Source: Methanohalophilus euhalobius (GTDB taxonomy: Archaea > Halobacteriota > Methanosarcinia > Methanosarcinales > Methanosarcinaceae). Taken from it: 64,000 nucleotides of DNA. This document shows positions 1-64,000 of this stretch, piece after piece; position 1 is the first letter of the stretch, and every line of letters starts with the position of its first letter. Position numbers and translations under genes: made by a program. Location of the stretch: positions 1 to 64,000 of the forward strand of contig NZ_OBDR01000001.1 of NCBI RefSeq assembly GCF_900215215.1. The letters are read 5' to 3'. Under the pieces are notes generated by a model that did no database searches, had not been told where the DNA came from, and was given only the letters and a program-made list of their open reading frames with translations.

Positions 1-4
1 ATGT

Positions 5-78
5 GGGCCGGTAGATCAGCTCGGAAGATCGCTACCTTGGCATGGTAGAGGCCTCGGGTTCGAATCCCGACCGGTCCA
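5..78 (+). tRNA. tRNA-Ala (anticodon GGC)
   Basis: A full cloverleaf can be drawn. The 7-bp acceptor stem starts GGGCCGG and closes with CCGGTCC, the D-stem is GATC/GATC, the anticodon stem is CTACC/GGTAG around loop TTGGCAT, and the T-stem is TCGGG/CCCGA around TTCGAAT. The anticodon is GGC (alanine). The acceptor stem carries the G3-U70 wobble pair, the known identity mark for alanyl-tRNA synthetase, and the discriminator base is A. No CCA is encoded. No intron is visible. Confidence 0.95.
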
Positions 79-203
79 CTTAAATATTTTAGAAATTTCT
101 ATATGCTCAATGATTTTTTACTATCATCTTTTTTAGAAGTAGGTCCACATAGAACCTATACAAAACATTCTTTCAGTTGATGAGTAAATTTTATCTGTAA
201 GAA

Positions 204-1196
204 TTAAAGTTGCTCGGCGATCTGCACTGCATTCAGTGCGGCGCCCTTGAGGATCTGGTCACCGCAGACAAAAAATTCCAGACCGTGGTCACCGAACACG
301 ATGTTCTGCCTTATCCTGCCGACCTCCACATCGTATTTATGGGTGGCTGTCAGGGGCATTGGGTACACATTGTTCTCGATATCATCCTTCAACTCAACAC
401 CTTCGACCGATGCCAGCAGTTTTTTGGCTTCATCCGGGGAAATTGGTTTTTCAGTTTCGACAACAATGCTTTCCCCGTGAACCCTGAGAGTCGGGATTCT
501 CACACAGGTGCAGCTGATTGGGATATCGGGTTCCTCAAATATCTTGTGGGTTTCCCAGACGACTTTCATCTCCTCACGGGTGTAATCGTTTTCCTGAAAA
601 CTGTCAATATGGGGGATAGTGTTGAAAACAATAGGATGGACAAAGGCCTGATGGTATACCTCTTTATCTTCAAGATAGTTCCTTGTCTCATTGATCAGTT
701 CATTCATCCCGGCGGCTCCTGCACCGCTGGTTGCCTGGTAGGTGCTGATAATGACCTTCTCCAGACCATACTCTTTATGGAGGGCATAAAGGGGGATGGC
801 TGCGATTGCGGTTGTACAGTTGGGGTTTGCAATCAGCTTTGAATCCCCGATAGCATGAGTATTGATTTCCGGAACCACAAGAGGCACGTTGTCATCATAC
901 CTGTATGCACTGCTGTTATCAATCACATAGCATCCTGCATCGGTTGCTTTCTTGGCATTAGCCTTACTCCACGAGCCGCTTATTGCAAAAAAGGCAATGT
1001 CAAGTTCGGAGTAATCTGCCGTGTCCGCATCTTCGATGGTAATTTTTCCGAAAGGGGTCTCCATTACCTTGCCGGCGCTCCTCTGTGATGCGTAGAGTTT
1101 CAATTCTTCTACCGGGAACTTCCTGTTACTCAATACTTCGATAATTTCTCTGCCTACCGCACCGGTAGCACCCATTATTGCGATCTTGTAACTCAT
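204..1196 (-). CDS. asd: Aspartate-semialdehyde dehydrogenase
   Basis: This 330-residue cytosolic enzyme reduces aspartyl phosphate to aspartate semialdehyde with NADPH, the branch point to lysine, threonine and methionine. The N-terminal Rossmann motif GATGAVG is at residues 9-15, and the catalytic cysteine is C127 in NPNCTT. Length and sequence fit the bacterial-type Asd rather than the longer archaeal type seen in Methanocaldococcus. The ATG at 1196 has no clear Shine-Dalgarno sequence, so the message may be leaderless or weakly translated. The gene stands alone, with about 200 bases free on its upstream side; no other lysine-pathway gene is adjacent. Confidence 0.93.
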   Translation of the reverse strand: MSYKIAIMGATGAVGREIIEVLSNRKFPVEELKLYASQRSAGKVMETPFGKITIEDADTADYSELDIAFFAISGSWSKANAKKATDAGCYVIDNSSAYRYDDNVPLVVPEINTHAIGDSKLIANPNCTTAIAAIPLYALHKEYGLEKVIISTYQATSGAGAAGMNELINETRNYLEDKEVYHQAFVHPIVFNTIPHIDSFQENDYTREEMKVVWETHKIFEEPDIPISCTCVRIPTLRVHGESIVVETEKPISPDEAKKLLASVEGVELKDDIENNVYPMPLTATHKYDVEVGRIRQNIVFGDHGLEFFVCGDQILKGAALNAVQIAEQL

Positions 1197-1403
1197 TTTG
1201 TATCGTCCGTTATCTGTCGGGCAATCAGATATGTCCCGAATTTTTATTGATATTTTTAATGATAGTGAATTTTGTTTTTGGGAACTGTGATGTTCACCAA
1301 TTAATCTGCAATTTACTCATAAGGCTGTTTGCTGCATTATAGGATATCCATAGAATAATAATATTATCATCAAGACTTACAAACTTCTGCTATTAGTTTT
1401 GAG

Positions 1404-2513
1404 TCAAATCCTGATCAGCTCATAATCCCGGTTTCCAAGGCCTATTTCTTCACCGTAACTTAACTGGATATCTCCTGCGCTGTTTTTCCAGACACCTTTG
1501 AACTTGTCTTTGCCGGGTTCAATATTTTCTTCAAGTTTGGATGCAGTAAAACCCTGTTGTTCGTTTACGAGGTCCAGGCTTGCCTGGTCAATAGCCACCG
1601 GATCTGTGGATGCCAGGATGCCTATATCCGGTACCAGCGATACATCGCTCCAGGGCACGCAATCACAGTCGGGTGTGATGCGGACAAGGAAATTCATGTA
1701 GCCTATTTTTTCCTGCCTGCCGGCAACGGTGCCCAGGGCATATTCGGTTATCATTTCCATGAAGTCGGGTATATCGGCATAATTGAAATCAATCGCCTCG
1801 ACCGGGCATACTGTCATACATTCTCCACAGCCTATACACTTGTCGTCATCGATAGTGGATATATTGTCGCTATTAATCTCCATTGCATCGCAGGGGCATA
1901 CTTCCACACAGGTTGCGCATCCGTTACATCGTTCTGCATCAATTTCCGGATGAAGCCCTCCATGCTGCTCCATTTTCCCGGCTACTGAACCTCCGCCCAT
2001 TGCCAGGTTTTTGATCGCCCCTCCAAAACCTGCAAGCTCATGGCCCTTGAAATGGGACATTACGATCATACTCTGGCAGTCAAGCAGTTCGGATGCGATT
2101 TTAACACTGTCAAAATGTCTCCCCTTTATTGGTATCTGTCGGAACCCGTTGCCCAACAGCCCGTCTGCAATTATCAGTGGTGCCCTGGTGACTTCATAGC
2201 CAAATCCATGTTCAATTGCCGTTGTAAGGTGGTCTACAGCATTGTGGCGGTATCCTGAGTACAGGGTGTTGGTATCGGTAAGATAGGCCTTTGCACCCGA
2301 AGAATGGATCTTATCCACAACCTGTCTGACGTTGACCGGACTTATGAAGCCTTCATTGCCCTTTTCCCCGAAATGCATTTTAATGGCAGTGAAATCGCCT
2401 TCATCGATGATTCTGTCAAAACCTGCTGTATCATACAATCTTTTGATCTTCTGAATTGTATTTTCACAATCTCTGCGCACTTTCAGGTCTACAAAAAAGA
2501 CTTTGCTTTTCAT
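1404..2513 (-). CDS. DUF362 protein with two [4Fe-4S] ferredoxin motifs
   Basis: The protein has an N-terminal DUF362 region followed, in its second half, by two classical ferredoxin motifs, CNGCATCVEVCP and CIGCGECMTVCP, so it should bind two [4Fe-4S] clusters and carry electrons. The substrate or partner is not known for this family. An upstream in-frame GTG at 2537 would add eight residues, but the ATG at 2513 starts the usual KSKVFFVDL strand and is preferred. Neither start has a strong ribosome binding site. It lies just downstream of the cdh operon terminator on the same strand, so read-through is possible but independent expression is more likely. Confidence 0.85.
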   Translation of the reverse strand: MKSKVFFVDLKVRRDCENTIQKIKRLYDTAGFDRIIDEGDFTAIKMHFGEKGNEGFISPVNVRQVVDKIHSSGAKAYLTDTNTLYSGYRHNAVDHLTTAIEHGFGYEVTRAPLIIADGLLGNGFRQIPIKGRHFDSVKIASELLDCQSMIVMSHFKGHELAGFGGAIKNLAMGGGSVAGKMEQHGGLHPEIDAERCNGCATCVEVCPCDAMEINSDNISTIDDDKCIGCGECMTVCPVEAIDFNYADIPDFMEMITEYALGTVAGRQEKIGYMNFLVRITPDCDCVPWSDVSLVPDIGILASTDPVAIDQASLDLVNEQQGFTASKLEENIEPGKDKFKGVWKNSAGDIQLSYGEEIGLGNRDYELIRI

Positions 2514-2550
2514 GGGTGATACATCTATCTTCAGCACTAATAAATTTGGT

Positions 2551-2588
2551 GCAAAAAAAGAATTGAAGCACCCGTATTTAACGGATGC
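2551..2588 (-). terminator. Hairpin and U-tract after cdhE
   Basis: Reading the minus strand, GCATCCGT and ACGGGTGC form an 8-bp stem (one G-U pair) around TAAAT, followed after a short spacer by seven T residues. It sits directly after the cdhE stop codon, and is a good candidate end for the cdh transcript. Confidence 0.6.
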
Positions 2589-2597
2589 TTTTTTAGT

Positions 2598-4010
2598 TTA
2601 TTTATCCTGTGGTGGCCAGTTTTTCTCCAGCCATCCAGGAAGTCTGCCGGAGTCTGCCGGTCCAATGAGTACCCTTGAACCCACCTTGTCCTCGACATCT
2701 CCCTGCAGACGTGCGGACAGGCCGGGCAGGATGACGGTGTTGTAGTTTGTCTTTTCCTTAAGATCAAACTTGGCATTTTCCAGAGTCTTCTTGATCTTGT
2801 CTGCGGTCAGCTGTCCACCGGCAACAGCGGCTTCCACACCGATACCCTCGGTGTCTGCCACCACAATGTAGCAGTCTATCTTGTTGGAAGAAATATCACT
2901 CTCAACTGTATAGTAGGTGAGGGCAAAGTTTGTGGTAACTATAACTGGTGAATCAGCAGTAGGTGAACCTACTTCCCATACACCCGGATCAACAGTTACA
3001 GGCTTTCTTGGATCCGTATAAATGGTATCTCTCAGGTGCACTTCAGGCAGCAATGCATAAGGCTCTATGCTGTGCATGATCATGATGTCGCCGTACTTAA
3101 CAGTGAGTACGGAGGCTACCACAGTTTCCCAGTAGGATGCACTGACATCATCATCGTAGGCCATCCAGGCAGTCAGGGGAACGGCCATTATGGGATAGGC
3201 AACTTCGCCATCCCCATCTATACCTGCTCTTCTGATCTTCAGGAAATTTTCGAACGTTGTCTTCATTTCCTTGCCTGTGGGGAAGGTTCCCGGGTCAAGC
3301 ACAAGGTTCTCTAGTCCCATTTCTGCAAATGTCTTTGCCATTGACTTGAGCAAGTCCAGATCATTCGGTGCGAACAGGGTTACAGGCACCTCGTATTCCT
3401 TTGCAAGGCCGGCAACTTCTTTCCAGTTCTCCTGGTTGGCTGCATACATTAGTGGCTTTTTGTCTGCTGCTACTTCCAGGGCGGCTTTTAATACTGCCGG
3501 ATCAAAAGAACAGAGTACAAGTGGTAATTCTGTAAGTCCGATTACCTTTTTCACAGTATCTGCAAAAGTTTCGGGTTTGCCGGATACACACCGTACCGCT
3601 ACCATATCAAGGTTGAGGAATTCTCCCACATAGAATTTCTTGAAAGTCTGGATGGTGTTGATCCTTTCCTCAAGTTCCTTATCATCCATGGTGTCGGTGA
3701 CATCGTATGCATAGGCTGTCTTGTTGAAAAAGGTCAATTTATGACGGAAAAGGACATCATCTCCACCGATGGTGACTGATTTTTCACCAGTGCCAATGGT
3801 AACTTCCCTGATTTCCGGGGCAAGCAGTTTTTCCAGTTCCTCGAGTTTCTTTGCATACTTGTCTTCCTCTACCATGGGCAGACAGTCTTCGCCACTTTTG
3901 GAACGGTCGATAAGGTGTGAGGCAAAGGCCATACATGTATCTTCACCACACCTGCCACAGTTTGTTCCCGGCAGATATTTGTAAGCATCAAGGGGGCTGT
4001 TTATCTTCAT
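2598..4010 (-). CDS. cdhE: Acetyl-CoA decarbonylase/synthase gamma subunit (corrinoid iron-sulfur protein, large)
   Basis: CdhE is the large subunit of the corrinoid iron-sulfur protein that passes methyl groups between tetrahydrosarcinapterin and the A-cluster of CdhC. The N-terminus shows the expected [4Fe-4S] ligands in the CxxCx4Cx16C pattern (C18, C21, C26, C43). The rest matches the methyltransferase-barrel plus corrinoid-binding domain. The reading frame is open to 4070, but the ATG at 4010 is chosen: it follows cdhD by one base, and GGAGGT, inside the last codons of cdhD, is correctly spaced. This gives 470 residues, the normal length. Translation is probably coupled to cdhD. Confidence 0.95.
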   Translation of the reverse strand: MKINSPLDAYKYLPGTNCGRCGEDTCMAFASHLIDRSKSGEDCLPMVEEDKYAKKLEELEKLLAPEIREVTIGTGEKSVTIGGDDVLFRHKLTFFNKTAYAYDVTDTMDDKELEERINTIQTFKKFYVGEFLNLDMVAVRCVSGKPETFADTVKKVIGLTELPLVLCSFDPAVLKAALEVAADKKPLMYAANQENWKEVAGLAKEYEVPVTLFAPNDLDLLKSMAKTFAEMGLENLVLDPGTFPTGKEMKTTFENFLKIRRAGIDGDGEVAYPIMAVPLTAWMAYDDDVSASYWETVVASVLTVKYGDIMIMHSIEPYALLPEVHLRDTIYTDPRKPVTVDPGVWEVGSPTADSPVIVTTNFALTYYTVESDISSNKIDCYIVVADTEGIGVEAAVAGGQLTADKIKKTLENAKFDLKEKTNYNTVILPGLSARLQGDVEDKVGSRVLIGPADSGRLPGWLEKNWPPQDK

Positions 4011-4011
4011 A

Positions 4012-5331
4012 TTATACCTCCGCAGTGATCCAGTTGGTGATGTCCGGGTTCTTTGCTTCAATATTGCCATAGAGAGTCTGTGTAATCTCTTTGAGCACCT
4101 GTACGGATGTTGGGTGCATCATCATGAACAGGTCATTGCCTGCAAGGGCAAGGGACAGTCCTGTAACGATCTCCCAGATGGGTCCCCTGTATTCCCTGGG
4201 TCCCCAGTCAGAATCTTCCTTAAGGGGTGATTGTTTCATCCAGGATTCACGTGCGCCCCAGGCATTTGTGGTACCGGAGGATATCGGGAAGTTAAGTTCA
4301 TCGTCACCCATAAGGGCGGATAATCGTACCCTTTCCATGTTACTGTAAGCATAGTCAAGACCATATCCCAGGGCTGCTGTTGTTGGATCCATCACAATGC
4401 TTTCACGTGGGACATTACACTGCTTCATTAGTTTACGGTTGAGTTCTTTCTGAGCATTGATTTCAAGCTGGGTCCAGGAAAGGACTGCATGACCGTAATC
4501 CGTTGCCGCCTTTGCAACCCTTTCATAATCCAGGTTTAGACTTGCGGATGCAAGCAGGGCACATTCTCCTTCGGCAACCTCTGCGGCTTTTTCAAGTACT
4601 TCAGGGTCTTTCTGTGGATTTCCTGAACCACCGATTACGATAGGCACATCAACTGCCTGTAATACATCCTCTACTACCTTTGCAGCTTCTTTTGCAGGAG
4701 TATCATTGATTAAAGGATCTGTAGAAATCAGGTGAATTGTAACCATATCCGCATTATACTCATTGACAACTTTTTTAGCCCATTCTGCAGGGTCCCCCAT
4801 AACGTCTTCGTAATTGGATTTGACAGCCTTTGCCATTGAGATAGGCATGTCAAAGACATCCATTGTGACATAATTACGGTTGGGCATTTCTGCATCAAAA
4901 TAGAATGGCATTGCCTTTTCGCCACCCAGGGTTATTGTGTGGTCACGGCTTCCTCCGTCTGCGGAAGTTGCACCGAGGGTTACTTCCTGGATAGGTGTAT
5001 TCCATTCGCTACTTCTGGCAACATCGAATTTAGCCTGCAACAGTTCCTCTATTGCAGGTTCTGTCTGTAATGCTGCAGCTTCTCCTCCGGCTCCAAGACA
5101 CTGTGCAAAGAGTTGGTCTACAGGATAGCCCAGCATTCTGGCGATGTTTGCCACATGAAGGGAGATCTGGGCGGCTTCATGGCCAAGGGCATAAGCCATA
5201 GCCGGATTCATTCCCCCGCCTCCCTGTATATCAAGTTCTATGTCACCTTCAATAGTAACCCCTTCCAGGGATTCCACATCGAGGTCTTTTAAGATATTAT
5301 TAAGGTCTGAAAGTTTGAGTTTATCTGACAT
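4012..5331 (-). CDS. cdhD: Acetyl-CoA decarbonylase/synthase delta subunit (corrinoid iron-sulfur protein, small)
   Basis: CdhD, 439 residues, is the small subunit of the corrinoid iron-sulfur component and forms a heterodimer with CdhE. The sequence is that of a TIM-barrel CdhD with the glycine-rich stretch near residues 37-40 and typical segments such as [10 protein letters not shown] and [11 protein letters not shown]. The ATG at 5331 is preceded by a GGTGGAAGTGG region that can pair with 16S rRNA. It lies between the cooC-like gene (gap of 25 bases) and cdhE (gap of one base), the order known from Methanosarcina. Confidence 0.95.
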
Positions 5332-5356
5332 TCCACTTCCACCATCTGATTATTTA

Positions 5357-6109
5357 TTATAATCCAAGTTTTACTGCGATTCTTTCAACTTCGATAACGG
5401 CTTTCGAATCTTCGGGAAGGTCATAGAGAGCTTCCCCTGCAAGATCTCTCTCTGCAATACTTTCATCCGTTGGAACAAGGCCTATTAATTTCAGGCCAAG
5501 TTCATTCGCAGTTTTCTGGATCTGTTCTTTATTGTCTTCTGTGACTTTATTTGCGACCACATGGATATTGCGCACATCTGTTTCCAGCTCATGCACAAGT
5601 TCACTGATTCTCTCGGCAGTCCCCATTCCTCTGCGGGAACCATCGGTAACCACCAGGAGATCATCTATATTCCTGATAGTCTTCCTGCTGAAGTGTTCAA
5701 GACCTGCTTCCATATCCATGATAACCACGTCATAGTTTTCGGTCAGGCGGTCCATTATCCCCCGCAGCAGATTGTTTACATAGCAGTAACAACCTGATCC
5801 TTCGGGCCTTCCCATAACCAGCAGGTCATAGTCAGGTAACTCGTTGAGTGTCTCGTATATCCTGGATTCGAATATCGATTCCTTGTTGATATCTGGTGGC
5901 ATGTTGTCTCGTTCATTCATCATGTATTCCTTGATGTCACCGATGGTACGGTCTGCCTCACATCCCAGGGTTTCCGGGAGATTGGTATCCGGATCAGCAT
6001 CGATTGCCAGGACAACCTTATCACTTTTTGTCAGATGGCGCAGCAGAAGGGTCGTTATGGCCGTCTTCCCGGTGCCGCCTTTACCTGTAATCGCAATGAT
6101 TTTTGTCAC
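5357..6109 (-). CDS. CooC-family nickel-insertion ATPase of the cdh operon
   Basis: This 250-residue MinD/CooC-type P-loop ATPase is the accessory protein known from the fourth position of cdh operons. The family helps put nickel into CO dehydrogenase; the precise target (C-cluster or A-cluster) cannot be told from sequence. The deviant Walker A motif GKGGTGKT is at residues 9-16, and a VIMDMEAG Walker-B-like segment with a CYC motif (GCYCYVNN) lies near the middle. The start is GTG at 6109, with GAGAGGTTT upstream. It is 15 bases downstream of cdhC. Confidence 0.9.
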   Translation of the reverse strand: MTKIIAITGKGGTGKTAITTLLLRHLTKSDKVVLAIDADPDTNLPETLGCEADRTIGDIKEYMMNERDNMPPDINKESIFESRIYETLNELPDYDLLVMGRPEGSGCYCYVNNLLRGIMDRLTENYDVVIMDMEAGLEHFSRKTIRNIDDLLVVTDGSRRGMGTAERISELVHELETDVRNIHVVANKVTEDNKEQIQKTANELGLKLIGLVPTDESIAERDLAGEALYDLPEDSKAVIEVERIAVKLGL

Positions 6110-6124
6110 AGAGAAACCTCTCTA

Positions 6125-7522
6125 TTACTCGTTCTTCTTAATGATTACCTTATCAACAGATACCTTTGCATTTTTGAGAATGATCTTTACACCACCACTT
6201 CCGGAAGTTGGCATGGCTGGCATATTCATTGGCATTGAGGCAGGCATCTGCATGGCGGGAGCGGCTTGTTGTGGAGTTTCTTCTTCCTCTGTAGCCTCCT
6301 CCTCTTCTTCCTTTTCCCATCTATTGACAATTGGATGGTTCTTTTCTTCCAGGAAGTTCCTGAGTGTTTCCAGATCTGATACGTCTTCTTCAGTAGCAAT
6401 CTTGTCTGCAATGTCATCCGGTATATCGTCAGATACACGGTCTTTGAGATGTTTTGGCATCCAGACCACACGTTCCCATCCACCGTCAGCTTGGATGAAC
6501 TTGGGAGAACGGAAGTAGTTGATACCAATTCCCAAAAATCCACTGATCTGTTTTCCTCCTCCTGTCTGCCCGGCCATCGTGGAGAAGGGGAGTCCGTTTG
6601 GTGCAGCTCCTGTAAAATCCCTGTCTACCCATCCGATACCGTCAACCTCGGGTATATAGAAACCTACAACTTCAAAGCATCCGCAGGATGTGTGTGGATG
6701 GTCCAAGAATGAGTGAAGTTTTATACGATCATATTCCCCGCTTGACAGGGATTTTGCAGTCTCGTTTACACCGGTATACTCACCGGATTCTTCATCTATT
6801 ACATCCCCTTTAGGTATTGCGAATTGGGGCCCTTCAGGATCGACCTTGGCGGCTGCCCTGCCGTCAAACCAGTTGATAGCACCACAGAGGGATATCCTGT
6901 CCGGGGTTATTACACATACATTGGACGGTGCAAAAGATTGACAGAGAGTACATCCATAGAACGTATCAACATCCTCATCGTGAAGATTACGGGTCCTGTC
7001 ATCCCTGGCCTTGTATTTGGCTTTTGCCTCGTCCATGAGTTTTTCAATCTCGTCCTTGTCCGTGATATAGGTAGCTTCCACCTTCTCTATGAACGGGAGT
7101 TCGTTCTTGAAAAGCATCATTATTGCCTGAGCAATAGATTCAAAGGAGGTAACACCTTTTTCCACAGCCTCTTTGCTTAAACGAACCCACACATCATAAC
7201 GCTGGTTCAGGTGCATAAGCCCCTGTATATAATTCTGGAAATCGTGGTTTCTTCTTTCCACAATGGATTCAAGGTCTTCTTCAACAAGTTCCCCGGCAAT
7301 CTTGTATATCATGGCAAAAGGGTATCTTCCTCCCTCTTCCATATCCTGGATGTCCGGACCGATCATGTTAAACTTGCCGTCTACCACATCATCCATCTCA
7401 GCTGCCTTTACAAGTTCAAAACCAATGGATTTGGGACCTGAAAGTTCCACGTACATATCATTTTTTCTGATTCTTTCTCCTTCAAACATTGGAGAAATTT
7501 CAAAAGGAAAATCTTCAGCCAT
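6125..7522 (-). CDS. cdhC: Acetyl-CoA decarbonylase/synthase beta subunit (acetyl-CoA synthase)
   Basis: CdhC, 465 residues, joins CO, a methyl group and CoA into acetyl-CoA, or splits it, at the nickel-iron-sulfur A-cluster. The cysteines expected for the cluster are visible: C191, C194, C203 and C213, followed by the CGC motif with C280 and C282. The archaeal protein lacks the N-terminal domain of bacterial AcsB. The C-terminus is a long acidic stretch (about residues 400-420), then a Met/Pro/Ala-rich linker and a short lysine-rich end, presumably flexible. GGAGG lies upstream of the ATG. Third gene of the operon. Confidence 0.96.
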   Translation of the reverse strand: MAEDFPFEISPMFEGERIRKNDMYVELSGPKSIGFELVKAAEMDDVVDGKFNMIGPDIQDMEEGGRYPFAMIYKIAGELVEEDLESIVERRNHDFQNYIQGLMHLNQRYDVWVRLSKEAVEKGVTSFESIAQAIMMLFKNELPFIEKVEATYITDKDEIEKLMDEAKAKYKARDDRTRNLHDEDVDTFYGCTLCQSFAPSNVCVITPDRISLCGAINWFDGRAAAKVDPEGPQFAIPKGDVIDEESGEYTGVNETAKSLSSGEYDRIKLHSFLDHPHTSCGCFEVVGFYIPEVDGIGWVDRDFTGAAPNGLPFSTMAGQTGGGKQISGFLGIGINYFRSPKFIQADGGWERVVWMPKHLKDRVSDDIPDDIADKIATEEDVSDLETLRNFLEEKNHPIVNRWEKEEEEEATEEEETPQQAAPAMQMPASMPMNMPAMPTSGSGGVKIILKNAKVSVDKVIIKKNE

Positions 7523-7547
7523 TGTTAATATCCTCCTTCTTTAAAAT

Positions 7548-8060
7548 TCAAAGGTTATCAATAAGTTCGTCCAGTGCTTCCAGATGTACTTCAGGTGTAA
7601 CATTACCAAAAGACAAGGTAGCATTTTGGGTATAATGTTTTCCTATGTTAATTGTTTTCAGGTCTGAAAAATTCTTCAGTCCTGAAAGGACCTGATTAAT
7701 ATAATATTTTTTATGTCCAAGCAGGATTATCAGATCATAACATCCGTTATCATCCAATCCGGCCCATTTTGGGTCACAAAGAAAAGAACCAAGGAAATGG
7801 ATGTTGATATATTTTGCATCCACTCCCTCTTCATCGATAAATCCTTTTATGGAATGCCCGGTAGCAGCTACAGGGATACCCTTCTTTGCTATGGCTTGTG
7901 CACGGGCAAGGAGTTTTTCCTCCAGGACCTCCGAGCCAACAACGAAAAGAGGCCTTTTAGCTTTTTCGATCATTTTTGCTACAATAGCTGGCTTTGTACC
8001 CCTGGCAGATTTAGGCCCATATGTTGTATAGACCTTCAGGTTTTTTGAAACATCAGCCAT
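7548..8060 (-). CDS. cdhB: Acetyl-CoA decarbonylase/synthase epsilon subunit
   Basis: CdhB forms the alpha2-epsilon2 CO dehydrogenase component with CdhA. The family has an FAD-binding-like Rossmann fold (DHS-like) and may tune electron transfer; its exact role is unsettled. The ATG at 8060 is chosen over an upstream in-frame start at 8078, because GGAGG, located in the last codons of cdhA, is correctly spaced to it and the protein then has the usual 170 residues. The stop of cdhA is only two bases before this ATG, so translation is likely coupled. Confidence 0.94.
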
Positions 8061-8062
8061 TT

Positions 8063-10468
8063 TTAAGCCTCCTTGCACAATCTTTCCACATTGGTGGGTT
8101 GGGCCGATACATCCAGTTTACTGGTGGGTCCGGATACAATCTTCTTTTTATTCCAATCGATATCCCATCCGTATTCCTGCTCAAGTTTCTTGAGGAATTC
8201 TTCACGTCTTGCAAGTGGCAAGTCTGTTTCATTCCTTACATACTTGTACCAGTCATCAGGCATTATTCCCAGGTATTTTTCACTGAGCTCAATGTAATGA
8301 GTCAGTTTGATCATTCTTCCCATGTTGTTGTCACTTGGACGGATACAGTTCTTGGCAAGCATAGGCATCATTTCATCAATGGTTTCTGCGGTTGTAAGCA
8401 GGAACTCCGGAGCTGGCGGGATATCCATTGTTTCCCCGTTTCTTGCATCAAGGACCTTCCATTTATCTTCTTCATAGGGTTTGCCTATGAGTGCTCTGCG
8501 GTATTTTGAACCGTGAGGACCAAGGATTACAGGAATTCCAAGCCTGTTGCAGCCGGTTCCAATTGAAGATGCTTTCTGGGAATATGCTCCCCATGCTACG
8601 CCAACCGCTCCAACACGATTCAGGATATAATCGGCGATCTCTTCGTAGTTTCCTGTAATGTTACGTTGCGCAAAGATTGCGGCAACTTTTATGGTAGCAG
8701 CTGTGATATGGGAATTGGAAACACATGAGCCCACGTTGATGAGATTTCCTTTCTGGAACTTTGCCGGATATTTCTCGTAAAGGGTCTCCCCGTCATCGTT
8801 CTGATACATGCCAAGGTCCATTGCAGAACATCCCGACATCAGGACAATATAGTTACGCCTCAACATTTCATCGGCTATCCGATACAGGTCTTTTGTTCCA
8901 TCCGGATAGTTTGAACATCCAACCATTGCAATGATACCGGGTGTGGTACCCATAACAAGATTGACGCCTTCTTCACGGATTTCAGGGTCACTTATCTGGC
9001 CACGTCCGACACGAACTTTGCCCCTTTCTTCCCGGATTACTCTCTGGGATGCCTTTTCAATTACATTGAGGACAGGTATATCCTTTGGACATGCCTGCTC
9101 ACATCTGCCACAGGCTACACATTTGTCATGAAGTATTTCGAAAGGCCTGAGGTCACCTTCTTCAGCAGCGGTCATGGCATCGCTGATTGGCAGGTTTGTC
9201 GGACATTCGAGTTCACATGTAAGGCAATGTACACATCTGGAGGTAAGTTCGTTGAACTCCTCTTCGGTAGGTAGGGATACGACACCTTTTTCCTTGCGAA
9301 TTTTTGACATTTCCTGTGTAAGTCTGGGGGCAACCTCACCGAGTTTTTCAAAGTCAAGTATCAGGGCACCATCATCCCTGCCGGATTTGAGATCATCGAT
9401 GATATCCTCTATATCATCTTCGGACCTGTCAGGCAGTCCATACATGATTTTATCATTGGTTGTGATGACAGGCATCATAAGCTCCCGTGCTTCCCTTAGC
9501 ACGTCGGCGCGTACACACTGTTCATCGACAACAATAACGTCAGGAACACCGGAACGTATCATCTTGAGTTCTTTGGCAAGGGTTCCGACAACCTTGGCCT
9601 TTGGTACGTCTCCTCCCTCGGTCCTGTATCTTGTCATGTCCAGAGCGGTACAGCACAGACCACAAAGCTCCATTTTGTCGGTCAGGTCATGGTCTTCCAT
9701 ATAGTCTATAATGTTGGTTACTCCGGCAACGTTATGACCGATTACCAGCAGGACAGGTTTTTCGGAGTCAATAGTTCCCATACCAATTTCTGATAGGGGC
9801 GCGTTTTCATCCGCTTTTGGCATTTCCAGACAGGAAATCTGTGCGATATCGGAAACTTCCATTCCTACATGATCGAGCATTCCACCATGCATCGCCTTGG
9901 ATTCAAAATCTATTGCCTCTCCTTCCTGTCCTACATGGACACATGCAAGAAGCTGGACCAGTTGTTCCTCCACATAACTCAGGGCGCCTTCCAGATCACC
10001 GAGAGTTTCAGGTTTTTTGCCTGTAACCATCTGGACATTGGGAGCAATTATATTTGTTTGTCCAACTTTAAGCGGATAATCTGCTCCATACTTGTCTATC
10101 AGGTGGTGGAGTAGGTGTCTTCCGTGACCGGAGTGAGCTGATGCTCCTGTAATCACACGCAGCATGAATTCTCTGGCATTATGGCCTTCCATGTTGATAC
10201 CACATGCTCCTTCCTTGTTCCCGGTAAGGTCACAGGTACCGAATGTACAGTAACAACACTGGTCACACATAGGTGTATAGACCGGGTTGTATCTTTCAAG
10301 AAGTTTATAGTCCCAATCCCTCAGTCCGGAGATGTTGGGTTTTACAGTAGGGCCGACTTCTCCTTCTTCAGCGGCGGTTTTTTCGATAGCACCCACAATG
10401 CTTCCGATGTTGATCTGGACGTTTTCCAGGTCACTGACAGAGAATGTCCCTGTTTTAAGTTCACTCAT
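8063..10468 (-). CDS. cdhA: Acetyl-CoA decarbonylase/synthase alpha subunit (Ni-CO dehydrogenase)
   Basis: CdhA, 801 residues, oxidises CO to CO2 or does the reverse at the nickel-iron-sulfur C-cluster. N-terminal cysteines C68, C71, C72, C74, C79 and C89 supply the B- and D-type clusters. Two ferredoxin motifs, [12 protein letters not shown] and [12 protein letters not shown] at about residues 405-460, bind the extra E and F clusters typical of the archaeal enzyme. The C-terminal half contains C-cluster segments such as [18 protein letters not shown] and [15 protein letters not shown] lies about 11 bases upstream of the ATG. First gene of a six-gene operon. Confidence 0.97.
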
Positions 10469-10732
10469 CTATATATTGTCCTCCTGGGTGTCCCATTGCT
10501 ATAAACTGTATAGCTTTGATGGGAGCGTTATAGTTTGATAAAAAGTTAATAATTTATACAGTAGTGGACTGTGTCATTATTAATGTAGGTTCAGTATATA
10601 AGTCTTTCCGGTATTTATCATGATTATAATAGATAATTCTTTTTATTTGTTTGCGGCGTTAATTCAACCTGCTTTCTGATTATGGAAATAGATTTATTTA
10701 CTTTTGCATATGTGTTTAGGTAGGAGGATATT
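10469..10732. promoter_or_regulatory. Divergent promoter region of cdhA and the rhomboid gene
   Basis: This 264-base A/T-rich region separates the cdh operon from the rhomboid gene. On the minus strand a TATA-like box TTATATACT lies near 10594-10604; initiation about 25 bases further would give cdhA a leader of roughly 100 bases. Long leaders are known for cdh of Methanosarcina thermophila, but I see no convincing hairpin here. For the plus-strand gene no TATA box can be assigned with confidence. Confidence 0.5.
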
Positions 10733-11611
10733 TTGGATAATCAATGCTGGATATGCGGTGAAAAGGAGCCAGTGATGTATACATGCCGCTACTGTGGCAA
10801 AACATTTTGTTCTGGTCATCGTCTTCCTGAAAGACATGGCTGTGAAGGCCTGGGCGATGGGACTCGTTTCAGCTCTGCACAAAGTGCAGCTGGAAGTAGT
10901 GGTACCAGAGGACGCAGTACTTCCGGTACAGATCAAATTGTGAAGGATTTTTTTAAAGAAGCTACCAAAAATGCTGCAAAAGGTGCGGCCGGGAGTGCAT
11001 TTAACAGGACTAAACGCTCCTTTTATTCTAGCCCTTCAATGGCCATAATAATTATATGTATATTTTCATTTTTCCTGGAGCTCCTGCTGGGCCAGCCATA
11101 TTACACTTTATTCCAGCTTGAACCGGGTAATATTCTATCCAGGCCCTGGACTTTGATTTCTCATATGTTTCTCCATGCAGGTTTTGCTCATCTGTTTTTC
11201 AATATGCTTGTTCTCTATTTCTTTGGCAGGATACTGGAGAGGCGTATTGGCAATTCAATGTTTATTTACCTGTATTTTATTTCCGGGATAGTTGCAGCTT
11301 TAGGTTTCATCGCAACGACCTCTACCAGTTACCCGATGGTCGGGGCCAGTGGGGCAATAATGGGTGTTTTTGCAGCCCTTGCCATTCTTGAACCAAATCT
11401 GCCCGTATATGTCTTTTTCTTCCCAATGACTATCAAATCTGCTCTAATACTCTTTGTGATAGTGGACTTATCTTTCATGTACGTGAATATTTCCGGCGAT
11501 ATGATAGCACATGCAGCTCACTTGAGCGGAGTTTTTGTCGGCATCATTGTGGGGCGCAGACTTAAGAAGAACCTAAAGGTTTCCCGGGGTTCCTTATACA
11601 GGCGGTGGTGA
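10733..11611 (+). CDS. AN1-type zinc-finger rhomboid protease
   Basis: A 292-residue membrane protein. Residues 5-37 form an AN1-type zinc finger (CWIC, CRYCGKTFC, then GHRLPERHGC). A low-complexity Ser/Gly linker follows (about 45-67), then a rhomboid domain of six or more membrane segments from residue 103. The catalytic serine is S206 in GASGA and the catalytic histidine H263 in AHLSG, so it should be an active intramembrane serine protease. Substrates are unknown. The start is a TTG, supported by GGAGG eight bases upstream. It overlaps the next gene by seven bases, suggesting a two-gene unit. Confidence 0.88.
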   Translation: MDNQCWICGEKEPVMYTCRYCGKTFCSGHRLPERHGCEGLGDGTRFSSAQSAAGSSGTRGRSTSGTDQIVKDFFKEATKNAAKGAAGSAFNRTKRSFYSSPSMAIIIICIFSFFLELLLGQPYYTLFQLEPGNILSRPWTLISHMFLHAGFAHLFFNMLVLYFFGRILERRIGNSMFIYLYFISGIVAALGFIATTSTSYPMVGASGAIMGVFAALAILEPNLPVYVFFFPMTIKSALILFVIVDLSFMYVNISGDMIAHAAHLSGVFVGIIVGRRLKKNLKVSRGSLYRRW

Positions 11612-12021
11612 GATTGGGCTCTATAAGGCATCTTTCTTTACTGTATCCTAGGCCACGTGAAGGGGAAGAAATTCCCGTGCAATTTATTGACATGGAAAAA
11701 AAAATTGCAGCCTGGTCACCTGAAATTAGAAAGACTTTATACTTTGACTCTTTTGAACAGGCCGAAGGATTAAAAAGAATAAGAGAAGTATTTGTTTTAA
11801 GGGTGTATAACTGGTACCGTGATGGCCAATCTATCATTGAGTTGACAAATGACGAAAGAATGCAATTTGAGGATATTTTCAATAAATTTCTCTTATACAG
11901 GGGAGAAATTATGTACAGGAGAAAGAAAGAAGGAAGGAGGTACAAAAACTATTTCGTACTTGTGGATGATTCATATTCCAAAAAGAATGTAAACGAATGG
12001 TTGCTTGCTGAAAGATTATAA
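11605..12021 (+). CDS. Conserved hypothetical protein, charged, downstream of rhomboid
   Basis: I do not recognise a named family. The 138-residue protein is soluble and rich in Arg, Lys and Glu, with a predicted mixed alpha/beta character and no signal or membrane segment. The start is uncertain: consecutive GTG codons at 11605 and 11608 overlap the end of the rhomboid gene, and no Shine-Dalgarno sequence is obvious. The overlap suggests co-translation with the protease, which makes a functional link possible but unproven. Confidence 0.6.
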   Translation: MVRLGSIRHLSLLYPRPREGEEIPVQFIDMEKKIAAWSPEIRKTLYFDSFEQAEGLKRIREVFVLRVYNWYRDGQSIIELTNDERMQFEDIFNKFLLYRGEIMYRRKKEGRRYKNYFVLVDDSYSKKNVNEWLLAERL

Positions 12022-12073
12022 GGTTTGCAGGTCCTTAGTTGTTATTATAATCATTAATAGTAATTATGGTTAA

Positions 12074-12649
12074 TTGTTGTTGATACTGTGGTTGCACATA
12101 TTTATTGTTATAATGTTTATACCTGCAATAAGAGGCAATATGCAGAATGTAAAAACCGGATTTAATTCTATAGTCAAATATCTGAGTACTAAAAAGGAAA
12201 TAGGGCGACGGAGTATTGGACTTCTTGTAGATGGTCCCAATGTTCTGAGAAAGGAATTTGATGTAAACTTAGAAGAAATAAGGGATGTATTGAAAGAGTA
12301 CGGTAATGTCAAGATAGGACGTGTTTTCCTTAATCAGTATGCTTCTAATAAACTTGTAGAAGCCGTGGAAAACAATGGTTTCGAACCTGTTATTTGTTCA
12401 AGCGATGTGGATGTAAGGCTTGCTGTTGAGGGAATGGATCTTGTTCATAATCCCAATATCGATACTCTTGCACTTGTGACAAGAGATGCTGATTTTAAAC
12501 CCTTATTGAATAAAGCAAATGAACACGGCAAAGAAACTATAATCTTTGGTGTAGAACCTGGATTTTCAACTGCCCTTAGGAATTCTTCTGACTATGTTGT
12601 AATTTTGAATACAGGAGGGGTTTCGATACCTGAAGAAGAGATGTCTTAA
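12074..12649 (+). CDS. NYN-domain (LabA/TIGR00288-like) protein
   Basis: The core reads as a NYN/PIN-like domain: LLVDGPNVLR near residues 51-60, VTRDADFKPLL with its acidic pair near 136-146, and a final STALRNSSDYVV. Such domains are usually metal-dependent RNases or their relatives, so an RNA-processing role is likely but the substrate is not known. The full open frame (191 residues) has a hydrophobic N-terminus, but the ATG at 12140 (MQNVKTGF) would remove it and give about 169 residues, nearer the family length. Neither start has a strong ribosome binding site. It is convergent with the aksA-like gene, overlapping by four bases. Confidence 0.75.
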   Translation: MLLILWLHIFIVIMFIPAIRGNMQNVKTGFNSIVKYLSTKKEIGRRSIGLLVDGPNVLRKEFDVNLEEIRDVLKEYGNVKIGRVFLNQYASNKLVEAVENNGFEPVICSSDVDVRLAVEGMDLVHNPNIDTLALVTRDADFKPLLNKANEHGKETIIFGVEPGFSTALRNSSDYVVILNTGGVSIPEEEMS

Positions 12650-13836
12650 ATATCATCATCTCTTTTACAGGATCTGATATCATCGATCATTTCTTCCAGA
12701 TGTGGCCTTGTAATTCCACCTTTGATTTCTGTACAATTCTTTATTTTCTCCATTAATGCACATAATTCTTCGTGTTCAAGGGAATATCCCATGTCCTTAA
12801 TTATTCCTTTTAAGGCCTTCAGTCCTGTATGCTTACCGACTACAAGGTTTCGGACCCCACCCACCATTTCCGGGGAAAAGAGTTCGTAAGTCCGCGGCTC
12901 TTCCAGAATTGCCATGACGTGTATCCCTGATTCATGCGTGAAGGCATGTTTGCCCACAATAGCCTTATTCACGGGAGTTGTCAGACCGGAATAATCTTCA
13001 ACTTTTCTTGCAAGACCATTAAGATGTGTGGTATCGTAGTTTTCGATTCCGTACTGTACACGAAGGGCTACAAGTACTTCTTCAAGAGGAGCGTTTCCTG
13101 CTCTTTCTCCGATACCATTTACGGTGGTATGGAGTTGCTTTGCTCCTGCCTCAGCTGCTGCTAAAGTATTTGCAGTGGCAAGTCCGATATCATTGTGACA
13201 GTGAATGCATATGGGTGTATGTACCTTTTCTTTTATCTTTTCAACCATGTATTTGGTAGTTGAAGGATTCAATATTCCTATGGTATCAGCGATGCTCACA
13301 TAATCAACATTGTATTTTTCTGCTTCCTGGAATGCATGTTGCAGGGTGGGTATGGGTGTACGCGTTGCATCCTCTGCGGCAAACCTGACTTTAAGTCCAT
13401 GGTCTTTTGCATATTCTACTGCTTCCATTGAGCAACCCAGTACATCGCTGCAGGAGCGGTGATATTTGTGTTTCAGGTGAAGGTCTGAAAGAGCTATGAA
13501 AATGCTCACTATATCGGCATCACAATCAATAGCAGCATCTACATCCCCTATGATGGACCGGGCCAGGCAACACGTTTTTGCATTCAGCCCCATATTGCTA
13601 ATTTCCTTCATGGTTTCTTTTTCAGAAGAAGAAACGACAGGAAATCCGGCTTCAATAATCTCGACACCAATTGCATCCAGTTCACTTGCCAGGTCCATTT
13701 TCTCTTCTTTGGTAAATGCAACACCGGGAGTTTGTTCACCGTCCCTGAGGGTCACATCACATATTTCTATATCCAGAGGTTCGATATCAATAAAATCCAT
13801 CATTTCATTTCTGGAATATTCTTTATTTGGAGCCAT
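12646..13836 (-). CDS. aksA: Homocitrate synthase AksA-type (LeuA/NifV family)
   Basis: This 396-residue DRE-TIM metallolyase condenses acetyl-CoA with a 2-oxoacid. The motif DVTLRDGEQTPG begins at about residue 28, and the metal ligands HCHND and GIGERAGN are present. The C-terminal allosteric domain of isopropylmalate and citramalate synthases (LeuA/CimA) is missing, which favours AksA, the 2-oxoglutarate-using enzyme that begins 2-oxosuberate synthesis for coenzyme B. NifV-type homocitrate synthase cannot be excluded, but no nif genes are nearby. The start may be the ATG at 13836 or the one at 13803; no strong ribosome binding site decides. Confidence 0.82.
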   Translation of the reverse strand: MAPNKEYSRNEMMDFIDIEPLDIEICDVTLRDGEQTPGVAFTKEEKMDLASELDAIGVEIIEAGFPVVSSSEKETMKEISNMGLNAKTCCLARSIIGDVDAAIDCDADIVSIFIALSDLHLKHKYHRSCSDVLGCSMEAVEYAKDHGLKVRFAAEDATRTPIPTLQHAFQEAEKYNVDYVSIADTIGILNPSTTKYMVEKIKEKVHTPICIHCHNDIGLATANTLAAAEAGAKQLHTTVNGIGERAGNAPLEEVLVALRVQYGIENYDTTHLNGLARKVEDYSGLTTPVNKAIVGKHAFTHESGIHVMAILEEPRTYELFSPEMVGGVRNLVVGKHTGLKALKGIIKDMGYSLEHEELCALMEKIKNCTEIKGGITRPHLEEMIDDIRSCKRDDDI

Positions 13837-13890
13837 GTTATCGCTATCCGGTCCTATCTTTACTTTTATATTTAAAGATATGTGTTTGTA

Positions 13891-14727
13891 TCATCGAAGT
13901 TTTGACTGTACTTTTTCATAGAATCCACTACGTTCAGTCACTACAAAACGAGCAGGATTTTTTGCTTTTGTAAGACAAATGGTATCATCTTTTTTCATTG
14001 TGTAAGTATGCTGTCCATCGATAACAACAGCAGCTTCCTTTTCCGGAATAGTTATTTCGACCTTTATGGGTCTGTCAGAAGGTACCACCCAGGGGCGGGC
14101 TGAAAGTTTGAATGGGGCAAGAGGTACTATGAGGGTAGCATTGACCCTGGGATCCAGAATAGGTCCGCCGGCACTCATAGCATAAGCTGTGGATCCTGTG
14201 GGGGTTGCGATCACTACTCCGTCAGATCTGAACTCTTCTATCATACATCCGTCAACCGTTACCCGGAATGTTAGTATCTTGGCAGGTCTGGCTGTGGTTA
14301 GTACAACTTCATTTGTGGCACAGGGTAACTCTTCACCGTTGAGATTGACTGCAATACGACAACGTTCGGTATATTCGAATCCTTCCAGCACTTTCTCGAT
14401 CGTAGGAATTGCCTCTTCAGGCATCACATCCACAAGGAAACCCAGCATACCCATGTTTATTCCCAGAAGTGGCAGTGGATCATCCATCCTGGATATGCTG
14501 CGCAGAACAGTTCCGTCTCCTCCGATTGAAATCATCAGGTTGGCACCTGCTTCTTTCATTTTTTCCACAGGCATTCGTTCTGTTTCAGGAAGATTAAGCA
14601 TGTCAAAGGACCCCTCATCCAGAAAAATTTTAATTTGTGAAGTGAACCTTTTCACAATAGTCTCAACCATTTCCAGGGCTTGCGGACTATCATATTTAGA
14701 GGTTATACCAATTTTATTTACTTTCAT
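13891..14727 (-). CDS. nadK: NAD kinase
   Basis: The 278-residue protein phosphorylates NAD to NADP. The signature GGDGT (SIGGDGTVLR) and the second motif DGVVIATPTGSTAYAMSAGGP are both present. The ATG at 14727 is chosen because GGGGAG lies just upstream and the protein then begins MKVNKIGITSK; the open frame extends to 14766. It overlaps the end of the upstream inositol-monophosphatase-like gene by 14 bases, so the two are almost certainly co-translated. In Methanocaldococcus the equivalents are fused in one protein (MJ0917). Confidence 0.93.
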   Translation of the reverse strand: MKVNKIGITSKYDSPQALEMVETIVKRFTSQIKIFLDEGSFDMLNLPETERMPVEKMKEAGANLMISIGGDGTVLRSISRMDDPLPLLGINMGMLGFLVDVMPEEAIPTIEKVLEGFEYTERCRIAVNLNGEELPCATNEVVLTTARPAKILTFRVTVDGCMIEEFRSDGVVIATPTGSTAYAMSAGGPILDPRVNATLIVPLAPFKLSARPWVVPSDRPIKVEITIPEKEAAVVIDGQHTYTMKKDDTICLTKAKNPARFVVTERSGFYEKVQSKLR

Positions 14728-15526
14728 CTTTTCTCCCCACAAAATTGAGTATGTCCCTGTGGGCATGTCCGTTTGATGCTATCATGGAAAGCCTGTTTAC
14801 AACACTATCCTGAAGATGTAACTCTGTACCTTTTCCGTTGGTTACCTTTCCATTTGTTTCTTCAAGGATAAGTTTTCCTGCAGCAACATCAATCAGTCTC
14901 AGTGAATTCCTGATATCTACAAAAGCATCAAGTTTACCGCAGGCAACATAGCAGAGTTCCAGAGCCACACTTCCCAGTATTCGAACCCTTCTTACTTTTC
15001 TGGAAAGCTCCAGGGTATTTTCTACATTGTTACGGTAACCGTAAAGACTGACACTGAAATTTTTTAATAGTTTTCTGTTGGATGTATTTATTGGATTGCC
15101 ATTTAGATATGCTCCTTCACCCTTATATGCATGGTAGATATCACCTGTGCAGAGATTTTTAACATATCCAAAGTAGATTGAAGAAAGGTCCGCATTGCCA
15201 ACAGCAATGGAAGTTGAATAAAACGGGATTCCGTGGGCTGCATTATATGTGCCGTCAAGAGGGTCGATTACAAAAGTGATTTCAGGTTTTTTATCAGGAA
15301 TGTATTCCCCATACTCTTCGCTGAGGATGCGGCAATTGCCATAACTTTTCAACACTTCAAAAATTGCCTTTTCAGCCCTGTCATCGATCAGCCTTGTACG
15401 AGTTCCGTCCGCTCCCATGTAGACGGATTTGTATGCTTTTCTTTTTCCGACAAGGTCCTTTATAGACTCGTTAGCCTCTTTTGAAGCATGATTGCAAACT
15501 TCAAGGAGACTTTGTATCGATTGCAT
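14714..15526 (-). CDS. Inositol monophosphatase-family phosphatase (FBPase / NADP phosphatase candidate)
   Basis: A 270-residue Mg-dependent phosphatase of the IMPase/FBPase IV family. The metal-binding residues are visible in LSEEYGEYIP (the Glu pair) and VIDPLDGTYN, plus a C-terminal LIDVAAGKLILEE. Archaeal members hydrolyse inositol-1-phosphate, fructose-1,6-bisphosphate and sometimes NADP. The overlap with NAD kinase and the known fusion MJ0917 make NADP phosphatase activity the best guess, although gluconeogenic FBPase is also possible given the GAPDH gene directly upstream (gap of 14 bases). Confidence 0.88.
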   Translation of the reverse strand: MQSIQSLLEVCNHASKEANESIKDLVGKRKAYKSVYMGADGTRTRLIDDRAEKAIFEVLKSYGNCRILSEEYGEYIPDKKPEITFVIDPLDGTYNAAHGIPFYSTSIAVGNADLSSIYFGYVKNLCTGDIYHAYKGEGAYLNGNPINTSNRKLLKNFSVSLYGYRNNVENTLELSRKVRRVRILGSVALELCYVACGKLDAFVDIRNSLRLIDVAAGKLILEETNGKVTNGKGTELHLQDSVVNRLSMIASNGHAHRDILNFVGRKDESK

Positions 15527-15540
15527 AAAAAAGATGGGTA

Positions 15541-16545
15541 TTAGATACCCATTGCTTTGTTAGTTTTTGCTACGGACTTTGTTCCGTCCTTTTCAACTTC
15601 CATCACAGCACGTATTGCATCGACATTTTCGGGAATCACATCTGATTCCTGGTGGATTCCCTGGAAGAAGTATAGTTCTCCTTCATATATCGTGATAGAT
15701 TCGTTCCATACACAGTTTTCCCACATGTCAGACCTTGGGCGGTTCATATCACGAGCCATTTCCATTACCTCAGCCGTGGAAGTTATGCCCTGTCCGACAA
15801 AACGCACACGGGATTGTTTGGCCAGTAACGCTTCTACTTCTTCCGCCGTACATTCGCTATTCAGTTCCATGTTGATAGTGTGCAGGTGCATAAGTGTAGT
15901 AGGAAGTTTCACAGCTGTAGTAGCGATATCGATGTCGGGGAGGACGGTTTTGACATCCGGCCCGTGATGGGACGGCAGTTTTATGGGATTGGGGACAATA
16001 GCATTGATCGGTCCTTTCTTGATATCCGCCGGGTCAGCAGCCCTTCTCATCAGGGTCACTCTTGCTTTGTTTACTCCAAACTCGTCATCAAGAGGTTTGA
16101 TGACCCTGCAGAGGCCGGTCGTATTACAGGATACCACCCGTACAAAATCCCTTCCTAGTGCTTCTTCATAATTGCTCTGTGCATTGAATGAACAACCTGC
16201 AAGTTCGTGGTCTTCCCCACCCTGCCAGATAGCTTTGACACCTGCTTTTTCGTAAATTGGCTTGTTCTTTTCACCAATTCCACCGGGTGTACAGTCTACA
16301 ATGACATCTGCCCTTTCAAGCATATCATCAATGGAACCTTCAACTTCAAGGTTTGCCTTTTCCATCCCCTTAATCCGATCTTCAGGTGCAAACACATCAT
16401 ATCCCTTTTTCTTTGCCATAAAAGCTTCAAAATTAGGGCGGGTCTTTGCCACTCCAATAATTTCCATGTCTTCCTGGACGCTTACAGCGTCTGCAACTCT
16501 CTTTCCGATGGTTCCGTAACCGTTTATTGCAACTTTGACTGTCAT
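15541..16545 (-). CDS. gap: Glyceraldehyde-3-phosphate dehydrogenase, archaeal type II
   Basis: This phosphorylating GAPDH (334 residues) works in gluconeogenesis or glycolysis. The Rossmann motif NGYGTIGKRV starts at residue 8, and the catalytic cysteine is C140 in VSCNTTGLCR. The archaeal hallmarks IWQGGEDHELAG and LMRRAADP are present. GGAGG lies at good spacing before the ATG at 16545. It is the first of a likely three-gene unit: gap, IMPase-like phosphatase, NAD kinase. The grouping links triose/hexose phosphate metabolism with NADP supply, since archaeal GAPDH often uses both NAD and NADP. Confidence 0.95.
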   Translation of the reverse strand: MTVKVAINGYGTIGKRVADAVSVQEDMEIIGVAKTRPNFEAFMAKKKGYDVFAPEDRIKGMEKANLEVEGSIDDMLERADVIVDCTPGGIGEKNKPIYEKAGVKAIWQGGEDHELAGCSFNAQSNYEEALGRDFVRVVSCNTTGLCRVIKPLDDEFGVNKARVTLMRRAADPADIKKGPINAIVPNPIKLPSHHGPDVKTVLPDIDIATTAVKLPTTLMHLHTINMELNSECTAEEVEALLAKQSRVRFVGQGITSTAEVMEMARDMNRPRSDMWENCVWNESITIYEGELYFFQGIHQESDVIPENVDAIRAVMEVEKDGTKSVAKTNKAMGI

Positions 16546-16617
16546 TTTATGTACCTCCCTGTAATGTCGGCTATATATAGTTAAAGGGATTTGCTCCTAT
16601 TCCCCCGGTTTTGATCA

Positions 16618-16812
16618 TTAATCATTTCCGAGTATTATAAGCTCTCCCTTTGAGAAATTGATTTCCTTTATCGAACCCTGGACATTTTCTCTTTCACCGA
16701 ATATGCCTGTAAGTTCAATTTCGTCTCCTTCCACAATTACACGTGTAGTTGACTCCATAATAATATCTCTATTTTCTTCTCCCCTTTCCAGAATCGCTTT
16801 TAGTTCACACAT
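16618..16812 (-). CDS. CooT-family nickel-binding protein
   Basis: A 64-residue protein starting MCEL, the N-terminal Met-Cys of the CooT family, whose members bind nickel as small dimers and may act in CO dehydrogenase maturation. A short beta-rich body follows (TRVIVEGDEIELTGIFGE, then IKEINFSKGELIIL), typical of the family. GGTGA lies five bases before the ATG. The upstream neighbour on the same strand is a decayed DUF89 gene whose residual stop codon lies just before this start. The cdh operon is 6 kb away. Confidence 0.8.
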   Translation of the reverse strand: MCELKAILERGEENRDIIMESTTRVIVEGDEIELTGIFGERENVQGSIKEINFSKGELIILGND

Positions 16813-16816
16813 AACT

Positions 16817-17069
16817 TCACCTCATGAGTTTGGCAACCGAATAACCTTTCTCAAGGCCCATGTCCAGCGCAACACTTTCGCATTTTGTCTGCAGCAGATA
16901 AGCAATGGAGCCATATTCCTTCTGTAAGGTTTTCGTAATTTGCCATACCTTTGCTGATAATAAGACTTGTTTTGTTAAAAGCCTCTAGTAATTCTTGCGG
17001 TGCCTCATCAAAAGCAACTCCGATTGCATTACAGCCTCTATTCAAAACGCTGTCGCCTCTATCTTCCAT
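16817..17069 (-). pseudogene. Remnant of a DUF89 (damage-control phosphatase) gene, frameshifted
   Basis: The minus strand encodes the C-terminal part of a DUF89/ARMT1-like protein: GCNAIGV, then an EAPQELLEAFNKTSLIISKGMANYENL-like region (residues 13-48). After ENLTEG the frame is broken; shifting one base recovers YGSIAYLLQTKCESVA and EKGYSVAKLMR before a TGA at 16817-16819. The usual protein is about 280 residues, so roughly the N-terminal two thirds are also missing. Both a truncation and a frameshift argue for a dead gene. The CooT-like gene begins right behind it, as if both once formed an operon. Confidence 0.75.
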
Positions 17070-17269
17070 GTTTTATGAATATAATTTTTGGATAATAAAA
17101 ACTTATTTTAAAAAAATTCCTCTTCTCTTCTCATTAGTGCCATTATATTTAATAAAGTACAATTTAGAGTATTTTACTAGGTTGTTATAGTATATATTTA
17201 ATTTGACTTAGTCAGTAATCCTACTTTTTAATTAATGTTGTTCTGTATATTACGTAACTTCGTATACTA

Positions 17270-17680
17270 TTACGATAAAGAATCAATAATCACTTTTACT
17301 TGTTTTGATGAATAATCCACATTAAATTTTTCTTTTATAATTGCCTGTACATCAGAAGTTTTCCATTTCCTTTTTTCCCGAAGTATATTTTTCAGTTCGT
17401 ACTTCTGTTCTTCACTGAGCTTTGAAGGTCTGCCACCTCCATATCTGGGAAATAATCCGGGATATCCATCCCGATTCCATCTTCTCTGCCATATGTAACC
17501 AACCCTTTTTGTGACGCCTGTTTTTTTTGCAGATTCTTCCACTGAAAAACCTTTGTATCGATATCTTATGAAGTACAACCGAGTCAAAACTTTTGTAAGG
17601 TATTCTATGTATCTTATCCTTTTTTCCAGGCTTTCCATGCTCATCTTTTCTTTAATAGGATACATTTCTTTTTTTGGCAT
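17270..17680 (-). CDS. Orphan transposase-type helix-turn-helix protein
   Basis: The 136-residue protein looks like the N-terminal DNA-binding half (orfA) of an IS630-type transposase: a first HTH (FSVEESAKKTGVTKRVGYIW, about 45-64), RWNRDGYPGLFPRYGGGRP, then a winged-helix segment ending in QVKVII. No DDE catalytic half follows; the 200 bases downstream are A/T-rich and empty. It is therefore either a remnant of an insertion sequence or a domesticated DNA-binding protein. Its gene is divergent from mtmC1, sharing a 154-base promoter region, which makes a regulatory role worth testing. No terminal inverted repeats were seen. Confidence 0.65.
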   Translation of the reverse strand: MPKKEMYPIKEKMSMESLEKRIRYIEYLTKVLTRLYFIRYRYKGFSVEESAKKTGVTKRVGYIWQRRWNRDGYPGLFPRYGGGRPSKLSEEQKYELKNILREKRKWKTSDVQAIIKEKFNVDYSSKQVKVIIDSLS

Positions 17681-17834
17681 GCCCTTTGGTTGTGTTTTTA
17701 AGTATAAATAGTTATGTTCGATACTAAAAACATTTATATAAAATAAATAATCAGGTTCTTAGTAGTTGTTAGCCGGCAGATAGTTTCCTTTAAGGACACG
17801 CCGGTTATCTATAATATATAAATAAGGTGATTTA
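17681..17834 (+). promoter_or_regulatory. mtmC1 promoter and structured leader
   Basis: A TATA-like box, TTTATATAA, lies at about 17733-17741, predicting initiation near 17760 and a leader of about 75 bases. Inside the leader, AGCCGGC (17771-17777) can pair with GCCGGTT (17800-17806), a 7-bp stem with one G-U pair. The ribosome binding site AGGTGAT sits directly before the ATG. The leader sequence is unlike that of mtmC2; identity between the copies starts at the Shine-Dalgarno sequence (17825). Confidence 0.5.
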
Positions 17835-18488
17835 ATGGGAAAACAGGAAATGTATGATAAACTCAGAGATGCGATTGTCAACCAGGACATCAATGGTACT
17901 GGTCCCCTCGTCCAGGAAGCCCTGGATGCAGGTTTAACTCCTTTCGAGATCATCAATGATGGTCTGTCTGTGGGTATGAAGATCATCGGTGACAAATTCG
18001 AAGCCGCCGAAGTCTACCTTCCCCAGATAATGATGTCTGCCAAGGCCATGAAAGCCGCCATGGAAATTCTTGATCCACTCCTTGCAGAGGATGAGACCTC
18101 AGAATCCGTTGGAACCTGCATCAAGTTCGTCCAGGAAGGCGACATCCACGATATAGGTCACAGGCTTGTTGGAACCATGCTCGGTGCAAACGGTTTCACC
18201 GTTGTCGACATGGGTGTTGACGTACCCAACGACAAGGTCATCGAAGAAGTAGCAGCCCACAAAGGCGAGAAACTTCTGCTTTCCGGCTCTGCCCTTATGA
18301 CCACTTCCATGCTCGGCCAGAAAGACGTCATGCGTCTGCTCGAAGAAGAAGGTCTGCGTGACTCTGTAAAAGTAATGTTCGGTGGAGCTCCGGTCACAGA
18401 TTCCTGGATTAAGGAAATCGGTGCTGACGCAACAGCAGAAAACGCAGCAGAAGCCGCAAACGTGGCTCTTGACTTAATGAAAAAATAA
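17835..18488 (+). CDS. mtmC: Monomethylamine corrinoid protein (copy 1)
   Basis: MtmC, 217 residues, carries the corrinoid that MtmB methylates with monomethylamine and that MtbA then demethylates to make methyl-CoM. It has an N-terminal four-helix cap domain and a C-terminal Rossmann B12 domain with the cobalt-ligand motif DIHDIG (H105). It is followed after 18 bases by mtmB, the typical mtmCB order. The protein is identical to copy 2 at 31477. GGTGAT before the ATG is a strong archaeal ribosome binding site. Identity as MtmC rather than MtbC/MttC rests on the adjoining mtmB. Confidence 0.95.
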   Translation: MGKQEMYDKLRDAIVNQDINGTGPLVQEALDAGLTPFEIINDGLSVGMKIIGDKFEAAEVYLPQIMMSAKAMKAAMEILDPLLAEDETSESVGTCIKFVQEGDIHDIGHRLVGTMLGANGFTVVDMGVDVPNDKVIEEVAAHKGEKLLLSGSALMTTSMLGQKDVMRLLEEEGLRDSVKVMFGGAPVTDSWIKEIGADATAENAAEAANVALDLMKK

Positions 18489-18506
18489 AACAGGGAGGAT
18501 TAATTT

Positions 18507-19883
18507 ATGACATTTACCAAATCCGTAACTTGCTATGATTTTTATGACCGTGCCCAGACCGGTGAGAAATGCACCCAGGATGACTGGGACTTAATGACCA
18601 TCCCGATGAAGTCAATGGAACTGAAGCAGAAATACAATCTTGACTTTGGTAAGGAATTTGTTCCAACCGACAAGGACCAGATGGAAAGGCTGTTCAAAGC
18701 CGGTTTCGAGATGCTTCTGGACTGTGGTATCTGGTGTACCGACACCCACCGTATCGTCAAATACACAGAAGACGAGATCTGGGATGCAATCAACAATCCG
18801 CACAGGGAATTCCAGCTTGGTAGCGGTCGTGACGCAGTCTACTGCCGCAAGCGTAGTGTAGGTGACAAGAGAAAACCAATCGTGCAGGGTGGTCCAACCG
18901 GTTCCCCAATATCTGAAGATGTCTTCATGCCTGTGCACATGAGTTACGCTCTTGAGAAAGAATGTGACACCATCGTCAACGGTGTAATGACCTCTGCCCG
19001 TGGTAAATCTCCTGTACCCGGCAGTCCTTACGAAGTTCTTGCATCCAAATCCGAAACCCGGCAGATCAGGACCGCCGCTTCCATGGCAGGTCGTCCCGGT
19101 ATGGCAGTTTAGGGCCCTGAGACTTCTCTGTCTGCCCAGGGTAACATCGGTGCAGACTGTGCCGGTGGTATGAACTCCAACGACAGCCACGAAGTCTCCC
19201 AGCTGAACGAACTTAAGATCGATCTTGACGCAATCGCTGTCATTGCCCACTACAAGGGTAACAGCGACATCATCATGGATGAACAGATGCCTATCTTTGG
19301 AGGCTACGCCGGCGGTGTTGAGGAAACAGCCATTGTCGATGTTGCAACCCACCTGAACTCCATGGTAATGAGCAGTGCCAGCTGGCACCTTGATGGTCCT
19401 GTGCACATTCGCTGGGGCTCCACCAATACCCGTGAGACCCTTATGATCGCAGGTTGGACATGTGCCACCATTTCCGAGTTCACAGATCTGCTGTCCGGTA
19501 ACCAGTACTATCCATGTGCAGGTCCATGTACCGAGATGTGCCTGCTTGAGGCTGCTGCCCAGTCCATGACCGATACGGCATCCGGTCGTGAGATCCTGTC
19601 CGGTGTTGCATCTGCAAAGGGGGTCATAACTGACAAGACTACCGGTATGGAAGCACGTATGATGGGAGAAGTCGCACGTGCAACCGCTGGTATGGATATC
19701 GATACTGTCAACCAGATTCTGGATAAACTTGTAGCAAGCTATGAAGGCGATTATGCCAATGCGCCTGCAGGCAAGACGTTCCAGGAATGTTATGATGTTG
19801 CAACCGTTACACCGACCGAGGAATACGTCAAGGTCTATGACGGGGCAAAGAAGAAACTCGAAGACCTGGGTCTGGTGTTCTGA
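18507..19883 (+). CDS. mtmB: Monomethylamine methyltransferase with in-frame pyrrolysine (copy 1)
   Basis: MtmB transfers the methyl group of monomethylamine to MtmC. The frame runs 458 residues, with one amber codon (TAG at 19110-19112) at codon 202 after GRPGMAV and before GPETSLSAQGN. This is exactly the known pyrrolysine site, so the gene is a single CDS, although a simple ORF search splits it in two (18507-19112 and 19170-19883). Decoding needs tRNA-Pyl and PylRS, which are not in this window. The region after the TAG corresponds to the proposed PYLIS element. A hairpin terminator follows directly. Confidence 0.97.
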
Positions 19884-19893
19884 GACCACTGGT

Positions 19894-19925
19894 CAAGATC
19901 GGTATATGATACCGATCTTGTTTTT
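19894..19925 (+). terminator. Hairpin terminator after mtmB1
   Basis: CAAGATCGGTAT and ATACCGATCTTG form a perfect 12-bp stem with a three-base loop, followed by five T residues and a further T-rich stretch. It starts 11 bases after the mtmB1 stop and should separate mtmC1B1 from the regulator genes behind it. Confidence 0.8.
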
Positions 19926-19981
19926 CCCTTTTTTATACAGAAACTATTAATAATATACACTTCCATCAGCTATCCGATATA

Positions 19982-20764
19982 ATGGGTTCTTCGCTAAGTG
20001 ATACGGTTTGGCTTTCTGATAAGAGATTAAATCTCTTGCTTCTTTTAATGGAAGGTCCCAGGAACATCGATCAGATCAAGACATCTCTGAATGTGACTTC
20101 CAGGGGGATGATGCCCCAGATAAAAAAACTGAAAGAGAAGTACCTGATAGTTGAAGAGGGTGATCAATACTGTCTTTCCACGATTGGGGAATTAATTGTT
20201 GAGAAAATGCTTCCTCTCTTGAACACGATAGAGATGGTGAACAATGATAATGCCTATCTGGAAGAACATGACTTAAGTGAACTACCACCAAAATTATTTC
20301 GCAGGCTGTATGAACTTGGAAATTACCTTTTGATTGAACCAGACCTGAACCATACATTTGAAATTCCCCGGGAATTCACTGAAAACCTGCTCAAGTCCAA
20401 AAATATAAAATCGATAATCTCTTTTTACCGACCGGAATATCCTGATATTTATTGTGAATTAATGGAACATGCAGAGAGCATGTCATTGATTATGACACCA
20501 CCGGTTTTTGAAAGAATGAAGCAGTCATGCAATTCTAAAATGACCCGCCTTATAAGGGCTCCGCATATTCATGTGTATATTTTCCCGGAAAATAGCAGAC
20601 CTCCGGGCCTTGACACTTCAGATTGGTTTACTTACATAAGTTTTCTTGATAAAAACGGCCGTTATGATCATAAAGATATAATGAGTTTTGACGAGAGTGC
20701 CCTTAAATGGGGAGATGAGCTTTTCGACTATTATTGCTCTCTTTGTGAAAAGATTGAAATTTGA
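19982..20764 (+). CDS. FilR1/DUF1724-type winged-helix regulator A
   Basis: A 260-residue transcription regulator: an N-terminal ArsR-like winged helix (residues 8-75, with IDQIKTSLNVTSRGMMPQIKKL as the recognition region) and a C-terminal FilR1 (DUF1724) domain (about 100-255). Methanosarcina Msr regulators, which control methanol and methylsulfide methyltransferase genes, are in this family. Its place immediately behind mtmB1 makes it a candidate monomethylamine regulator. The ATG at 19982 has no Shine-Dalgarno sequence. It is paralogous to the next gene, 10 bases downstream. Confidence 0.88.
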   Translation: MGSSLSDTVWLSDKRLNLLLLLMEGPRNIDQIKTSLNVTSRGMMPQIKKLKEKYLIVEEGDQYCLSTIGELIVEKMLPLLNTIEMVNNDNAYLEEHDLSELPPKLFRRLYELGNYLLIEPDLNHTFEIPREFTENLLKSKNIKSIISFYRPEYPDIYCELMEHAESMSLIMTPPVFERMKQSCNSKMTRLIRAPHIHVYIFPENSRPPGLDTSDWFTYISFLDKNGRYDHKDIMSFDESALKWGDELFDYYCSLCEKIEI

Positions 20765-20774
20765 AGGATATTAG

Positions 20775-21596
20775 ATGACTCCACATGAACTTATTGACAC
20801 TATTTTTCTTTCCGACAAGAGAGAAAGATTCCTTTTGCTTTTGCTTGAAGGTCCCACTGATATAAAAAAAAGTAAAGAGCATCTAAATGTAACCTCTTCC
20901 TCCATTCTTCCTCAAATCAAAAAGTTACGGGAAAAAGGCCTTGTCTTCAAAGATGATGAGGGGATCTATGACCTTACAACTACCGGGCGCTTGATAGTTG
21001 AAAACCTGTCACCACTTGCATGTATGCTTGATGTTTTTGATTCAAAGGAGTATTACTGGGACACACGCGATATGGAGGCAATTCCCCGCCATTTGGTGGA
21101 AAATATAGGTCAGCTGGGTGAAGTTGAAGTTATTGAACCCGATCTTGACCACATGTATGATCTGCAACTGCAGTTACATTCAAATATGCTCAAATCCAAT
21201 TATATTAAATGTCTGATTTCTTTTTTCCATCCTGATTATGTTGAATTTTTTAATTCCCTTTCTTCTGCAGGCAAGAATCTGGAATTGATTTTTACGGGTT
21301 CAGTAATGGAAAGAATACTGGCCGAATCGCCTTCAGATATACAAAAACTGATCGAGCAGGAAAATGTTGATATAAGGCTTTTCCGGGAAAACGACTACAT
21401 TCCTTCATTGATTATTGGTGATGATTTTACTTACTTCTGTTTTTTCAATAAATCACACATGTATGACCACAGGGACATAATAAGTTTCACTGAGGGATCA
21501 ATTGAATGGGGGACACAGCTATTTGTTTATTATCGTGACCTTTCTGTTCCTGTTTCCTCTGAGATGCTGTCTGAAATCATAAACGGAAGTGAGTGA
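20775..21596 (+). CDS. FilR1/DUF1724-type winged-helix regulator B
   Basis: A 273-residue paralogue of the upstream regulator with the same layout: winged helix (IKKSKEHLNVTSSSILPQIKKL) and FilR1 domain. Shared landmarks include FLSDKRERFLLLLLEGP at the start and YDHRDIISF near the end (YDHKDIMSF in regulator A). AAGGA upstream supports the ATG at 20775. It overlaps the start of the histidine-kinase gene by eight bases. Tandem FilR1 genes may act together, as reported for Msr pairs in Methanosarcina. Confidence 0.88.
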   Translation: MTPHELIDTIFLSDKRERFLLLLLEGPTDIKKSKEHLNVTSSSILPQIKKLREKGLVFKDDEGIYDLTTTGRLIVENLSPLACMLDVFDSKEYYWDTRDMEAIPRHLVENIGQLGEVEVIEPDLDHMYDLQLQLHSNMLKSNYIKCLISFFHPDYVEFFNSLSSAGKNLELIFTGSVMERILAESPSDIQKLIEQENVDIRLFRENDYIPSLIIGDDFTYFCFFNKSHMYDHRDIISFTEGSIEWGTQLFVYYRDLSVPVSSEMLSEIINGSE

Positions 21597-23766
21597 TTTG
21601 GCATGGAAAGACCTGTCACTGAGGTTTAAACTTGTTCTTTATATTGTGGTCAGTGTTTTTCTCATCCTGTCTATTTCATCTTCAATAGTCATATCAACGG
21701 TTACTTCACAGGAGGAACAGCTCGCTTATGACCAATCTGCTAAAATGGCACAAAGTTATGCCAACCAATTCAATGCAGATATGAAGTCCAATATGGCTAT
21801 TGCAAGGGATATAGCCACCACAATGGGGGCTATTCATGATTCTTCTACAAGAGAAGAAGCCAACGATATAATAAGAAGTATACTTGAGGATAATCCTCAG
21901 CTGATAGGAACTTATAGTGGCTTTGAGCCCGATGCTTTTGATGGAGAGGATGAACGTTACATAAATACCACAGCTCATGATGGGACGGGCAGATTCCTTC
22001 CCTACTGGAACAGGATAGGGGGGGATATAGATGTTGAGCCACTTGTTGATTACAGTACATCAGATTATTACCAGTTACCAAAACGGACAAAGCAGGATGT
22101 TTTAACCGAGCCCTATTTCTATCAGGGTGCTTTGATTGTGAGTTATGTCTCCCCGATAATTGAAAACGATAAATTCATAGGTATAGGCGGGGTGGATGTA
22201 GGTCTGGATTACGTAGATAATACGGTTAGTAGTGTAAAGGCGTTTGAGACCGGTTATCTGTTTATGGTAAGCAATACCGGTATTATTATTTCCCATCCCA
22301 CAAATAAGGATTGGATTGGTTCCAAAAAACTCAGGGACTTTGATAATCCCGTCTTTCATGAGGTTGCCAGTGATATTGAAAAGGGCAAAAGTGGTTATGT
22401 CGATATCGTTGACCCGTCAAACGGGAAGGATGTGATACTCTTTTATGAACCCATTTCGACAGGCAATTATTCAATTCTTCTTTCTGTCCCGAAGGATGAG
22501 ATTTTTGCAGGCGTAGCTTCCCTGCGGTCGGATCTGTTTACGATCTATACATTTTCTATCGTTTTTATGGGACTGATGGCATATCTTATCGCAGCTTCCT
22601 TTAACAATCGGATAAACGGGATTGTGGATGAGTTCAGGACAATTTCGGATTCAGCTCTGGAAGGTGACCTTGACATCAGGGCAAATACGGATGTAGACAT
22701 TGATTTCAAGAAGATTCCGGAAGGACTCAATGAGGTGCTTGATAGCCTACAGGACGCAAACCGGTTGCGTGCAGAAATGGAAGATATAGTAAACCGCAGC
22801 CCGGTCATCGTATTCAAGTGGAAGTCCCAGAAAAACTGGCCGGTAGAATTTGTATCCAGGAACATTTCCCAGTTTGGTTATACCCAGGATGAGTTTACGA
22901 AGGGCAACATTACCTATGCGGATATAGTAGTGCCTGAAGATCTTGGAAATGTTGAGCAGAATCTCCTTGAAGCAATTAATAGAAGTGACAGGGAATTTAA
23001 TTATGAATATCGTATAATTACGAGGGATGGAGAGATCAAGTGGGTTGAAGAGAGAACTTTCATCGGTAACTTCTCTGCAAACCACTCAAATAAATTACAG
23101 GGAATCATTCTGGATATCAATGAACGTAAAAAGGCTGAAGAGGCTTTGAAAAAGATGGGAAAGATTCGAATTAAGGAGATTCATCACAGGATAAAGAATA
23201 ATTTACAGGTCGTCTCCGGTCTTCTTTACCTTGAATCTCTCAATTTCAAATCGGATGAAGTTATGGAGGTCTTCAAGCAAAGTGAGAACAGGGTACGTTC
23301 AATTGCCCTGATCCATGAAAAGTTGTATCATTCAGAAAATCTCACCAGTCTTAATTTATCGGATTATATTGAAGATCTTGTTGAACACCTCATCAATTCC
23401 TATAATATTGATGAGGATATTATCAAAATTCATCTTAATATCGAGAATCTATACTTGGATATGGATTCTGCCGTACCTCTGGGCATTATTATCAATGAAT
23501 TGACCTCAAATGCCCTGCAACATGCTTTTATTAAGGGTGAGAATGGGGAAATCAGCATTGACTTTTTTAAGTCTGCAGGTCAATTAATACTTAATGTTGA
23601 AGATTCAGGGGGTGCTTTCCCGGATGATATCGACTTCAGAAATACCGAATCACTGGGATTACAACTTGTTTCCAATCTCGTAAGCCAGATAGAAGGGGAT
23701 ATTGAACTTGATACTACAGATTACAGGACCTGTTTCAGGATTACTTTTAGGGATAAAGAGGTGTGA
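21589..23766 (+). CDS. Sensor histidine kinase: dCache, PAS, HisKA_2, HATPase
   Basis: A 725-residue membrane sensor. One membrane helix (about 14-36) precedes a large extracellular double-Cache domain (about 45-310), which contains GRFLPYWNR, DYSTSDYY and GGVDVGLDY, positions that form ligand pockets in Cache domains. A second helix (about 320-342), a PAS domain (about 385-510, with ITRDGEIKWVEERT), the HisKA_2 box (IHHRIKNNLQV) and a HATPase with NELTSNALQHAF, EDSGGAFP and SLGLQLV follow. The start is GTG at 21589, overlapping regulator B; a TTG at 21598 is possible. The ligand is unknown; an amine would fit the location. Confidence 0.88.
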   Translation: MSDLAWKDLSLRFKLVLYIVVSVFLILSISSSIVISTVTSQEEQLAYDQSAKMAQSYANQFNADMKSNMAIARDIATTMGAIHDSSTREEANDIIRSILEDNPQLIGTYSGFEPDAFDGEDERYINTTAHDGTGRFLPYWNRIGGDIDVEPLVDYSTSDYYQLPKRTKQDVLTEPYFYQGALIVSYVSPIIENDKFIGIGGVDVGLDYVDNTVSSVKAFETGYLFMVSNTGIIISHPTNKDWIGSKKLRDFDNPVFHEVASDIEKGKSGYVDIVDPSNGKDVILFYEPISTGNYSILLSVPKDEIFAGVASLRSDLFTIYTFSIVFMGLMAYLIAASFNNRINGIVDEFRTISDSALEGDLDIRANTDVDIDFKKIPEGLNEVLDSLQDANRLRAEMEDIVNRSPVIVFKWKSQKNWPVEFVSRNISQFGYTQDEFTKGNITYADIVVPEDLGNVEQNLLEAINRSDREFNYEYRIITRDGEIKWVEERTFIGNFSANHSNKLQGIILDINERKKAEEALKKMGKIRIKEIHHRIKNNLQVVSGLLYLESLNFKSDEVMEVFKQSENRVRSIALIHEKLYHSENLTSLNLSDYIEDLVEHLINSYNIDEDIIKIHLNIENLYLDMDSAVPLGIIINELTSNALQHAFIKGENGEISIDFFKSAGQLILNVEDSGGAFPDDIDFRNTESLGLQLVSNLVSQIEGDIELDTTDYRTCFRITFRDKEV

Positions 23767-24158
23767 TATTGAAAAAATCAAGAATACTGGTTGTAGAAGA
23801 TGAAGCTATAGTGGCAATGGTTATAAAACGCCGTTTGCAAGACCTGGGTTATATTGTTTCAGGCGTTGCTTCTACGGGAAAGGATGCTATCACCAAGGTA
23901 GAAGGAACTTTCCCGGATTTGGTACTTATGGATATCAGGCTTAAAGGGGATATGGATGGTATTGAAGCAACCAAAACAATCAAAGATAGATTTTCTCTGC
24001 CGGTGGTTTATCTTACGGCTCATTCGGATGATGTAACTTTTAAGAAAGCCAAAGAAACAGATCCGGATGGATATATATTGAAACCTTTTACTGAAAAAGA
24101 CCTGAGTACTACCATTGAGATCGCTCTTCACAAATTCCGAAAAGAAAAAGGGAACTGA
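23763..24158 (+). CDS. Single-domain response regulator
   Basis: A 131-residue CheY-like receiver with no output domain. The acidic pair is in VVEDEA, the phosphoacceptor is D57 in LMDIRL, the conserved Thr lies in YLTAHS and Lys in LKPFT. The start is GTG at 23763, overlapping the kinase stop by four bases (GTGA), so it is the kinase's likely partner. Without an output domain it must act through another protein; the two FilR1 regulators in the same transcription unit are obvious candidates, but this is inference. Confidence 0.9.
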   Translation: MILKKSRILVVEDEAIVAMVIKRRLQDLGYIVSGVASTGKDAITKVEGTFPDLVLMDIRLKGDMDGIEATKTIKDRFSLPVVYLTAHSDDVTFKKAKETDPDGYILKPFTEKDLSTTIEIALHKFRKEKGN

Positions 24159-24230
24159 GAAAATTATAATCCCGGGACGAGGCTTTAAGTTTGAGAAAAA
24201 TTTATCTTTGCCCATACATAATAATTAATA

Positions 24231-24428
24231 GATGAACCAATCAATAGTTTATGCCACTGACAGTATATTGAGGGAGATTGTTGAGCAGAGAATAAACTGA
24301 CCCTTGTCATGTTATTCCTACCCACATGTCCTCATTGCAGGGCTATTGAACCTCATTTCAGGGAGTATTCAAAACAGTATGGAGATTCAGTATTGCGGGC
24401 CCATATGTCTATGTGGTCTCATTTATAA
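24231..24428 (+). pseudogene. Decayed thioredoxin-like gene
   Basis: An ATG at 24231 opens MNQSIVYATDSILREIVE, which then needs a frameshift to continue as LTLVMLFLPTCPHCRAIEP. The CPHC active-site motif and the following FREYSKQYG are typical of small archaeal thioredoxins, but the frame ends soon after, at 24428, so the C-terminal half is missing. Frameshift plus truncation indicate a dead gene. Confidence 0.65.
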
Positions 24429-24528
24429 GTCTCAGGGCAAGCAAACCTTTTGCCAGTTCTTCCTGTGACATCTCCCTGGATTGTCTGAGCTGGCTTATCT
24501 TTTCGCCGAGGGGGTTTTTTACAGACAT
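24409..24528 (-). pseudogene. Remnant of an XRE-type HTH regulator
   Basis: The minus strand encodes 39 residues starting MSVKNPLGEKISQLRQSREM, the first half of an XRE helix-turn-helix domain (SQEELAKGL would be the start of the recognition region). The frame then loses similarity and ends at TAG, a stop otherwise avoided in this window. Family members of this type are usually about 180 residues with a C-terminal cupin domain. It overlaps the thioredoxin remnant, so the whole stretch 24.2-24.6 kb is gene debris. Confidence 0.5.
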
Positions 24529-24680
24529 TGATGCATTCTCCTTTTATACATTAATGAAAATGACCGCGGCACATATTGACATATATATTTAAATAGATAT
24601 CTTTGATGTTTATTTATGCCGGAAAGTTTGATAAATGTAGAGATAATTATTATTTAACAAATAATTAGAGGAGTGGTCGA

Positions 24681-25157
24681 ATGAAAAAAATAATCATACT
24701 TTTAATTGTAATATCCCTGCTGGGATTGGGCTGTACAACACAGGATACGACGGATCAGGATGAGCAGGTTCCAGTAAATGGTGAGGATAATCAGTCAGCT
24801 GAAGATAATCAGTCAGCTGAAGATATCCAGCCAGCTGAAGATGTGGATGAAGAAGATAATGTAAGTGAAGCCAATGATACGGAATTGGAGGAATATACTC
24901 CAAAGACTCACTATATATTGATAAACAGTTTTTATATTGGTTCTAAAGTACGAGAAATCAATAGAACAGACACAGTTGTGTGGAGAAACCAGAAAAAAGA
25001 ACCTGGTGTATTTACACTGAAAAGTGAAGATGGTTTGTGGGAAGATCAGAGAATTCCTTATGGGAGGACTTTTAAGTATACTTTCAATGAAACAGGAAAC
25101 TATTCATTTTACATACCTCCGTATTCTGGATTGAATATGACAATTACGGTTAAATAA
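24681..25157 (+). CDS. Lipoprotein with cupredoxin-like domain
   Basis: A 158-residue exported lipoprotein. The signal peptide covers about residues 1-17 and ends in a lipobox (LGLGC), with the lipidated Cys at 18. An acidic linker follows, including three near-identical DNQSAE-type repeats, and then a beta-rich cupredoxin-like domain from about residue 75 to the end (ETGNYSFYIPPYSG is the typical C-terminal strand pair). The copper ligand set is not clearly complete, so metal binding is doubtful. GGAG lies eight bases upstream of the ATG. It ends 23 bases before trm1. Confidence 0.75.
   Translation: MKKIIILLIVISLLGLGCTTQDTTDQDEQVPVNGEDNQSAEDNQSAEDIQPAEDVDEEDNVSEANDTELEEYTPKTHYILINSFYIGSKVREINRTDTVVWRNQKKEPGVFTLKSEDGLWEDQRIPYGRTFKYTFNETGNYSFYIPPYSGLNMTITVK
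24786..24839 (+). repeat. Three tandem 18-bp units inside the lipoprotein gene
   Basis: The unit GATAATCAGTCAGCTGAA occurs twice exactly and a third time with two changes. It encodes the repeated DNQSAE in the acidic linker and is in frame, so its number could vary without breaking the gene. Confidence 0.85.
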
Positions 25158-25180
25158 AAAAACCATGTCATGTGGAAGAC

Positions 25181-26341
25181 ATGGAAACAAGAAAAATAAC
25201 AGAAGGGACCACCGAAGTGGAGGTTCCTTCCGCTGCTATTGAAGACAAACTGCCTGTGAATTCACCGGTTTTCTATAATTCTCATATGGAACTTAACCGG
25301 GATATTACCGTGGCAGCAACTTCTGTTTTTGTTAAGGAAAATTTCGATTTTGAAGAAAGGCCACCTTCAGAGATCGATTATGTGGATGCAATGGCAGCCT
25401 CCGGCATCAGAGGGCTTCGCATAGCAAATGAGATAGGTCTCAGGACGACACTTAATGACTGGGATGCAGGGGCCTGTGATTTTATCAAGCAAAACATTAA
25501 ACTCAATGACCTGTCCGATATTGCTGAAACATCCTGTAGAAATGCAAATACTCTCCTGCATGAAAAACGATTCAATATCGTGGACCTGGACCCTTTTGGA
25601 AGTCCTGCTCCCTATCTGGATGCGGCCAGTCGCTCTGCTGTAAACTTGCTGGAGGTTACAGCTACTGACACTGCTCCTCTTTGCGGAGCTCACCTGAATT
25701 CCGGTATTCGCAAGTACGCTGCAGTTGCACTTAACAATGAATATCACAGTGAAATGGGACTGAGGATACTGCTGGGGTCTATTGCCCGTCATCTGGCACG
25801 TCATGAGAAAGGAATGGAAGTATTGCTCTCTCACGCCACGCGTCATTATGTCAGGGCTTATGTAGGGATTAAAAGCGGGGCTAAGAACGCTGATCGGACA
25901 CTTAAGGAGCTGGGTTATGTCACACATTGTGACAATTGCAGTTACCGTGAATGGAAAAAAGGCTACTCTGTTTTCATGGAACAAACCTGCCCGGAATGTG
26001 GGACTGAAATGAAATCAGGAGGTCTTCTCTGGCTTGGGAAATTACATGACAGTATTTTTTGTTCAAAGGTCATGGAAGAAATTGAAAAAAGACCCCTTGG
26101 CAAGAAGAAAAAAGCCTGTAAAATAATCCAGACCTGTCTGGATGAACTTGATATTCCTTTCTTTTATGATCAGCACAGGCTATGCAAACAGCTCTCTGTG
26201 GCAGCTCCACGTATTGAAAAGACCATTCAGGACCTGAGAGATAAGGGATATGCGGCCAGCAGGACACATTTCAGCGGGATGTCCTTTAAGACCGATGCCC
26301 CTCTAAATGTGATAAAGTCGATTCTCTCCAATATGTATTGA
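25181..26341 (+). CDS. trm1: tRNA (guanine-26-N2)-dimethyltransferase
   Basis: Trm1 dimethylates G26 of tRNAs with S-adenosylmethionine. The protein shows NSPVFYNSHMELNRD, the SAM-binding DAMAASGIRGLR, and the catalytic-region DLDPFGSP. A C-terminal zinc-ribbon pair, CDNC and CPEC, lies at about residues 250-280. The frame opens at a GTG (25172, 389 residues), but the ATG at 25181 (METRKITEG) is the more usual start; no strong ribosome binding site decides. Confidence 0.94.
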   Translation: METRKITEGTTEVEVPSAAIEDKLPVNSPVFYNSHMELNRDITVAATSVFVKENFDFEERPPSEIDYVDAMAASGIRGLRIANEIGLRTTLNDWDAGACDFIKQNIKLNDLSDIAETSCRNANTLLHEKRFNIVDLDPFGSPAPYLDAASRSAVNLLEVTATDTAPLCGAHLNSGIRKYAAVALNNEYHSEMGLRILLGSIARHLARHEKGMEVLLSHATRHYVRAYVGIKSGAKNADRTLKELGYVTHCDNCSYREWKKGYSVFMEQTCPECGTEMKSGGLLWLGKLHDSIFCSKVMEEIEKRPLGKKKKACKIIQTCLDELDIPFFYDQHRLCKQLSVAAPRIEKTIQDLRDKGYAASRTHFSGMSFKTDAPLNVIKSILSNMY

Positions 26342-26416
26342 TATATATACAACAAAAAGATATATATAAAGAATAGACGTTGAGATACCTCTCATGGTAT
26401 TATCAGGTGATTTCTA

Positions 26417-27004
26417 ATGTCCCGCGAAGAAGTAGAAAACCTGTTTCTTCAGGAAAAACCAACCCTTGCACTCCTTACTATATGGTCTCTTAGAAAGACG
26501 TATGCTTCTGTTATTACAAAACAAATAAATTCGACTTTTGCACATACTACAAAAATCCTTTCCAAGATGGCTGATATGGGACTTGTACAGTTTACAGCTG
26601 AAGGTAGGATAAAATATGTAGAACTGACAGAATATGGTGTAGATGTAGTAACAAATCTCAGGGATTTTATCATAACACTCGGGGAGAATCTTCCTGAAAA
26701 GTACAGGGAATTGGTAGCAACAGTTGAAGAGGAAGAGAGTGAAGGAACACAACTGAACAGGGAGTCCAAAGAAATATTGGAACGTATTAAAACATTAAGA
26801 AATAAGATAGAGGAAATCTATGGACAACTGGTAGAAGCAAATGCCAGTGAAGACCGGATTAAATTGAAACTGGGTCCTTTCAGCAGGGAAATACATATGA
26901 TAGGGGATACAATTGAGAATTCAGAGGAACCTATACATGATGATGTTCTCATTGCTTATGGTAACACCAAAGATGTCTTCGATAAACTGCTGGGCAGAAA
27001 ATAA
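26417..27004 (+). CDS. Winged-helix regulator with coiled coil
   Basis: A 195-residue protein with a MarR-like winged helix (about residues 12-80; TTKILSKMADMGLVQFTAEGR covers the recognition helix and wing) and a charged coiled coil (about 95-145). It probably binds DNA as a dimer; the target is unknown. GGTGATT is placed well before the ATG. The next gene begins 15 bases downstream, so the two may be co-transcribed. Confidence 0.75.
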   Translation: MSREEVENLFLQEKPTLALLTIWSLRKTYASVITKQINSTFAHTTKILSKMADMGLVQFTAEGRIKYVELTEYGVDVVTNLRDFIITLGENLPEKYRELVATVEEEESEGTQLNRESKEILERIKTLRNKIEEIYGQLVEANASEDRIKLKLGPFSREIHMIGDTIENSEEPIHDDVLIAYGNTKDVFDKLLGRK

Positions 27005-27030
27005 ATTTCTCTTCTTTTGTGCGGGATTAT

Positions 27031-27717
27031 ATGCAAACTGAATTGACAATAAAAGTGTATTCAAATACAGAACAGACCCTTGATGCAATTGCTGCAAAAT
27101 TTGCAGATAACCTCAAGGATCTTGACATGAAATTGGAAATAGGTTTTTCCAAAAACAAGTGGGTTACTGTAGATGCGGATGGGGATGATGCGGAATTTGC
27201 GATTCATTTCCTGAAGGAAAAATATGGCACACCTGTATATGAACCTGTAGCAGGGAAAAAATACCGTGGTTACATACAATCCATAAAAGAAGATAAAATC
27301 GTTGTAGACATTGGTAAAAAAGTCCCTATCACTGCGAGCGGACTGAAAAATCTGGGCACAGGCAGTCCGGATCAGGTAGCAACTCGTTTTGGTCTTATTC
27401 CATATATGCCTGTTAAAGTGGAAATTCTCAATACAAACGCGGGTGAACAGGTGAGATTTACCGGCCAACAGGCTGATAAATTATGGGAATGGAAGAAAGC
27501 TTCCACGGACAGGATTATTGTAAATTCAGTTACACGTTCCCAGCTCAAGTCAGTGCTGAAAAAAACAGGCCACAGCAGGGATATTTATGGTACTGAAAGG
27601 TTGGGAATTATGGAACATTGCGTGATATGCAGGGAAACTACGGATGGGCCGGGTATTGTTGCAGAGATCGGTCCAAAACTCAATGCTGATATGGGTGTAA
27701 TCCGTTCAGAAAAGTAA
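27031..27717 (+). CDS. DUF2110 family protein
   Basis: A soluble protein of about 228 residues matching the archaeal family DUF2110, with LTIKVYSN at the start, an S1/OB-like segment near the middle (KYRGYIQSIKEDKIVVDIG) and a C-terminal region with ICRETTDGPGIVAEIG. The OB-like segment suggests nucleic-acid binding, but no function is established. The frame is open from a GTG at 27019; the ATG at 27031 is preferred on family grounds. It ends one base before the convergent V4R regulator. Confidence 0.75.
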   Translation: MQTELTIKVYSNTEQTLDAIAAKFADNLKDLDMKLEIGFSKNKWVTVDADGDDAEFAIHFLKEKYGTPVYEPVAGKKYRGYIQSIKEDKIVVDIGKKVPITASGLKNLGTGSPDQVATRFGLIPYMPVKVEILNTNAGEQVRFTGQQADKLWEWKKASTDRIIVNSVTRSQLKSVLKKTGHSRDIYGTERLGIMEHCVICRETTDGPGIVAEIGPKLNADMGVIRSEK

Positions 27718-28452
27718 TCATACCTTGATGAAAAGGCAATGGTTATCTCCTGTTGCATAACACTCTATTTCTTTTATTGATGGCCTCTCACCGGTGATCT
27801 TATGAAGGATACCTTCCAGCATTCCTTCATCAAAAGAGCATATTGGGTGACCAAGAACAGGCATTGACATACATTCAAAACAATCTTTTATTTTAATAGT
27901 AAGAGGCTCTGTATCTTCGATCTGTACTTTTCCCAGTTTATAGCATTTCCAGAAAGAGCGTATCTCTTCAAGGCTGTCAATAAAATCTCCTTGCTCAAAA
28001 GTATTTGCAATTTGTGTGCCGATGTCACTTCCTATGTGTTTGATTATAGGATTATGATCAATGCCCTGGGCTTCAAAGCCTGCTTTGAAAGCACAGAAAA
28101 CGTTCTGGAAAAAATCAGTTTCACTGGAAAATGTGTTTGAGAAATTTTCCAGGCTGTGGTAGTAGTGAGTATCCAGTGGTTTTTGTGAACAAGCTACGTA
28201 TTTTGAGGATAAACTATAATTCTTTTTTCGCCTATCCACCGCGTCTACTGATTCTCTCAATAGGTTTGCTCTTTTAAGGTCGTTAAGATGTACTGATACA
28301 GTGGATTTGGCTTTCCCTGTATTTTGGACAATTTCATCGAAAGAACATGGCCTTTTGTTCAGTAAATCCATTATATGCAATTTAACGGCACCGTTAATTG
28401 CAATGAAACCATTACTGGTAGCAAAAAGGGCCGTGCGGTTCGTTGTGTTCAT
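27718..28452 (-). CDS. ArsR-type HTH protein with V4R domain
   Basis: A 244-residue regulator: an N-terminal winged helix (about 18-80, SFDEIVQNTGKAKSTVSVHL) and a C-terminal V4R (4-vinyl reductase-like) domain (about 140-244), a small-molecule or metal-binding fold. The V4R part carries conserved Cys residues (DCFECMSMPVLGHPICSFDEG) and ends ATGDNHCLF. Such proteins are common in methylotrophic methanogens and may sense corrinoid or related hydrophobic ligands; the ligand is not proven here. Confidence 0.82.
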   Translation of the reverse strand: MNTTNRTALFATSNGFIAINGAVKLHIMDLLNKRPCSFDEIVQNTGKAKSTVSVHLNDLKRANLLRESVDAVDRRKKNYSLSSKYVACSQKPLDTHYYHSLENFSNTFSSETDFFQNVFCAFKAGFEAQGIDHNPIIKHIGSDIGTQIANTFEQGDFIDSLEEIRSFWKCYKLGKVQIEDTEPLTIKIKDCFECMSMPVLGHPICSFDEGMLEGILHKITGERPSIKEIECYATGDNHCLFIKV

Positions 28453-28541
28453 CCAGATGAGCTATAAAGGGAGTGGAGTATATAAATGTTCGCTCCATTC
28501 CGAATGAATTTTATAACAAAACATACCTCTCAATGAGCTGA

Positions 28542-29564
28542 ATGGAAGAAAATTTTGCAATTATAGTACCTGCCAGGGATACTGAAAAAGTAAGATTTGA
28601 ATTACAATCCAGGGAGTTGCTGGATCGGAGCCGAAAATTCGTATCTCGCATTGTTGAAGGTGGAAGTTTTGTTGAAATTCCAGTCACAGATTTGGTAAGT
28701 GGCTATGAAATAAAACGTCAGGAACAACCGGAGTTCTACCGTCAGCAGATGAACCTGAAAGAGAGGCTTGCCGGTAAAATGAAACCGGAGGAACTGGAAG
28801 CAATTCCTTCTGGCTGGCAAATTCTTGGAAACATTATAGTAGTTACAATTCCTGATAAAATAATGCATAGGGGAGTAGAAATTGCTGAAGAATTACTGAA
28901 TATGTATCCCTCCTGTGACACTGTTGTAAGGGATTTGGGTATCAATGGCAGTTTACGGCAACCAAAAAGACAGCTTGTGAGTGGTAATACCACAGAAACA
29001 ATACACAAAGAGAATGGCTGTTATTTCAAACTTGATGTGACAGAGGTTATGTATTCCAAAGGTAACCTAAGGGAAAAAAACAGGATGAGTAAACTTGGAA
29101 ATGGGGAAATTGTTGTTGATATGTTTGCTGGAATTGGTTATTTCACTCTCCCGATGGCAGTGCATTCCCAACCTGAAAAAATATACTCGATTGAGCTGAA
29201 TCCGGTCTCATTTGGCTATCTCAGAGATAACGTAAGATTGAATAATGTACAACATATTGTACAACCCCTGCATGGCAACTGTGCTGAAGTAACACCTAAA
29301 GAAGTTGCTGATCGGGTAATCATGGGATATGTGGGAGGAACAGCGGATTATTTGCCTGCTGCAATCGGTGCATTAAGTGAAAAAGGGGGCATATTGCATT
29401 TTCATGAAGCACTGGCTGAAAATTTAATGTTTGATAGGCCAATCGGGCAGATTACAAAGGCAGCAAAAATGCAGGGGAGAAATGTGGAGATTATGGAGTG
29501 TCGCAGTATCAAAAAATATTCCCCGGGCGTCTGGCATGTTGTCGTGGACGCACGTATATGGTAA
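28542..29564 (+). CDS. tRNA methyltransferase of the Trm5/Taw2 family
   Basis: A 340-residue class I SAM enzyme acting at G37 of tRNA. It has the D1-D2 N-terminal region and the catalytic Rossmann domain with VVDMFAGIGYFTLPMA (SAM binding) and SIELNP. At the catalytic position where Trm5 usually has N-x-P-P/L-P, it reads VIMGYVGG, which fits Taw2 (aminocarboxypropyl transfer in wyosine synthesis) better than Trm5. I call the family with confidence but the reaction with less. Confidence 0.8.
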   Translation: MEENFAIIVPARDTEKVRFELQSRELLDRSRKFVSRIVEGGSFVEIPVTDLVSGYEIKRQEQPEFYRQQMNLKERLAGKMKPEELEAIPSGWQILGNIIVVTIPDKIMHRGVEIAEELLNMYPSCDTVVRDLGINGSLRQPKRQLVSGNTTETIHKENGCYFKLDVTEVMYSKGNLREKNRMSKLGNGEIVVDMFAGIGYFTLPMAVHSQPEKIYSIELNPVSFGYLRDNVRLNNVQHIVQPLHGNCAEVTPKEVADRVIMGYVGGTADYLPAAIGALSEKGGILHFHEALAENLMFDRPIGQITKAAKMQGRNVEIMECRSIKKYSPGVWHVVVDARIW

Positions 29565-29574
29565 AGGAGATTTA

Positions 29575-30048
29575 TCATGTTTTCTTCAGGGACACTGACA
29601 TGTCCGAATCAATTATGCAATCGAAATCCAGAGCATCGGTCCATCCCTGTTTTTCAAATATTGACTGGAAACAGATGCCTATAAGCAGTTTCTTCTGAGA
29701 CCCCTCATATATCGATTCAAGAATCGTTTTCAATTCCTCTGGTTCCACTCCGGTTTTGGGCATGGCAAGCCCGCCAAGCAGTACGATCGTATCAGCATGA
29801 TAATCAATTGTATCACCGAGTTGCATTCCCATATCCGTGGGAATTAGTTGTTTTGCTTTTTCGATATCAGTATTGGCTACAAATCCCATCTGCCTGGAAC
29901 TTTTACGCAGGGAATAAGCGGCAATTTCTGCAAAAGGTGTACAAAACCCCGGAGTTCCAATAAAAATGATTTTTTCCGATTCTTTGGCCAGAGATGCAAA
30001 TTTTTTCAGTAATGCGCCGATTCCTTCAGATTTTTCAAGTATTTCCAC
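29575..30048 (-). CDS. DUF2124 family protein
   Basis: A 157-residue protein found mainly in methanogens, of unknown function. It has an alpha/beta fold with IIFIGTPGFCTPFAEIAAY near the start and VLLGGLAMPKTG in the middle. The start is GTG at 30048, supported by GGTGATC upstream. It is 26 bases downstream of mch on the same strand, so a role close to the C1 pathway is possible but only by location. Confidence 0.78.
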   Translation of the reverse strand: MEILEKSEGIGALLKKFASLAKESEKIIFIGTPGFCTPFAEIAAYSLRKSSRQMGFVANTDIEKAKQLIPTDMGMQLGDTIDYHADTIVLLGGLAMPKTGVEPEELKTILESIYEGSQKKLLIGICFQSIFEKQGWTDALDFDCIIDSDMSVSLKKT

Positions 30049-30074
30049 TTAGATCACCAAAATTAAAAGGAGGA

Positions 30075-31058
30075 TTATACCTCCTTGATCCCAAAGGATT
30101 CGAGCAGGATACCAGGATTGATACGTCCTGCGGTGTATGATTTTTTAGATGCAACATCGTTTACGGTAATTCTTGCCGGGGCGAACATGCCTGCATCTAC
30201 TTTGAAGAAGTCGAATTCTGCTTCCTTGAATGTTGTATAGAAAGGTTTACCAAAGTCTCTGGAAGTTGTGGATGGTGTCTTTTTGACATATTCCTCAAGG
30301 TCATCTTGTCCGTAGTCTACTGTGTAGTAGGTCTCCCCGCAGTAGATTACGCAGTCATTGGTTGAACCCATGCATTTTGTATCGTCACCAACAATAGGTG
30401 CTATTGGTGCCACACCGAAACCACTCTTAATTGTATTGATATCGAAACCCACGGATTCCATTTTGTGGATACCTGTCTCCACAATACGGGCAGAGATCTG
30501 GACAGAACCTGCAATGGATGCAGTAGGTGCCACTGCGATATAGACATTTTCCGGGTCAACACTGCAGTGTTTGGCGATATATTCTACGACTTCCTCGTCC
30601 GGGAGTTTGCCGGATTCCATTACAAGCACAGCAGCTTCGGCATCATCCTTGTAATCGATTTCCTGGTAAAGTTCCTTTGGCTTGAGTCCGAGGGCACGTG
30701 CAGGACCTGAACCCATTCCGAAATACTTGCCAACGGAAATTCTCCAACCCGCATACTGGGAACCCATGCAAGCGACTGTGGGATAATCGGTTACGATCTG
30801 AATTGCAGGCACCGGGAGTCCGTCAAGGTCGAATTTGGTGTAGGTAATTTCTGCAAGATCGGCAAGACAGAGGCGTGAGAGATACATACCTGCGTCATAG
30901 CCACCCTTGGCATTGACTCCACAATCAAATATTGTGGCGCCATTTTCGAGCTGTTTGGATTCAACATTAATCTCATCTTCCCAGTCCAGCATTTCATCAA
31001 TTATTGCAAGTCCCTTTTCATTAACACTAATCACATTATCACCAGTAGATATTTTCAT
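30075..31058 (-). CDS. mch: Methenyltetrahydromethanopterin cyclohydrolase
   Basis: Mch, 327 residues, interconverts methenyl- and formyl-tetrahydromethanopterin (tetrahydrosarcinapterin here), a step of the oxidative branch in methylotrophic methanogenesis. The sequence is full length and typical throughout: [44 protein letters not shown] and [16 protein letters not shown]. The gene is divergent from mtmC2, sharing a 418-base intergenic region with it. Confidence 0.96.
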
Positions 31059-31476
31059 TAATTTACCCTATACTTTTAGATTACTTTGCTGTAAATCTAA
31101 CAAGTACAAATGGTACAGTTAGAACGATACATATTCGTTTCGGTTTTATGGATGAGTAATTGCCTATTATGAGTTATACTCATCCCAATTTATACTTAAT
31201 TTCCTGAAATTCATATTAGGAATGTTGGTTAAAAATCCTATTTTTTAGTAAAATGGCTGTAACTTAGTTTTCAAAAAACGTTGTCGATTTTGATGCCATG
31301 ATCGCTTTGTTTACGTCTGTCCTTTTGAATTGCTTTTTGAATTTTTGAGGTATCTACCATTTTTATGCGGATTGAAAAAACGTGGTCGGCTAGGTTATAT
31401 AAAATTGCTTTTTAAGTTCATTGTAACAGCAGCCTATGATATGACAGCTGCTGTACAGTTAGATATAGGTGATTTA
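31059..31476. promoter_or_regulatory. Shared mch / mtmC2 intergenic region with two inverted repeats
   Basis: Two features stand out. GGATGAGTA (31150-31158) is repeated inverted as TACTCATCC (31177-31185), a perfect 9-bp dyad with an 18-base spacer, close to the mch side. A TATA-like TTATATAAA at about 31394-31402 would start mtmC2 transcription near 31425, exactly where ACAGCAGC (31426-31433) and GCTGCTGT (31447-31454) form a perfect 8-bp stem. The ribosome binding site AGGTGAT follows at 31467. Confidence 0.55.
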
Positions 31477-32130
31477 ATGGGAAAACAGGAAATGTATGAT
31501 AAACTCAGAGATGCGATTGTCAACCAGGACATCAATGGTACTGGTCCCCTCGTCCAGGAAGCCCTGGATGCAGGTTTAACTCCTTTCGAGATCATCAATG
31601 ATGGTCTGTCTGTGGGTATGAAGATCATCGGTGACAAATTCGAAGCCGCCGAAGTCTACCTTCCCCAGATAATGATGTCTGCCAAGGCCATGAAAGCCGC
31701 CATGGAAATTCTTGATCCACTCCTTGCAGAGGATGAGACCTCAGAATCCGTTGGAACCTGCATCAAGTTCGTCCAGGAAGGCGACATCCACGATATAGGT
31801 CACAGGCTTGTTGGAACCATGCTCGGTGCAAACGGTTTCACCGTTGTCGACATGGGTGTTGACGTACCCAACGACAAGGTCATCGAAGAAGTAGCAGCCC
31901 ACAAAGGCGAGAAACTTCTGCTTTCCGGCTCTGCCCTTATGACCACTTCCATGCTCGGCCAGAAAGACGTCATGCGTCTGCTCGAAGAAGAAGGTCTGCG
32001 TGACTCTGTAAAAGTAATGTTCGGTGGAGCTCCGGTCACAGATTCCTGGATTAAGGAAATCGGTGCTGACGCAACAGCAGAAAACGCAGCAGAAGCCGCA
32101 AACGTGGCTCTTGACTTAATGAAAAAATAA
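31477..32130 (+). CDS. mtmC: Monomethylamine corrinoid protein (copy 2)
   Basis: This protein (217 residues) is identical in sequence to copy 1, including the DIHDIG motif with H105. By eye the DNA is also identical across the whole gene. The frame is open 49 codons further upstream (to 31330), but the ATG at 31477 has the same GGTGAT site as copy 1 and starts at the same residue. It is followed after 18 bases by mtmB2. Confidence 0.95.
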   Translation: MGKQEMYDKLRDAIVNQDINGTGPLVQEALDAGLTPFEIINDGLSVGMKIIGDKFEAAEVYLPQIMMSAKAMKAAMEILDPLLAEDETSESVGTCIKFVQEGDIHDIGHRLVGTMLGANGFTVVDMGVDVPNDKVIEEVAAHKGEKLLLSGSALMTTSMLGQKDVMRLLEEEGLRDSVKVMFGGAPVTDSWIKEIGADATAENAAEAANVALDLMKK

Positions 32131-32148
32131 AACAGGGAGGATTAATTT

Positions 32149-33525
32149 ATGACATTTACCAAATCCGTAACTTGCTATGATTTTTATGACCGTGCCCAGA
32201 CCGGTGAGAAATGCACCCAGGATGACTGGGACTTAATGACCATCCCGATGAAGTCAATGGAACTGAAGCAGAAATACAATCTTGACTTTGGTAAGGAATT
32301 TGTTCCAACCGACAAGGACCAGATGGAAAGGCTGTTCAAAGCCGGTTTCGAGATGCTTCTGGACTGTGGTATCTGGTGTACCGACACCCACCGTATCGTC
32401 AAATACACAGAAGACGAGATCTGGGATGCAATCAACAATCCGCACAGGGAATTCCAGCTTGGTAGCGGTCGTGACGCAGTCTACTGCCGCAAGCGTAGTG
32501 TAGGTGACAAGAGAAAACCAATCGTGCAGGGTGGTCCAACCGGTTCCCCAATATCTGAAGATGTCTTCATGCCTGTGCACATGAGTTACGCTCTTGAGAA
32601 AGAATGTGACACCATCGTCAACGGTGTAATGACCTCTGCCCGTGGTAAATCTCCTGTACCCGGCAGTCCTTACGAAGTTCTTGCATCCAAATCCGAAACC
32701 CGGCAGATCAGGACCGCCGCTTCCATGGCAGGTCGTCCCGGTATGGCAGTTTAGGGCCCTGAGACTTCTCTGTCTGCCCAGGGTAACATCGGTGCAGACT
32801 GTGCCGGTGGTATGAACTCCAACGACAGCCACGAAGTCTCCCAGCTGAACGAACTTAAGATCGATCTTGACGCAATCGCTGTCATTGCCCACTACAAGGG
32901 TAACAGTGACATCATCATGGATGAACAGATGCCAATTTTCGGAGGCTACGCCGGTGGTATCGAGGAAACAGCCATTGTCAACGTTGCCACGCATATTAAT
33001 TCCATGGTAATGAGCAGTGCCAGCTGGCACCTTGATGGTCCTGTGCACATTCGCTGGGGCTCCACCAATACCCGTGAGACCCTTATGATCGCAGGTTGGA
33101 CATGTGCCACCATTTCCGAGTTCACAGATCTGCTGTCCGGTAACCAGTACTATCCATGTGCAGGTCCATGTACCGAGATGTGCCTGCTTGAGGCTGCTGC
33201 CCAGTCCATGACCGATACTGCATCCGGTCGTGAGATCCTGTCCGGTGTTGCATCTGCAAAGGGTGTTATCACTGACAAGACTACCGGTATGGAAGCACGT
33301 ATGATGGGAGAAGTCGCACGTGCAACCGCGGGTATGGATATCGATACTGTCAACCAGATTCTGGATAAACTTGTAGCAAGCTATGAAGGCGATTATGCCA
33401 ACGCACCTGCAGGCAAGACGTTCCAGGAATGCTATGATGTTGCAACCGTTACACCGACCGAGGAATACGTCAAGGTCTATGACGGGGCAAAGAAAAAACT
33501 CGAAGACCTGGGTCTGGTGTTCTGA
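32149..33525 (+). CDS. mtmB: Monomethylamine methyltransferase with in-frame pyrrolysine (copy 2)
   Basis: A second 458-residue MtmB, with the amber codon at 32752-32754 (codon 202). It differs from copy 1 by only a few residues, for example GGIEETAIVNVATHINSM where copy 1 has GGVEETAIVDVATHLNSM. The DNA matches copy 1 exactly until just after the amber region; changes cluster in the last 620 bases. A hairpin terminator follows, then the permease genes. Confidence 0.97.
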
Positions 33526-33530
33526 ATGTG

Positions 33531-33557
33531 AAAGAGCCATTTTTATGGCTCTTTTTT
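33531..33557 (+). terminator. Hairpin terminator after mtmB2
   Basis: AAAGAGCCAT and ATGGCTCTTT form a 10-bp stem around TTTT, followed by more T residues. It starts five bases after the mtmB2 stop. Some read-through into the permease genes 37 bases further on is plausible, since no clear TATA box follows it. Confidence 0.75.
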
Positions 33558-33593
33558 ATGTATTGTTTATAACAACAAATAGGAGGCATCCAA

Positions 33594-33692
33594 ATGGGTA
33601 CTTGGACTATAATTAACGGCGTCATTTACCTGGTATGTTTCGCCATGATCGGCTGGATGTTGCTTGATGCAATGAAGGTAGCGAAAAAATAA
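33594..33692 (+). CDS. 32-residue membrane peptide upstream of the amine permease
   Basis: A short ORF that starts MGTWTIINGVIYLV and ends AMKVAKK. It is one hydrophobic helix (about residues 5-25) with a lysine-rich C-terminus, so the inside-positive rule places the C-terminus in the cytoplasm. AGGAGG stands nine bases before the ATG, which is strong support for translation. The permease starts 14 bases after the stop. The arrangement resembles small accessory subunits of secondary transporters. I do not recognise a named family. Confidence 0.7.
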   Translation: MGTWTIINGVIYLVCFAMIGWMLLDAMKVAKK

Positions 33693-33706
33693 TGGGGGAA
33701 TATTGA

Positions 33707-35092
33707 ATGACCGATGAAATTACTAATGATCCCTTGGAAGAATCTACCAGTCTTGTGAAGACACTAAGACCATACCATGTATGGGCACTTGGTGTCGGGA
33801 TTGTGCTGGTGGGTGAATATATGGGATGGAACTTTACGGTTGCCAAAGGTGGTATATTGGGTTCCCTTTTGGCATTACTTGTTGCCGGTACAATGTATCT
33901 GATGGTTTCTCTTTGTGCAAGTGAGCTAGGTGCGTCTACCAAACTTGCGGGAGGACCTTATGACTGGGCAAGATTATTTGTAGGTCCCGGTGCAGCGGCA
34001 CTGGTGGGACTTGCTGTTTATATGGAATACATCGCTCTGGAAGCCGCAGATTCCATTGTTGTGGCATCAATTGCAGAATCAATATTGCCGGAGATACAAG
34101 TATTCCCGATCACGCTTTTAGTGATCACATTCTTGACATTTATGAATTACAGGGGGGTTGTGGCAGCGCTCAACCTTAATTTCGCATTGAGTTTTACTGC
34201 ATTCATTGCAATTCTTGTGTTCTTTGCCATGAGTATTACAGGTGTTGGAGGAGTCTGGAATCCGGGTAACTTAATATCCGGTGCTATTCCAAATGGCTTG
34301 ATAGGAATTTTCGCTGCATTGCAATTTGGTCCCTGGTTCTATCTGGGTATAGAAGGAGCGGCTATGAGTGCTGAAGAATGTAAACATCCTTCCAGGGCAG
34401 TGCCTCTGGGTCAACAGGCAGGGATGATCACTCTTTTGCTTGCAGCCGGTATGACACTGTATGTATGTTCTGGCCTTATACCCACAGACCAGCTTGGTGT
34501 ATCTGTCTATCCACTTTATGAGGCAGCCACTAACAGCGGTGTACAATTGCTCGTAGTACTTCTTGCAATAGGTACTCTCTTTACATGTCTTGCAAGTGCC
34601 AACGGTACTATCTGTGACTCATCCAGATCATGGTATGCCCTATCAAGGGACCAATTCCTGACTCCATGGTTCTCTGCTGTACATCCAAAATATAACACGC
34701 CTTACAGGGCTGTTATTTTCACTATGCCAATTGCGATCGCATTTGCATTCAGTGGTTTCCTGGATCAGGTTATCACATTCTCGATAGTATCCGGACTAGT
34801 GTGCTATGTGATGATTCCATTCTCCCTGATTCGTTTCAGAAAGATGTTCCCACAACACAACAACAAGGTGCGTCCATTCGTTGGCCCGTTGCAACCCTGG
34901 CTTGCATACTTCACAATATTCCTGGCACTTGTGATCATGTCAACCCTGCAGTGGGGATACAGGTATAATCTGATATTTGCCCTGCTGTTCTATGCGATTG
35001 CATATTTCTATTTCAACCGGAGATATCGGAGTTTAGAAGTTAGCCATGACTGGGGCGAAGAGATGGGTTGGCCCGAGCCTGTGAGGACATAA
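33707..35092 (+). CDS. APC-family amine permease (probable methylamine permease)
   Basis: A 461-residue transporter with about twelve membrane segments, closest in character to ethanolamine/amino-acid permeases of the APC superfamily: LRPYHVWALGVGIVLVGEYMGWN at the first helix, KLAGGPYDWAR after helix 2, and GIEGAAMSAEECKHPSR near the middle. Its place behind mtmC2B2 suggests monomethylamine import, as proposed for MtmP of Methanosarcina. GGGGGAA lies upstream of the ATG. Confidence 0.85.
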   Translation: MTDEITNDPLEESTSLVKTLRPYHVWALGVGIVLVGEYMGWNFTVAKGGILGSLLALLVAGTMYLMVSLCASELGASTKLAGGPYDWARLFVGPGAAALVGLAVYMEYIALEAADSIVVASIAESILPEIQVFPITLLVITFLTFMNYRGVVAALNLNFALSFTAFIAILVFFAMSITGVGGVWNPGNLISGAIPNGLIGIFAALQFGPWFYLGIEGAAMSAEECKHPSRAVPLGQQAGMITLLLAAGMTLYVCSGLIPTDQLGVSVYPLYEAATNSGVQLLVVLLAIGTLFTCLASANGTICDSSRSWYALSRDQFLTPWFSAVHPKYNTPYRAVIFTMPIAIAFAFSGFLDQVITFSIVSGLVCYVMIPFSLIRFRKMFPQHNNKVRPFVGPLQPWLAYFTIFLALVIMSTLQWGYRYNLIFALLFYAIAYFYFNRRYRSLEVSHDWGEEMGWPEPVRT

Positions 35093-35105
35093 GGAGGTAA
35101 TGATC

Positions 35106-35393
35106 TTGGAAGATAAACAAAAAAAGGAAAATGTTGATTCTGTAAGATACATGAGCAAACTGCGGCAGGACGCTCTTGTTGTGGTGGTTTTGATGGGTAT
35201 TTTGTTCTTCTCAGAGTCATTCATCTTCTATACTATAATTACCACTGTATGGGACAGCACGCCTGAACTTTCAAGTATATTCCCGGTTTATGCGCTGTTC
35301 TTACTGCTGGTACTGGGTATAGGAACCGCTGCATGTCTAAGGGTGTATAGTTCTATAAAGGAGCATATGTATACATTCAGGTATTATGACTGA
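35106..35393 (+). CDS. Small two-helix membrane protein 1
   Basis: An unrecognised protein of about 95 residues with two membrane helices (about 25-47 and 58-80) and charged ends. An ATG at 35100 is only two bases after GGAGG, too close for normal initiation; the in-frame TTG at 35106 (start of LEDKQKK) has an 8-base spacer and is preferred. It follows the permease by a few bases and is probably co-transcribed with it. Confidence 0.65.
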   Translation: MEDKQKKENVDSVRYMSKLRQDALVVVVLMGILFFSESFIFYTIITTVWDSTPELSSIFPVYALFLLLVLGIGTAACLRVYSSIKEHMYTFRYYD

Positions 35394-35405
35394 GGAGGAT
35401 TAAAT

Positions 35406-35657
35406 ATGGCAGTTACTAGCAGGGGAAAGGAAAGAAGCGTATTCATGCAGATATTTGACATCTTGTTTATTTTTATAGTGGCAGGTATCTGTGTTGTACT
35501 GCCTGTTGTCCTGCAAGGTACCGTCCTTGTAGGCTGGGGGGAGTCAGGAGGCATGAAATTTATCTGGGATCCGGTGTCTTATTTCAGCCTGGTCGCTGTA
35601 ATTCTGGTGTTCTTTGCCGTGGTACTTTTCCACTCGGTTAAGAATTACAGGTTCTGA
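35406..35657 (+). CDS. Small two-helix membrane protein 2
   Basis: An 83-residue protein with two membrane helices (about 14-38 and 54-76) joined by a loop with GWGESGGMKFIWDP. GGAGG lies upstream of the ATG with 7-8 bases between. No named family is recognised. It starts 12 bases after the previous small gene, and a hairpin terminator follows its stop codon, so the transporter unit probably ends here. Confidence 0.7.
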   Translation: MAVTSRGKERSVFMQIFDILFIFIVAGICVVLPVVLQGTVLVGWGESGGMKFIWDPVSYFSLVAVILVFFAVVLFHSVKNYRF

Positions 35658-35688
35658 AGTTGTCAGCAGTGCTGGCAACTTATTTTTT
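35657..35688 (+). terminator. Hairpin terminator after small membrane protein 2
   Basis: AAGTTGTCAGC pairs with GCTGGCAACTT (one G-U pair) around a tiny loop, followed by TATTTTTT. It overlaps the last base of the stop codon. Confidence 0.65.
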
Positions 35689-35709
35689 AATTAATGGGTA
35701 GGTGATACG

Positions 35710-36180
35710 ATGACTGATAATATTAACCGTTTAAAAGATAAGGATAATCCAACGGAAACTGAAAAGAAACATATACCGGTAATCGAAGGACCGTCAATGA
35801 TGACAGCAGGTGGTACCTATGAAGTAACGGTTTCTGTAGGAATTGAACCACATGTAATGGAAGAGAACCACTACATCGAATGGATAGACCTCTATCTTGC
35901 AGATCAGAAGATAGGCAGGGTGGAGCTGGGGCCATCTGCAGAAAAAGCAGAAGCTACATTTAACGTAACTCCTCATGAGGAGCTAATTGGTGAAAAAGAA
36001 TTTGAGGTCTGTCACATAAGGGGTGTAAATGTTTGTGGAGATTGTGGTCTGACTTCTGTGATTACGGATTTTAAAGCAATTGAAAGTTGTAATGTCCATG
36101 GCCTCTGGGAATCTTCCATGGAAGTGGAAGTTATGTCCTCAAAACAAAAACCAGGCAAAAAATGCAGCTGGAAAGCTTGA
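35710..36180 (+). CDS. Superoxide reductase-like (neelaredoxin family) protein
   Basis: A 156-residue cytosolic protein of the desulfoferrodoxin/neelaredoxin family, which reduces superoxide to peroxide at a non-heme iron centre. The expected ligands are present: H21 (KKHIP), H48 (EPHVM), H54 (NHYIEW), C127 and H130 (CNVHGLWE). Unusual are three additional cysteines, C101, C109 and C112 (CHIRG then CGDC), in a segment before the ligand Cys, plus C152 near the end; the N-terminal desulforedoxin domain is absent. It follows the transporter unit after a terminator, so it may have its own promoter. Confidence 0.8.
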   Translation: MTDNINRLKDKDNPTETEKKHIPVIEGPSMMTAGGTYEVTVSVGIEPHVMEENHYIEWIDLYLADQKIGRVELGPSAEKAEATFNVTPHEELIGEKEFEVCHIRGVNVCGDCGLTSVITDFKAIESCNVHGLWESSMEVEVMSSKQKPGKKCSWKA

Positions 36181-36202
36181 TAATCTATATTTGGGATTAA
36201 GA

Positions 36203-36227
36203 TACCGGTCTTGCCGGTACTTTTTTT
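36203..36227 (+). terminator. Hairpin terminator after the superoxide reductase-like gene
   Basis: TACCGG and CCGGTA form a 6-bp stem around TCTTG, followed by C and seven T residues, 22 bases after the stop codon. Confidence 0.65.
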
Positions 36228-36310
36228 ATTTTATTGCAACAAAAAACAAATGGCTATCTAAAAATTTACTTCATATATTTTTTTATAAATTAGCAAACCG
36301 AGGAATAATC

Positions 36311-36733
36311 ATGAAATCCGGGGGCATATTGGTAGTTGAGGATGAAATGATCGTTGCAATGGGCATAAAACTCAAACTGGAAGAGATGGGCTATACTGTT
36401 TGTGGAATTGTGGCAGATGGGCAAACTGCTATAAATATGGCATCACATTTGAAACCTGATTTGATTTTGATGGATATTGTTCTCAAAGGCAATATAGACG
36501 GAATTGAAGCTGCCAAAGTAATCAAACAGAAATTGGCTCCTCATTTTATTTTCCTTACCGGTATCTCTGACAAAGCCATTTTGCAGCGTGTCCATGAACT
36601 AAAACCAGTGGGAACTATAATGAAACCCTTTGATGACTCACATCTGCGTAATATGATAGAAGCGGCTTTGTCTGAGAATCAATCCTCTTCTGAGGCTTTG
36701 GATTTTTCTGATTCCTGTGTTTTGTCAGGATGA
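36311..36733 (+). CDS. Single-domain response regulator (orphan)
   Basis: A 140-residue CheY-like receiver: VVEDEM for the acidic pair, D55 in LMDIVL as phosphoacceptor, LTG and MKPF for the other conserved residues. A short Ser-rich tail follows. The reading frame is open far upstream, but the ATG at 36311 begins the receiver fold, with GAGGA upstream. It resembles the receiver at 23763 but no kinase is adjacent, so its partner is unknown. Confidence 0.88.
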   Translation: MKSGGILVVEDEMIVAMGIKLKLEEMGYTVCGIVADGQTAINMASHLKPDLILMDIVLKGNIDGIEAAKVIKQKLAPHFIFLTGISDKAILQRVHELKPVGTIMKPFDDSHLRNMIEAALSENQSSSEALDFSDSCVLSG

Positions 36734-36828
36734 AAGAACAAATCGAACCCTGTATGCAAAATTGTTATATTTTTTGTAATCATATACCTATGTCCTGATA
36801 CGTGCTCATAAAATGTTGAGTGTCTTAA

Positions 36829-37353
36829 ATGAAACCAAAATTCGATCAGAGTAGATATATTATCCTTGGCAGTATTGATGGAGTACTGGCAGTACTTGGT
36901 GTTGTCATTGGTGCTTCGAATGTTTCTTCTAACCCTGACCTCATAATAAATGCTGCTCTGGGAGGTGCGCTTGCTCTTGCAATGACCAATGGGCTTGGTT
37001 CTTACCTTGCAGAAAGTGCGGTAGAGTATGGCCATCTTGCTGATCTTGAAAAACCTCTCTTACGCAATCTCGAATCTACAAGTCTTGAAAAAGAAACCCG
37101 CAACAAAATATTGTATGATACTCTAGCACATGGCGGTTCCAGTCTCATTGGTTCTCTTGTGCCGATATTGCCGTTTGTATTTCTGGAAAATTATGCACTG
37201 GAGGTCTCAGTTGGATTAAGTATAATTGTCTTGGCTGCTCTTGGAATGTTTTCCGGCAAAATAGCCCGGCAGAACCTGATACTACATTCTGTCCGAATGG
37301 TCGGGCTTGGGATACTTGTCGTAATTGTTGTAACTGCTTTTGGACTTACATGA
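36829..37353 (+). CDS. VIT1/CCC1-family metal transporter
   Basis: A 174-residue membrane protein with four or five helices. GSIDGVLAVLGVVIGAS is the typical first helix and ALAMTNGLGSYLAES the second, both with the conserved Asp/Gly/Glu positions of VIT/CCC1 iron or manganese transporters. The usual cytosolic metal-binding domain between helices 2 and 3 is short here. Likely iron or manganese efflux from the cytosol; direction and metal are inferred from the family. Confidence 0.85.
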   Translation: MKPKFDQSRYIILGSIDGVLAVLGVVIGASNVSSNPDLIINAALGGALALAMTNGLGSYLAESAVEYGHLADLEKPLLRNLESTSLEKETRNKILYDTLAHGGSSLIGSLVPILPFVFLENYALEVSVGLSIIVLAALGMFSGKIARQNLILHSVRMVGLGILVVIVVTAFGLT

Positions 37354-37354
37354 G

Positions 37355-37807
37355 ATGGATGATGGTAAAATGAAAGACATAACGTATCGTAACATTCTGG
37401 TGCCAATTGATGAAACGAAACTTTCCCAAAAAGTGATAGACAATGCATTGCATATTGCTTCTATGGAAAATGGACGCATTATTGTAATATATGTGGAAGA
37501 GCCAGACAACTTAAAATCATTCCCGGATGAGTTTCAAGAAAAACTTGTCGATCTGATTACTAAGAATATAGAAGCCAATCTGGAATATGCGGCAAAGCAA
37601 TCTGAAATACATGGCATAGAGTTCCATATCCGGGTTGTTAGAGGCAGGAATCCGGGTCGTGAAATTATCAATATTGCAAAGGAAAACAAGGTTGATCTTA
37701 CTGTAATGGGGACAGAATCATTGCGTAGCGATCCTTTTGGAAGTCTCACACGATGGTTGATTGCTGCCGATATAGGGCCTGTACTTGTTATTACTGCGGG
37801 TGACTGA
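37355..37807 (+). CDS. Universal stress protein UspA family
   Basis: A protein of about 150 residues with the UspA fold: YRNILVPIDETKLS at the first strand and VMGTESLRSDPFGSLTRWLIA for the ATP-binding GxS-type loop. It probably binds ATP or AMP and responds to stress, but no specific role is evident. The ATG at 37355 directly follows the stop of the transporter gene (an in-frame ATG at 37370 is an alternative). Confidence 0.87.
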   Translation: MDDGKMKDITYRNILVPIDETKLSQKVIDNALHIASMENGRIIVIYVEEPDNLKSFPDEFQEKLVDLITKNIEANLEYAAKQSEIHGIEFHIRVVRGRNPGREIINIAKENKVDLTVMGTESLRSDPFGSLTRWLIAADIGPVLVITAGD

Positions 37808-37866
37808 AAAATTTTAATCGGTTAAGTTTTATATTCTCTATTAACCATATTGCGCTGATCCCAAAA

Positions 37867-38823
37867 ATGCAGCAATATACTTTACCTCTTTTTATAGTAG
37901 GTCTGATCTTTATTACAAAAGGTGCTGACTGGTTTACCGAGTCTGCAGTCTCAATATCCCAAAAAAGTGGCATTCCTAAAATGATTATAGGAGCGACTAT
38001 TGTTAGTTTCGCAACGACTGCACCGGAATTTGCTGTTTCTGCATATGCTGCCTATCTGGGCCATACAGGTCTGACAGTTGGTAACGCTGTAGGCTCTGCT
38101 ATATGCAATGCTGGCCTGATCCTCGGAGGGGTAATAGTCTTACGCTCGATTCCTGTAGAGGATTCCTCTTTTTTAAAAAGGGGTGCATTTATGATTGTAT
38201 CGGCTTTGCTGCTGATTGTAGTATCCATTGACGGCATGCTCACACCTGTTGATGGTATACTTTTACTGGTAGTTTTTGTTGTTTTTCTCTATTACAATTA
38301 CAGACTTCAATCGCTGCTCTTTGGGACAAATGAAGAAGTTAATGAAGAACTTGGCGAAATATCCAATTCGATTTCAAAAGATGTGGTTTTTTTTGTTCTT
38401 GGTGCTGCTCTTGTGGTGGGTGGCAGTCGTATCCTGATTGATTCCGGTACTGACATTGCTATGTGGCTTGGTGTTCCCGAAATGATAATCGGATTGACCC
38501 TTGTAGCATTTGGGACATCCCTTCCTGAACTGATAACTGCTATTTCAGCTACTCGTAAGGGACATAATGACCTGGCCGTCGGTAACATACTTGGGGCAAA
38601 TACGATGGACATAGCACTTATATTGGGTGCTTCTTCCCTTATCAGTGAACTTCCGATACAGAATCAATCCCTGTACTATGATTTTCCTGCAATGTTGTTA
38701 ATTATGGGAATGATTGTATTTTTTGGATTGACAGGTCGCAAGCTTGCGCGCTGGGAGGGGGCTGTTATCTTAGCCACTTATATTGCATACGTGGGAGGTC
38801 TTTTCTTTTTCTATATGCAATAA
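37867..38823 (+). CDS. Sodium/calcium exchanger (CaCA family, YrbG-like)
   Basis: A 318-residue membrane protein made of two homologous halves of five helices each. The two alpha repeats that bind the cations are clear: GATIVSFATTAPEFAVS in the first half and GLTLVAFGTSLPELITA in the second, each with its conserved Glu. Likely calcium efflux driven by sodium or protons. It follows the UspA gene after about 60 bases. Confidence 0.93.
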   Translation: MQQYTLPLFIVGLIFITKGADWFTESAVSISQKSGIPKMIIGATIVSFATTAPEFAVSAYAAYLGHTGLTVGNAVGSAICNAGLILGGVIVLRSIPVEDSSFLKRGAFMIVSALLLIVVSIDGMLTPVDGILLLVVFVVFLYYNYRLQSLLFGTNEEVNEELGEISNSISKDVVFFVLGAALVVGGSRILIDSGTDIAMWLGVPEMIIGLTLVAFGTSLPELITAISATRKGHNDLAVGNILGANTMDIALILGASSLISELPIQNQSLYYDFPAMLLIMGMIVFFGLTGRKLARWEGAVILATYIAYVGGLFFFYMQ

Positions 38824-38867
38824 ATAAGCAATTGCTTAAATAATAAAATTCACATCAATAGTACTAA

Positions 38868-39425
38868 ATGATACTGCCAACTGCCCAATCCATTAAGCAG
38901 CAAAGAATAGAGCTAGGACTTACACAGAGCGGCCTGGCAAAAAGAGCCGGTGTCAGCCAGCCCCTTATAGCAAGAATAGAGGCGGGTGATGTTGATCCGA
39001 GGCTATCGACCTTGAGAAAAATATTTGATGCTTTTGACCAATCTGAAAAAGAAAAGATATGTGTCAGGAACATCATGCATACCCTTGTGGTTTTTGTATC
39101 TTCCGATGAGTCGGTGGACCATGCAGTCAGTATCATGCAGGAGCATGGTTATTCTCAGGTTCCTGTGATTGATAATGGTGTGCCTGTAGGCAGTATTTCA
39201 GAGGACACGTTTGTCAAGTCAATGGCTGAGAAAAAAACCGCCGTGATATCCAAAATGAAAGTAGGGGATATGATGGGTGAATCTTTTCCGGCAGTTTCTC
39301 CTGAGGCTGATATTGGTATTGTATCTACACTGCTGGAGCGCTATCCTGCAGTTCTGGTGCTTGAAAAGGGAGTTGCTATCGGATTTATCACCAAGCACGA
39401 CATAATTAAGTTGCTACATGGATAA
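38868..39425 (+). CDS. XRE-HTH regulator with two CBS domains
   Basis: A 185-residue protein: an N-terminal XRE helix-turn-helix (about 8-62, LTQSGLAKRAGVSQPLIARIE) joined to a CBS-domain pair (about 67-185; SQVPVIDNGVPVGSIS and AVLVLEKGVAIGFITKHD). CBS pairs often bind adenine nucleotides or SAM, so this looks like a regulator responding to energy state. The same layout is widespread in methanogens. Targets are unknown. Confidence 0.9.
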   Translation: MILPTAQSIKQQRIELGLTQSGLAKRAGVSQPLIARIEAGDVDPRLSTLRKIFDAFDQSEKEKICVRNIMHTLVVFVSSDESVDHAVSIMQEHGYSQVPVIDNGVPVGSISEDTFVKSMAEKKTAVISKMKVGDMMGESFPAVSPEADIGIVSTLLERYPAVLVLEKGVAIGFITKHDIIKLLHG

Positions 39426-39512
39426 TTTTGTTAATTCTGACTGTTTAACTACAGTTAAATATTAGCGCTACATTAGGTGTGGATTAGTTAAAAAACTATT
39501 AGAGGAAAGTCT

Positions 39513-40658
39513 ATGGACCTTGAAGATAATTTATTAATGATGCCGGGCCCGGTACCAGTACCCCCCAGGGTTCTCAGGGCAATGTCCAAACCGATGATCA
39601 ATCATCGTGGAGCACAATTTTCTGGAATATATGATGACTGTCGTCGTATTCTTGCTGACGTATTCGAGACAGAAAATGATATTTTTGTGTTAAGTAGTTC
39701 AGGTACCGCTTCTATGGAAGCTGCTGTAGGTTGTATCGCAGACAAAGATGACAGGATAATCTCCATTGAGAATGGTAAATTCGGGGAGCGTTTCAAGGAT
39801 ATTGCATCCAGATACGGTTCTGTCGTTCCTCTGGAATTTGAATGGGGTTCTTCCGTGGACCTGGATATGCTTGAAGCACAACTTCAGGAAGGAGCAAAGG
39901 CCGTTACCATGGTTCACAACGAAACCTCCACAGGTATACTGAATCCTGCAGAACAGGTCGGCAAGCTGGCAAAGAAATATGGGTCCCTGTTTGTAATGGA
40001 TGGCGTAACCTCCCTGGGTGGAGATAATGTATTTGTAGATGATTGGGGAGTTGATGTAGCAGTGGTTGGTTCCCAGAAATGTATTGGTGCACCACCAGGT
40101 CTTTCCATGCTTTCTGTAAGTGAAGCTGCATTTGACGCAATGGAAAAAGAAAGCCTTCCTTATTATCTTGATCTCAAAGCCTGTAAAAAGAGTGCTGACA
40201 AGGAAAAAACACAAACTCCTTACACACCTGCCATTCCTCTTTTCTACGCCCTGCAGGAATCCCTTCATATAATTGAAGAAGAGGGAATGGATGCCAGGAT
40301 AGAAAGGCACCATAAGGGTGCAGCTGCTGTGCGTGCGGCGATGGATGCAATGGGTATCGAGATGTTCCCGCAGCTCAATGAATACAGTGCATATTCCAAC
40401 ACTGTCTCGGCAATGAAGGCCCCGGCGGGTATGGACAGCGAAACCCTTAAAAAAGAAATGATGAAATCCGGAATTACAATTGCAGGCGGACAGGCCCATC
40501 TTAAGGGCAAGATTTTCCGTATTGGAAATATGGGCAATGTAAGTTACAGGGATATTCTCAGTACTCTCCAGCAGATTGAGGTAGTATTCAAGAAGAGGGG
40601 AGTGGTTTCAGACCTGGGTCCTGCAACAGAAGCTGCAATTGAAGTATTGTGTAAATGA
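39513..40658 (+). CDS. Class V aminotransferase (alanine-glyoxylate / serine-pyruvate type)
   Basis: A 381-residue PLP enzyme. The N-terminus PGPVPVPPRVL and the lysine in VGSQKCIGAPPG (the PLP Schiff base) are typical of the alanine-glyoxylate aminotransferase group. In methanogens the natural substrate pair of such enzymes is usually not established; it could serve serine or alanine metabolism. GAGGAAAG before the ATG is a good ribosome binding site. It lies six bases upstream of ribC, so it belongs to the riboflavin transcription unit. Confidence 0.88.
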   Translation: MDLEDNLLMMPGPVPVPPRVLRAMSKPMINHRGAQFSGIYDDCRRILADVFETENDIFVLSSSGTASMEAAVGCIADKDDRIISIENGKFGERFKDIASRYGSVVPLEFEWGSSVDLDMLEAQLQEGAKAVTMVHNETSTGILNPAEQVGKLAKKYGSLFVMDGVTSLGGDNVFVDDWGVDVAVVGSQKCIGAPPGLSMLSVSEAAFDAMEKESLPYYLDLKACKKSADKEKTQTPYTPAIPLFYALQESLHIIEEEGMDARIERHHKGAAAVRAAMDAMGIEMFPQLNEYSAYSNTVSAMKAPAGMDSETLKKEMMKSGITIAGGQAHLKGKIFRIGNMGNVSYRDILSTLQQIEVVFKKRGVVSDLGPATEAAIEVLCK

Positions 40659-41129
<471 letters not shown>

Positions 41130-41192
41130 GGGTTTGATTTTATAATTTATAAGTATGATTAGGAAGCAAAATCTGCATTGGAGAACAATATA

Positions 41193-41597
41193 ATGACAAT
41201 CAGACTGGGATTTGTGGTAGCGGAGTTTAACAGGGATCTGACCTACCAGATGGAATTGCTTGGTATAGAACATGCGAAATTCCTGGGCGCGGAAGTGACA
41301 GATACCGTTCTTGTGCCCGGTGTTTACGATATGCCGCTTGCAATCAAGAAACTTTGTGAAAAGGATGATATCGATGCAGTTGTAACCATTGGTTCGGTGA
41401 TAGAAGGTGCCACAGGTCACGATGAGATAGTGGTCCAGCATGCCTCAAGAAAGATTACCGACCTTTCTCTGGAATACAACAAGCCTGTCACTCTGGGCAT
41501 TGCAGGTCCCGGTATGAGTCGCATGGAGGCTCACCAGAGGGTCGATTATGCCAAGAGGGCTGTAGAGGCTGCGGTAAAACTTATCAGGCGTCTCTAA
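41193..41597 (+). CDS. ribH: 6,7-dimethyl-8-ribityllumazine synthase
   Basis: This enzyme (134 residues) supplies the substrate of riboflavin synthase. The signature regions [28 protein letters not shown] and [14 protein letters not shown] are present. The ATG at 41193 is chosen over an upstream in-frame TTG (41178) because GGAG lies at 41180-41183, nine bases before it. Some 63 bases separate it from ribC. Confidence 0.94.
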
Positions 41598-41618
41598 ATC
41601 TATTCATAGGGGCTATTA

Positions 41619-42761
41619 ATGGCATCTTCAAGATTGGCCCGAGTGGCTGAATCCCCGACAATCCGTATAGCCAATATAGCAAATAAGCTCAAGCATGACG
41701 GCATTGATGTAATTAGTTTCAGTCTGGGTGAACCTGATTTTGATACTCCCGGCCACATCAGTGATGCTGCATGCAAGGCGCTTTATAGCGGAGAAACTCA
41801 TTATTCTCCCTCTGCGGGTATCAAACCGCTGCGCGAAGCTATAGCCAAAAAATTACAAACAGAGAACAATCTGAATTTGGATGCATCCAATGTGATGGTT
41901 ACACCGGGAGCCAAACAGGCAATCTTCGAAGTTATGATGTCTGTACTTGATGATGGCGATGAGGCTGTCCTGTTCGACCCTGCCTGGGTTTCCTATGAAC
42001 CATGTATCAAATTTGCAGGAGCAAATCCTAAATGGGTGTCTACAGATCCGGAAAATGGCTTTCTTCCTTATGATATTGGAGATCACATTACAGATAAAAC
42101 TCGCCTGATAGTTGTCAATTCCCCTTGCAATCCCTCAGGTGGTGTATTTGGCAAGGACAAATTAAAGGAAATAGCAGACCTTGCCATTGATCATAATCTG
42201 CTGGTTCTCTCCGATGAGATTTATGAGAAGATACTTTATGATGAAAAACACTACAGTATCGGTGCTATGGAAGGGATGCAGGACCGCACTATTACTGTAA
42301 ATGGCTTTTCCAAATCATATGCGATGACAGGCTGGAGGCTAGGTTATGTCGCTGCCAATGAAGCTTTCCTCCATGATTTCCAGAAAATCCAGTCACATTC
42401 TGTCAGCAGTGCTACAACGTTTGCTCAATATGGTGCCATTGAGGCACTGGAAGGTGACCAGCAACCTGTTGAGGACATGGTAGCCGAATTCAGGCAACGT
42501 CGCGATATCCTTGTAGATGGGTTGAATGATATCGGTATACATTGCAGCCGTCCCAGGGGTGCATTCTATGCATTTGCGGATGTAAGCGAGTATGGGGATG
42601 GTGAAGAGATTGCTGAGAAATTACTTTCAGATGCCCACGTTGCTGCTACTCCCGGTTCGGCTTTTGGCCCAAGTGGTAACAATTTCATGAGGCTTTCATA
42701 TGCCATTTCACAGGAAAGGATAAGAGAAGCTCTTGAAAGGATTGAGAATTGCCTTTTATAA
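41619..42761 (+). CDS. Class I aminotransferase (aspartate aminotransferase type)
   Basis: A 380-residue PLP enzyme of aminotransferase class I. FSLGEPDFDTPGHI at the start, VVNSPCNPSGG for cofactor binding, and the lysine in NGFSKSYAMTGWRLGY are diagnostic. Substrate is probably aspartate/2-oxoglutarate or a related pair. It ends convergent with ribL, overlapping it by six bases. Confidence 0.92.
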   Translation: MASSRLARVAESPTIRIANIANKLKHDGIDVISFSLGEPDFDTPGHISDAACKALYSGETHYSPSAGIKPLREAIAKKLQTENNLNLDASNVMVTPGAKQAIFEVMMSVLDDGDEAVLFDPAWVSYEPCIKFAGANPKWVSTDPENGFLPYDIGDHITDKTRLIVVNSPCNPSGGVFGKDKLKEIADLAIDHNLLVLSDEIYEKILYDEKHYSIGAMEGMQDRTITVNGFSKSYAMTGWRLGYVAANEAFLHDFQKIQSHSVSSATTFAQYGAIEALEGDQQPVEDMVAEFRQRRDILVDGLNDIGIHCSRPRGAFYAFADVSEYGDGEEIAEKLLSDAHVAATPGSAFGPSGNNFMRLSYAISQERIREALERIENCLL

Positions 42762-43184
42762 TTCTGTTCTCTTTCTTTCCAGGATTCTTTTTATAATTCT
42801 GCCACTGCTGCAAAAGGGACATTGCCGGGGCTTTCCGAGGCGAACTACCTTTGTCTTGAATCCTCTTTTTTGAAGTTTATCTTCGAGTTCGTTTTCATCG
42901 AATACCTGGTCGTGGCCCAGTACGATAATATCCGGTTGTACCTCTTCGAGGGGTTTGAACATATCTTCTTCGCTTCCCAGCAGGGCATGGTCCACAACCT
43001 TTAAAGCTTTAACCATTTCAAGCCGCTGTTTTTCAGGAACTATGGGTTTAGGCTTATGTTCAATTGTTGAGTCCCGTGCAACAAGGACATATAGTTCACT
43101 GCCATACTTCCGGGCCTGTTCCAAATAGTAGAGATGCCCCGGGTGAAGTATATCAAAGGTTCCTGTTGCAAGTATGCGTGTCAA
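42756..43184 (-). CDS. ribL: FAD synthase, archaeal nucleotidyltransferase type
   Basis: RibL adenylates FMN to FAD. The 142-residue protein has the cytidylyltransferase motif TGTFDILHPGH, with the HxGH signature, and the archaeal C-terminal Cys pair (CPFC). The reading frame is open from a GTG at 43208, but homologues begin with TRILATGTFD; the in-frame TTG at 43184, preceded by GGTGATG, is preferred. It is convergent with the class I aminotransferase, completing a local riboflavin-to-FAD set with ribC and ribH. Confidence 0.9.
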   Translation of the reverse strand: MTRILATGTFDILHPGHLYYLEQARKYGSELYVLVARDSTIEHKPKPIVPEKQRLEMVKALKVVDHALLGSEEDMFKPLEEVQPDIIVLGHDQVFDENELEDKLQKRGFKTKVVRLGKPRQCPFCSSGRIIKRILERKRTEL

Positions 43185-43263
43185 TTCATCACCTGAATAA
43201 TTGTCCACTAAAGAATGGAATTACCTTTAATAACTTTATGGAAATGGCCCGTATACTTTTCGG

Positions 43264-44043
43264 TCAATATAACTCCTTTTTGAAATTGCTGTAGCACTGC
43301 TTTAATGTGTTCAGGTTTGCCGGCACATGCAGTATATCAAAGTCAAATAAATCCGCGAACTCATCGACCTTTTGATGGAAATCCTCTTCGTAATTAATTC
43401 CTGTGTCAACCTTTGCTACATGCTTGTAACCTATTTCATTAAAGACATATCTCGATGTTTCAATGTCGTTTTTATCTTTGCTAAATCCTGAAGAAACGAG
43501 CATATCCCTCCAGTTAGCTGCCCACATGGGGGTCAGGAAAAAAGTCCCCTCTCCTTTGAAACTCTTGAGGGTGTCAAGATATTTCTGTCTGCCGCCAAGC
43601 ACGGCACCAATACAGTCATCGATTGTTTCCCCGTTATTTTCTCTTAGTATTCCCACCGGACAGGGATGATCGGCAAAATCCTGCTCTATGTCTGACAGTA
43701 CATTGCCACACAATCCGTAAAAAAGTAAGATACCATCGGAGATGGGTGTCAATCTCTTGGTATTTGTGTACACCTCGTCCTTGAGATTTTTTGGGATTGC
43801 ATGCAGGGCAAATTCAAGTATCTGGATAACTATATTGAATTGGTTATCAGGCAATGGGTTATTCAGCAAATTCACCATGGTTTTTGTTTCAACATCCACT
43901 CCTGCTTTGTTGAGTTTGTCCCTGATACCATAAGATTCATCATTTTCGACTATGATCACATTGTCTACCGAATTATCCTCTTCTATGAGATATGCTATCT
44001 CATTTTCGAACATTCTGCAGGCTATTATTGTTAGAGTTGACAG
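43264..44043 (-). CDS. DUF1638 family protein
   Basis: A protein of about 259 residues common in methylotrophic methanogens and of unknown role. Segments such as LFYGLCGN and LTPMWAANWRDML are typical of the family. An ATG at 44013 gives 249 residues but cuts off the first strand: upstream codons read TLTIIACRMFENE, the usual family start. There is no ATG, GTG or TTG there; a CTG at 44041-44043 lies just after GGTGAT and could be the start. If not, the ATG at 44013 is used and the first strand is lost. Confidence 0.75.
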   Translation of the reverse strand: MSTLTIIACRMFENEIAYLIEEDNSVDNVIIVENDESYGIRDKLNKAGVDVETKTMVNLLNNPLPDNQFNIVIQILEFALHAIPKNLKDEVYTNTKRLTPISDGILLFYGLCGNVLSDIEQDFADHPCPVGILRENNGETIDDCIGAVLGGRQKYLDTLKSFKGEGTFFLTPMWAANWRDMLVSSGFSKDKNDIETSRYVFNEIGYKHVAKVDTGINYEEDFHQKVDEFADLFDFDILHVPANLNTLKQCYSNFKKELY

Positions 44044-44102
44044 GTTAAATCACCTGTATAAAATAGAAAAGGGAAAGGATTTAAAGATTGCGCCTTTTGG
44101 TC

Positions 44103-45701
44103 TTATCTTTTGATGTATCCCCTGTAACATCTGTCGAGGTGTTCTTCTGGCATTGGTTTGGTAGCAAGGCTTACTACTACGGCGGTAATGGCTGCAATCG
44201 GTGTGGCAACAAGGATCGGGTCCACAACGGTCCAGGTGCCGGTGAGCAGGGTTTCCATTCCAAAAATAGCCTGTGATATTCCCAGGGGAGCCGCTTCCTT
44301 TGCATGGACAAAAGCCAGCCAGAAAAGGCTGCTGAATGTCCCTGCGAGAAGACTTGCAATCGCTCCTTCCCTGGTCATACGCGGCCAGAACAGTGCTCCT
44401 GCATAGGCGGGCAGGAAGGCAGCCGCGCACAGACCAAAGAAAATAGCTGTACCACGGGCAATAATGCTGATTGGCAGCATGTAGGCAAGGATAACACTCA
44501 ATATGATTGTAACAGCGATTCCCAGTCTGGTTACGGATATGGTCTTTCCGGATTTACCACCTTTGAGGAACTCTTTGTAGAAGTCATGACCAATAGCAGT
44601 TCCCATTGTGTGATATTGGGAACTGAGGGTTGACATAGCAGCCGCCAGCAGGGTTACCATGAATATTGCAACGAAAAGGTCCGGTGTGGCACTGTTTATG
44701 TACTCTGGGATAATGCGGTCCATATTACCGCCTGCTACATCCAATGCAAGCTGGCCTTGTGTATCGAGGAAATACACATTGGAAAGGGCACCGACTATAT
44801 AGGCAACTCCTGCCATCATGAGGATAAAAGGCCCGCCGGCAAATACTGCCCTGTTGAGGGATTTTTTGCTATCTACTGTCATGAATCGCACGGCCAGCTG
44901 TGGTTGTGCCAGTACACCGATTCCCACGCCGAGTATAATTGTAGATACCATAGTCCACCATATCGGTGTGCCAAATGCAGGCATTGATGTCCATCCAGTA
45001 TGTCCACCTGCGACTAAACCTGCCGGCACCATGGATGACATGTCGGTGAGGGCCTGGTGAGCTTCCGTGATTCCACCGAGGTTAGCATAGGTTAGTATAA
45101 GCAGTATTGTCATGCCCCCAAGCATCAGGGTTCCCTGCATGGCGTCTGTGTACATCACTGCCAGTAAACCTCCTGTGATCACATAGGCTGCAACAATAAT
45201 AGTGAGGATAAATACTGCCACGTCATAATTGATTCCCAGGGATGTTTCCATGAACCGGGCTCCTCCGATTAGTACAATCCCTGCATAAAGGGGCATGAAC
45301 ACTCCTATCAAAGCACCTGAAAAACCCTGTATGAATTTTGAGTTGAAACGTTTGCCCAGCAGTTCAGGGAATGTGACAGCTCCCAGGTTCACACCTATAC
45401 GCCGTGTGCGTGATCCGAAAAGGACAAAGGCCACAAAGATTCCCACCACGATGTTCATGAAGACAAGCCACAGTGTTCCCATTCCTAAAGTTGCGGAAAC
45501 TCCTCCAAAACCAACGATTGCCGAGGTACTGACAAATGCCGCTCCATAGGATAGGGCCAGTATGTACGGATGCACTTTCCGCCCCGCCAGCATGTAATCG
45601 TCAACTTCTTTTGTGCGCTTGTATGCAATCCATCCGCAATAGAAGACTATCATCAGATAGACCAGAACGATTACACCAAGAACGACCGGACTTACAGGCA
45701 A
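44103..45701 (-). CDS. Sodium/solute symporter (SSS family)
   Basis: A 532-residue transporter with about 13 membrane segments. The SSS core motif (GGLLAVMYTDAMQGTLM) and the N-terminal EVDDYMLAGR are present. The substrate is unknown; proline, glycine betaine or an organic acid are possible. The start is TTG at 45701, within the end of the small upstream gene, and its ribosome binding site (GAGGAGGAAGAGG) lies in the Glu-rich tail of that gene, so translation is coupled. Confidence 0.9.
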   Translation of the reverse strand: MPVSPVVLGVIVLVYLMIVFYCGWIAYKRTKEVDDYMLAGRKVHPYILALSYGAAFVSTSAIVGFGGVSATLGMGTLWLVFMNIVVGIFVAFVLFGSRTRRIGVNLGAVTFPELLGKRFNSKFIQGFSGALIGVFMPLYAGIVLIGGARFMETSLGINYDVAVFILTIIVAAYVITGGLLAVMYTDAMQGTLMLGGMTILLILTYANLGGITEAHQALTDMSSMVPAGLVAGGHTGWTSMPAFGTPIWWTMVSTIILGVGIGVLAQPQLAVRFMTVDSKKSLNRAVFAGGPFILMMAGVAYIVGALSNVYFLDTQGQLALDVAGGNMDRIIPEYINSATPDLFVAIFMVTLLAAAMSTLSSQYHTMGTAIGHDFYKEFLKGGKSGKTISVTRLGIAVTIILSVILAYMLPISIIARGTAIFFGLCAAAFLPAYAGALFWPRMTREGAIASLLAGTFSSLFWLAFVHAKEAAPLGISQAIFGMETLLTGTWTVVDPILVATPIAAITAVVVSLATKPMPEEHLDRCYRGYIKR

Positions 45702-45814
45702 TCCTCTTCCTCCTCTTCATTCCATTTTGCAATTCCATATGCCATGCAGGCGATGGCACTTATTATGCACAGAACATATGCACTCCATATGTAGGGGTCC
45801 TCTATGCCCAACAA
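45692..45814 (-). CDS. Symporter small accessory protein
   Basis: A 40-residue protein beginning LGIEDPYIWSAYV and ending in five Glu residues, Asp, Cys and Leu. It has one membrane helix (about residues 9-29). It looks like the small accessory peptides often encoded upstream of SSS symporters. A TTG start (45814) follows GAGGTG after five bases. It overlaps the symporter gene by 10 bases. Its acidic tail codons double as the symporter's Shine-Dalgarno sequence. Confidence 0.75.
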   Translation of the reverse strand: MLGIEDPYIWSAYVLCIISAIACMAYGIAKWNEEEEEDCL

Positions 45815-46034
45815 TTTTACACCTCTTTTATACTGAGGGGTGTTAGCAAGTAACATACTTGAACTTTTCGAAATGAACAGAGTAAACAGGGATTTAACTA
45901 ACGGACCAAAAGTTATTTATTGAAAAATAGCAAAAAAGTAAAATTAAGTATTACAATAGATGTTTTTTGTAATACTATGTCTGTTTTGCAGACCCTAAAG
46001 GGCGTTGTTGTCAGACCACGCCTCCTCCCTTCTT

Positions 46035-46544
46035 TTAGAGTTCAATTATCTCGGTTTCCTTTGTAAGAGGATCTACAAGTGCAACAGTAGCTTTTCCCGT
46101 AAGTACTCCGGCAGTCTCCCCAGGATTTATCACTCGTGTGTTGCCTATCATGTGGCTGCCTGCCTGATGGGTATGTCCCCTGACAATGAGATCAAAATTA
46201 CCGGATGCAGCAAGAGCCTCAATTTCTTCTTCGTTTATGCCATGTAGCAGGGCAATATGCAGATCCTCTATATCCAATGTGCCAAAATCACCACACACGT
46301 TTGCTCCCTGTTTTACAAACCATTCTTTTATAGTGATTCTGTCTCCCTCATTATTTCCAAATACAAGGTGAAGAGGTGCCTCCAGTTCAGTGAATCCTTT
46401 TACGTTGATGGGTGATACGAGATCCCCCGCATAGAGCACAGCTGAGACCTGTTTTTCGTTGAAGAACTTCACTGCTTTACGTATCATTTCCAGATTATCG
46501 TGGGAATCAGCCATAATTCCCAAATATTTTCGTGTTAAGATCAT
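46035..46544 (-). CDS. YfcE/MJ0936-type phosphodiesterase
   Basis: A metallophosphoesterase of 169 residues. The metal-binding motifs are visible: MADSHDN, YAGDLVS, FGNNEGD, LLHGIN and VRGHTHQAG. MJ0936 homologues hydrolyse phosphodiesters with Mn or Ni; the physiological substrate is unknown. The ATG at 46544 follows GGAG closely; a TTG one codon upstream is the alternative. Confidence 0.9.
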   Translation of the reverse strand: MILTRKYLGIMADSHDNLEMIRKAVKFFNEKQVSAVLYAGDLVSPINVKGFTELEAPLHLVFGNNEGDRITIKEWFVKQGANVCGDFGTLDIEDLHIALLHGINEEEIEALAASGNFDLIVRGHTHQAGSHMIGNTRVINPGETAGVLTGKATVALVDPLTKETEIIEL

Positions 46545-46547
46545 CAA

Positions 46548-47037
46548 CTCCTACAATATTTTGCCTGATTTCATGAAATTACAACTACAGCATGACATTA
46601 CTTATCGTGCCGTGTGCGTAGTCTATGAATGGGTCCTATCTCTTTAATATATCAGCCTTATAACCGATGAAATAAAATCACAATCTATATATATGGCTAT
46701 ACTCCTGTTTGGCTCATTAATGAGCGGGCATAAAATCGTTTTTAGTACCCCACTCCCCAACCGCTCATATATCCCAAAATATAGAGCAGGCAATCTTTAT
46801 CTGCAATATTACCATACGAATTCCTAGGACAAATAACTTTTGAATATTTTATATGTATGCATCTTCTATGTTTTTGAAAGTAATTGGTCATTGGAATAAT
46901 GTTATTTTTGTTCTTTGAAAAAGTAAGATTAATTAGTTTTCAATTGAGTGGAAGGGCACGAATTGAACCCAACTTTGACAGCCAAAAGTAATGATAAGTT
47001 AGTTATTTTAATCGGAAATCGATGCTTAACTCTATCG
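46548..47037. other. 490-base intergenic region, no gene seen
   Basis: No ORF of convincing quality, no tRNA fold and no clear repeat was found. The composition is A/T-rich. The neighbouring genes both run on the minus strand; the left part should hold the promoter of the phosphodiesterase gene, but no TATA box could be assigned with confidence. Confidence 0.5.
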
Positions 47038-48975
47038 TTACTCCAGTGATCTTGCTTTTTTGACAAAGGCCATGACAGTTAGTACAAATGTGGCATGTGC
47101 CCAGGTTAGAGGACTCACACTTAAAGGACTCCCATCAAACGGATTCAGCTGCTCTGCCAGCAGACCGGTATCTGTGGCTCTATCTGTGACCCACAGTATT
47201 ATCTCCCTTGTGTTTTGCAGGTCGTTGATGCTCTTTGCCACCTGTATATGCCATTGTGCTACCCATAAGGTACATATGAACCAAGGATTACCTGGTATTA
47301 TCTCTGGATCGTATTGCGCAACTTCCTGATATTTATCCTTATAGAAGCGAGCGATGCCTCCTACCTCAGTCTTCACCGAGAGTATGCTTTCTATACTTTT
47401 CATAGTGCTAACCACCCTGGCATCGTCCGGGGGGAGCACCCCAAACTGGGATACGGCGTAGAGACTGGCATCTACGGTCACATCCCTAGGGTTGATGCTT
47501 CGCAGGAACCTTCCCAGTTCCTTATCATACAGGTGATTCTCGATCCCCCGTTTTATTTCCATGGCAGCCGTGTTGTAGCTCTCTGCGAGGTTATTGTCTC
47601 CATACATTGCTGCAAACTTGGCAGCACATATGAGTCCCGCATAAACTGTCGAACATGTATAACTGTGGACCGCTCTTTTCTCCTCCCACAGATTATAACT
47701 GGGTTTTGGGAGTCCTGTAGAAGAATACCTGTACTTGGTCATGAACTCGGCAGCTGGTATTATCATTGAGTGATAGACCGAATCGATATTCTCGATAGAT
47801 CTTGTCATTTTATAATGATTCCACAAAGCCACGATAATAAGTGCTGTGCTATCTTCCTGTATCGGAAGTTGGATATGCCCATCAGGTGTTATCCAAGGCA
47901 TCCAACCACTTGCAAGAGTACCCGTAGGATTGTATTTTTGCAGGAAATATCCGTGATCATGGAGCAGTCCCCGGCAGTATTTAAAGAATTTTTGCACAGT
48001 CCCGGAGTAGCGCGTTATGTCCAGCGCCATAGCGACAAATGCACTGTCTCGCGGCCACATGTAACTGTATGAATCCATGTTGAACCTTTCAAGAATATCA
48101 CTGTCATTGGCAGCTATGATCGCGCCATCGTAATCAATTTGCGACTTTATAATAAGCAGACTGTGTTTGAATAAATCTACTACTTTTGGTGGAAGATCAA
48201 ACATATCGTACTTTTCTTTGTTCACCCATGAATAATAGTACTGCCCTGCTTCACTTATCATCTTTTCAGGCGTTGTATTCAGGACAAGTTCATTGAGCCG
48301 CTTGACTTCAAAGAAAGTTTTTCCTGCTGCAATCCAGTAATATATTATTTTTGTTTCCCCCGCGGCCAGATGCCGGGAAAAACGGATGAAACTCTTCACT
48401 GCCCCTACCTGAATGGAGTTCATGTTAAGCTCTCCAGACTTGATAGCACCAGATTCATCTGTCCCTTTTGGACGTACTTCATACTGGTCAAAGTATGGTG
48501 AACCACTAATAAGGAAGTAGCGCGAGTCCTTATAATGTATTATGGATTGCAATGCAGGGTCAAAGATAGCCGTATCACCATTCGGATTCTCGTAAAGGGA
48601 AATATCATGGCTGAAAAGTAGCTTCATGTCTACATCTATGGCGTCTGTATTGGTTATTGCTATATTTCGAATAAATATATTCTCATGAGGGTGTACACAT
48701 TCGTTGAACCTCAACTCAACTTCAAGACGATCATTGCGATAGTAGGTATCAGTTACCAACCGATCTTTCTGGTAACCAAGTTTGTGGCTCCAATCATCCC
48801 CTATCAGAGAAACCATACCAAGATTTTTCCCATCCACTTCTACCCCTACTCTACAATGTCGACCATTCACATGGTTCTCATATCCTATATGGGGAAAGTA
48901 CATGTCCCGGATGCTTGCATTTATATCCAGGTTCACCAGCAGTGATCCGTTTCCAACAACGAGTGGTTTAGGCAT
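47038..48975 (-). CDS. Glycoside hydrolase family 15 (glucoamylase-type) protein
   Basis: A 645-residue protein with an N-terminal beta-sandwich (about 1-260) and a C-terminal (alpha/alpha)6 barrel. YSYMWPRDSAF and LWEEKRAVHSYT are typical of GH15; the Glu pair in the latter provides the general acid. It should release glucose from alpha-glucans (or trehalose). No signal peptide is seen, so it acts in the cytosol. The ATG at 48975 has GGTGAT at the right distance; the frame is open to 49005. It is divergent from a GT4 transferase. Confidence 0.88.
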   Translation of the reverse strand: MPKPLVVGNGSLLVNLDINASIRDMYFPHIGYENHVNGRHCRVGVEVDGKNLGMVSLIGDDWSHKLGYQKDRLVTDTYYRNDRLEVELRFNECVHPHENIFIRNIAITNTDAIDVDMKLLFSHDISLYENPNGDTAIFDPALQSIIHYKDSRYFLISGSPYFDQYEVRPKGTDESGAIKSGELNMNSIQVGAVKSFIRFSRHLAAGETKIIYYWIAAGKTFFEVKRLNELVLNTTPEKMISEAGQYYYSWVNKEKYDMFDLPPKVVDLFKHSLLIIKSQIDYDGAIIAANDSDILERFNMDSYSYMWPRDSAFVAMALDITRYSGTVQKFFKYCRGLLHDHGYFLQKYNPTGTLASGWMPWITPDGHIQLPIQEDSTALIIVALWNHYKMTRSIENIDSVYHSMIIPAAEFMTKYRYSSTGLPKPSYNLWEEKRAVHSYTCSTVYAGLICAAKFAAMYGDNNLAESYNTAAMEIKRGIENHLYDKELGRFLRSINPRDVTVDASLYAVSQFGVLPPDDARVVSTMKSIESILSVKTEVGGIARFYKDKYQEVAQYDPEIIPGNPWFICTLWVAQWHIQVAKSINDLQNTREIILWVTDRATDTGLLAEQLNPFDGSPLSVSPLTWAHATFVLTVMAFVKKARSLE

Positions 48976-49133
48976 TTTAGCATCACCTTTAATACATATT
49001 CTCACGTATAAATGTACATCATGAGCTAAAGTAGTTTCCTGCTTGATGGGAAACGAGAAATGGCGCCATTAAATTATCGGGATTCTAATTTAAAGGGTCA
49101 ACAATATCCAATTGGCTGTGATATTATAACGGA

Positions 49134-50306
49134 ATGAAGTGTGGGGGCATAATTACGGTTTTCAGTCTAAGGAAACCCGACTCTGGTGTCAACATAGGTA
49201 TCCTTTCTTATGAATATCCACCAAATTTTTATGGTGGAGTGGGTATCCATGTAGGTGAGGTAACCAGAAGTCTTGCAATCGGAAATAATCAGGTACATGT
49301 GTTTACATCCAATGTACAGGAATCGAACGAACAGTTGATCAGAAATTTATGGGTACACGGACCAACAGAACTTCATTATCAGGCATCTAATAATTTCAGT
49401 GCAGCATATAAAAAGATACAGACCAACATCAATGTGGCTGCGATGGTGAAGAAACAGTTTTCAGGTGGCAGTCTGGATCTGTTACATTCGCATGGTGGGT
49501 TGATCCAGTTAGCTACTACATTATCAAAGGAGAGCACCCAGCTGCCACTGGTGATGACAGCTCACAGTATAGATATCAACAGAACGAAGCCAGACGGGCT
49601 GAGTGTTATGATGGAGTCAAATGTGGTGGGCATGGTGGACAGGTTCATTGCAGTATCAAAGTCCATACAAGAAGAACTGGAGCAAACATTTGGAATCGAA
49701 CATGATAAGATTACAATTATTCCAAACGGGGTGGATAGTGAGACATTCAAACACCAGAATGCGGATGACATCAAAAGAAAATACAAACTTGATAACCGAT
49801 TCGTTGTGCTGTTTGTTGGAAGGAATGACTCACAAAAGGGCGTGATGTATTTGGTTGATGCCGTGCGAAGGCTCCAGAAAGATATTCCAGAAATAATGCT
49901 GGTAATGGTCGGCCAGCCGGATATATATCATGACAAGCATATCCTCTGCCTTCCGCATGTGGACAAGCATGAACTCATTAAATTATACTCTCTCTCCGAT
50001 GTGTTCGTGCTGCCAAGCATCTACGAGCCTTTCGGTATTGTGCTCATTGAAGCCATGGCATGTGAAACCGCGTGCATTGGGACACGAGTCGGAGGGATAC
50101 CAGACATCATTGACCACAACCGGACCGGGGTTCTGGTAGAGCCGGAAAGCTGTGCAAGTATCGCAGAAGCGATTGATAGATTATATCATGATCCAGAAAA
50201 GAGGTGCCTGATGGGGAAAAGAGGGCGTGAGAAGGTTATATCATACTTTGACTGGCAAAATATAGCAAAGAAGACTGGAGAGGTATACCAGCAGGTGCTT
50301 AATTAA
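49134..50306 (+). CDS. GT4-family glycosyltransferase
   Basis: A 390-residue GT-B transferase. LSYEYPPNFYGGVGIHVGE at the N-terminus is the typical glycogen-synthase-like donor loop, with VGRNDSQKGV in the middle and PSIYEPFGIVLIEAMAC as the sugar-nucleotide site (EPFGIVLIE). With the divergent GH15 gene it may form an alpha-glucan (glycogen-like) synthesis and breakdown pair. The ATG at 49134 has no clear ribosome binding site, and the conserved part starts at about residue 21, so the real start is uncertain. Confidence 0.87.
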   Translation: MKCGGIITVFSLRKPDSGVNIGILSYEYPPNFYGGVGIHVGEVTRSLAIGNNQVHVFTSNVQESNEQLIRNLWVHGPTELHYQASNNFSAAYKKIQTNINVAAMVKKQFSGGSLDLLHSHGGLIQLATTLSKESTQLPLVMTAHSIDINRTKPDGLSVMMESNVVGMVDRFIAVSKSIQEELEQTFGIEHDKITIIPNGVDSETFKHQNADDIKRKYKLDNRFVVLFVGRNDSQKGVMYLVDAVRRLQKDIPEIMLVMVGQPDIYHDKHILCLPHVDKHELIKLYSLSDVFVLPSIYEPFGIVLIEAMACETACIGTRVGGIPDIIDHNRTGVLVEPESCASIAEAIDRLYHDPEKRCLMGKRGREKVISYFDWQNIAKKTGEVYQQVLN

Positions 50307-51277
50307 AACCAGAGTCTGCTCTTGATGCACTCAATGTTAACCTATCATGGATTCGATCCACACATGTGCCTCTAGATTCACTCTTTCTATGTTGCATCTG
50401 AAACCCAGATAAATCTCTCCCACTCGCACCTAATGTCGAACCAGATATGATAGTCACACAAGCATCTCTGAGTGAAAATGTACAAAACGGACAGAGAAAC
50501 ATCACAACAAGCAACCATCATCGAATTACAGAGGAACTGAAACTGCACAATAAACGCAAGATAATTAGCTAAATACTGAATGTGTATGTTCTGGAAATTA
50601 CGCTTCGTGGAAAAGGTTATGGGTGGCTTGATTGGCTGCTCGTTCTCTAACTATTTTTAAAATAAGGGGAAGATATATTGAACAAGGCACAAGGTGATGA
50701 CATATCTTTAGCTGAAGTTGACAGTAAATTCTCAGAGGAAATTACAGAATTGGCAAACAGTGATAAAGCATATGAGAAAAATAGCTCTGAATACAATTAT
50801 TTTTGTAAGTACATTTACTTTTATAATAGTTTACTTTCTAACTGAATATTTGTCTCAAGACAATTTCATTGTAATTATAGTATGTCTAGCAGTATGTGCC
50901 ATCTTTGCAGCTATAATAAGTATTCCTTCTGAGGATATTTAAGCCACTATCAGATGCAATTAATAATGATTCATTTGCTTTGAGTGTGAGTATTTCTTCC
51001 TTATTGATTGCATTTTGACTGGCATTGGCGGATTTCTGTTTGATAATAGGCTACTTGTGTTAGGCTCCTTGTCCCTGTCATTTGTACAACTTTCCTTTAT
51101 ATAATGCTTTATGTTGACTTTCCGATCTGAAAGTCCAATCCACTGTTCTATCTGAAAATCCAATCATCAATGTCTCCAAATCCCCTAGAGGTTAAAGATG
51201 TTTCAATTGTAGCTGACATTATCCCCAGTTATATTGAAGGTAAATCTGCCATAAGTCCTATTATTTTTATCTTCTAC
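50307..51277. other. Nearly 1-kb region with short, possibly decayed ORFs
   Basis: Two short frames attract attention. From a TTG at 50678 (NKAQGDDISLAEVDSKF) a hydrophilic peptide runs on; a one-base shift near 50775 leads into a two-helix membrane segment (KIALNTIIFVSTFTF) that stops at 50942. Together they could be one frameshifted small membrane protein. Near 51000-51100 another hydrophobic stretch (LTGIGGFLFDNRLLVLG) has no start. I regard this as gene debris; no RNA gene or long repeat was seen. Confidence 0.45.
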
Positions 51278-51799
51278 TCATTTTTTATCCTCATTAAGTA
51301 GCCTGTTGAAGTTACTGAAAGTTTCATCATTAAAACATACAAATAGAATCCTATCAAAAACCGGGGTTTCTTGCAGAAAATCGATTACTTCATTTATCGC
51401 TATTTCAGCTGCCCTGGGTATAGGAAAATGGTAGACTCCTGTACTTATTGCGGGAAAAGCAATAGTTTTAATCCCTTCCTCTGCCGCCAGCTTAAGGCAA
51501 TTACTGTAACATTTGGCCAGCATTCTGTCCTCCTCATTGTTTCCGCCGTGCCATACAGGTCCCACTGTGTGTATGACCCATTTTGCCGGCAGATTATAGC
51601 CATGCGTGATTTTTGCTTCACCTGTTGCACAACCATTCAGTGTCCTGCATTCATCCAGCAGTTTAGGTCCTGCAGCTTTGTGTATTGCTCCATCAACCCC
51701 TCCTCCGCCAAGCAGGGAATTGTTGGCCGCATTCACAATGGCATCAACTTCCTGTTCTGTGATGTCACCTTTAATTATCCTGATTATTCTCTGACCCAT
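51278..51799 (-). CDS. Macro-domain ADP-ribose hydrolase
   Basis: A 173-residue single macro domain. [30 protein letters not shown] carries the ADP-ribose site (Asn-Ala-Ala-Asn and the GGGGVDG loop), and the phosphate loop GVYHFP follows. Members deacetylate O-acetyl-ADP-ribose or remove ADP-ribose from proteins. No partner gene is adjacent. The ATG at 51799 has only a weak ribosome binding site. Confidence 0.92.
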
Positions 51800-51840
51800 A
51801 ATCTTTGGTCTTTGTTTATTGGTTAATATTTGTTGTCACT

Positions 51841-53085
51841 TCAGAACAGGAAATAATCAATCAGTAAGACTGAAGTGAGTAGTAATATCCCCAGTATGGC
51901 AAGTGGAATGGTATAGTTCGATACTACGGTTTTCACATCATCGCCCGTGGTTCTCTGGATCAGCCAGAAAAACGGATCTGTAACGTAGGAAAACACCATG
52001 GTGCCAGCTGAAATCATCAATATCAGGGGAATGGTTGCCACATCTGAAACATAGGGGCTGTAGGCGAGTATGGATGATGTTATTATTGCAGTGACAGCCC
52101 TGGAGCCCTGCGCAGTCTGTATTATCGCGGCGAAAATAAACGGGATGAAAAGAGCAGGTATTATGTGTCCGATAAGATTATAGACATTTTCTGCAAATGA
52201 ACTTGCAGCAATTACTCCTCCAAGCGCCCCGGCACCGCAGAGGTCCAGTAATATCATACCGGCATTGCGGGTGCCCTTTTCAAAAACGATATCCAGATTT
52301 TCTTTTTTTACCAGTAAAAGGGAAAAACTGGCTGCAAGAATAATGGCAAGATTGATATCCGCCAGCAGGGAAGCTCCCGGTAAAAAATGCCCAATTGCCA
52401 GGAAAACAATGGGCAGTATTAAGGGGACCCATCCAATAGGTGACTCATTTGCTGACAATTCTCTTTCTTTCCATGTATCTTTGTGTTCTCCTCTTTTTGA
52501 TATAAGCAGGTATCCAAAGATAAAGAGAATTACAGATATAGTGATTGCAGCCAGGTTGAAGCCAGCATCAACATTAAAATTGAGACTTCTTGTAATACTG
52601 TATATTACAGGAAGTGGGTACAGAAGGACAAAAGAAAGTGTACTTCCAATTGCAGTAGCGTAATAACATTTCTTCCTGATCTCGGAGTTTACTTTCAGGT
52701 TTTCAACAAGAGGGACCATTACTACATAAGCTGTCAGGCAACACATGAGGGGGATGGATAACAGGTAACCTGCAATTCCTGATGTAAGGGTGGGTCGTGC
52801 GGATATTTTTTGCATATCCGAGACAATCCGCTGCGCAAAATTTTCCTGTCTTATTACCAAGGCAATTAATGACCCTGAAAATATAGGAATTGCAAGGAGT
52901 GCAAATACCCTGCCTGCACCCTGTGTTGCCATTGCGATTGCGTTTTGCTGCATTCCGCTGAATATGCCATAAAAAAGGGCTGCACCTGTTAGTACAAGGA
53001 AAGGTGGCAATCTAATCTTCCAGAGAAGAATTGTAATTAATACTATGGTTATCGTGAAAATCAGGATGTCTTGCACATTTTTCAC
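51841..53085 (-). CDS. GntP-like / DUF401 permease
   Basis: A 414-residue membrane protein with about ten helices. The helices and loops (for example LAIPIFSGSLIALVIRQ, QGSRAVTAIITSS) resemble the gluconate/citrate (GntP, ion transporter) superfamily and DUF401 archaeal permeases. The substrate cannot be told. The start is GTG at 53085. The gene is divergent from mdh across 184 bases. Confidence 0.78.
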   Translation of the reverse strand: MKNVQDILIFTITIVLITILLWKIRLPPFLVLTGAALFYGIFSGMQQNAIAMATQGAGRVFALLAIPIFSGSLIALVIRQENFAQRIVSDMQKISARPTLTSGIAGYLLSIPLMCCLTAYVVMVPLVENLKVNSEIRKKCYYATAIGSTLSFVLLYPLPVIYSITRSLNFNVDAGFNLAAITISVILFIFGYLLISKRGEHKDTWKERELSANESPIGWVPLILPIVFLAIGHFLPGASLLADINLAIILAASFSLLLVKKENLDIVFEKGTRNAGMILLDLCGAGALGGVIAASSFAENVYNLIGHIIPALFIPFIFAAIIQTAQGSRAVTAIITSSILAYSPYVSDVATIPLILMISAGTMVFSYVTDPFFWLIQRTTGDDVKTVVSNYTIPLAILGILLLTSVLLIDYFLF

Positions 53086-53269
53086 CGTTTTTGGTTAATT
53101 TACATTCTATATATCAACTCCAGTTATATTTTCTGTATATTTTAAACCAATGTTTTCAATAATGCCTCTAATATGGAACAGCAATTTAAGTAGCAAAAGA
53201 ATAGGTTTAATTATAAAAAATTCTAATTTGATATCCTCTTAAAACAATCGCATCAAAGGTGCTTTTGCC

Positions 53270-54193
53270 ATGACTAAAATCTCAGTAATAGGAGCAGGGA
53301 ATGTTGGTGCAACTACTGTGCAGAGACTTGCCGAAATGGAGTTCGGTAGCATTGTCCTTGTGGATATAGTTGAAGGTTTACCACAGGGAAAAGCCCTGGA
53401 CCTGATGCAGGCAGGAGCCATAGTAGGATATGATACTAAAATCAAGGGTAGTAATGACTATGCGGATATCGTCGGTTCGAACATAGTGATCATAACTGCC
53501 GGTGCTGCAAGGAAACCCGGTATGAGCCGGGCTGATCTGATAAATATCAATACTAAAATCATGAAAGATGTTTGTGAGAACATCAAAGAATATGCACCTA
53601 ATTCTATTGTTATTGCTGTTACCAATCCTCTTGATGTAATGACTTATGTAGCCCTGGAAGTCACCGGTTTTGAACCAAATCGTGTGTTTGGAATGAGTGG
53701 AATACTTGATACAGGACGTTTTGCCAGTTTTATTGCCGATGAGCTTGCCTGCTCCAAAAGAGATGTTGAAGCAATGGTGATAGGTGGTCATGGGGACCAG
53801 ATGCTTCCCCTTCCCCAACATTCTTCAGTATTCGGGACACCTCTGCCAGAATTGCTTGGAGAAAATGTCATTGCAGGACTTGTAGAACGTACTATTCATG
53901 GTGGTGCTGAAATCGTTGCTCTTCTCAAACAGGGTAGTGCCTTTTATGCACCCTCTGCTGCCATAGTCCAGATGGTTGAATCAATCCTGAGGGATGAAAA
54001 GAGAATCTTACCTGTTTCTGCTTATCTGGAGGGGGAATACGGCCAGAAAGGAATATATTTCGGTGTACCTGCCAAAATTGGTTGTGATGGCATTGAAGGG
54101 ATAATAGAGCTGGAACTGACAGAAGAGCAGAAACAGGCACTAAAGGAATCTTCAGCAAGCATAAAGGGAAGCATCGAATATCTGAATATATGA
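53270..54193 (+). CDS. mdh: Malate dehydrogenase
   Basis: A 307-residue LDH/MDH-superfamily enzyme. GAGNVGATTVQ is the NAD site, AARKPGMSR carries the substrate-binding Arg pair typical of malate (not lactate) enzymes, and GGHGDQM holds the catalytic His. It interconverts malate and oxaloacetate in the partial reductive TCA pathway. No strong ribosome binding site precedes the ATG. Confidence 0.93.
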   Translation: MTKISVIGAGNVGATTVQRLAEMEFGSIVLVDIVEGLPQGKALDLMQAGAIVGYDTKIKGSNDYADIVGSNIVIITAGAARKPGMSRADLININTKIMKDVCENIKEYAPNSIVIAVTNPLDVMTYVALEVTGFEPNRVFGMSGILDTGRFASFIADELACSKRDVEAMVIGGHGDQMLPLPQHSSVFGTPLPELLGENVIAGLVERTIHGGAEIVALLKQGSAFYAPSAAIVQMVESILRDEKRILPVSAYLEGEYGQKGIYFGVPAKIGCDGIEGIIELELTEEQKQALKESSASIKGSIEYLNI

Positions 54194-54281
54194 TAATTCG
54201 CTGTTTGGAGAAGTTTTTGTAGGAGAAAACGGTACAGAGAAGAATAATGCGGGAGATTAATGCTACCATTTCAAGGCCAGT

Positions 54282-54434
54282 TTATAGTTTTTTGGCCTTG
54301 CAGAGGTTTTTGTCATCCTTTACAACCCTGCCATATTTATTGCAGTAATATGAAGGATTATTAATAAGTTTTTTTAAATTCCTTTGTATTTTCTTTATAT
54401 CATCTTTTTTCCAGGAGCACATCTTTTTTGACAT
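54282..54434 (-). CDS. Small conserved Lys/Cys-rich protein (50 residues)
   Basis: A 50-residue basic protein beginning MSKKMCSWKKDDIKKI, with three cysteines (positions 6, 31 and 45) and a final KAKK. GGAGG lies at ideal spacing before the ATG at 54434, strong support for a real gene; the open frame extends to 54473. The cysteines could bind metal, but no known finger pattern is present. Function unknown. Confidence 0.7.
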   Translation of the reverse strand: MSKKMCSWKKDDIKKIQRNLKKLINNPSYYCNKYGRVVKDDKNLCKAKKL

Positions 54435-54519
54435 ATTTATCCTCCTTAAAAAGATCATAATCAAATCAAACAATGCGATAACAGTTTGGGATTGCTATTA
54501 TTTGAAGTTATCCTGCAGT

Positions 54520-55398
54520 TCAGAAATCCCATAAATGTGCTGCATTTTGGTACAGTACCCTGTCAACATCCTTTGTTGAAAGAGTTCCCTCTTCCTGTAG
54601 TTTAAGTATGGTTTGGAGTTGTTCCTGGAGGTTTCCCCAGGGTTCATCTGAACCAAAAAGGACTTTTCCTTCAGGCTGGCTGGTTATTATATCCTCAGTA
54701 GTCGTGCCATGTTCTTTATACATGTACCTGTATGCTTCATGGCTTGACATTGCAGTATCCAGATAGATATTGTCAAGATCATCAACTGCTTTTATAATTT
54801 CAGGGATCCCATCCCCCAGATGTGCAAGCTGAAAATTAATATCCGGGTATTGTTCCACTTTATCCAGTAATCTACAAGGGTCTTTACTACACGCCATCGG
54901 GATGTGTAAAAGGAGGTTCATACAGTTTTCATTCATATAACTCAGAATTGAATCATCAGGCATATTTCCATAGATTCCATAATACTTTATCCCTGCAGGA
55001 GGTTTTTCGTTTTCATCTTCATATTTTGCAATATTTTCGGCACTATCATTTGCAGCTATAAACGGTATAAAAGCGACCCGGTCATCATCAATTGACCATA
55101 TTTCTTCGTTTGCTCTGGTATAATCTATCTTCCAACCAGAGTATGGTTCATCAGGGTCTGGGGATTTATTTTTGAGATGGTAGAACAGGCCTTTCCAGAA
55201 ATGCCCGAAAGTGTTTGACGGTTCGGGTTGTGCAAAAAGAACACAGTTTTCAACATTGTTCCGATCCATGTTCTCCTGCAGCCTTTGTATGTTATTGCTG
55301 ATTCTGGTGGTGGGCCGTAGCGCCATTGTCATAAAGATTGAATTTGTTCCATAATGGCAATGTGCATCATTGATCCGATATTTTCCACATTTTTTCAT
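54520..55398 (-). CDS. Amidohydrolase-2-type metal-dependent hydrolase
   Basis: A protein of about 293 residues with a TIM-barrel amidohydrolase layout. The metal-binding DAHCHYG lies near the N-terminus, LLLHIPM and FQLAHLGDG carry the later His residues, and VLFGSDEPWGN the final Asp. The substrate is unknown; decarboxylases and lactonases occur in the same family. Start uncertain: the ATG at 55398 begins the family-like sequence, but an in-frame GTG (55440) and ATG (55431) lie upstream. Confidence 0.8.
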   Translation of the reverse strand: MKKCGKYRINDAHCHYGTNSIFMTMALRPTTRISNNIQRLQENMDRNNVENCVLFAQPEPSNTFGHFWKGLFYHLKNKSPDPDEPYSGWKIDYTRANEEIWSIDDDRVAFIPFIAANDSAENIAKYEDENEKPPAGIKYYGIYGNMPDDSILSYMNENCMNLLLHIPMACSKDPCRLLDKVEQYPDINFQLAHLGDGIPEIIKAVDDLDNIYLDTAMSSHEAYRYMYKEHGTTTEDIITSQPEGKVLFGSDEPWGNLQEQLQTILKLQEEGTLSTKDVDRVLYQNAAHLWDF

Positions 55399-55712
55399 GA
55401 ATAACTGTTTTAATTTATTGCAGATATACATACTCGACACAAAGATTTGCTTGCTGCTGTCTTTTCTTAAGCCTTTGTCGAATTGATGGGGCTTTGTACA
55501 TAATATATTGCCTATTATGGAGTACAGAAGGATTAGATTATATTAAAATGGCATAGATGCGAGTTTTTCACAATATTTATTTGCGGATGCCGGCAAATTT
55601 TGGGTGTGGTTTATAGTGGGCAGAAAGGTTTATTAATGATAAATCATTATAGATATTTGTAATGATTAAACATCACAATATATGTGAATAATAGATAAAC
55701 GGAGGTTAGTAA

Positions 55713-55874
55713 ATGGAAATTTACCAAAATGAATCTATACATGAGAAAAGTGATCTTACCAGACAAGCAAACCGTAGCATGACCATTTATGAAATGGTTT
55801 TCATGATGGTTATTCTGGCATTCGGATTGTTTTCTCTGTACAGATTGGCCGCTTATGCCAACCTTATCAGCTGA
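55713..55874 (+). CDS. 53-residue single-helix membrane protein
   Basis: A short ORF starting MEIYQNESIHEKS and ending in LAAYANLIS, with one membrane helix at about residues 28-48. GGAGG lies seven bases before the ATG, which supports translation. A TATA-like tract is visible upstream. The next gene on the strand (TrkA-C membrane protein) starts 133 bases on, so it may be separate. No family recognised. Confidence 0.65.
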   Translation: MEIYQNESIHEKSDLTRQANRSMTIYEMVFMMVILAFGLFSLYRLAAYANLIS

Positions 55875-56007
55875 TCATTAAAGGGCAATTCACCGAATTG
55901 CCTAATTTTCCTCCTCTCCTATTGTTTTTGTTTATTTTGTCATTCCATTAACTCAGAAAATGATAAATGGTTTCAGGTCCAATAGGACACTAGGAGCAAA
56001 CTTCTAA

Positions 56008-56790
56008 ATGATAGCGGCATTTATTACGGTTTTTGCAGTAATTATTTTATCTCTTTTTATCAATCGTATAGCCACGATTGCATTAACCCTAACCGGTCTT
56101 TCCCGTGAAGTCGCACGCTTTCAGGCAAGGTCTGCACTTACAGGTGCGGGATTTACTACCACGGAATCTGAAAAAATGATGAATCATCCTGTAAGGCGCA
56201 GGATACTGATGTTGCTTATGCTTGTGGGAAATGCCGGAATAATAACCCTGATGGCCTCTGTAGTCCTTGTTTTCCTGAGTCCCTCGTCTGATACACTGCT
56301 AAGTTATATCGTTGTCATTACACTTGGTATGCTAGTGATTTTAATCATTACCCGTAGCAAAAAAGCCGATCGATTTCTCAGCCGTGTTATCACTTTTTCT
56401 CTTACCAGATGGACTGATATCCAGACATCGGATTCTGCAAGCCTAATTTACCTGGGTGGGGATTATCAGGTTTCAGAACTGGAAGTTGGCTCTGAAGATT
56501 GGCTGGCCGGCAAAGTCCTGAATGAGTTGAACCTTGTGGATGAGGGAGTACTGATTCTTGGTATCCAAAAACCCGGCGGTAAATACATTGGAGCCCCTGT
56601 AGCATCCACACGTATTGAAGTTAATGATGTACTCCTGCTATACGGCAGAGGCGAATCTTTGCGCTCCCTGGACAGAAGACGTAAAGGACTTCGCGGCGCG
56701 GTTGCACACGCCGAAGCAGTGGCACAGCAGAGGGACGTGGTGGAAGAACAGGAAACAGGCAGTAAGCAAAGTGAGTCTGCGGATATTTGA
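56008..56790 (+). CDS. Membrane protein with TrkA-C (RCK_C) domain
   Basis: A 260-residue protein: a membrane helix at the N-terminus (about 3-25), a cytosolic loop with SREVARFQARSALTGAGFTTTES, two more helices (about 68-115), then a TrkA-C/RCK_C domain (about 145-225; VLNELNLVDEGVLILGIQKPGG). RCK_C domains bind small ligands and gate cation transporters, so it may sense ions or c-di-AMP. The tail is Glu/Gln-rich. AGGAG is about 10 bases before the ATG. Confidence 0.85.
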   Translation: MIAAFITVFAVIILSLFINRIATIALTLTGLSREVARFQARSALTGAGFTTTESEKMMNHPVRRRILMLLMLVGNAGIITLMASVVLVFLSPSSDTLLSYIVVITLGMLVILIITRSKKADRFLSRVITFSLTRWTDIQTSDSASLIYLGGDYQVSELEVGSEDWLAGKVLNELNLVDEGVLILGIQKPGGKYIGAPVASTRIEVNDVLLLYGRGESLRSLDRRRKGLRGAVAHAEAVAQQRDVVEEQETGSKQSESADI

Positions 56791-56935
56791 TTATTTTTCT
56801 TTGATATACTTTTCTATTTTTTGCTTTTAGATTGGGCTTATTTGGCAATTTCAGTATAGGCTCGTTGTAAAGAACCACTAAATATATACAGTTTCATTAA
56901 AACCATTTTATGAAATCCTTTGCTTACCGACAACC

Positions 56936-57107
56936 TTTATATACTTGCCGTTGTTATGGATCATGCCTCTTTTTGTTTAAAGAAACATTTAGAACAAGTA
57001 CATTTAATTAATCATCATTATCCCCAAAGATGCCTATACAGGCACCTATTCTGTGTCAGGCAATTTTTCAGGATACTGTGATAGCAGAATATAAAAGGAA
57101 TTTTACC
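56936..57107 (+). promoter_or_regulatory. Promoter and long leader of the DEAD-box helicase gene
   Basis: TTTATATAC at 56936-56944 is a good TATA box. Initiation near 56965 would give a leader of about 140 bases before the ATG at 57108. Long leaders are known for the cold-induced deaD of Methanococcoides burtonii, where the 5' UTR is proposed to act in cold regulation. The leader holds AATTAATCATCATTATCCCC and a pyrimidine-rich start; no strong hairpin seen. Confidence 0.5.
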
Positions 57108-58403
57108 ATGGAATCATTAACTTTTAAAGATTTGAATCTATCGAAAAATATTGAACGTGCAGTTGAAGACATGGGTTTTGAGGAACCCACTCCTATTCAG
57201 TCTCAATCTATTCCCTATCTTATGGAAGGTAAGGATGTAATAGGACAGGCGCAGACCGGTACCGGTAAAACTGCTGCCTTTGGGATACCTGCTCTTGAAA
57301 TGCTGGATGTCAAAAGTAAGAAGGTCCAGGTAGTGGTCCTCTGTCCAACCAGAGAACTGGCAAATCAGGTTGCTGAGGAGATGAGCAACCTTGCCAAGTA
57401 CCAGAATACCAAAATGTTACCGGTTTACGGTGGTCAACCAATAGACAGGCAGATAAAGGCCCTGAGAAGAGGCGTACACATTGTAATTGGTACTCCCGGG
57501 AGAGTTCTGGACCATATCCAGAGGAAGACACTGAAACTTGATGGTGTTAAAATGCTGGTTCTTGATGAAGCTGATGAAATGCTTGATATGGGTTTCAGGG
57601 AGGATATTGAATTTATTCTCAGTCGCGTGCCTAGCCAAAAGCAGACAGTTCTATTTTCTGCTACGATGCCACAGCCAATTATTAAACTCACAAAGAAATA
57701 CCAGCAAAATCCCCAGATGGTAAAGACTGTTCATAAGGAATTAACGGTTCCCCAGATTGAACAATTCTATTTCGAAGTCAAAAACAATGCAAAGACCGAA
57801 GTTTTGTGTCGTTTGATAGATATTTACAATTTCAAGTCATCTCTTGTTTTCTGTAATACCAAGAAAAATGTCGATAAACAGGTTGAAACTCTCAAAGCAC
57901 GAGGTTATCTTGTAGATGGACTGCATGGTGATATGAGACAAGCACAAAGGGAACGTGTCATGTCCAATTTCAGGAAAGGGGAAATTGAGACACTCGTTGC
58001 AACCGATGTTGCTGCCCGTGGTATCGATGTGGAGAACATTGAGGCTGTTTTCAATTATGACATTCCTCAGGATGAGGAATCATATGTCCACAGGATAGGC
58101 AGAACCGGTAGGGCAGGCAAAGAAGGAGTTGCAATAACCTTTGCTTCCGGTAAGGACATCCGTAAGATCAAAAATATACAAAAACACACAAAGGCAAAGA
58201 TCACAAGGAAAAATGTTCCTTCCCAGAGTGATGTTGAAGATATCAGGGCTGAAATGCTGTCACAAAACGTCAAGAAGATAATCGATGATGGGCACATTGG
58301 CAAATATGAGCACTGGGTCGAAAATTTACTGGAAGAAGATTATGCTTCAGTGGATGTTGCAGCTGCCCTTGTGAAAATTCTGTTATCGGAAGAGAAGAAG
58401 TAA
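57108..58403 (+). CDS. deaD: DEAD-box RNA helicase
   Basis: A 431-residue ATP-dependent RNA helicase. All motifs are in order: Q-motif (EEPTPIQSQSIPYL), AQTGTGKT, PTRELA, TPGR, DEAD, SAT, then the second RecA domain with ATDVAARGID and HRIGRTGRAG. The C-terminal extension is short and lacks the RGG or long basic tail of bacterial DeaD. The open frame starts at 57030, but the ATG at 57108, after AAAAGGAA, begins the family-like sequence. Confidence 0.95.
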   Translation: MESLTFKDLNLSKNIERAVEDMGFEEPTPIQSQSIPYLMEGKDVIGQAQTGTGKTAAFGIPALEMLDVKSKKVQVVVLCPTRELANQVAEEMSNLAKYQNTKMLPVYGGQPIDRQIKALRRGVHIVIGTPGRVLDHIQRKTLKLDGVKMLVLDEADEMLDMGFREDIEFILSRVPSQKQTVLFSATMPQPIIKLTKKYQQNPQMVKTVHKELTVPQIEQFYFEVKNNAKTEVLCRLIDIYNFKSSLVFCNTKKNVDKQVETLKARGYLVDGLHGDMRQAQRERVMSNFRKGEIETLVATDVAARGIDVENIEAVFNYDIPQDEESYVHRIGRTGRAGKEGVAITFASGKDIRKIKNIQKHTKAKITRKNVPSQSDVEDIRAEMLSQNVKKIIDDGHIGKYEHWVENLLEEDYASVDVAAALVKILLSEEKK

Positions 58404-58614
58404 TCCAGCCACAGGGAGATTTTATTTTTCACACCTCCCTATTCAAAAGGTATATATACCATAACATCGTATTGTGATTGCTTTCAAGAGATTAAGGCTA
58501 CTGCGATAAATATTAGGTTTATACGTTTTTACTTTTACCGTATTTACTATTTTCCTATGTTTTCCAACTAGTTAATTATCTGTTTTAAGCTTCATTAGAA
58601 AGGACGTGTAATAT

Positions 58615-58818
58615 TTGTTTAACAACATGGATTCAAGTGCACCAGTAGAAGCTGGCGAAAGTTATGAAGTGACCATCGAAGATATCGCAAGAGAAGGAGA
58701 CGGCATTGCAAGAGTTAGCGGCTTTGTCATCTTTGTTCCAAACACCGAAGTCGGCGATGAAGTCACTGTTAAAGTCACCAAAGTAATGCGTAAATTCGCA
58801 TTCGGTGAAGTAGTTTAA
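58615..58818 (+). CDS. TRAM-domain protein
   Basis: A 67-residue single TRAM domain: YEVTIEDIAREGDGIARVSGFVIFVPNTEVGDEV. Small TRAM proteins of methanogens bind RNA and act as RNA chaperones, with cold-responsive members in Methanococcoides and Methanolobus. The TTG at 58615 gives the usual MFN start; AGGA lies 10 bases upstream. An ATG 12 bases on (58627) is possible. A TATA-like GGTATATATACC near 58450 would give a leader of about 140 bases. The gene follows the helicase after 211 bases. Confidence 0.88.
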   Translation: MFNNMDSSAPVEAGESYEVTIEDIAREGDGIARVSGFVIFVPNTEVGDEVTVKVTKVMRKFAFGEVV

Positions 58819-59115
58819 ATCTTCTGATTTTGCAAAAAAAAGATTTGGGTATTTCCCAAATCCCTATTTTTATTTCAATTCCAATTCTGTAGTTTGGTAT
58901 TTGAATACCGCTTAAGTTAATTTTAATTATGTTCTATAGGCTTCCTCGTGAAGTTAGTGGGACTTTGGTTGGGTTTAGTTAACATTCAATTTATTATAAC
59001 AATGTATTCTTCAAAAAGCAGGAAATAGGACGAGAAATTATCTATGTTTAGAATTCACTGCTATATGGAAAATTTTATCAAAAATCTGATTTTCAAAATT
59101 TTCCCGGAGATTAAT
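58819..59115. other. Intergenic region without a recognised feature
   Basis: About 300 A/T-rich bases between the TRAM gene and the convergent membrane-protein gene. No ORF, repeat or RNA fold was recognised. Confidence 0.5.
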
Positions 59116-59451
59116 TTAATTTCCGGGATGAATGGCAGGAATATTTTTCCTGTATGAGAAAAGCCGACTGTTAAGAATTATAGGCGTGGCTGCCAGTGCA
59201 ATTATTATCAATGCCCATGTGCAGAGTCCGATTGCTGCATATACTGGATACTGGAACAGGTCCCCGAACATAGCCGGATCTATTATGATATCCACAGTTT
59301 CCAGGGTATGGATCATTTTGATACCTGTGTGTGTGAACATTTGCCAGAAGAATATAGATGCTGCTGACAATATTCCCGCTTTTGATGTAAGATAAAATGC
59401 TGGATGGCTTCTGAAAATGCCCGTTTTGGAGAGTTTGTTTTTTCGAATCAT
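59116..59451 (-). CDS. Small membrane protein, duplicated (copy A)
   Basis: A 111-residue protein with two or three membrane helices (about 21-41, 62-90) and a final hydrophilic tail YRKNIPAIHPGN. The start at 59451 (MIRKNKLSKTG) is chosen because it matches the start of copy B; the frame is open to 59532. The paralogue at 62599-62934 has the same length. No named family is recognised. The gene has a conserved promoter with a dyad upstream of the TATA box. Confidence 0.75.
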   Translation of the reverse strand: MIRKNKLSKTGIFRSHPAFYLTSKAGILSAASIFFWQMFTHTGIKMIHTLETVDIIIDPAMFGDLFQYPVYAAIGLCTWALIIIALAATPIILNSRLFSYRKNIPAIHPGN

Positions 59452-59485
59452 GATTTTCCATAGGTACTTACTATAGCACACATCA

Positions 59486-59546
59486 GGATTCGCATCTATA
59501 TAAAAAAATCCGGACCCATTAATTATGAACAATATTATTCATGAAC
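59486..59546 (-). promoter_or_regulatory. Promoter of copy A with dyad element
   Basis: Read on the minus strand, TTTTTTTATATAG (59496-59508) is the TATA box. Upstream, 59525-59546 contains ATGAACAATATTATTCAT (plus strand), an inverted repeat of ATGAA/TTCAT, continued as TTCATGAA. The same sequence, with the same distance to the TATA box, is upstream of copy B. It is a likely operator. Confidence 0.6.
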
Positions 59547-59624
59547 ATTTCTGTGGATAAAGCATAATTTAGGCACCATGTTAAGTTAAGTATATTTTGA
59601 AGTCAATAAAAATCTTGCAAAAAC

Positions 59625-59762
59625 ATATATATACTCTAAGTTGGATTTGCTTCTTAAAGTTATGAAAATAGATGTATCATTTGCGTAAACACCACTTTGC
59701 TAAGGAATAGGTCCTTTTTACTTAGAATGATATGTCAAAAAAGTTCACAGTGAAGATGTCTT
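59625..59762 (+). promoter_or_regulatory. Promoter and leader of the RimB/RimK/AstE-like operon
   Basis: CATATATATAC at 59624-59634 is a strong TATA-like element; transcription should start near 59655, leaving a leader of about 108 bases before the ATG at 59763. No ribosome binding site of the GGAGG type precedes that ATG (GAAGATG only). No dyad like that of the flanking genes is present. Confidence 0.5.
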
Positions 59763-60254
59763 ATGACTAAAAAAGAACAGGGCTTGATGCTTGGATGGAG
59801 GGAGTGGGTTGCACTACCCGAATTAGGACTGCATGCCATAAAAGCGAAAGTAGATACAGGCGCCAGAACATCTTCACTTCATGCGTTTGATATCGAGATT
59901 TACAGAGAGAATAATATTGATATGGTTCGATTTCTGGTTCATCCCATTCAAAAAAACTTAAATTTCTATATTGAATGTAACGCACCTCTTAAGGATAGAC
60001 GTCAGGTGACCGATTCTGGAGGTCATAGGGAGATGCGTTACGTCATCGAAACACCTGTTGTTTTTGACACTTATATATATCCCATTGAACTAACGCTTAC
60101 GGGCCGGGATACTATGCGTTTCAAGATGTTACTGGGGCGTAATGCACTTAAGAAAAGAGCAATGGTAAATCCGACTGCATCATTTATGTGTGGGAAACTG
60201 GATACAAAAACATTATACGAACTATATGGGATAAAACCTGAGGTAAACGAATGA
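59763..60254 (+). CDS. RimB-type retropepsin-like protease (PF05618 family)
   Basis: A 163-residue soluble protein of the family annotated as ATP-dependent zinc protease, now seen as retropepsin-like. The aspartic-protease motif [13 protein letters not shown] lies at residues 30-42, and the later segment [15 protein letters not shown] is typical. In Pseudomonas, RimB is encoded with RimK and cleaves poly-glutamate tails added to ribosomal protein S6. Here it overlaps rimK by four bases (ATGA). Archaeal methanogens have no S6, so the substrate must be another glutamylated molecule. Confidence 0.85.
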
Positions 60255-61156
60255 AGATTGCTTTATTGTCAAGGAATAAGAAACTTTACTCAACTCGTCG
60301 TTTAATTGAAGCAGCAGAAAAGAAAGGGCATACAATTCAGGTTATAGATGTACTGCGCGCTTACATGAATATTACTTCTCACAAACCTTCCATTCACTAT
60401 AAAGGCGAGGAATTGAACGATTTTGATGCGGTAATTCCCCGTATAGGTGCATCTGTTACATTCTATGGTGCTGCAGTTTTGCGACAATTTGAGATGATGG
60501 GTGTTTTTCCTTTGAATGAATCAGTTGCACTTACCCGTTCCAGGGACAAACTACGCTCCTTACAGTTACTCTCCCGCAGGGGTATAGGTTTGCCTGTGAC
60601 TGTGTATGCAAGCAAACCCGATGATGTAAAAGACATGGTAAAAATGGTTGGTGGTGCTCCACTTGTTGTTAAAATTCTTGAAGGTACTCAGGGTATAGGT
60701 GTAGTGCTTGCAGAAACACAAAAAGCTGCAGAAAGTATTATTGAAGGATTTATGGGTGTAAATGCAAATATCCTGGTGCAGGAATACATAAAGGAATCCA
60801 AGGGAGCCGATATACGCTGTTTTGTTGTTGGGGGTAAAGTTGTGGCATCCATGAAAAGACAGGGGCCAGAAGGTGAATTCCGTTCAAATATACATAGGGG
60901 AGGAACAGCAACTACTATCAGAATCACACCTGAAGAGCGTTCAACGGCTGTACGTGCTGCAAAAATAATGGGACTTAATGTTGCAGGTGTTGATCTTTTA
61001 CGTTCCAATCATGGACCTGTGGTGATGGAAGTAAATTCTAGTCCAGGTTTGGAAGGTATAGAATCCAGTACTGGCAAAGATATTGCAGGTATGATAATTG
61101 ATTATATTGAGAAAAACAGTAAATTTGGTAAGACACGAACCAAAGGGAAAGGTTAA
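60251..61156 (+). CDS. RimK-family ATP-grasp glutamate ligase
   Basis: A 301-residue ATP-grasp ligase that adds glutamate (or another amino acid) to a carboxyl group. Key segments: AVIPRIGAS, the ATP-binding [29 protein letters not shown] and the metal-binding [14 protein letters not shown]. Family members in methanogens also modify cofactors (CofF adds glutamate to F420, MptN makes tetrahydrosarcinapterin). The operon with a RimB-like protease favours the RimK/peptide-tail group, but a cofactor or solute substrate cannot be excluded. Confidence 0.88.
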
Positions 61157-61159
61157 TCG

Positions 61160-62206
61160 ATGCAACCACCGATAACAATAGCAGGAAATACGATCCAGCC
61201 AGGAACAAGGAAATCCATTGAATTACCGATTCCCAGCTTTTATACTCACACATCGGCTTCAATGCCAGTTCATGTTATACATGGACGCAAACCTGGCCCC
61301 TGCCTACTCGTATGTGCTGCTATTCACGGGGATGAGATCAACGGTGTAGAAATTATTCGTCGTGTCCTTGCACATAAAACAATCAATAATCTCAAGGGCA
61401 CTCTTATAACCATACCAATTGTAAATGTTTTTGGTTTTGTCTCCCAGTCTCGTTATTTACCTGATAGGCGAGATCTGAACCGCTCTTTTCCGGGTTCTAA
61501 AAAAGGTTCAATGGCATCCAGACTGGCAAATATCTTGATGGCCGAAGTAGTAGAACATTGCAGTCATATAATTGATCTTCATACAGGAGCTGTTGCCCGG
61601 GAAAATTTACCTCAGATACGTGCATGTCTGTTAGATGATACAGAAACAGAAGCTTTAGCCCGTGCTTTTGGCGTACCGGTCATAATCAATACTGAATTGC
61701 GTGACGGCTCTCTGCGTGAAGCTGCTCGTGAGAAAAATATACCATTTCTATTATATGAAGCAGGTGAAGCACTTCGTTTTGATGAGGTCGCAATTCGAGC
61801 AGGTGTAAGGGGTATACTTGGAGTTATGCATCATTTAGGTATGAGAACAAGGGCCAGAAAAAAGAAAGGTTACAAGACTGTGATTTCTAAATCGACCCAA
61901 TGGGTCAGGTCTCCTAAAAGCGGAATATTACGTTCAATATCTCCTCTGGGGACATTGGTCAAAAAAGGAGATTTACTGGCCTATGTAGGTGACCCACTGG
62001 GTGAGGTTGAAACAAAAGTTATGTGTTCAATTTTTGGGATTGTGATCGGAAAGACAAATCTGCCGCTGGTTCATGAAGGGGATGCTATATATCATATCGC
62101 CAGATATCCAGAAGCTGAAGAGGTTTCTAATTACATAGAATCATATCATGATGAAATTGATCCTCTTAACGATGAAATAGCAGATAAGAACAATTCTCTG
62201 GCATGA
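61160..62206 (+). CDS. Succinylglutamate desuccinylase / aspartoacylase family protein
   Basis: A 348-residue M14-like zinc hydrolase (AstE/AspA family). The zinc site HGDEINGVEI (His and Glu) and the second His in IDLHTGA are present; DRRDLNRSFPG is the typical substrate loop. Such enzymes remove acyl groups from N-acyl amino acids. A C-terminal beta-rich domain (about 250-325) resembles a lipoyl-like barrel. It starts three bases after the RimK stop, the third gene of the operon. The same triad occurs in some halophilic and marine bacteria. Confidence 0.87.
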   Translation: MQPPITIAGNTIQPGTRKSIELPIPSFYTHTSASMPVHVIHGRKPGPCLLVCAAIHGDEINGVEIIRRVLAHKTINNLKGTLITIPIVNVFGFVSQSRYLPDRRDLNRSFPGSKKGSMASRLANILMAEVVEHCSHIIDLHTGAVARENLPQIRACLLDDTETEALARAFGVPVIINTELRDGSLREAAREKNIPFLLYEAGEALRFDEVAIRAGVRGILGVMHHLGMRTRARKKKGYKTVISKSTQWVRSPKSGILRSISPLGTLVKKGDLLAYVGDPLGEVETKVMCSIFGIVIGKTNLPLVHEGDAIYHIARYPEAEEVSNYIESYHDEIDPLNDEIADKNNSLA

Positions 62207-62286
62207 TTGTTTGGATCTAAAAAAGTCTATTTTCTTTTTTATCAGGTATTGATTACCGTTTTAATGGTATGTTCATCATTGAGAGA

Positions 62287-62443
62287 GGCCGGTCTGGGCC
62301 TGCCCTTGTTAAAAAATATGTAGAAATGCATGGTGGGAGTATCTGGCTGGACAGTGAAGTTGATAAGGGTAGGTACATTTACGTTCACAGTACCTCTTGA
62401 TGAATATTTTTTAGAAAATCAATTTATAACTTTCAAAATTTAG
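62287..62443 (+). pseudogene. Remnant of a histidine-kinase ATPase domain
   Basis: The end of a HATPase domain can be read with frame changes: AGLGLPL (G2 box) in one frame, KKYVEMHGGSIWLDSEVDKG in a second, and GTFTFTVPLDEYF in a third, ending in TAG at 62441-62443. Several frameshifts in 150 bases and the missing N-terminal part show a dead gene. It is located directly after the RimB/RimK/AstE-like operon. Confidence 0.8.
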
Positions 62444-62598
62444 AAAGTGTATGAATTGTTATGTTGGCAGTTTGTATAGTATAAATCCAATGTCTGTGTA
62501 GCAGAAGGAATAAGGATGAGATAGCTGTTTTTCTAAATGGAAAATGGTAAAACTAATACTGAAATTAAAATAGAGAAATATTTATTGCCGGGATTGGT

Positions 62599-62934
62599 TT
62601 AATTCCCTGGATGAATTGTAGGAATATTTTTCCTGTATGAGAAAAACCGACTATTGAATATTATTGGGGTGGATGCCAGTGCAATTATTATCAATGCCCA
62701 TGCACAGAGTCCTATTGCTGCGTATATCGGATACTGGAACATTTCACCGAACATGGTCGGCTCGATTATGATACCAGCAGATCCCAAGGTCTGAACCATT
62801 TTTAGACCTGTATTTGTAAATATGTGCCAGAAAAATATAGATGCTACCAGTAACATTCCTGCTTTTGCTGTAAGATAACATGCTGGGTGGCTTTTAAACG
62901 TGCCCTTTCCAGAGGTTTTGCTTTTTTGGATCAT
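62599..62934 (-). CDS. Small membrane protein, duplicated (copy B)
   Basis: A 111-residue paralogue of the gene at 59116. Conserved parts include HPACYLTAKAG, FQYPIYAAIGLCAWALIIIALA and the tail YRKNIPTIHPGN. Two to three membrane helices. Differences from copy A are mostly conservative, which suggests that both copies are kept by selection. Function unknown. Confidence 0.75.
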   Translation of the reverse strand: MIQKSKTSGKGTFKSHPACYLTAKAGMLLVASIFFWHIFTNTGLKMVQTLGSAGIIIEPTMFGEMFQYPIYAAIGLCAWALIIIALASTPIIFNSRFFSYRKNIPTIHPGN

Positions 62935-62967
62935 GATTTTCCACGGATACTTCCTAATTATACACTA

Positions 62968-63028
62968 GGATTCGCATCTATATAAAAAAATCCGGATTTA
63001 TTAATTATGAACAATATTATTCATGAAC
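62968..63028 (-). promoter_or_regulatory. Promoter of copy B with dyad element
   Basis: TATA box (plus-strand CTATATAAAAAAA, 62978-62990) and the dyad ATGAACAATATTATTCAT with adjoining GAAC (63007-63028), identical to copy A and equally spaced. Confidence 0.6.
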
Positions 63029-63561
63029 AATTTAGCAAACTAACAACATATATTTTGTTATTGCTGTTATTTATCAGTTCAAATCGAATTACTATTAAAA
63101 TTTAAGTTAATTTCTATTACATGTATAATCATGGATATTTGTTCTACTATTATCTGAAGTTCACAGTACAGATATAAATTAAAGTGCTAGTTATTTGGAT
63201 TGATTGTACTGTTCCCTATTTTATCATATCATAAACTACATTGCAAATCATAAGGCTAAAAAATTATTGCTTTTCATTCCATAAATAGAGAGTGTGTCAA
63301 TGAGAATCATTAATAATAATTTAGGCTAGCCATATGGTACGATCCTTATTTCAACACGTTTGTAGTTGTAATTATTGCAGGTCCTCTATGCCACAAAATT
63401 CCTAAATAGCTGTGCCACCCACATCAATATGGGAGTTGAGGGTAGATTATGCAGATATACAAAATTACAGTATTGCACGTATTATTGGTACACTGGATTT
63501 TTGATAGGAAAACAAAGTGTAGTGTGAGAAGCACTATCCAATATAAAACTTAACTGGGAGA
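63029..63561. other. Intergenic region without a recognised feature
   Basis: About 530 A/T-rich bases. No ORF of quality, no RNA fold and no repeat were recognised. It lies upstream of copy B and downstream of the PRC-barrel gene. Confidence 0.5.
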
Positions 63562-63906
63562 TTATTTCTCCCAGTAAGGAGCAAATCCATATTTTGCATA
63601 GACATCCGTCAGCCATTTGCGCTCATTGGACAAAGGCCAATTATCTTTATCAAATCCTTCCGATTCTTCAAGCAGAGACCTGTCGTGATGAAATACAAAC
63701 CTGTGCTTTCCTTCTTTCAGAGATAATGCTTCCCAGGGAACTGCAAATAACTTGTCTTTGAAGGAAAGGGCTGCATAGGCAACCGTACCAAAGTCAAGGT
63801 CAATCATCAGTTCTTCTATATGGCCAATGTCTTCACCGTTTAAATCTTCTACTTTGTCTTTTTCGATTGTACTTGCTGACAAAAATTTAGGTGCACTTCC
63901 ATTCAT
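63562..63906 (-). CDS. PRC-barrel domain protein
   Basis: A 114-residue protein with one PRC-barrel domain: KFLSASTIEKDKVEDLNGEDIG, then IEELMIDLDFGTVAYAALSF. PRC barrels bind RNA or proteins in varied settings; no specific role can be given. The ATG at 63906 is chosen because GGAGTG lies eight bases upstream; a GTG at 63915 would be too close to it. Confidence 0.88.
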   Translation of the reverse strand: MNGSAPKFLSASTIEKDKVEDLNGEDIGHIEELMIDLDFGTVAYAALSFKDKLFAVPWEALSLKEGKHRFVFHHDRSLLEESEGFDKDNWPLSNERKWLTDVYAKYGFAPYWEK

Positions 63907-64000
63907 TTTTCCCACTCCTATTAAATGAAAGGCATGCGAACAGGATATTCTGATTTCTTATACCTGCGGTTAAACCAGAATGAAACAAATTCTTTCACCA

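Follow-up and report, generated by a model that had tools for sequence, protein, structure and literature searches.

The window, i.e., the complete 64,000-nucleotide stretch of Methanohalophilus euhalobius DNA analysed here (contig NZ_OBDR01000001.1), carries at positions 19982-24158 four tightly packed genes on the forward strand, encoding two FilR1 regulators, a membrane histidine kinase, and a response regulator that consists of a receiver (REC) domain only (Table 1). The FilR1-A and FilR1-B genes are 10 nt apart, FilR1-B overlaps the kinase gene by 8 nt, and the kinase gene overlaps the REC gene by 4 nt. Pfam recognised FilR1_middle (PF08350) far above its cut-off in both FilR1-A (E 3e-35) and FilR1-B (E 4e-30), dCache_1 (PF02743, E 3e-25), PAS_3, HisKA_2, and HATPase_c in the kinase, and Response_reg as the sole domain of the REC protein. 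The Cache domain of the kinase is flanked by two hydrophobic segments, at about residues 8-39 and 316-337, and the H-box of the kinase (EIHHRIKNN, residues 530-538) is intact. Gene packing and domain content agree with the original prediction of four overlapping or nearly touching genes that combine Msr-type regulators with a membrane kinase and a receiver without output domain. The closest relatives are found in Methanohalophilus, where FilR1-A is 95-96% identical.

Table 1. Features of the window at and around the four-gene module
Feature	Position	Strand	Remarks
Stand-alone HTH	17270-17680	-	Like the N-terminal part of IS630 transposases
mtmC	17835-18488	+	Monomethylamine corrinoid protein; B12-binding_2, B12-binding; TIGR02370; likely target operon
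mtmB	18507-19883	+	Monomethylamine methyltransferase; MtmB E 4e-228 with TAG read through
Terminator-like hairpin and U-run	19895-19935	+	In the mtmB/FilR1-A gap; 25-nt hairpin, z -4.9
Promoter-like element AAACTATTAATA	19941-19952	+	About 30-41 nt before the FilR1-A start; strictly conserved
FilR1-A	19982-20764	+	260 aa; winged helix and FilR1_middle (PLD-like fold); receiver domain absent
FilR1-B	20775-21596	+	273 aa; second tandem FilR1, faster-evolving
Membrane histidine kinase	21589-23766	+	725 aa; TM1, dCache_1 with amine motif, TM2, PAS_3, HisKA_2 (H533), HATPase_c
REC-only response regulator	23763-24158	+	131 aa; D13, D57, T85, K107 intact
Region lacking genes of relatives	24159-24680		Thioredoxin-like remnant LPTCPHCRAIEPHF
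MsvR redox regulator	27718-28452	-	
Second mtmC-mtmB copy	31477-33525	+	DNA 98.8% identical; unrelated upstream region
Amino-acid-permease-family transporter	33707-35092	+	After second mtmCB; candidate methylamine permease
Second REC-only protein	36311-36733	+	Similar RECs downstream of second mtmCB/permease in Methanococcoides and G032

The module had been predicted to lie behind mtmB, and mtmC and mtmB indeed lie directly upstream, the latter with an in-frame TAG (pyrrolysine) at 19110-19112 and a PYLIS_1 element at 19110, although a hairpin and a promoter-like element intervene. The 98 nt between mtmB and FilR1-A hold the hairpin, its U-run, and then AAACTATTAATA; in an alignment of seven loci from the same genus both elements part mtmB from FilR1-A in every locus. 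The hairpin also folds in loci L037 and L041, and a hairpin of different sequence occupies the same place in locus L042 and genome G032. Because a terminator hairpin and a separate promoter-like element follow mtmB, the four genes probably form a separate operon rather than extending mtmCB; on the same grounds, mtmB was deemed unlikely to be cotranscribed with them.

The two mtmC-mtmB copies of the window are 98.8% identical over 2049 nt, such that near-identical enzymes are placed behind two different promoters; the longest runs common to the two mtmC upstream regions are at most 11 nt. A search for an operator common to the mtmC and FilR1 promoters found none. The sole repeat detected, TGTGAAT in two copies, is limited to Methanolobus and close kin: upstream of Methanolobus FilR1-A (L102, L115, L116, L119, L120, L123) it forms a direct repeat with a spacing of about 19 nt, just before the TATA-like element, and is a candidate operator. 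Genes similar to the permease gene behind the second mtmCB adjoin mtmCB and mtbCB in relatives. Divergent to mtmC lies the IS630-like HTH gene, which is kept at this position in Methanohalophilus and Methanococcoides (62-98% identity) and is perhaps a domesticated transposase-derived regulator. An msvR gene is located a few kb downstream of the module. Directly behind the module, relatives hold approximately 2.6-3 kb on the opposite strand (AMP-ligase, thioesterase-like protein, cupin regulator) that is missing from the window genome; since a thioredoxin-like remnant is still present, these genes were probably lost by a deletion adjoining the module.

Conservation of the module was assessed by a kinase search in 111 genomes of the host's family followed by gene-order mapping. 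The mtmC-mtmB-FilR1-FilR1-HK-REC order is present in close relatives, and the FilR1-FilR1-HK-RR order for which a genome search had been proposed recurs across genera, over most of the family, and is not specific to this strain; gene order is kept across Methanohalophilus, Methanococcoides, Methanolobus, Methanosalsum, Methanomethylovorans, and Methanosarcina. An independent search by FilR1 similarity alone retrieved 78 loci, 48 of which have a dCache kinase directly downstream of FilR1, usually with REC next, which argues that the order of FilR1 and kinase is not due to chance. Among the loci with a high FilR1 score, 46/47 are kinase-linked and REC is visible in 40/47, the remainder being mostly contig ends or broken kinase frames. 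Outside the family, HK- or REC-like genes were found within approximately 1.5 kb of none of 56 FilR1 loci, in a search that also missed divergent fused receivers.

The methyltransferase beside the module goes with the number of FilR1 genes. Among modules with a methyltransferase detected within 7 kb, the tandem-FilR1 ones have mtmB in 12/12 cases and the single-FilR1 ones have mtbB in 13 and mttB in 1, these being counts over related genomes and not independent events. The window genome carries both versions; the second, on contig C11 (L057), is cut at the contig end, at a position where relatives have mtbC-mtbB. In addition, a pair of FilR1 and dCache kinase genes at L090:210-3960 is oriented divergently to mttB (trimethylamine); it lies on a contig that ends before any REC position and suggests a third substrate version. 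The arrangement could in principle be a neutral leftover of shared ancestry without a regulatory tie to mtmCB, as gene order persists within one family and the module is set apart from mtmCB by terminator- and promoter-like elements. This explanation is considered very improbable: the paralogous module tracks mtbCB, and the link to mtmCB survives rearrangement, since the module follows mtmCB in Methanohalophilus, is divergent from it in Methanolobus, Methanosalsum, and others, and sits between two mtmCB copies in Methanococcoides-like genomes.

The window Cache domain is approximately 60% identical to the sensors of two Methanosarcina mazei kinases of known structure, 3LIB (E 5e-113) and 3LI8. 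According to PMC10104139, 3LIB is 'R1' of M. mazei (WP_011034866; dCache_1AM), is encoded near a dimethylamine methyltransferase, and binds dimethylamine, trimethylamine, and methylamine with KD values of 0.53, 10, and 35 uM, respectively; the same source already proposed that the amine-sensing kinase regulates the adjacent dimethylamine methyltransferase. The published amine-motif residues of PctD/PacA were mapped via the 7psg alignment, the assignment being made here from that alignment and the residue numbers. The PctD positions R103, D133, W155, F188, Y189, Y206, M215, S217, and D235, plus the A204 position, correspond to R88, D118, Y139, Y160, Y161, Y178, I183, S185, and D203, plus Y176, of the window kinase. 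3LIB agrees with the window at all ten, with M for I183, and the ten residues are kept in nearly all FilR1-linked kinases. On the basis of this agreement and the identity to 3LIB, the proposal that the window Cache domain senses an amine is well supported by sequence comparison, as had been predicted. In a tree of Cache domains, 3LIB groups with kinases from Methanosarcina mtb clusters whose genes lie shortly upstream of a FilR1-HK-REC unit, and 3LI8 falls among the FilR1-HK-REC module kinases themselves. The known amine sensor and the module are therefore found in the same type of locus. Not every kinase of the same family with the amine motif is accompanied by a FilR1 gene.

The position that follows the cation-pi residue Y178, residue 179, is Q in 19/20 sensors of the tandem/mtm version, whereas every single/mtb sensor and both M. 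mazei domains have E or D there, again counted over related genomes. A role of Q179/E179 as a proven specificity switch was rejected, because the tree provides only 1-2 independent contrasts and the tandem module L042 has E; as the difference was possibly inherited once, residue 179 is taken as a prediction of specificity and not as proof.

In a tree of 138 FilR1 sequences, the 52 kinase-linked rows form one clade with 0 unlinked sequences inside (fork support 80; further supports of 97 for A+S and 96 for S). First and second tandem copies form separate groups, the second evolving faster and its unity being weakly supported. Unlinked FilR1/Msr copies are numerous in the family, a single genome holding as many as 19 FilR1 genes. 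A further FilR1 gene in the window genome (L060:9642-10430; G000:C18:315672-316055) contains an in-frame TAG and is either a pseudogene or subject to pyrrolysine readthrough. The predicted structure of FilR1-A (pLDDT 91.9) had TrmBL2 as its best Foldseek match (E 2e-10), and its residues 114-260 superimposed on the sugar-binding domain of TrmB (2f5t) with Z 11.9 and an rmsd of 2.7 over 129 residues. In view of this PLD-like fold, which includes the TrmB sugar-binding domain, small ligands, proteins, or both are conceivable binding partners of FilR1.

These features allow a reading in which FilR1-A and FilR1-B are one-component, metabolite-binding regulators, while the kinase and REC report the outside amine elsewhere, for example to a hybrid-kinase or Hpt relay, a transporter, or chemotaxis, the two inputs being co-expressed and uncoupled. 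The TrmBL2- and TrmB-like fold with its near-invariant Y228-D229-H230 and W243 is in line with such an arrangement, as are the many FilR1s of the family without a dCache kinase beside them and the preliminary work on MA4377/MA4376, a kinase and REC near MsrC/MsrX in Methanosarcina acetivorans, which excluded the Msr regulators as partners of MA4376 (PMC11784639). Nevertheless, uncoupled inputs are regarded as unlikely, since the kinase-linked FilR1s are a clade of their own that keeps overlapping or near-touching HK-REC neighbours across many genera, and since Methanothrix fuses the receiver to FilR1. The latter, found as a FilR1 with a C-terminal receiver in five Methanothrix-like genomes (e.g., L184) and in FilR1 of Methanothrix harundinacea (PMC3991700), is the best support for a link between receiver and FilR1, by analogy with which the receiver of the module may act on FilR1. 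The fused proteins are distant (21-28% identity), and an AlphaFold model of the Methanothrix FilR1-REC fusion reached a pLDDT of 43, with five aligned sequences.

The receiver itself has an intact active site in the module copies. In M. acetivorans, REC-only proteins have been suggested to act as hubs or sinks (PMC11784639), and many modules, including many of those in Methanosarcina, have another REC-only gene nearby. The REC-only protein might accordingly serve as a phosphate sink or as a hub common to other kinases, with an indirect effect on FilR1. As the kinase gene of each module is directly followed by a REC gene of its own that encodes a complete active site, there seems to be little chance that this is its main role.

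The preferred interpretation, to which we assign a probability of roughly 0.58, is that the module is a FilI/FilR-like two-component system in split form, which adjusts the use of monomethylamine, with the receiver acting on FilR1 in trans. The outward dCache_1AM domain of the kinase would bind methylamine, which would alter phosphorylation of H533 in HisKA_2, and the phosphoryl group would then be passed to D57 of the co-encoded REC. Phosphorylated REC would bind FilR1-A and also, as a partner in homo- or heterodimers, FilR1-B, thereby taking in trans the role of the fused C-terminal receiver of Methanothrix FilR1, upon which FilR1 would alter how mtmCB and its own operon are transcribed. The single-FilR1 paralogue with its own sensor would do likewise for dimethylamine at mtbCB. 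For the window locus we infer the sensor ligand, the phosphotransfer, the REC-FilR1 contact, the target promoters, and the sign of regulation; the exclusion of Msr for MA4376, the TrmB-like effector domain, the distance of the Methanothrix fusion, and the amine-motif kinases without FilR1 were counted against this interpretation. A more far-reaching version, which is offered tentatively, holds that a design common to the family dedicates a separate external sensor to every methylated amine, with the tandem-FilR1 module serving monomethylamine and the single-FilR1 module dimethylamine, that the free receiver switches the receiver-less, TrmB-like one-component regulator FilR1 in trans, and that residue 179, next to the pocket and Q in monomethylamine-linked and E/D in dimethylamine-linked sensors, helps to set specificity.

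In saline sediments, methylamines are a major source of methane. The module bears on the choice of methanogens among methylated amines and on the targets of the many archaeal REC-only proteins. Each module brings together a sensor with a plausible ligand, its receiver, and candidates for both the output protein and the target operon, and the step from a REC-only protein to archaeal transcription is therefore directly testable here.

The original prediction held that a two-component partner falls outside the known Msr/FilR1 picture. This does not stand, as FilI/FilR1/FilR2, MsmS, RdmS, and M. mazei R1 are earlier cases. FilR1 was named in the kinase/two-receiver system FilI/FilR1/FilR2 of Methanosaeta (Methanothrix) harundinacea, in which FilI transfers the phosphoryl group to FilR1 and FilR2, and phosphorylated FilR1 binds DNA better (PMC3991700). 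Both systems encode a membrane kinase, a regulator with winged helix-turn-helix (wHTH) and FilR1_middle domains, and a REC-only protein together, with control of methanogenesis genes in M. harundinacea. There, however, FilR1 has its own C-terminal REC and is divergently transcribed, the sensor is of the CHASE4 type, and acetoclastic genes are the targets, whereas in the window two FilR1 genes whose products lack Response_reg probably share an operon with the gene of a dCache_1AM/HisKA_2 kinase, beside genes for methylamine use, and the receiver is a separate gene. Since the FilR1-fused receiver is a defining feature of FilI/FilR, the module is better described as working like that system than as being it.

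The Msr regulators with MsmS and RdmS, kinases linked to Msr-controlled genes in M. acetivorans (PMC6944256), likewise combine wHTH-DUF1724/FilR1_middle regulators of methyltransferase genes with sensor kinases that are connected to those genes (PMC6944256, PMC11784639, PMC11619418). The window regulators conform to this domain layout, their suggested control of methyltransferases resting on adjacency to mtmCB/mtbCB. MsmS and RdmS are redox kinases without H-box (the MA_type 2 kinase class) and their regulators act without a receiver, whereas the window kinase has HisKA_2 with its H-box and a co-encoded REC. MA4377/MA4376 resemble the module in placing a kinase and a REC-only protein near Msr genes, with phosphotransfer to REC domains shown (PMC11784639), but MA4377 is a CHASE4 hybrid kinase with two fused RECs. 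TrmB/TrmBL2 share the winged helix and PLD-like domain of the predicted FilR1-A fold, at approximately 9-14% identity in structural alignments, but have no two-component partner.

The R1 kinase of M. mazei is a close homologue in its sensor, with the same amine motif and a methyltransferase gene nearby, but in the Methanosarcina relatives examined R1-type kinases lack an adjacent FilR1, a FilR1-HK-REC unit being located a few kb further downstream. The main text of PMC10104139 contains neither a tandem, monomethylamine-linked version nor a FilR1/REC partnership. The recurrent split module, tandem at mtmCB and single at mtbCB and with a FilR1 clade of its own, is new as far as the literature examined shows, and appears to be a widespread split two-component system of the FilI/FilR type with a methylamine sensor, for which we infer the sensor ligand and phosphotransfer from sequence.

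What the first reader, a model, noticed from the sequence alone, without database searches (positions are those of the whole stretch)
33594..35688. Methylamine permease operon with three tiny membrane proteins, one of 32 residues
The permease is preceded by a 32-codon ORF with a strong ribosome binding site and followed by two 80-95-residue two-helix proteins. The spacing (14, about 13 and 12 bases) implies one transcript. A multi-component amine uptake complex, with small subunits for a nominally single-chain APC permease, would be new.
Basis: partly seen in the sequence, partly recalled or inferred. Interest (0 to 1): 0.7.

Follow-up and report, generated by a model that had tools for sequence, protein, structure and literature searches.

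The report
Four-part methylamine importer with tiny helpers
Next to the gene for a likely methylamine importer, this methane-making archaeon keeps three small membrane-protein genes, one of only 32 codons, and related sets of four occur in methylamine-eating bacteria in a different gene order, which suggests that the importer works as a four-part machine rather than as a single protein.

Summary
The 32-codon ORF (S), APC permease (P), 95-residue (D1) and 83-residue (D2) two-helix proteins lie 14, 13 and 12 bases apart behind mtmCB in a Methanohalophilus genome. S is a real gene: 68 of 68 loci open, dN/dS 0.16 against about 1.0 and 1.5 in the other frames. All four genes occur together in all 64 intact permease loci of a 150-genome sample of the order; the few orphans are decaying or contig-edge copies. 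None of the small proteins matches a known family.

The new evidence came from outside the window. The 42-45% identical permeases of methylotrophic Proteobacteria carry three small membrane genes in the order D1-D2-S-P, several beside N-methylglutamate methylamine-oxidation genes. Profile comparison links S, D1 and D2 to them (0 of 199-200 column-shuffled controls reach the observed score; D1 is the weakest). Ethanolamine permeases, about 30% identical, lack them. Conservation across two domains despite shuffled gene order argues for physical subunits.

Precedents exist in general: MgtS bound to the APC transporter GkApcT, 4F2hc with LATs, and sORF_05 beside the unrelated MttP of Methanosarcina. 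Complex formation, translation of this S and methylamine transport are not shown. Structure models were uninformative.

The parts
33594..33692 (+). S: 32-aa single-helix membrane protein, MGTWTIINGVIYLVCFAMIGWMLLDAMKVAKK; strong ribosome binding site
   Evidence: dN/dS 0.16 and open in 68/68 loci; related to the bacterial 46-56-aa protein
33707..35092 (+). P: 461-aa APC-superfamily permease, inferred methylammonium importer (MtmP-like)
   Evidence: PF00324 E 7.7e-41; TIGR00908 ethanolamine permease 218.9 bits, below its cut-off of 381.75; 42-45% identity to permeases in bacterial methylamine clusters
35106..35393 (+). D1: 95-aa two-helix membrane protein with conserved tail S-x-K-x-H-M-x(3)-YYD (start TTG 35106; alternative ATG 35100)
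   Evidence: related to the bacterial ~100-aa protein
35406..35657 (+). D2: 83-aa two-helix membrane protein with conserved loop QG-x-VLV-x-W...F-x-WDP and tail YHSVK-x-Y
   Evidence: related to the bacterial ~126-aa protein
33581..33586 (+). Shine-Dalgarno AGGAGG of S
   Evidence: sequence
33530..33555 (+). terminator-like hairpin between mtmB and S
35657..35681 (+). terminator-like hairpin after D2, end of the unit
32149..33525 (+). mtmB, monomethylamine methyltransferase with in-frame TAG (pyrrolysine), directly upstream
31477..32130 (+). mtmC, corrinoid protein (start taken from the second copy of the gene in the window)

Best explanation
S, P, D1 and D2 form one methylammonium import system. 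P is the APC-fold carrier. S is a single helix that packs along one side of P, as MgtS does on GkApcT. D1 and D2 are two-helix subunits, with N- and C-termini inside by the positive-inside rule, that add four more helices, an outer D2 loop near the substrate entrance and cytoplasmic tails. Together they assemble or stabilise P, or tune its affinity or activity; which of these is not known. Shown: the four genes are real, constrained, co-inherited, and conserved as a set across Archaea and Bacteria in different orders. Inferred: physical complex, methylamine as substrate, the role of each small protein.
For: (1) 64 of 64 intact permease loci carry all four genes in order, including second and third copies within a genome; orphans are an S with an in-frame stop, D1/D2 fragments with stops, frameshifted permeases and contig ends. 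(2) Purifying selection on all three small genes: dN/dS 0.16 (S), 0.19 (D1), 0.17 (D2), 0.07 for P. (3) Bacterial quartets: the same 22 plasmid records hold the >=42% identical permease, the D1-like and the D2-like genes; S is found in 20 by search, plus an unannotated S-like ORF read in one of the two Paraburkholderia records. The order is D1-D2-S-P. (4) Profile-profile scores against 199-200 column-shuffled controls: S 33.3 (maximum control 17.5), D1 22.1 (18.0), D2 39.6 (18.5); all six crossed comparisons of unlike pairs give probability below 2%. (5) Some bacterial quartets lie next to mgsABC-gmaS of the N-methylglutamate pathway (PMC4543880), the archaeal ones usually next to mtmB: two unrelated methylamine pathways, one permease set. 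(6) About 30% identical ethanolamine permeases lack the partners, and the quartet permeases group apart from them (82/86). (7) Variable positions of the helices tend to one side: P 0.07 for S, 0.02 for D1 helix 1, 0.07 for D2 helix 1, weak singly.
Against: No complex, co-purification, translation or transport data. Two AlphaFold runs on read-through pseudo-fusions had low confidence (pLDDT 57, pTM 0.37; pLDDT 38, pTM 0.26) and say nothing either way. The D1 match to bacteria is weak (HH-suite probability 12%). 22 of 72 genomes with MtmB lack the quartet, so it is not required for methylamine growth in general. Gene clusters can be conserved for co-regulation alone. Helix-face statistics are marginal.
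Confidence: 0.62

Rival explanations
1. The small proteins are assembly or stability factors that act during insertion of the permease and are not part of the mature transporter.
For: MgtS was reported to stabilise MgtA, and it binds GkApcT while the GkApcT melting temperature barely changes without it (PMC5803215). The strict linkage and co-decay fit an assembly factor equally well.
Against: Three separate conserved partners are many for assembly of one APC carrier; close relatives such as Eat manage with none.
Confidence: 0.2
2. D1 and/or D2 belong to the methylamine pathway rather than to the carrier: membrane anchors that tether the catabolic enzymes (MtmB/MtmC or GmaS) to the permease, or sensors of methylamine.
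For: Conserved cytoplasmic tails (HM-x(3)-YYD; YHSVK-x-Y); usual placement next to mtmB or gmaS/mgs.
Against: The enzymes differ entirely between archaea and bacteria while the three small proteins stay with the permease; second archaeal copies away from mtmB keep D1 and D2.
Confidence: 0.1
3. S is a leader peptide whose translation controls the permease, and D1 and D2 are unrelated passengers of the operon.
For: S precedes P with a strong ribosome binding site and a 14-base gap.
Against: Selection is on the amino acid sequence (dN/dS 0.16); S-P gaps vary from about 4 to over 100 bases; the bacterial S is longer (46-56 aa) and its operon begins with D1 and D2; the three small genes are never found apart in intact form.
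Confidence: 0.05
4. The permease takes up another amine or amino acid, and the link with methylamine genes is incidental.
For: Nearest named family is ethanolamine permease, although the hit is below its cut-off; several bacterial loci have no gmaS within the stretch fetched.
Against: Adjacency to methylamine genes in two unrelated pathways and, in Aminobacter, on the plasmid that carries the N-methylglutamate genes (PMC8235418).
Confidence: 0.12

Closest known systems
GkApcT-MgtS (Geobacillus APC transporter crystallised with a small single-helix E. coli protein; PMC5803215, 5OQT)
   Same: APC-superfamily carrier with a small single-helix protein packed on TM5; 5OQT is among the PDB sequence matches of P (E 2.1e-11).
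   Different: MgtS is a host protein from another species, not encoded with the carrier, oriented with its N-terminus in the cytoplasm; no D1/D2. S shows no PDB sequence match.
sORF_05 with trimethylamine permease MM_1691 of Methanosarcina mazei (PMC11456600)
   Same: Tiny membrane protein encoded with a methylamine permease in a methanogen; translated and membrane-associated there; proposed subunit.
   Different: By position sORF_05 should be the 49-aa protein downstream of an EamA-type (DMT) permease; different permease family, no sequence resemblance to S, no D1 or D2. The window's operon type is not the one described there.
Heteromeric amino acid transporters (4F2hc or rBAT with SLC7 light chains)
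   Same: APC carrier plus a single-helix partner; light chains are PDB matches of P.
   Different: The partner carries a large extracellular domain and is eukaryotic; S has 32 residues; no further small subunits.
Ethanolamine permease Eat (TIGR00908)
   Same: Closest named carrier family: 218.9 bits, about 30% identity.
   Different: Below the curated cut-off of 381.75; two Eat loci examined have no S, D1 or D2 neighbours.
Bacterial transporters with small subunits known from memory (MetP-MetS, ActP-DUF485, DUF4212 pairs, KdpF)
   Same: Principle of small one- or two-helix subunits for a large carrier.
   Different: Other carrier families; S, D1 and D2 hit none of these models.

Membership tests
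APC superfamily permease | Full-length match to the amino acid permease model above the curated cut-off | tested here: met
   PF00324 140.7 bits against 24.6, residues 33-416; PF13520 83 bits against 27
Ethanolamine permease (TIGR00908) | Score above the curated cut-off of 381.75 bits | tested here: not met
   218.9 bits
MtmP, monomethylamine permease of methanogens | Gene adjacent to mtmB in methylotrophic Methanosarcinaceae | tested here: met
   mtmB ends 68 bases before S; the same in most loci
MtmP, monomethylamine permease of methanogens | Transport of monomethylamine | not testable with these tools
   no transport data; context only
Four-part set shared with bacterial methylamine clusters (named here) | Permease at least 42% identical with D1-, D2- and S-like genes adjacent | tested here: met
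   22 plasmid records for P, D1 and D2; S in 20 by search; profile comparison
sORF_05 family (M. mazei) | Sequence resemblance to the 49-aa protein and linkage to an EamA-type permease | tested here: not met
   P is APC, not EamA; the sequences share no pattern by eye. That the 49-aa ORF is sORF_05 is inferred from its position
Small transporter subunits MetS, DUF485, DUF4212 and symporter small accessory protein | Match to their Pfam or NCBIfam model | tested here: not met
   no such hit for S, D1 or D2 (NCBIfam for the S family)
Multi-subunit transporter | Physical complex of the four proteins | not testable with these tools
   structure predictions of low confidence

The most novel reading that the evidence does not exclude
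A four-subunit secondary transporter for methylammonium, ancient or transferred between Archaea and Bacteria, in which S, D1 and D2 are needed for transport: the D2 loop caps the outer entrance and sets methylammonium apart from ammonium, while the D1 tail couples uptake to the catabolic enzymes or to nitrogen status. To my knowledge it would be the first APC-family (2.A.3) carrier with three dedicated membrane subunits.
Probability: 0.3. Interest if true: 0.78.

Novelty: new variant of a known kind. Interest (0 to 1): 0.62.

Why it matters
How methanogens and methylotrophic bacteria take up methylamine, a precursor of methane in saline sediments and a marine nitrogen source, is not established; the candidate permeases are known by gene context only. 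If the carrier needs three small partners, heterologous tests of the permease alone would fail and mislead. The cross-domain set gives three new protein families with a defined partner and a direct genetic test in tractable bacteria (Sinorhizobium, Paracoccus) as well as in Methanosarcina. It also adds to the evidence that proteins of about 30 residues can be fixed parts of secondary transporters.

Tried and rejected
Library matches for S, D1 and D2 (Pfam, NCBIfam, PDB): only chance-level hits. Identity of S with the published sORF_05: rejected; by position that is a different protein beside another permease family. S as leader peptide: rejected on coding selection and variable spacing. AlphaFold of in-frame read-through fusions D1-D2 and S-P-D1: confidence too low, so no fold search was run. 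A first alignment of mixed pieces misplaced the D1-D2 rows and was discarded. A first shuffle run timed out and was repeated with fewer controls. A sigma-70 promoter scan is not meaningful in an archaeon. The paper on mttP of M. barkeri is not held. Methanomassiliicoccales could not be searched with the relatives tool.

Full report
Observation. The window lies in a 1.94-Mb genome of a Methanohalophilus (the search with S returned Methanohalophilus sp. RSK with a 100% identical S, and M. profundi, as the closest relatives). S is at 33594-33692 with AGGAGG seven bases upstream. P is at 33707-35092. D1 starts best at TTG 35106, because GGAGG is then eight bases upstream and the N-terminus matches other species. 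D2 is at 35406-35657. Gaps are 14, 13 and 12 bases. Hydropathy predicts one helix in S and two each in D1 and D2. Terminator-like hairpins lie between mtmB and S and after D2, so whether the unit is read through from mtmCB or has its own promoter is open.

Is S a gene? Across 68 homologous loci S is open in every one. Pooled dN/dS is 0.16 for S, 0.19 for D1, 0.17 for D2 and 0.07 for P, whereas the S region read in the other two frames gives about 1.0 and 1.5, with stops in 68 and 49 of 68 loci. In 50 distinct S proteins N8, G9, Y12, L13 and L23 are invariant and W4, F16, D25 and A26 nearly so. Translation has not been measured for this gene.

Co-inheritance in Archaea. The permease occurs in 52 of 150 sampled genomes of the order, in seven genera of one family. 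Profiles of S, D1 and D2 find essentially the same genomes, and a phylum sample of 394 genomes adds none. Cross-tabulation gives 64 of 64 intact permeases with all three partners in the order S-P-D1-D2. The exceptions are damaged: two permeases broken into two pieces, one copy split over contig ends, an S with an in-frame stop and no permease, and D1/D2 fragments with stops. Duplicated copies, up to three in one genome, keep the whole set. A scan of GTDB r220 with S returned 43 loci, all in methylotrophic Methanosarcinaceae where named.

Link with methylamine. MtmB is found in 72 of the 150 genomes, and 50 of the 52 quartet genomes have it; the other two are fragmented assemblies. So 22 genomes with MtmB lack the quartet. 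In three of these an ammonium-transporter-family gene (PF00909 in the two scanned, by sequence in the third) lies downstream of mtmB instead. The quartet is therefore one of several solutions, not a general requirement.

Bacterial counterparts. A DNA search of plasmids gave weak hits in Aminobacter, Sinorhizobium and Paracoccus permeases. Their gene tables showed three small 'hypothetical' genes directly upstream of a full-length permease, which is 42-45% identical to P. In Paracoccus aminophilus and Sinorhizobium meliloti the set lies beside gmaS and mgsABC; PMC4543880 describes that P. aminophilus cluster as the N-methylglutamate pathway of methylamine oxidation. The proteins are about 100 aa (two helices), 126 aa (two helices) and 46-56 aa (one helix). 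Searching plasmids with the first two gives 22 records each, the same 22 that hold the permease at 42% or more; the third gives 20, and in one of the two remaining Paraburkholderia records an S-like ORF can be read by eye. The next permeases down the list are about 30% identical, mostly annotated as ethanolamine permeases, and those records have none of the partners; two loci were examined.

Are they the same proteins? Profile-profile comparison gives S against the 55-aa protein 93% probability, D2 against the 126-aa protein 91%, D1 against the 100-aa protein 12%; all six crossed pairs are below 2%. Because short hydrophobic proteins can match by composition, the bacterial columns were shuffled: scores 33.3, 22.1 and 39.6 for S, D1 and D2 compare with control maxima of 17.5, 18.0 and 18.5, none of 199-200 controls reaching the observed value. 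S and D2 are thus well supported; D1 is supported by score, size, topology and position together. A tree puts archaeal and bacterial quartet permeases in one group apart from Eat (82/86), with the warning that long branches meet.

Inference. The same four families stay together in two domains, in two different gene orders (S-P-D1-D2 and D1-D2-S-P), next to two unrelated methylamine pathways. Operon inertia does not readily explain a preserved set with a changed order; physical or obligate functional association does. The best reading is a methylammonium importer with three small membrane subunits. How each acts is not known. S may pack on the carrier as MgtS does on TM5 of GkApcT (PMC5803215); D2 has a conserved outer loop, longer in bacteria; D1 ends in a conserved cytoplasmic tail. 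Variable positions tend to one side of several helices, which fits packing against a partner but is marginal. AlphaFold gave no usable model.

Known work. The closest biological precedent is sORF_05 of Methanosarcina mazei, a translated, membrane-associated small protein proposed as a subunit of the trimethylamine permease (PMC11456600). In two Methanosarcina genomes (L122-L128) the ORF in the corresponding position is a 49-aa protein downstream of an EamA-type permease, unrelated to S and P; I infer its identity from position. I found no paper describing S, D1 or D2. One transcriptome of a methylotroph reports 'co-clustered conserved proteins' and amino-acid permeases induced on methylamine (PMC5023235), without naming them in the part read. 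The library held covers open-licence papers only.

Verdict.

Noticed in passing
window 35710-36180: A 156-aa desulfoferrodoxin-domain protein (PF01880) follows the quartet in most Methanosarcinaceae loci inspected but not after several second copies; function next to a methylamine operon unclear.
   Followed up: partly
window 17835-19883 and 31477-33525: Two near-identical mtmC-mtmB copies in one window; only the second is followed by the permease set.
   Followed up: no
L117 96-1343, L118 2194-3447, L119 2426-3676 (all minus strand): In genomes with MtmB but no quartet an ammonium-transporter-family gene (PF00909 in the two scanned) with a leader-like N-terminus lies downstream of mtmB: a candidate alternative methylamine carrier.
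   Followed up: partly
L124, L126, L122, L127: Downstream of the EamA-type MttP in Methanosarcina lie a ~97-aa protein and a 49-aa single-helix protein (probably the published sORF_05): a second, unrelated permease with a tiny membrane partner.
   Followed up: partly
L131 6392-7363, L132 6341-7269, L136 7043-8025, L137 6029-6997: Bacterial quartets are followed by conserved ~220-aa and ~90-aa proteins without a Pfam or NCBIfam family (L131 pair scanned); they may be further parts of the bacterial system.
   Followed up: no
L113 (G101) and L114 (G097): Decaying copies of the operon: an S with an in-frame stop and no permease downstream, and D1/D2 fragments with stops.
   Followed up: partly
window 19982-24158: Between the two mtmCB copies lie two related HTH regulators, a sensor-kinase-like protein and a response-regulator-like protein; similar regulators follow a Methanococcoides quartet copy (L035).
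   Followed up: no
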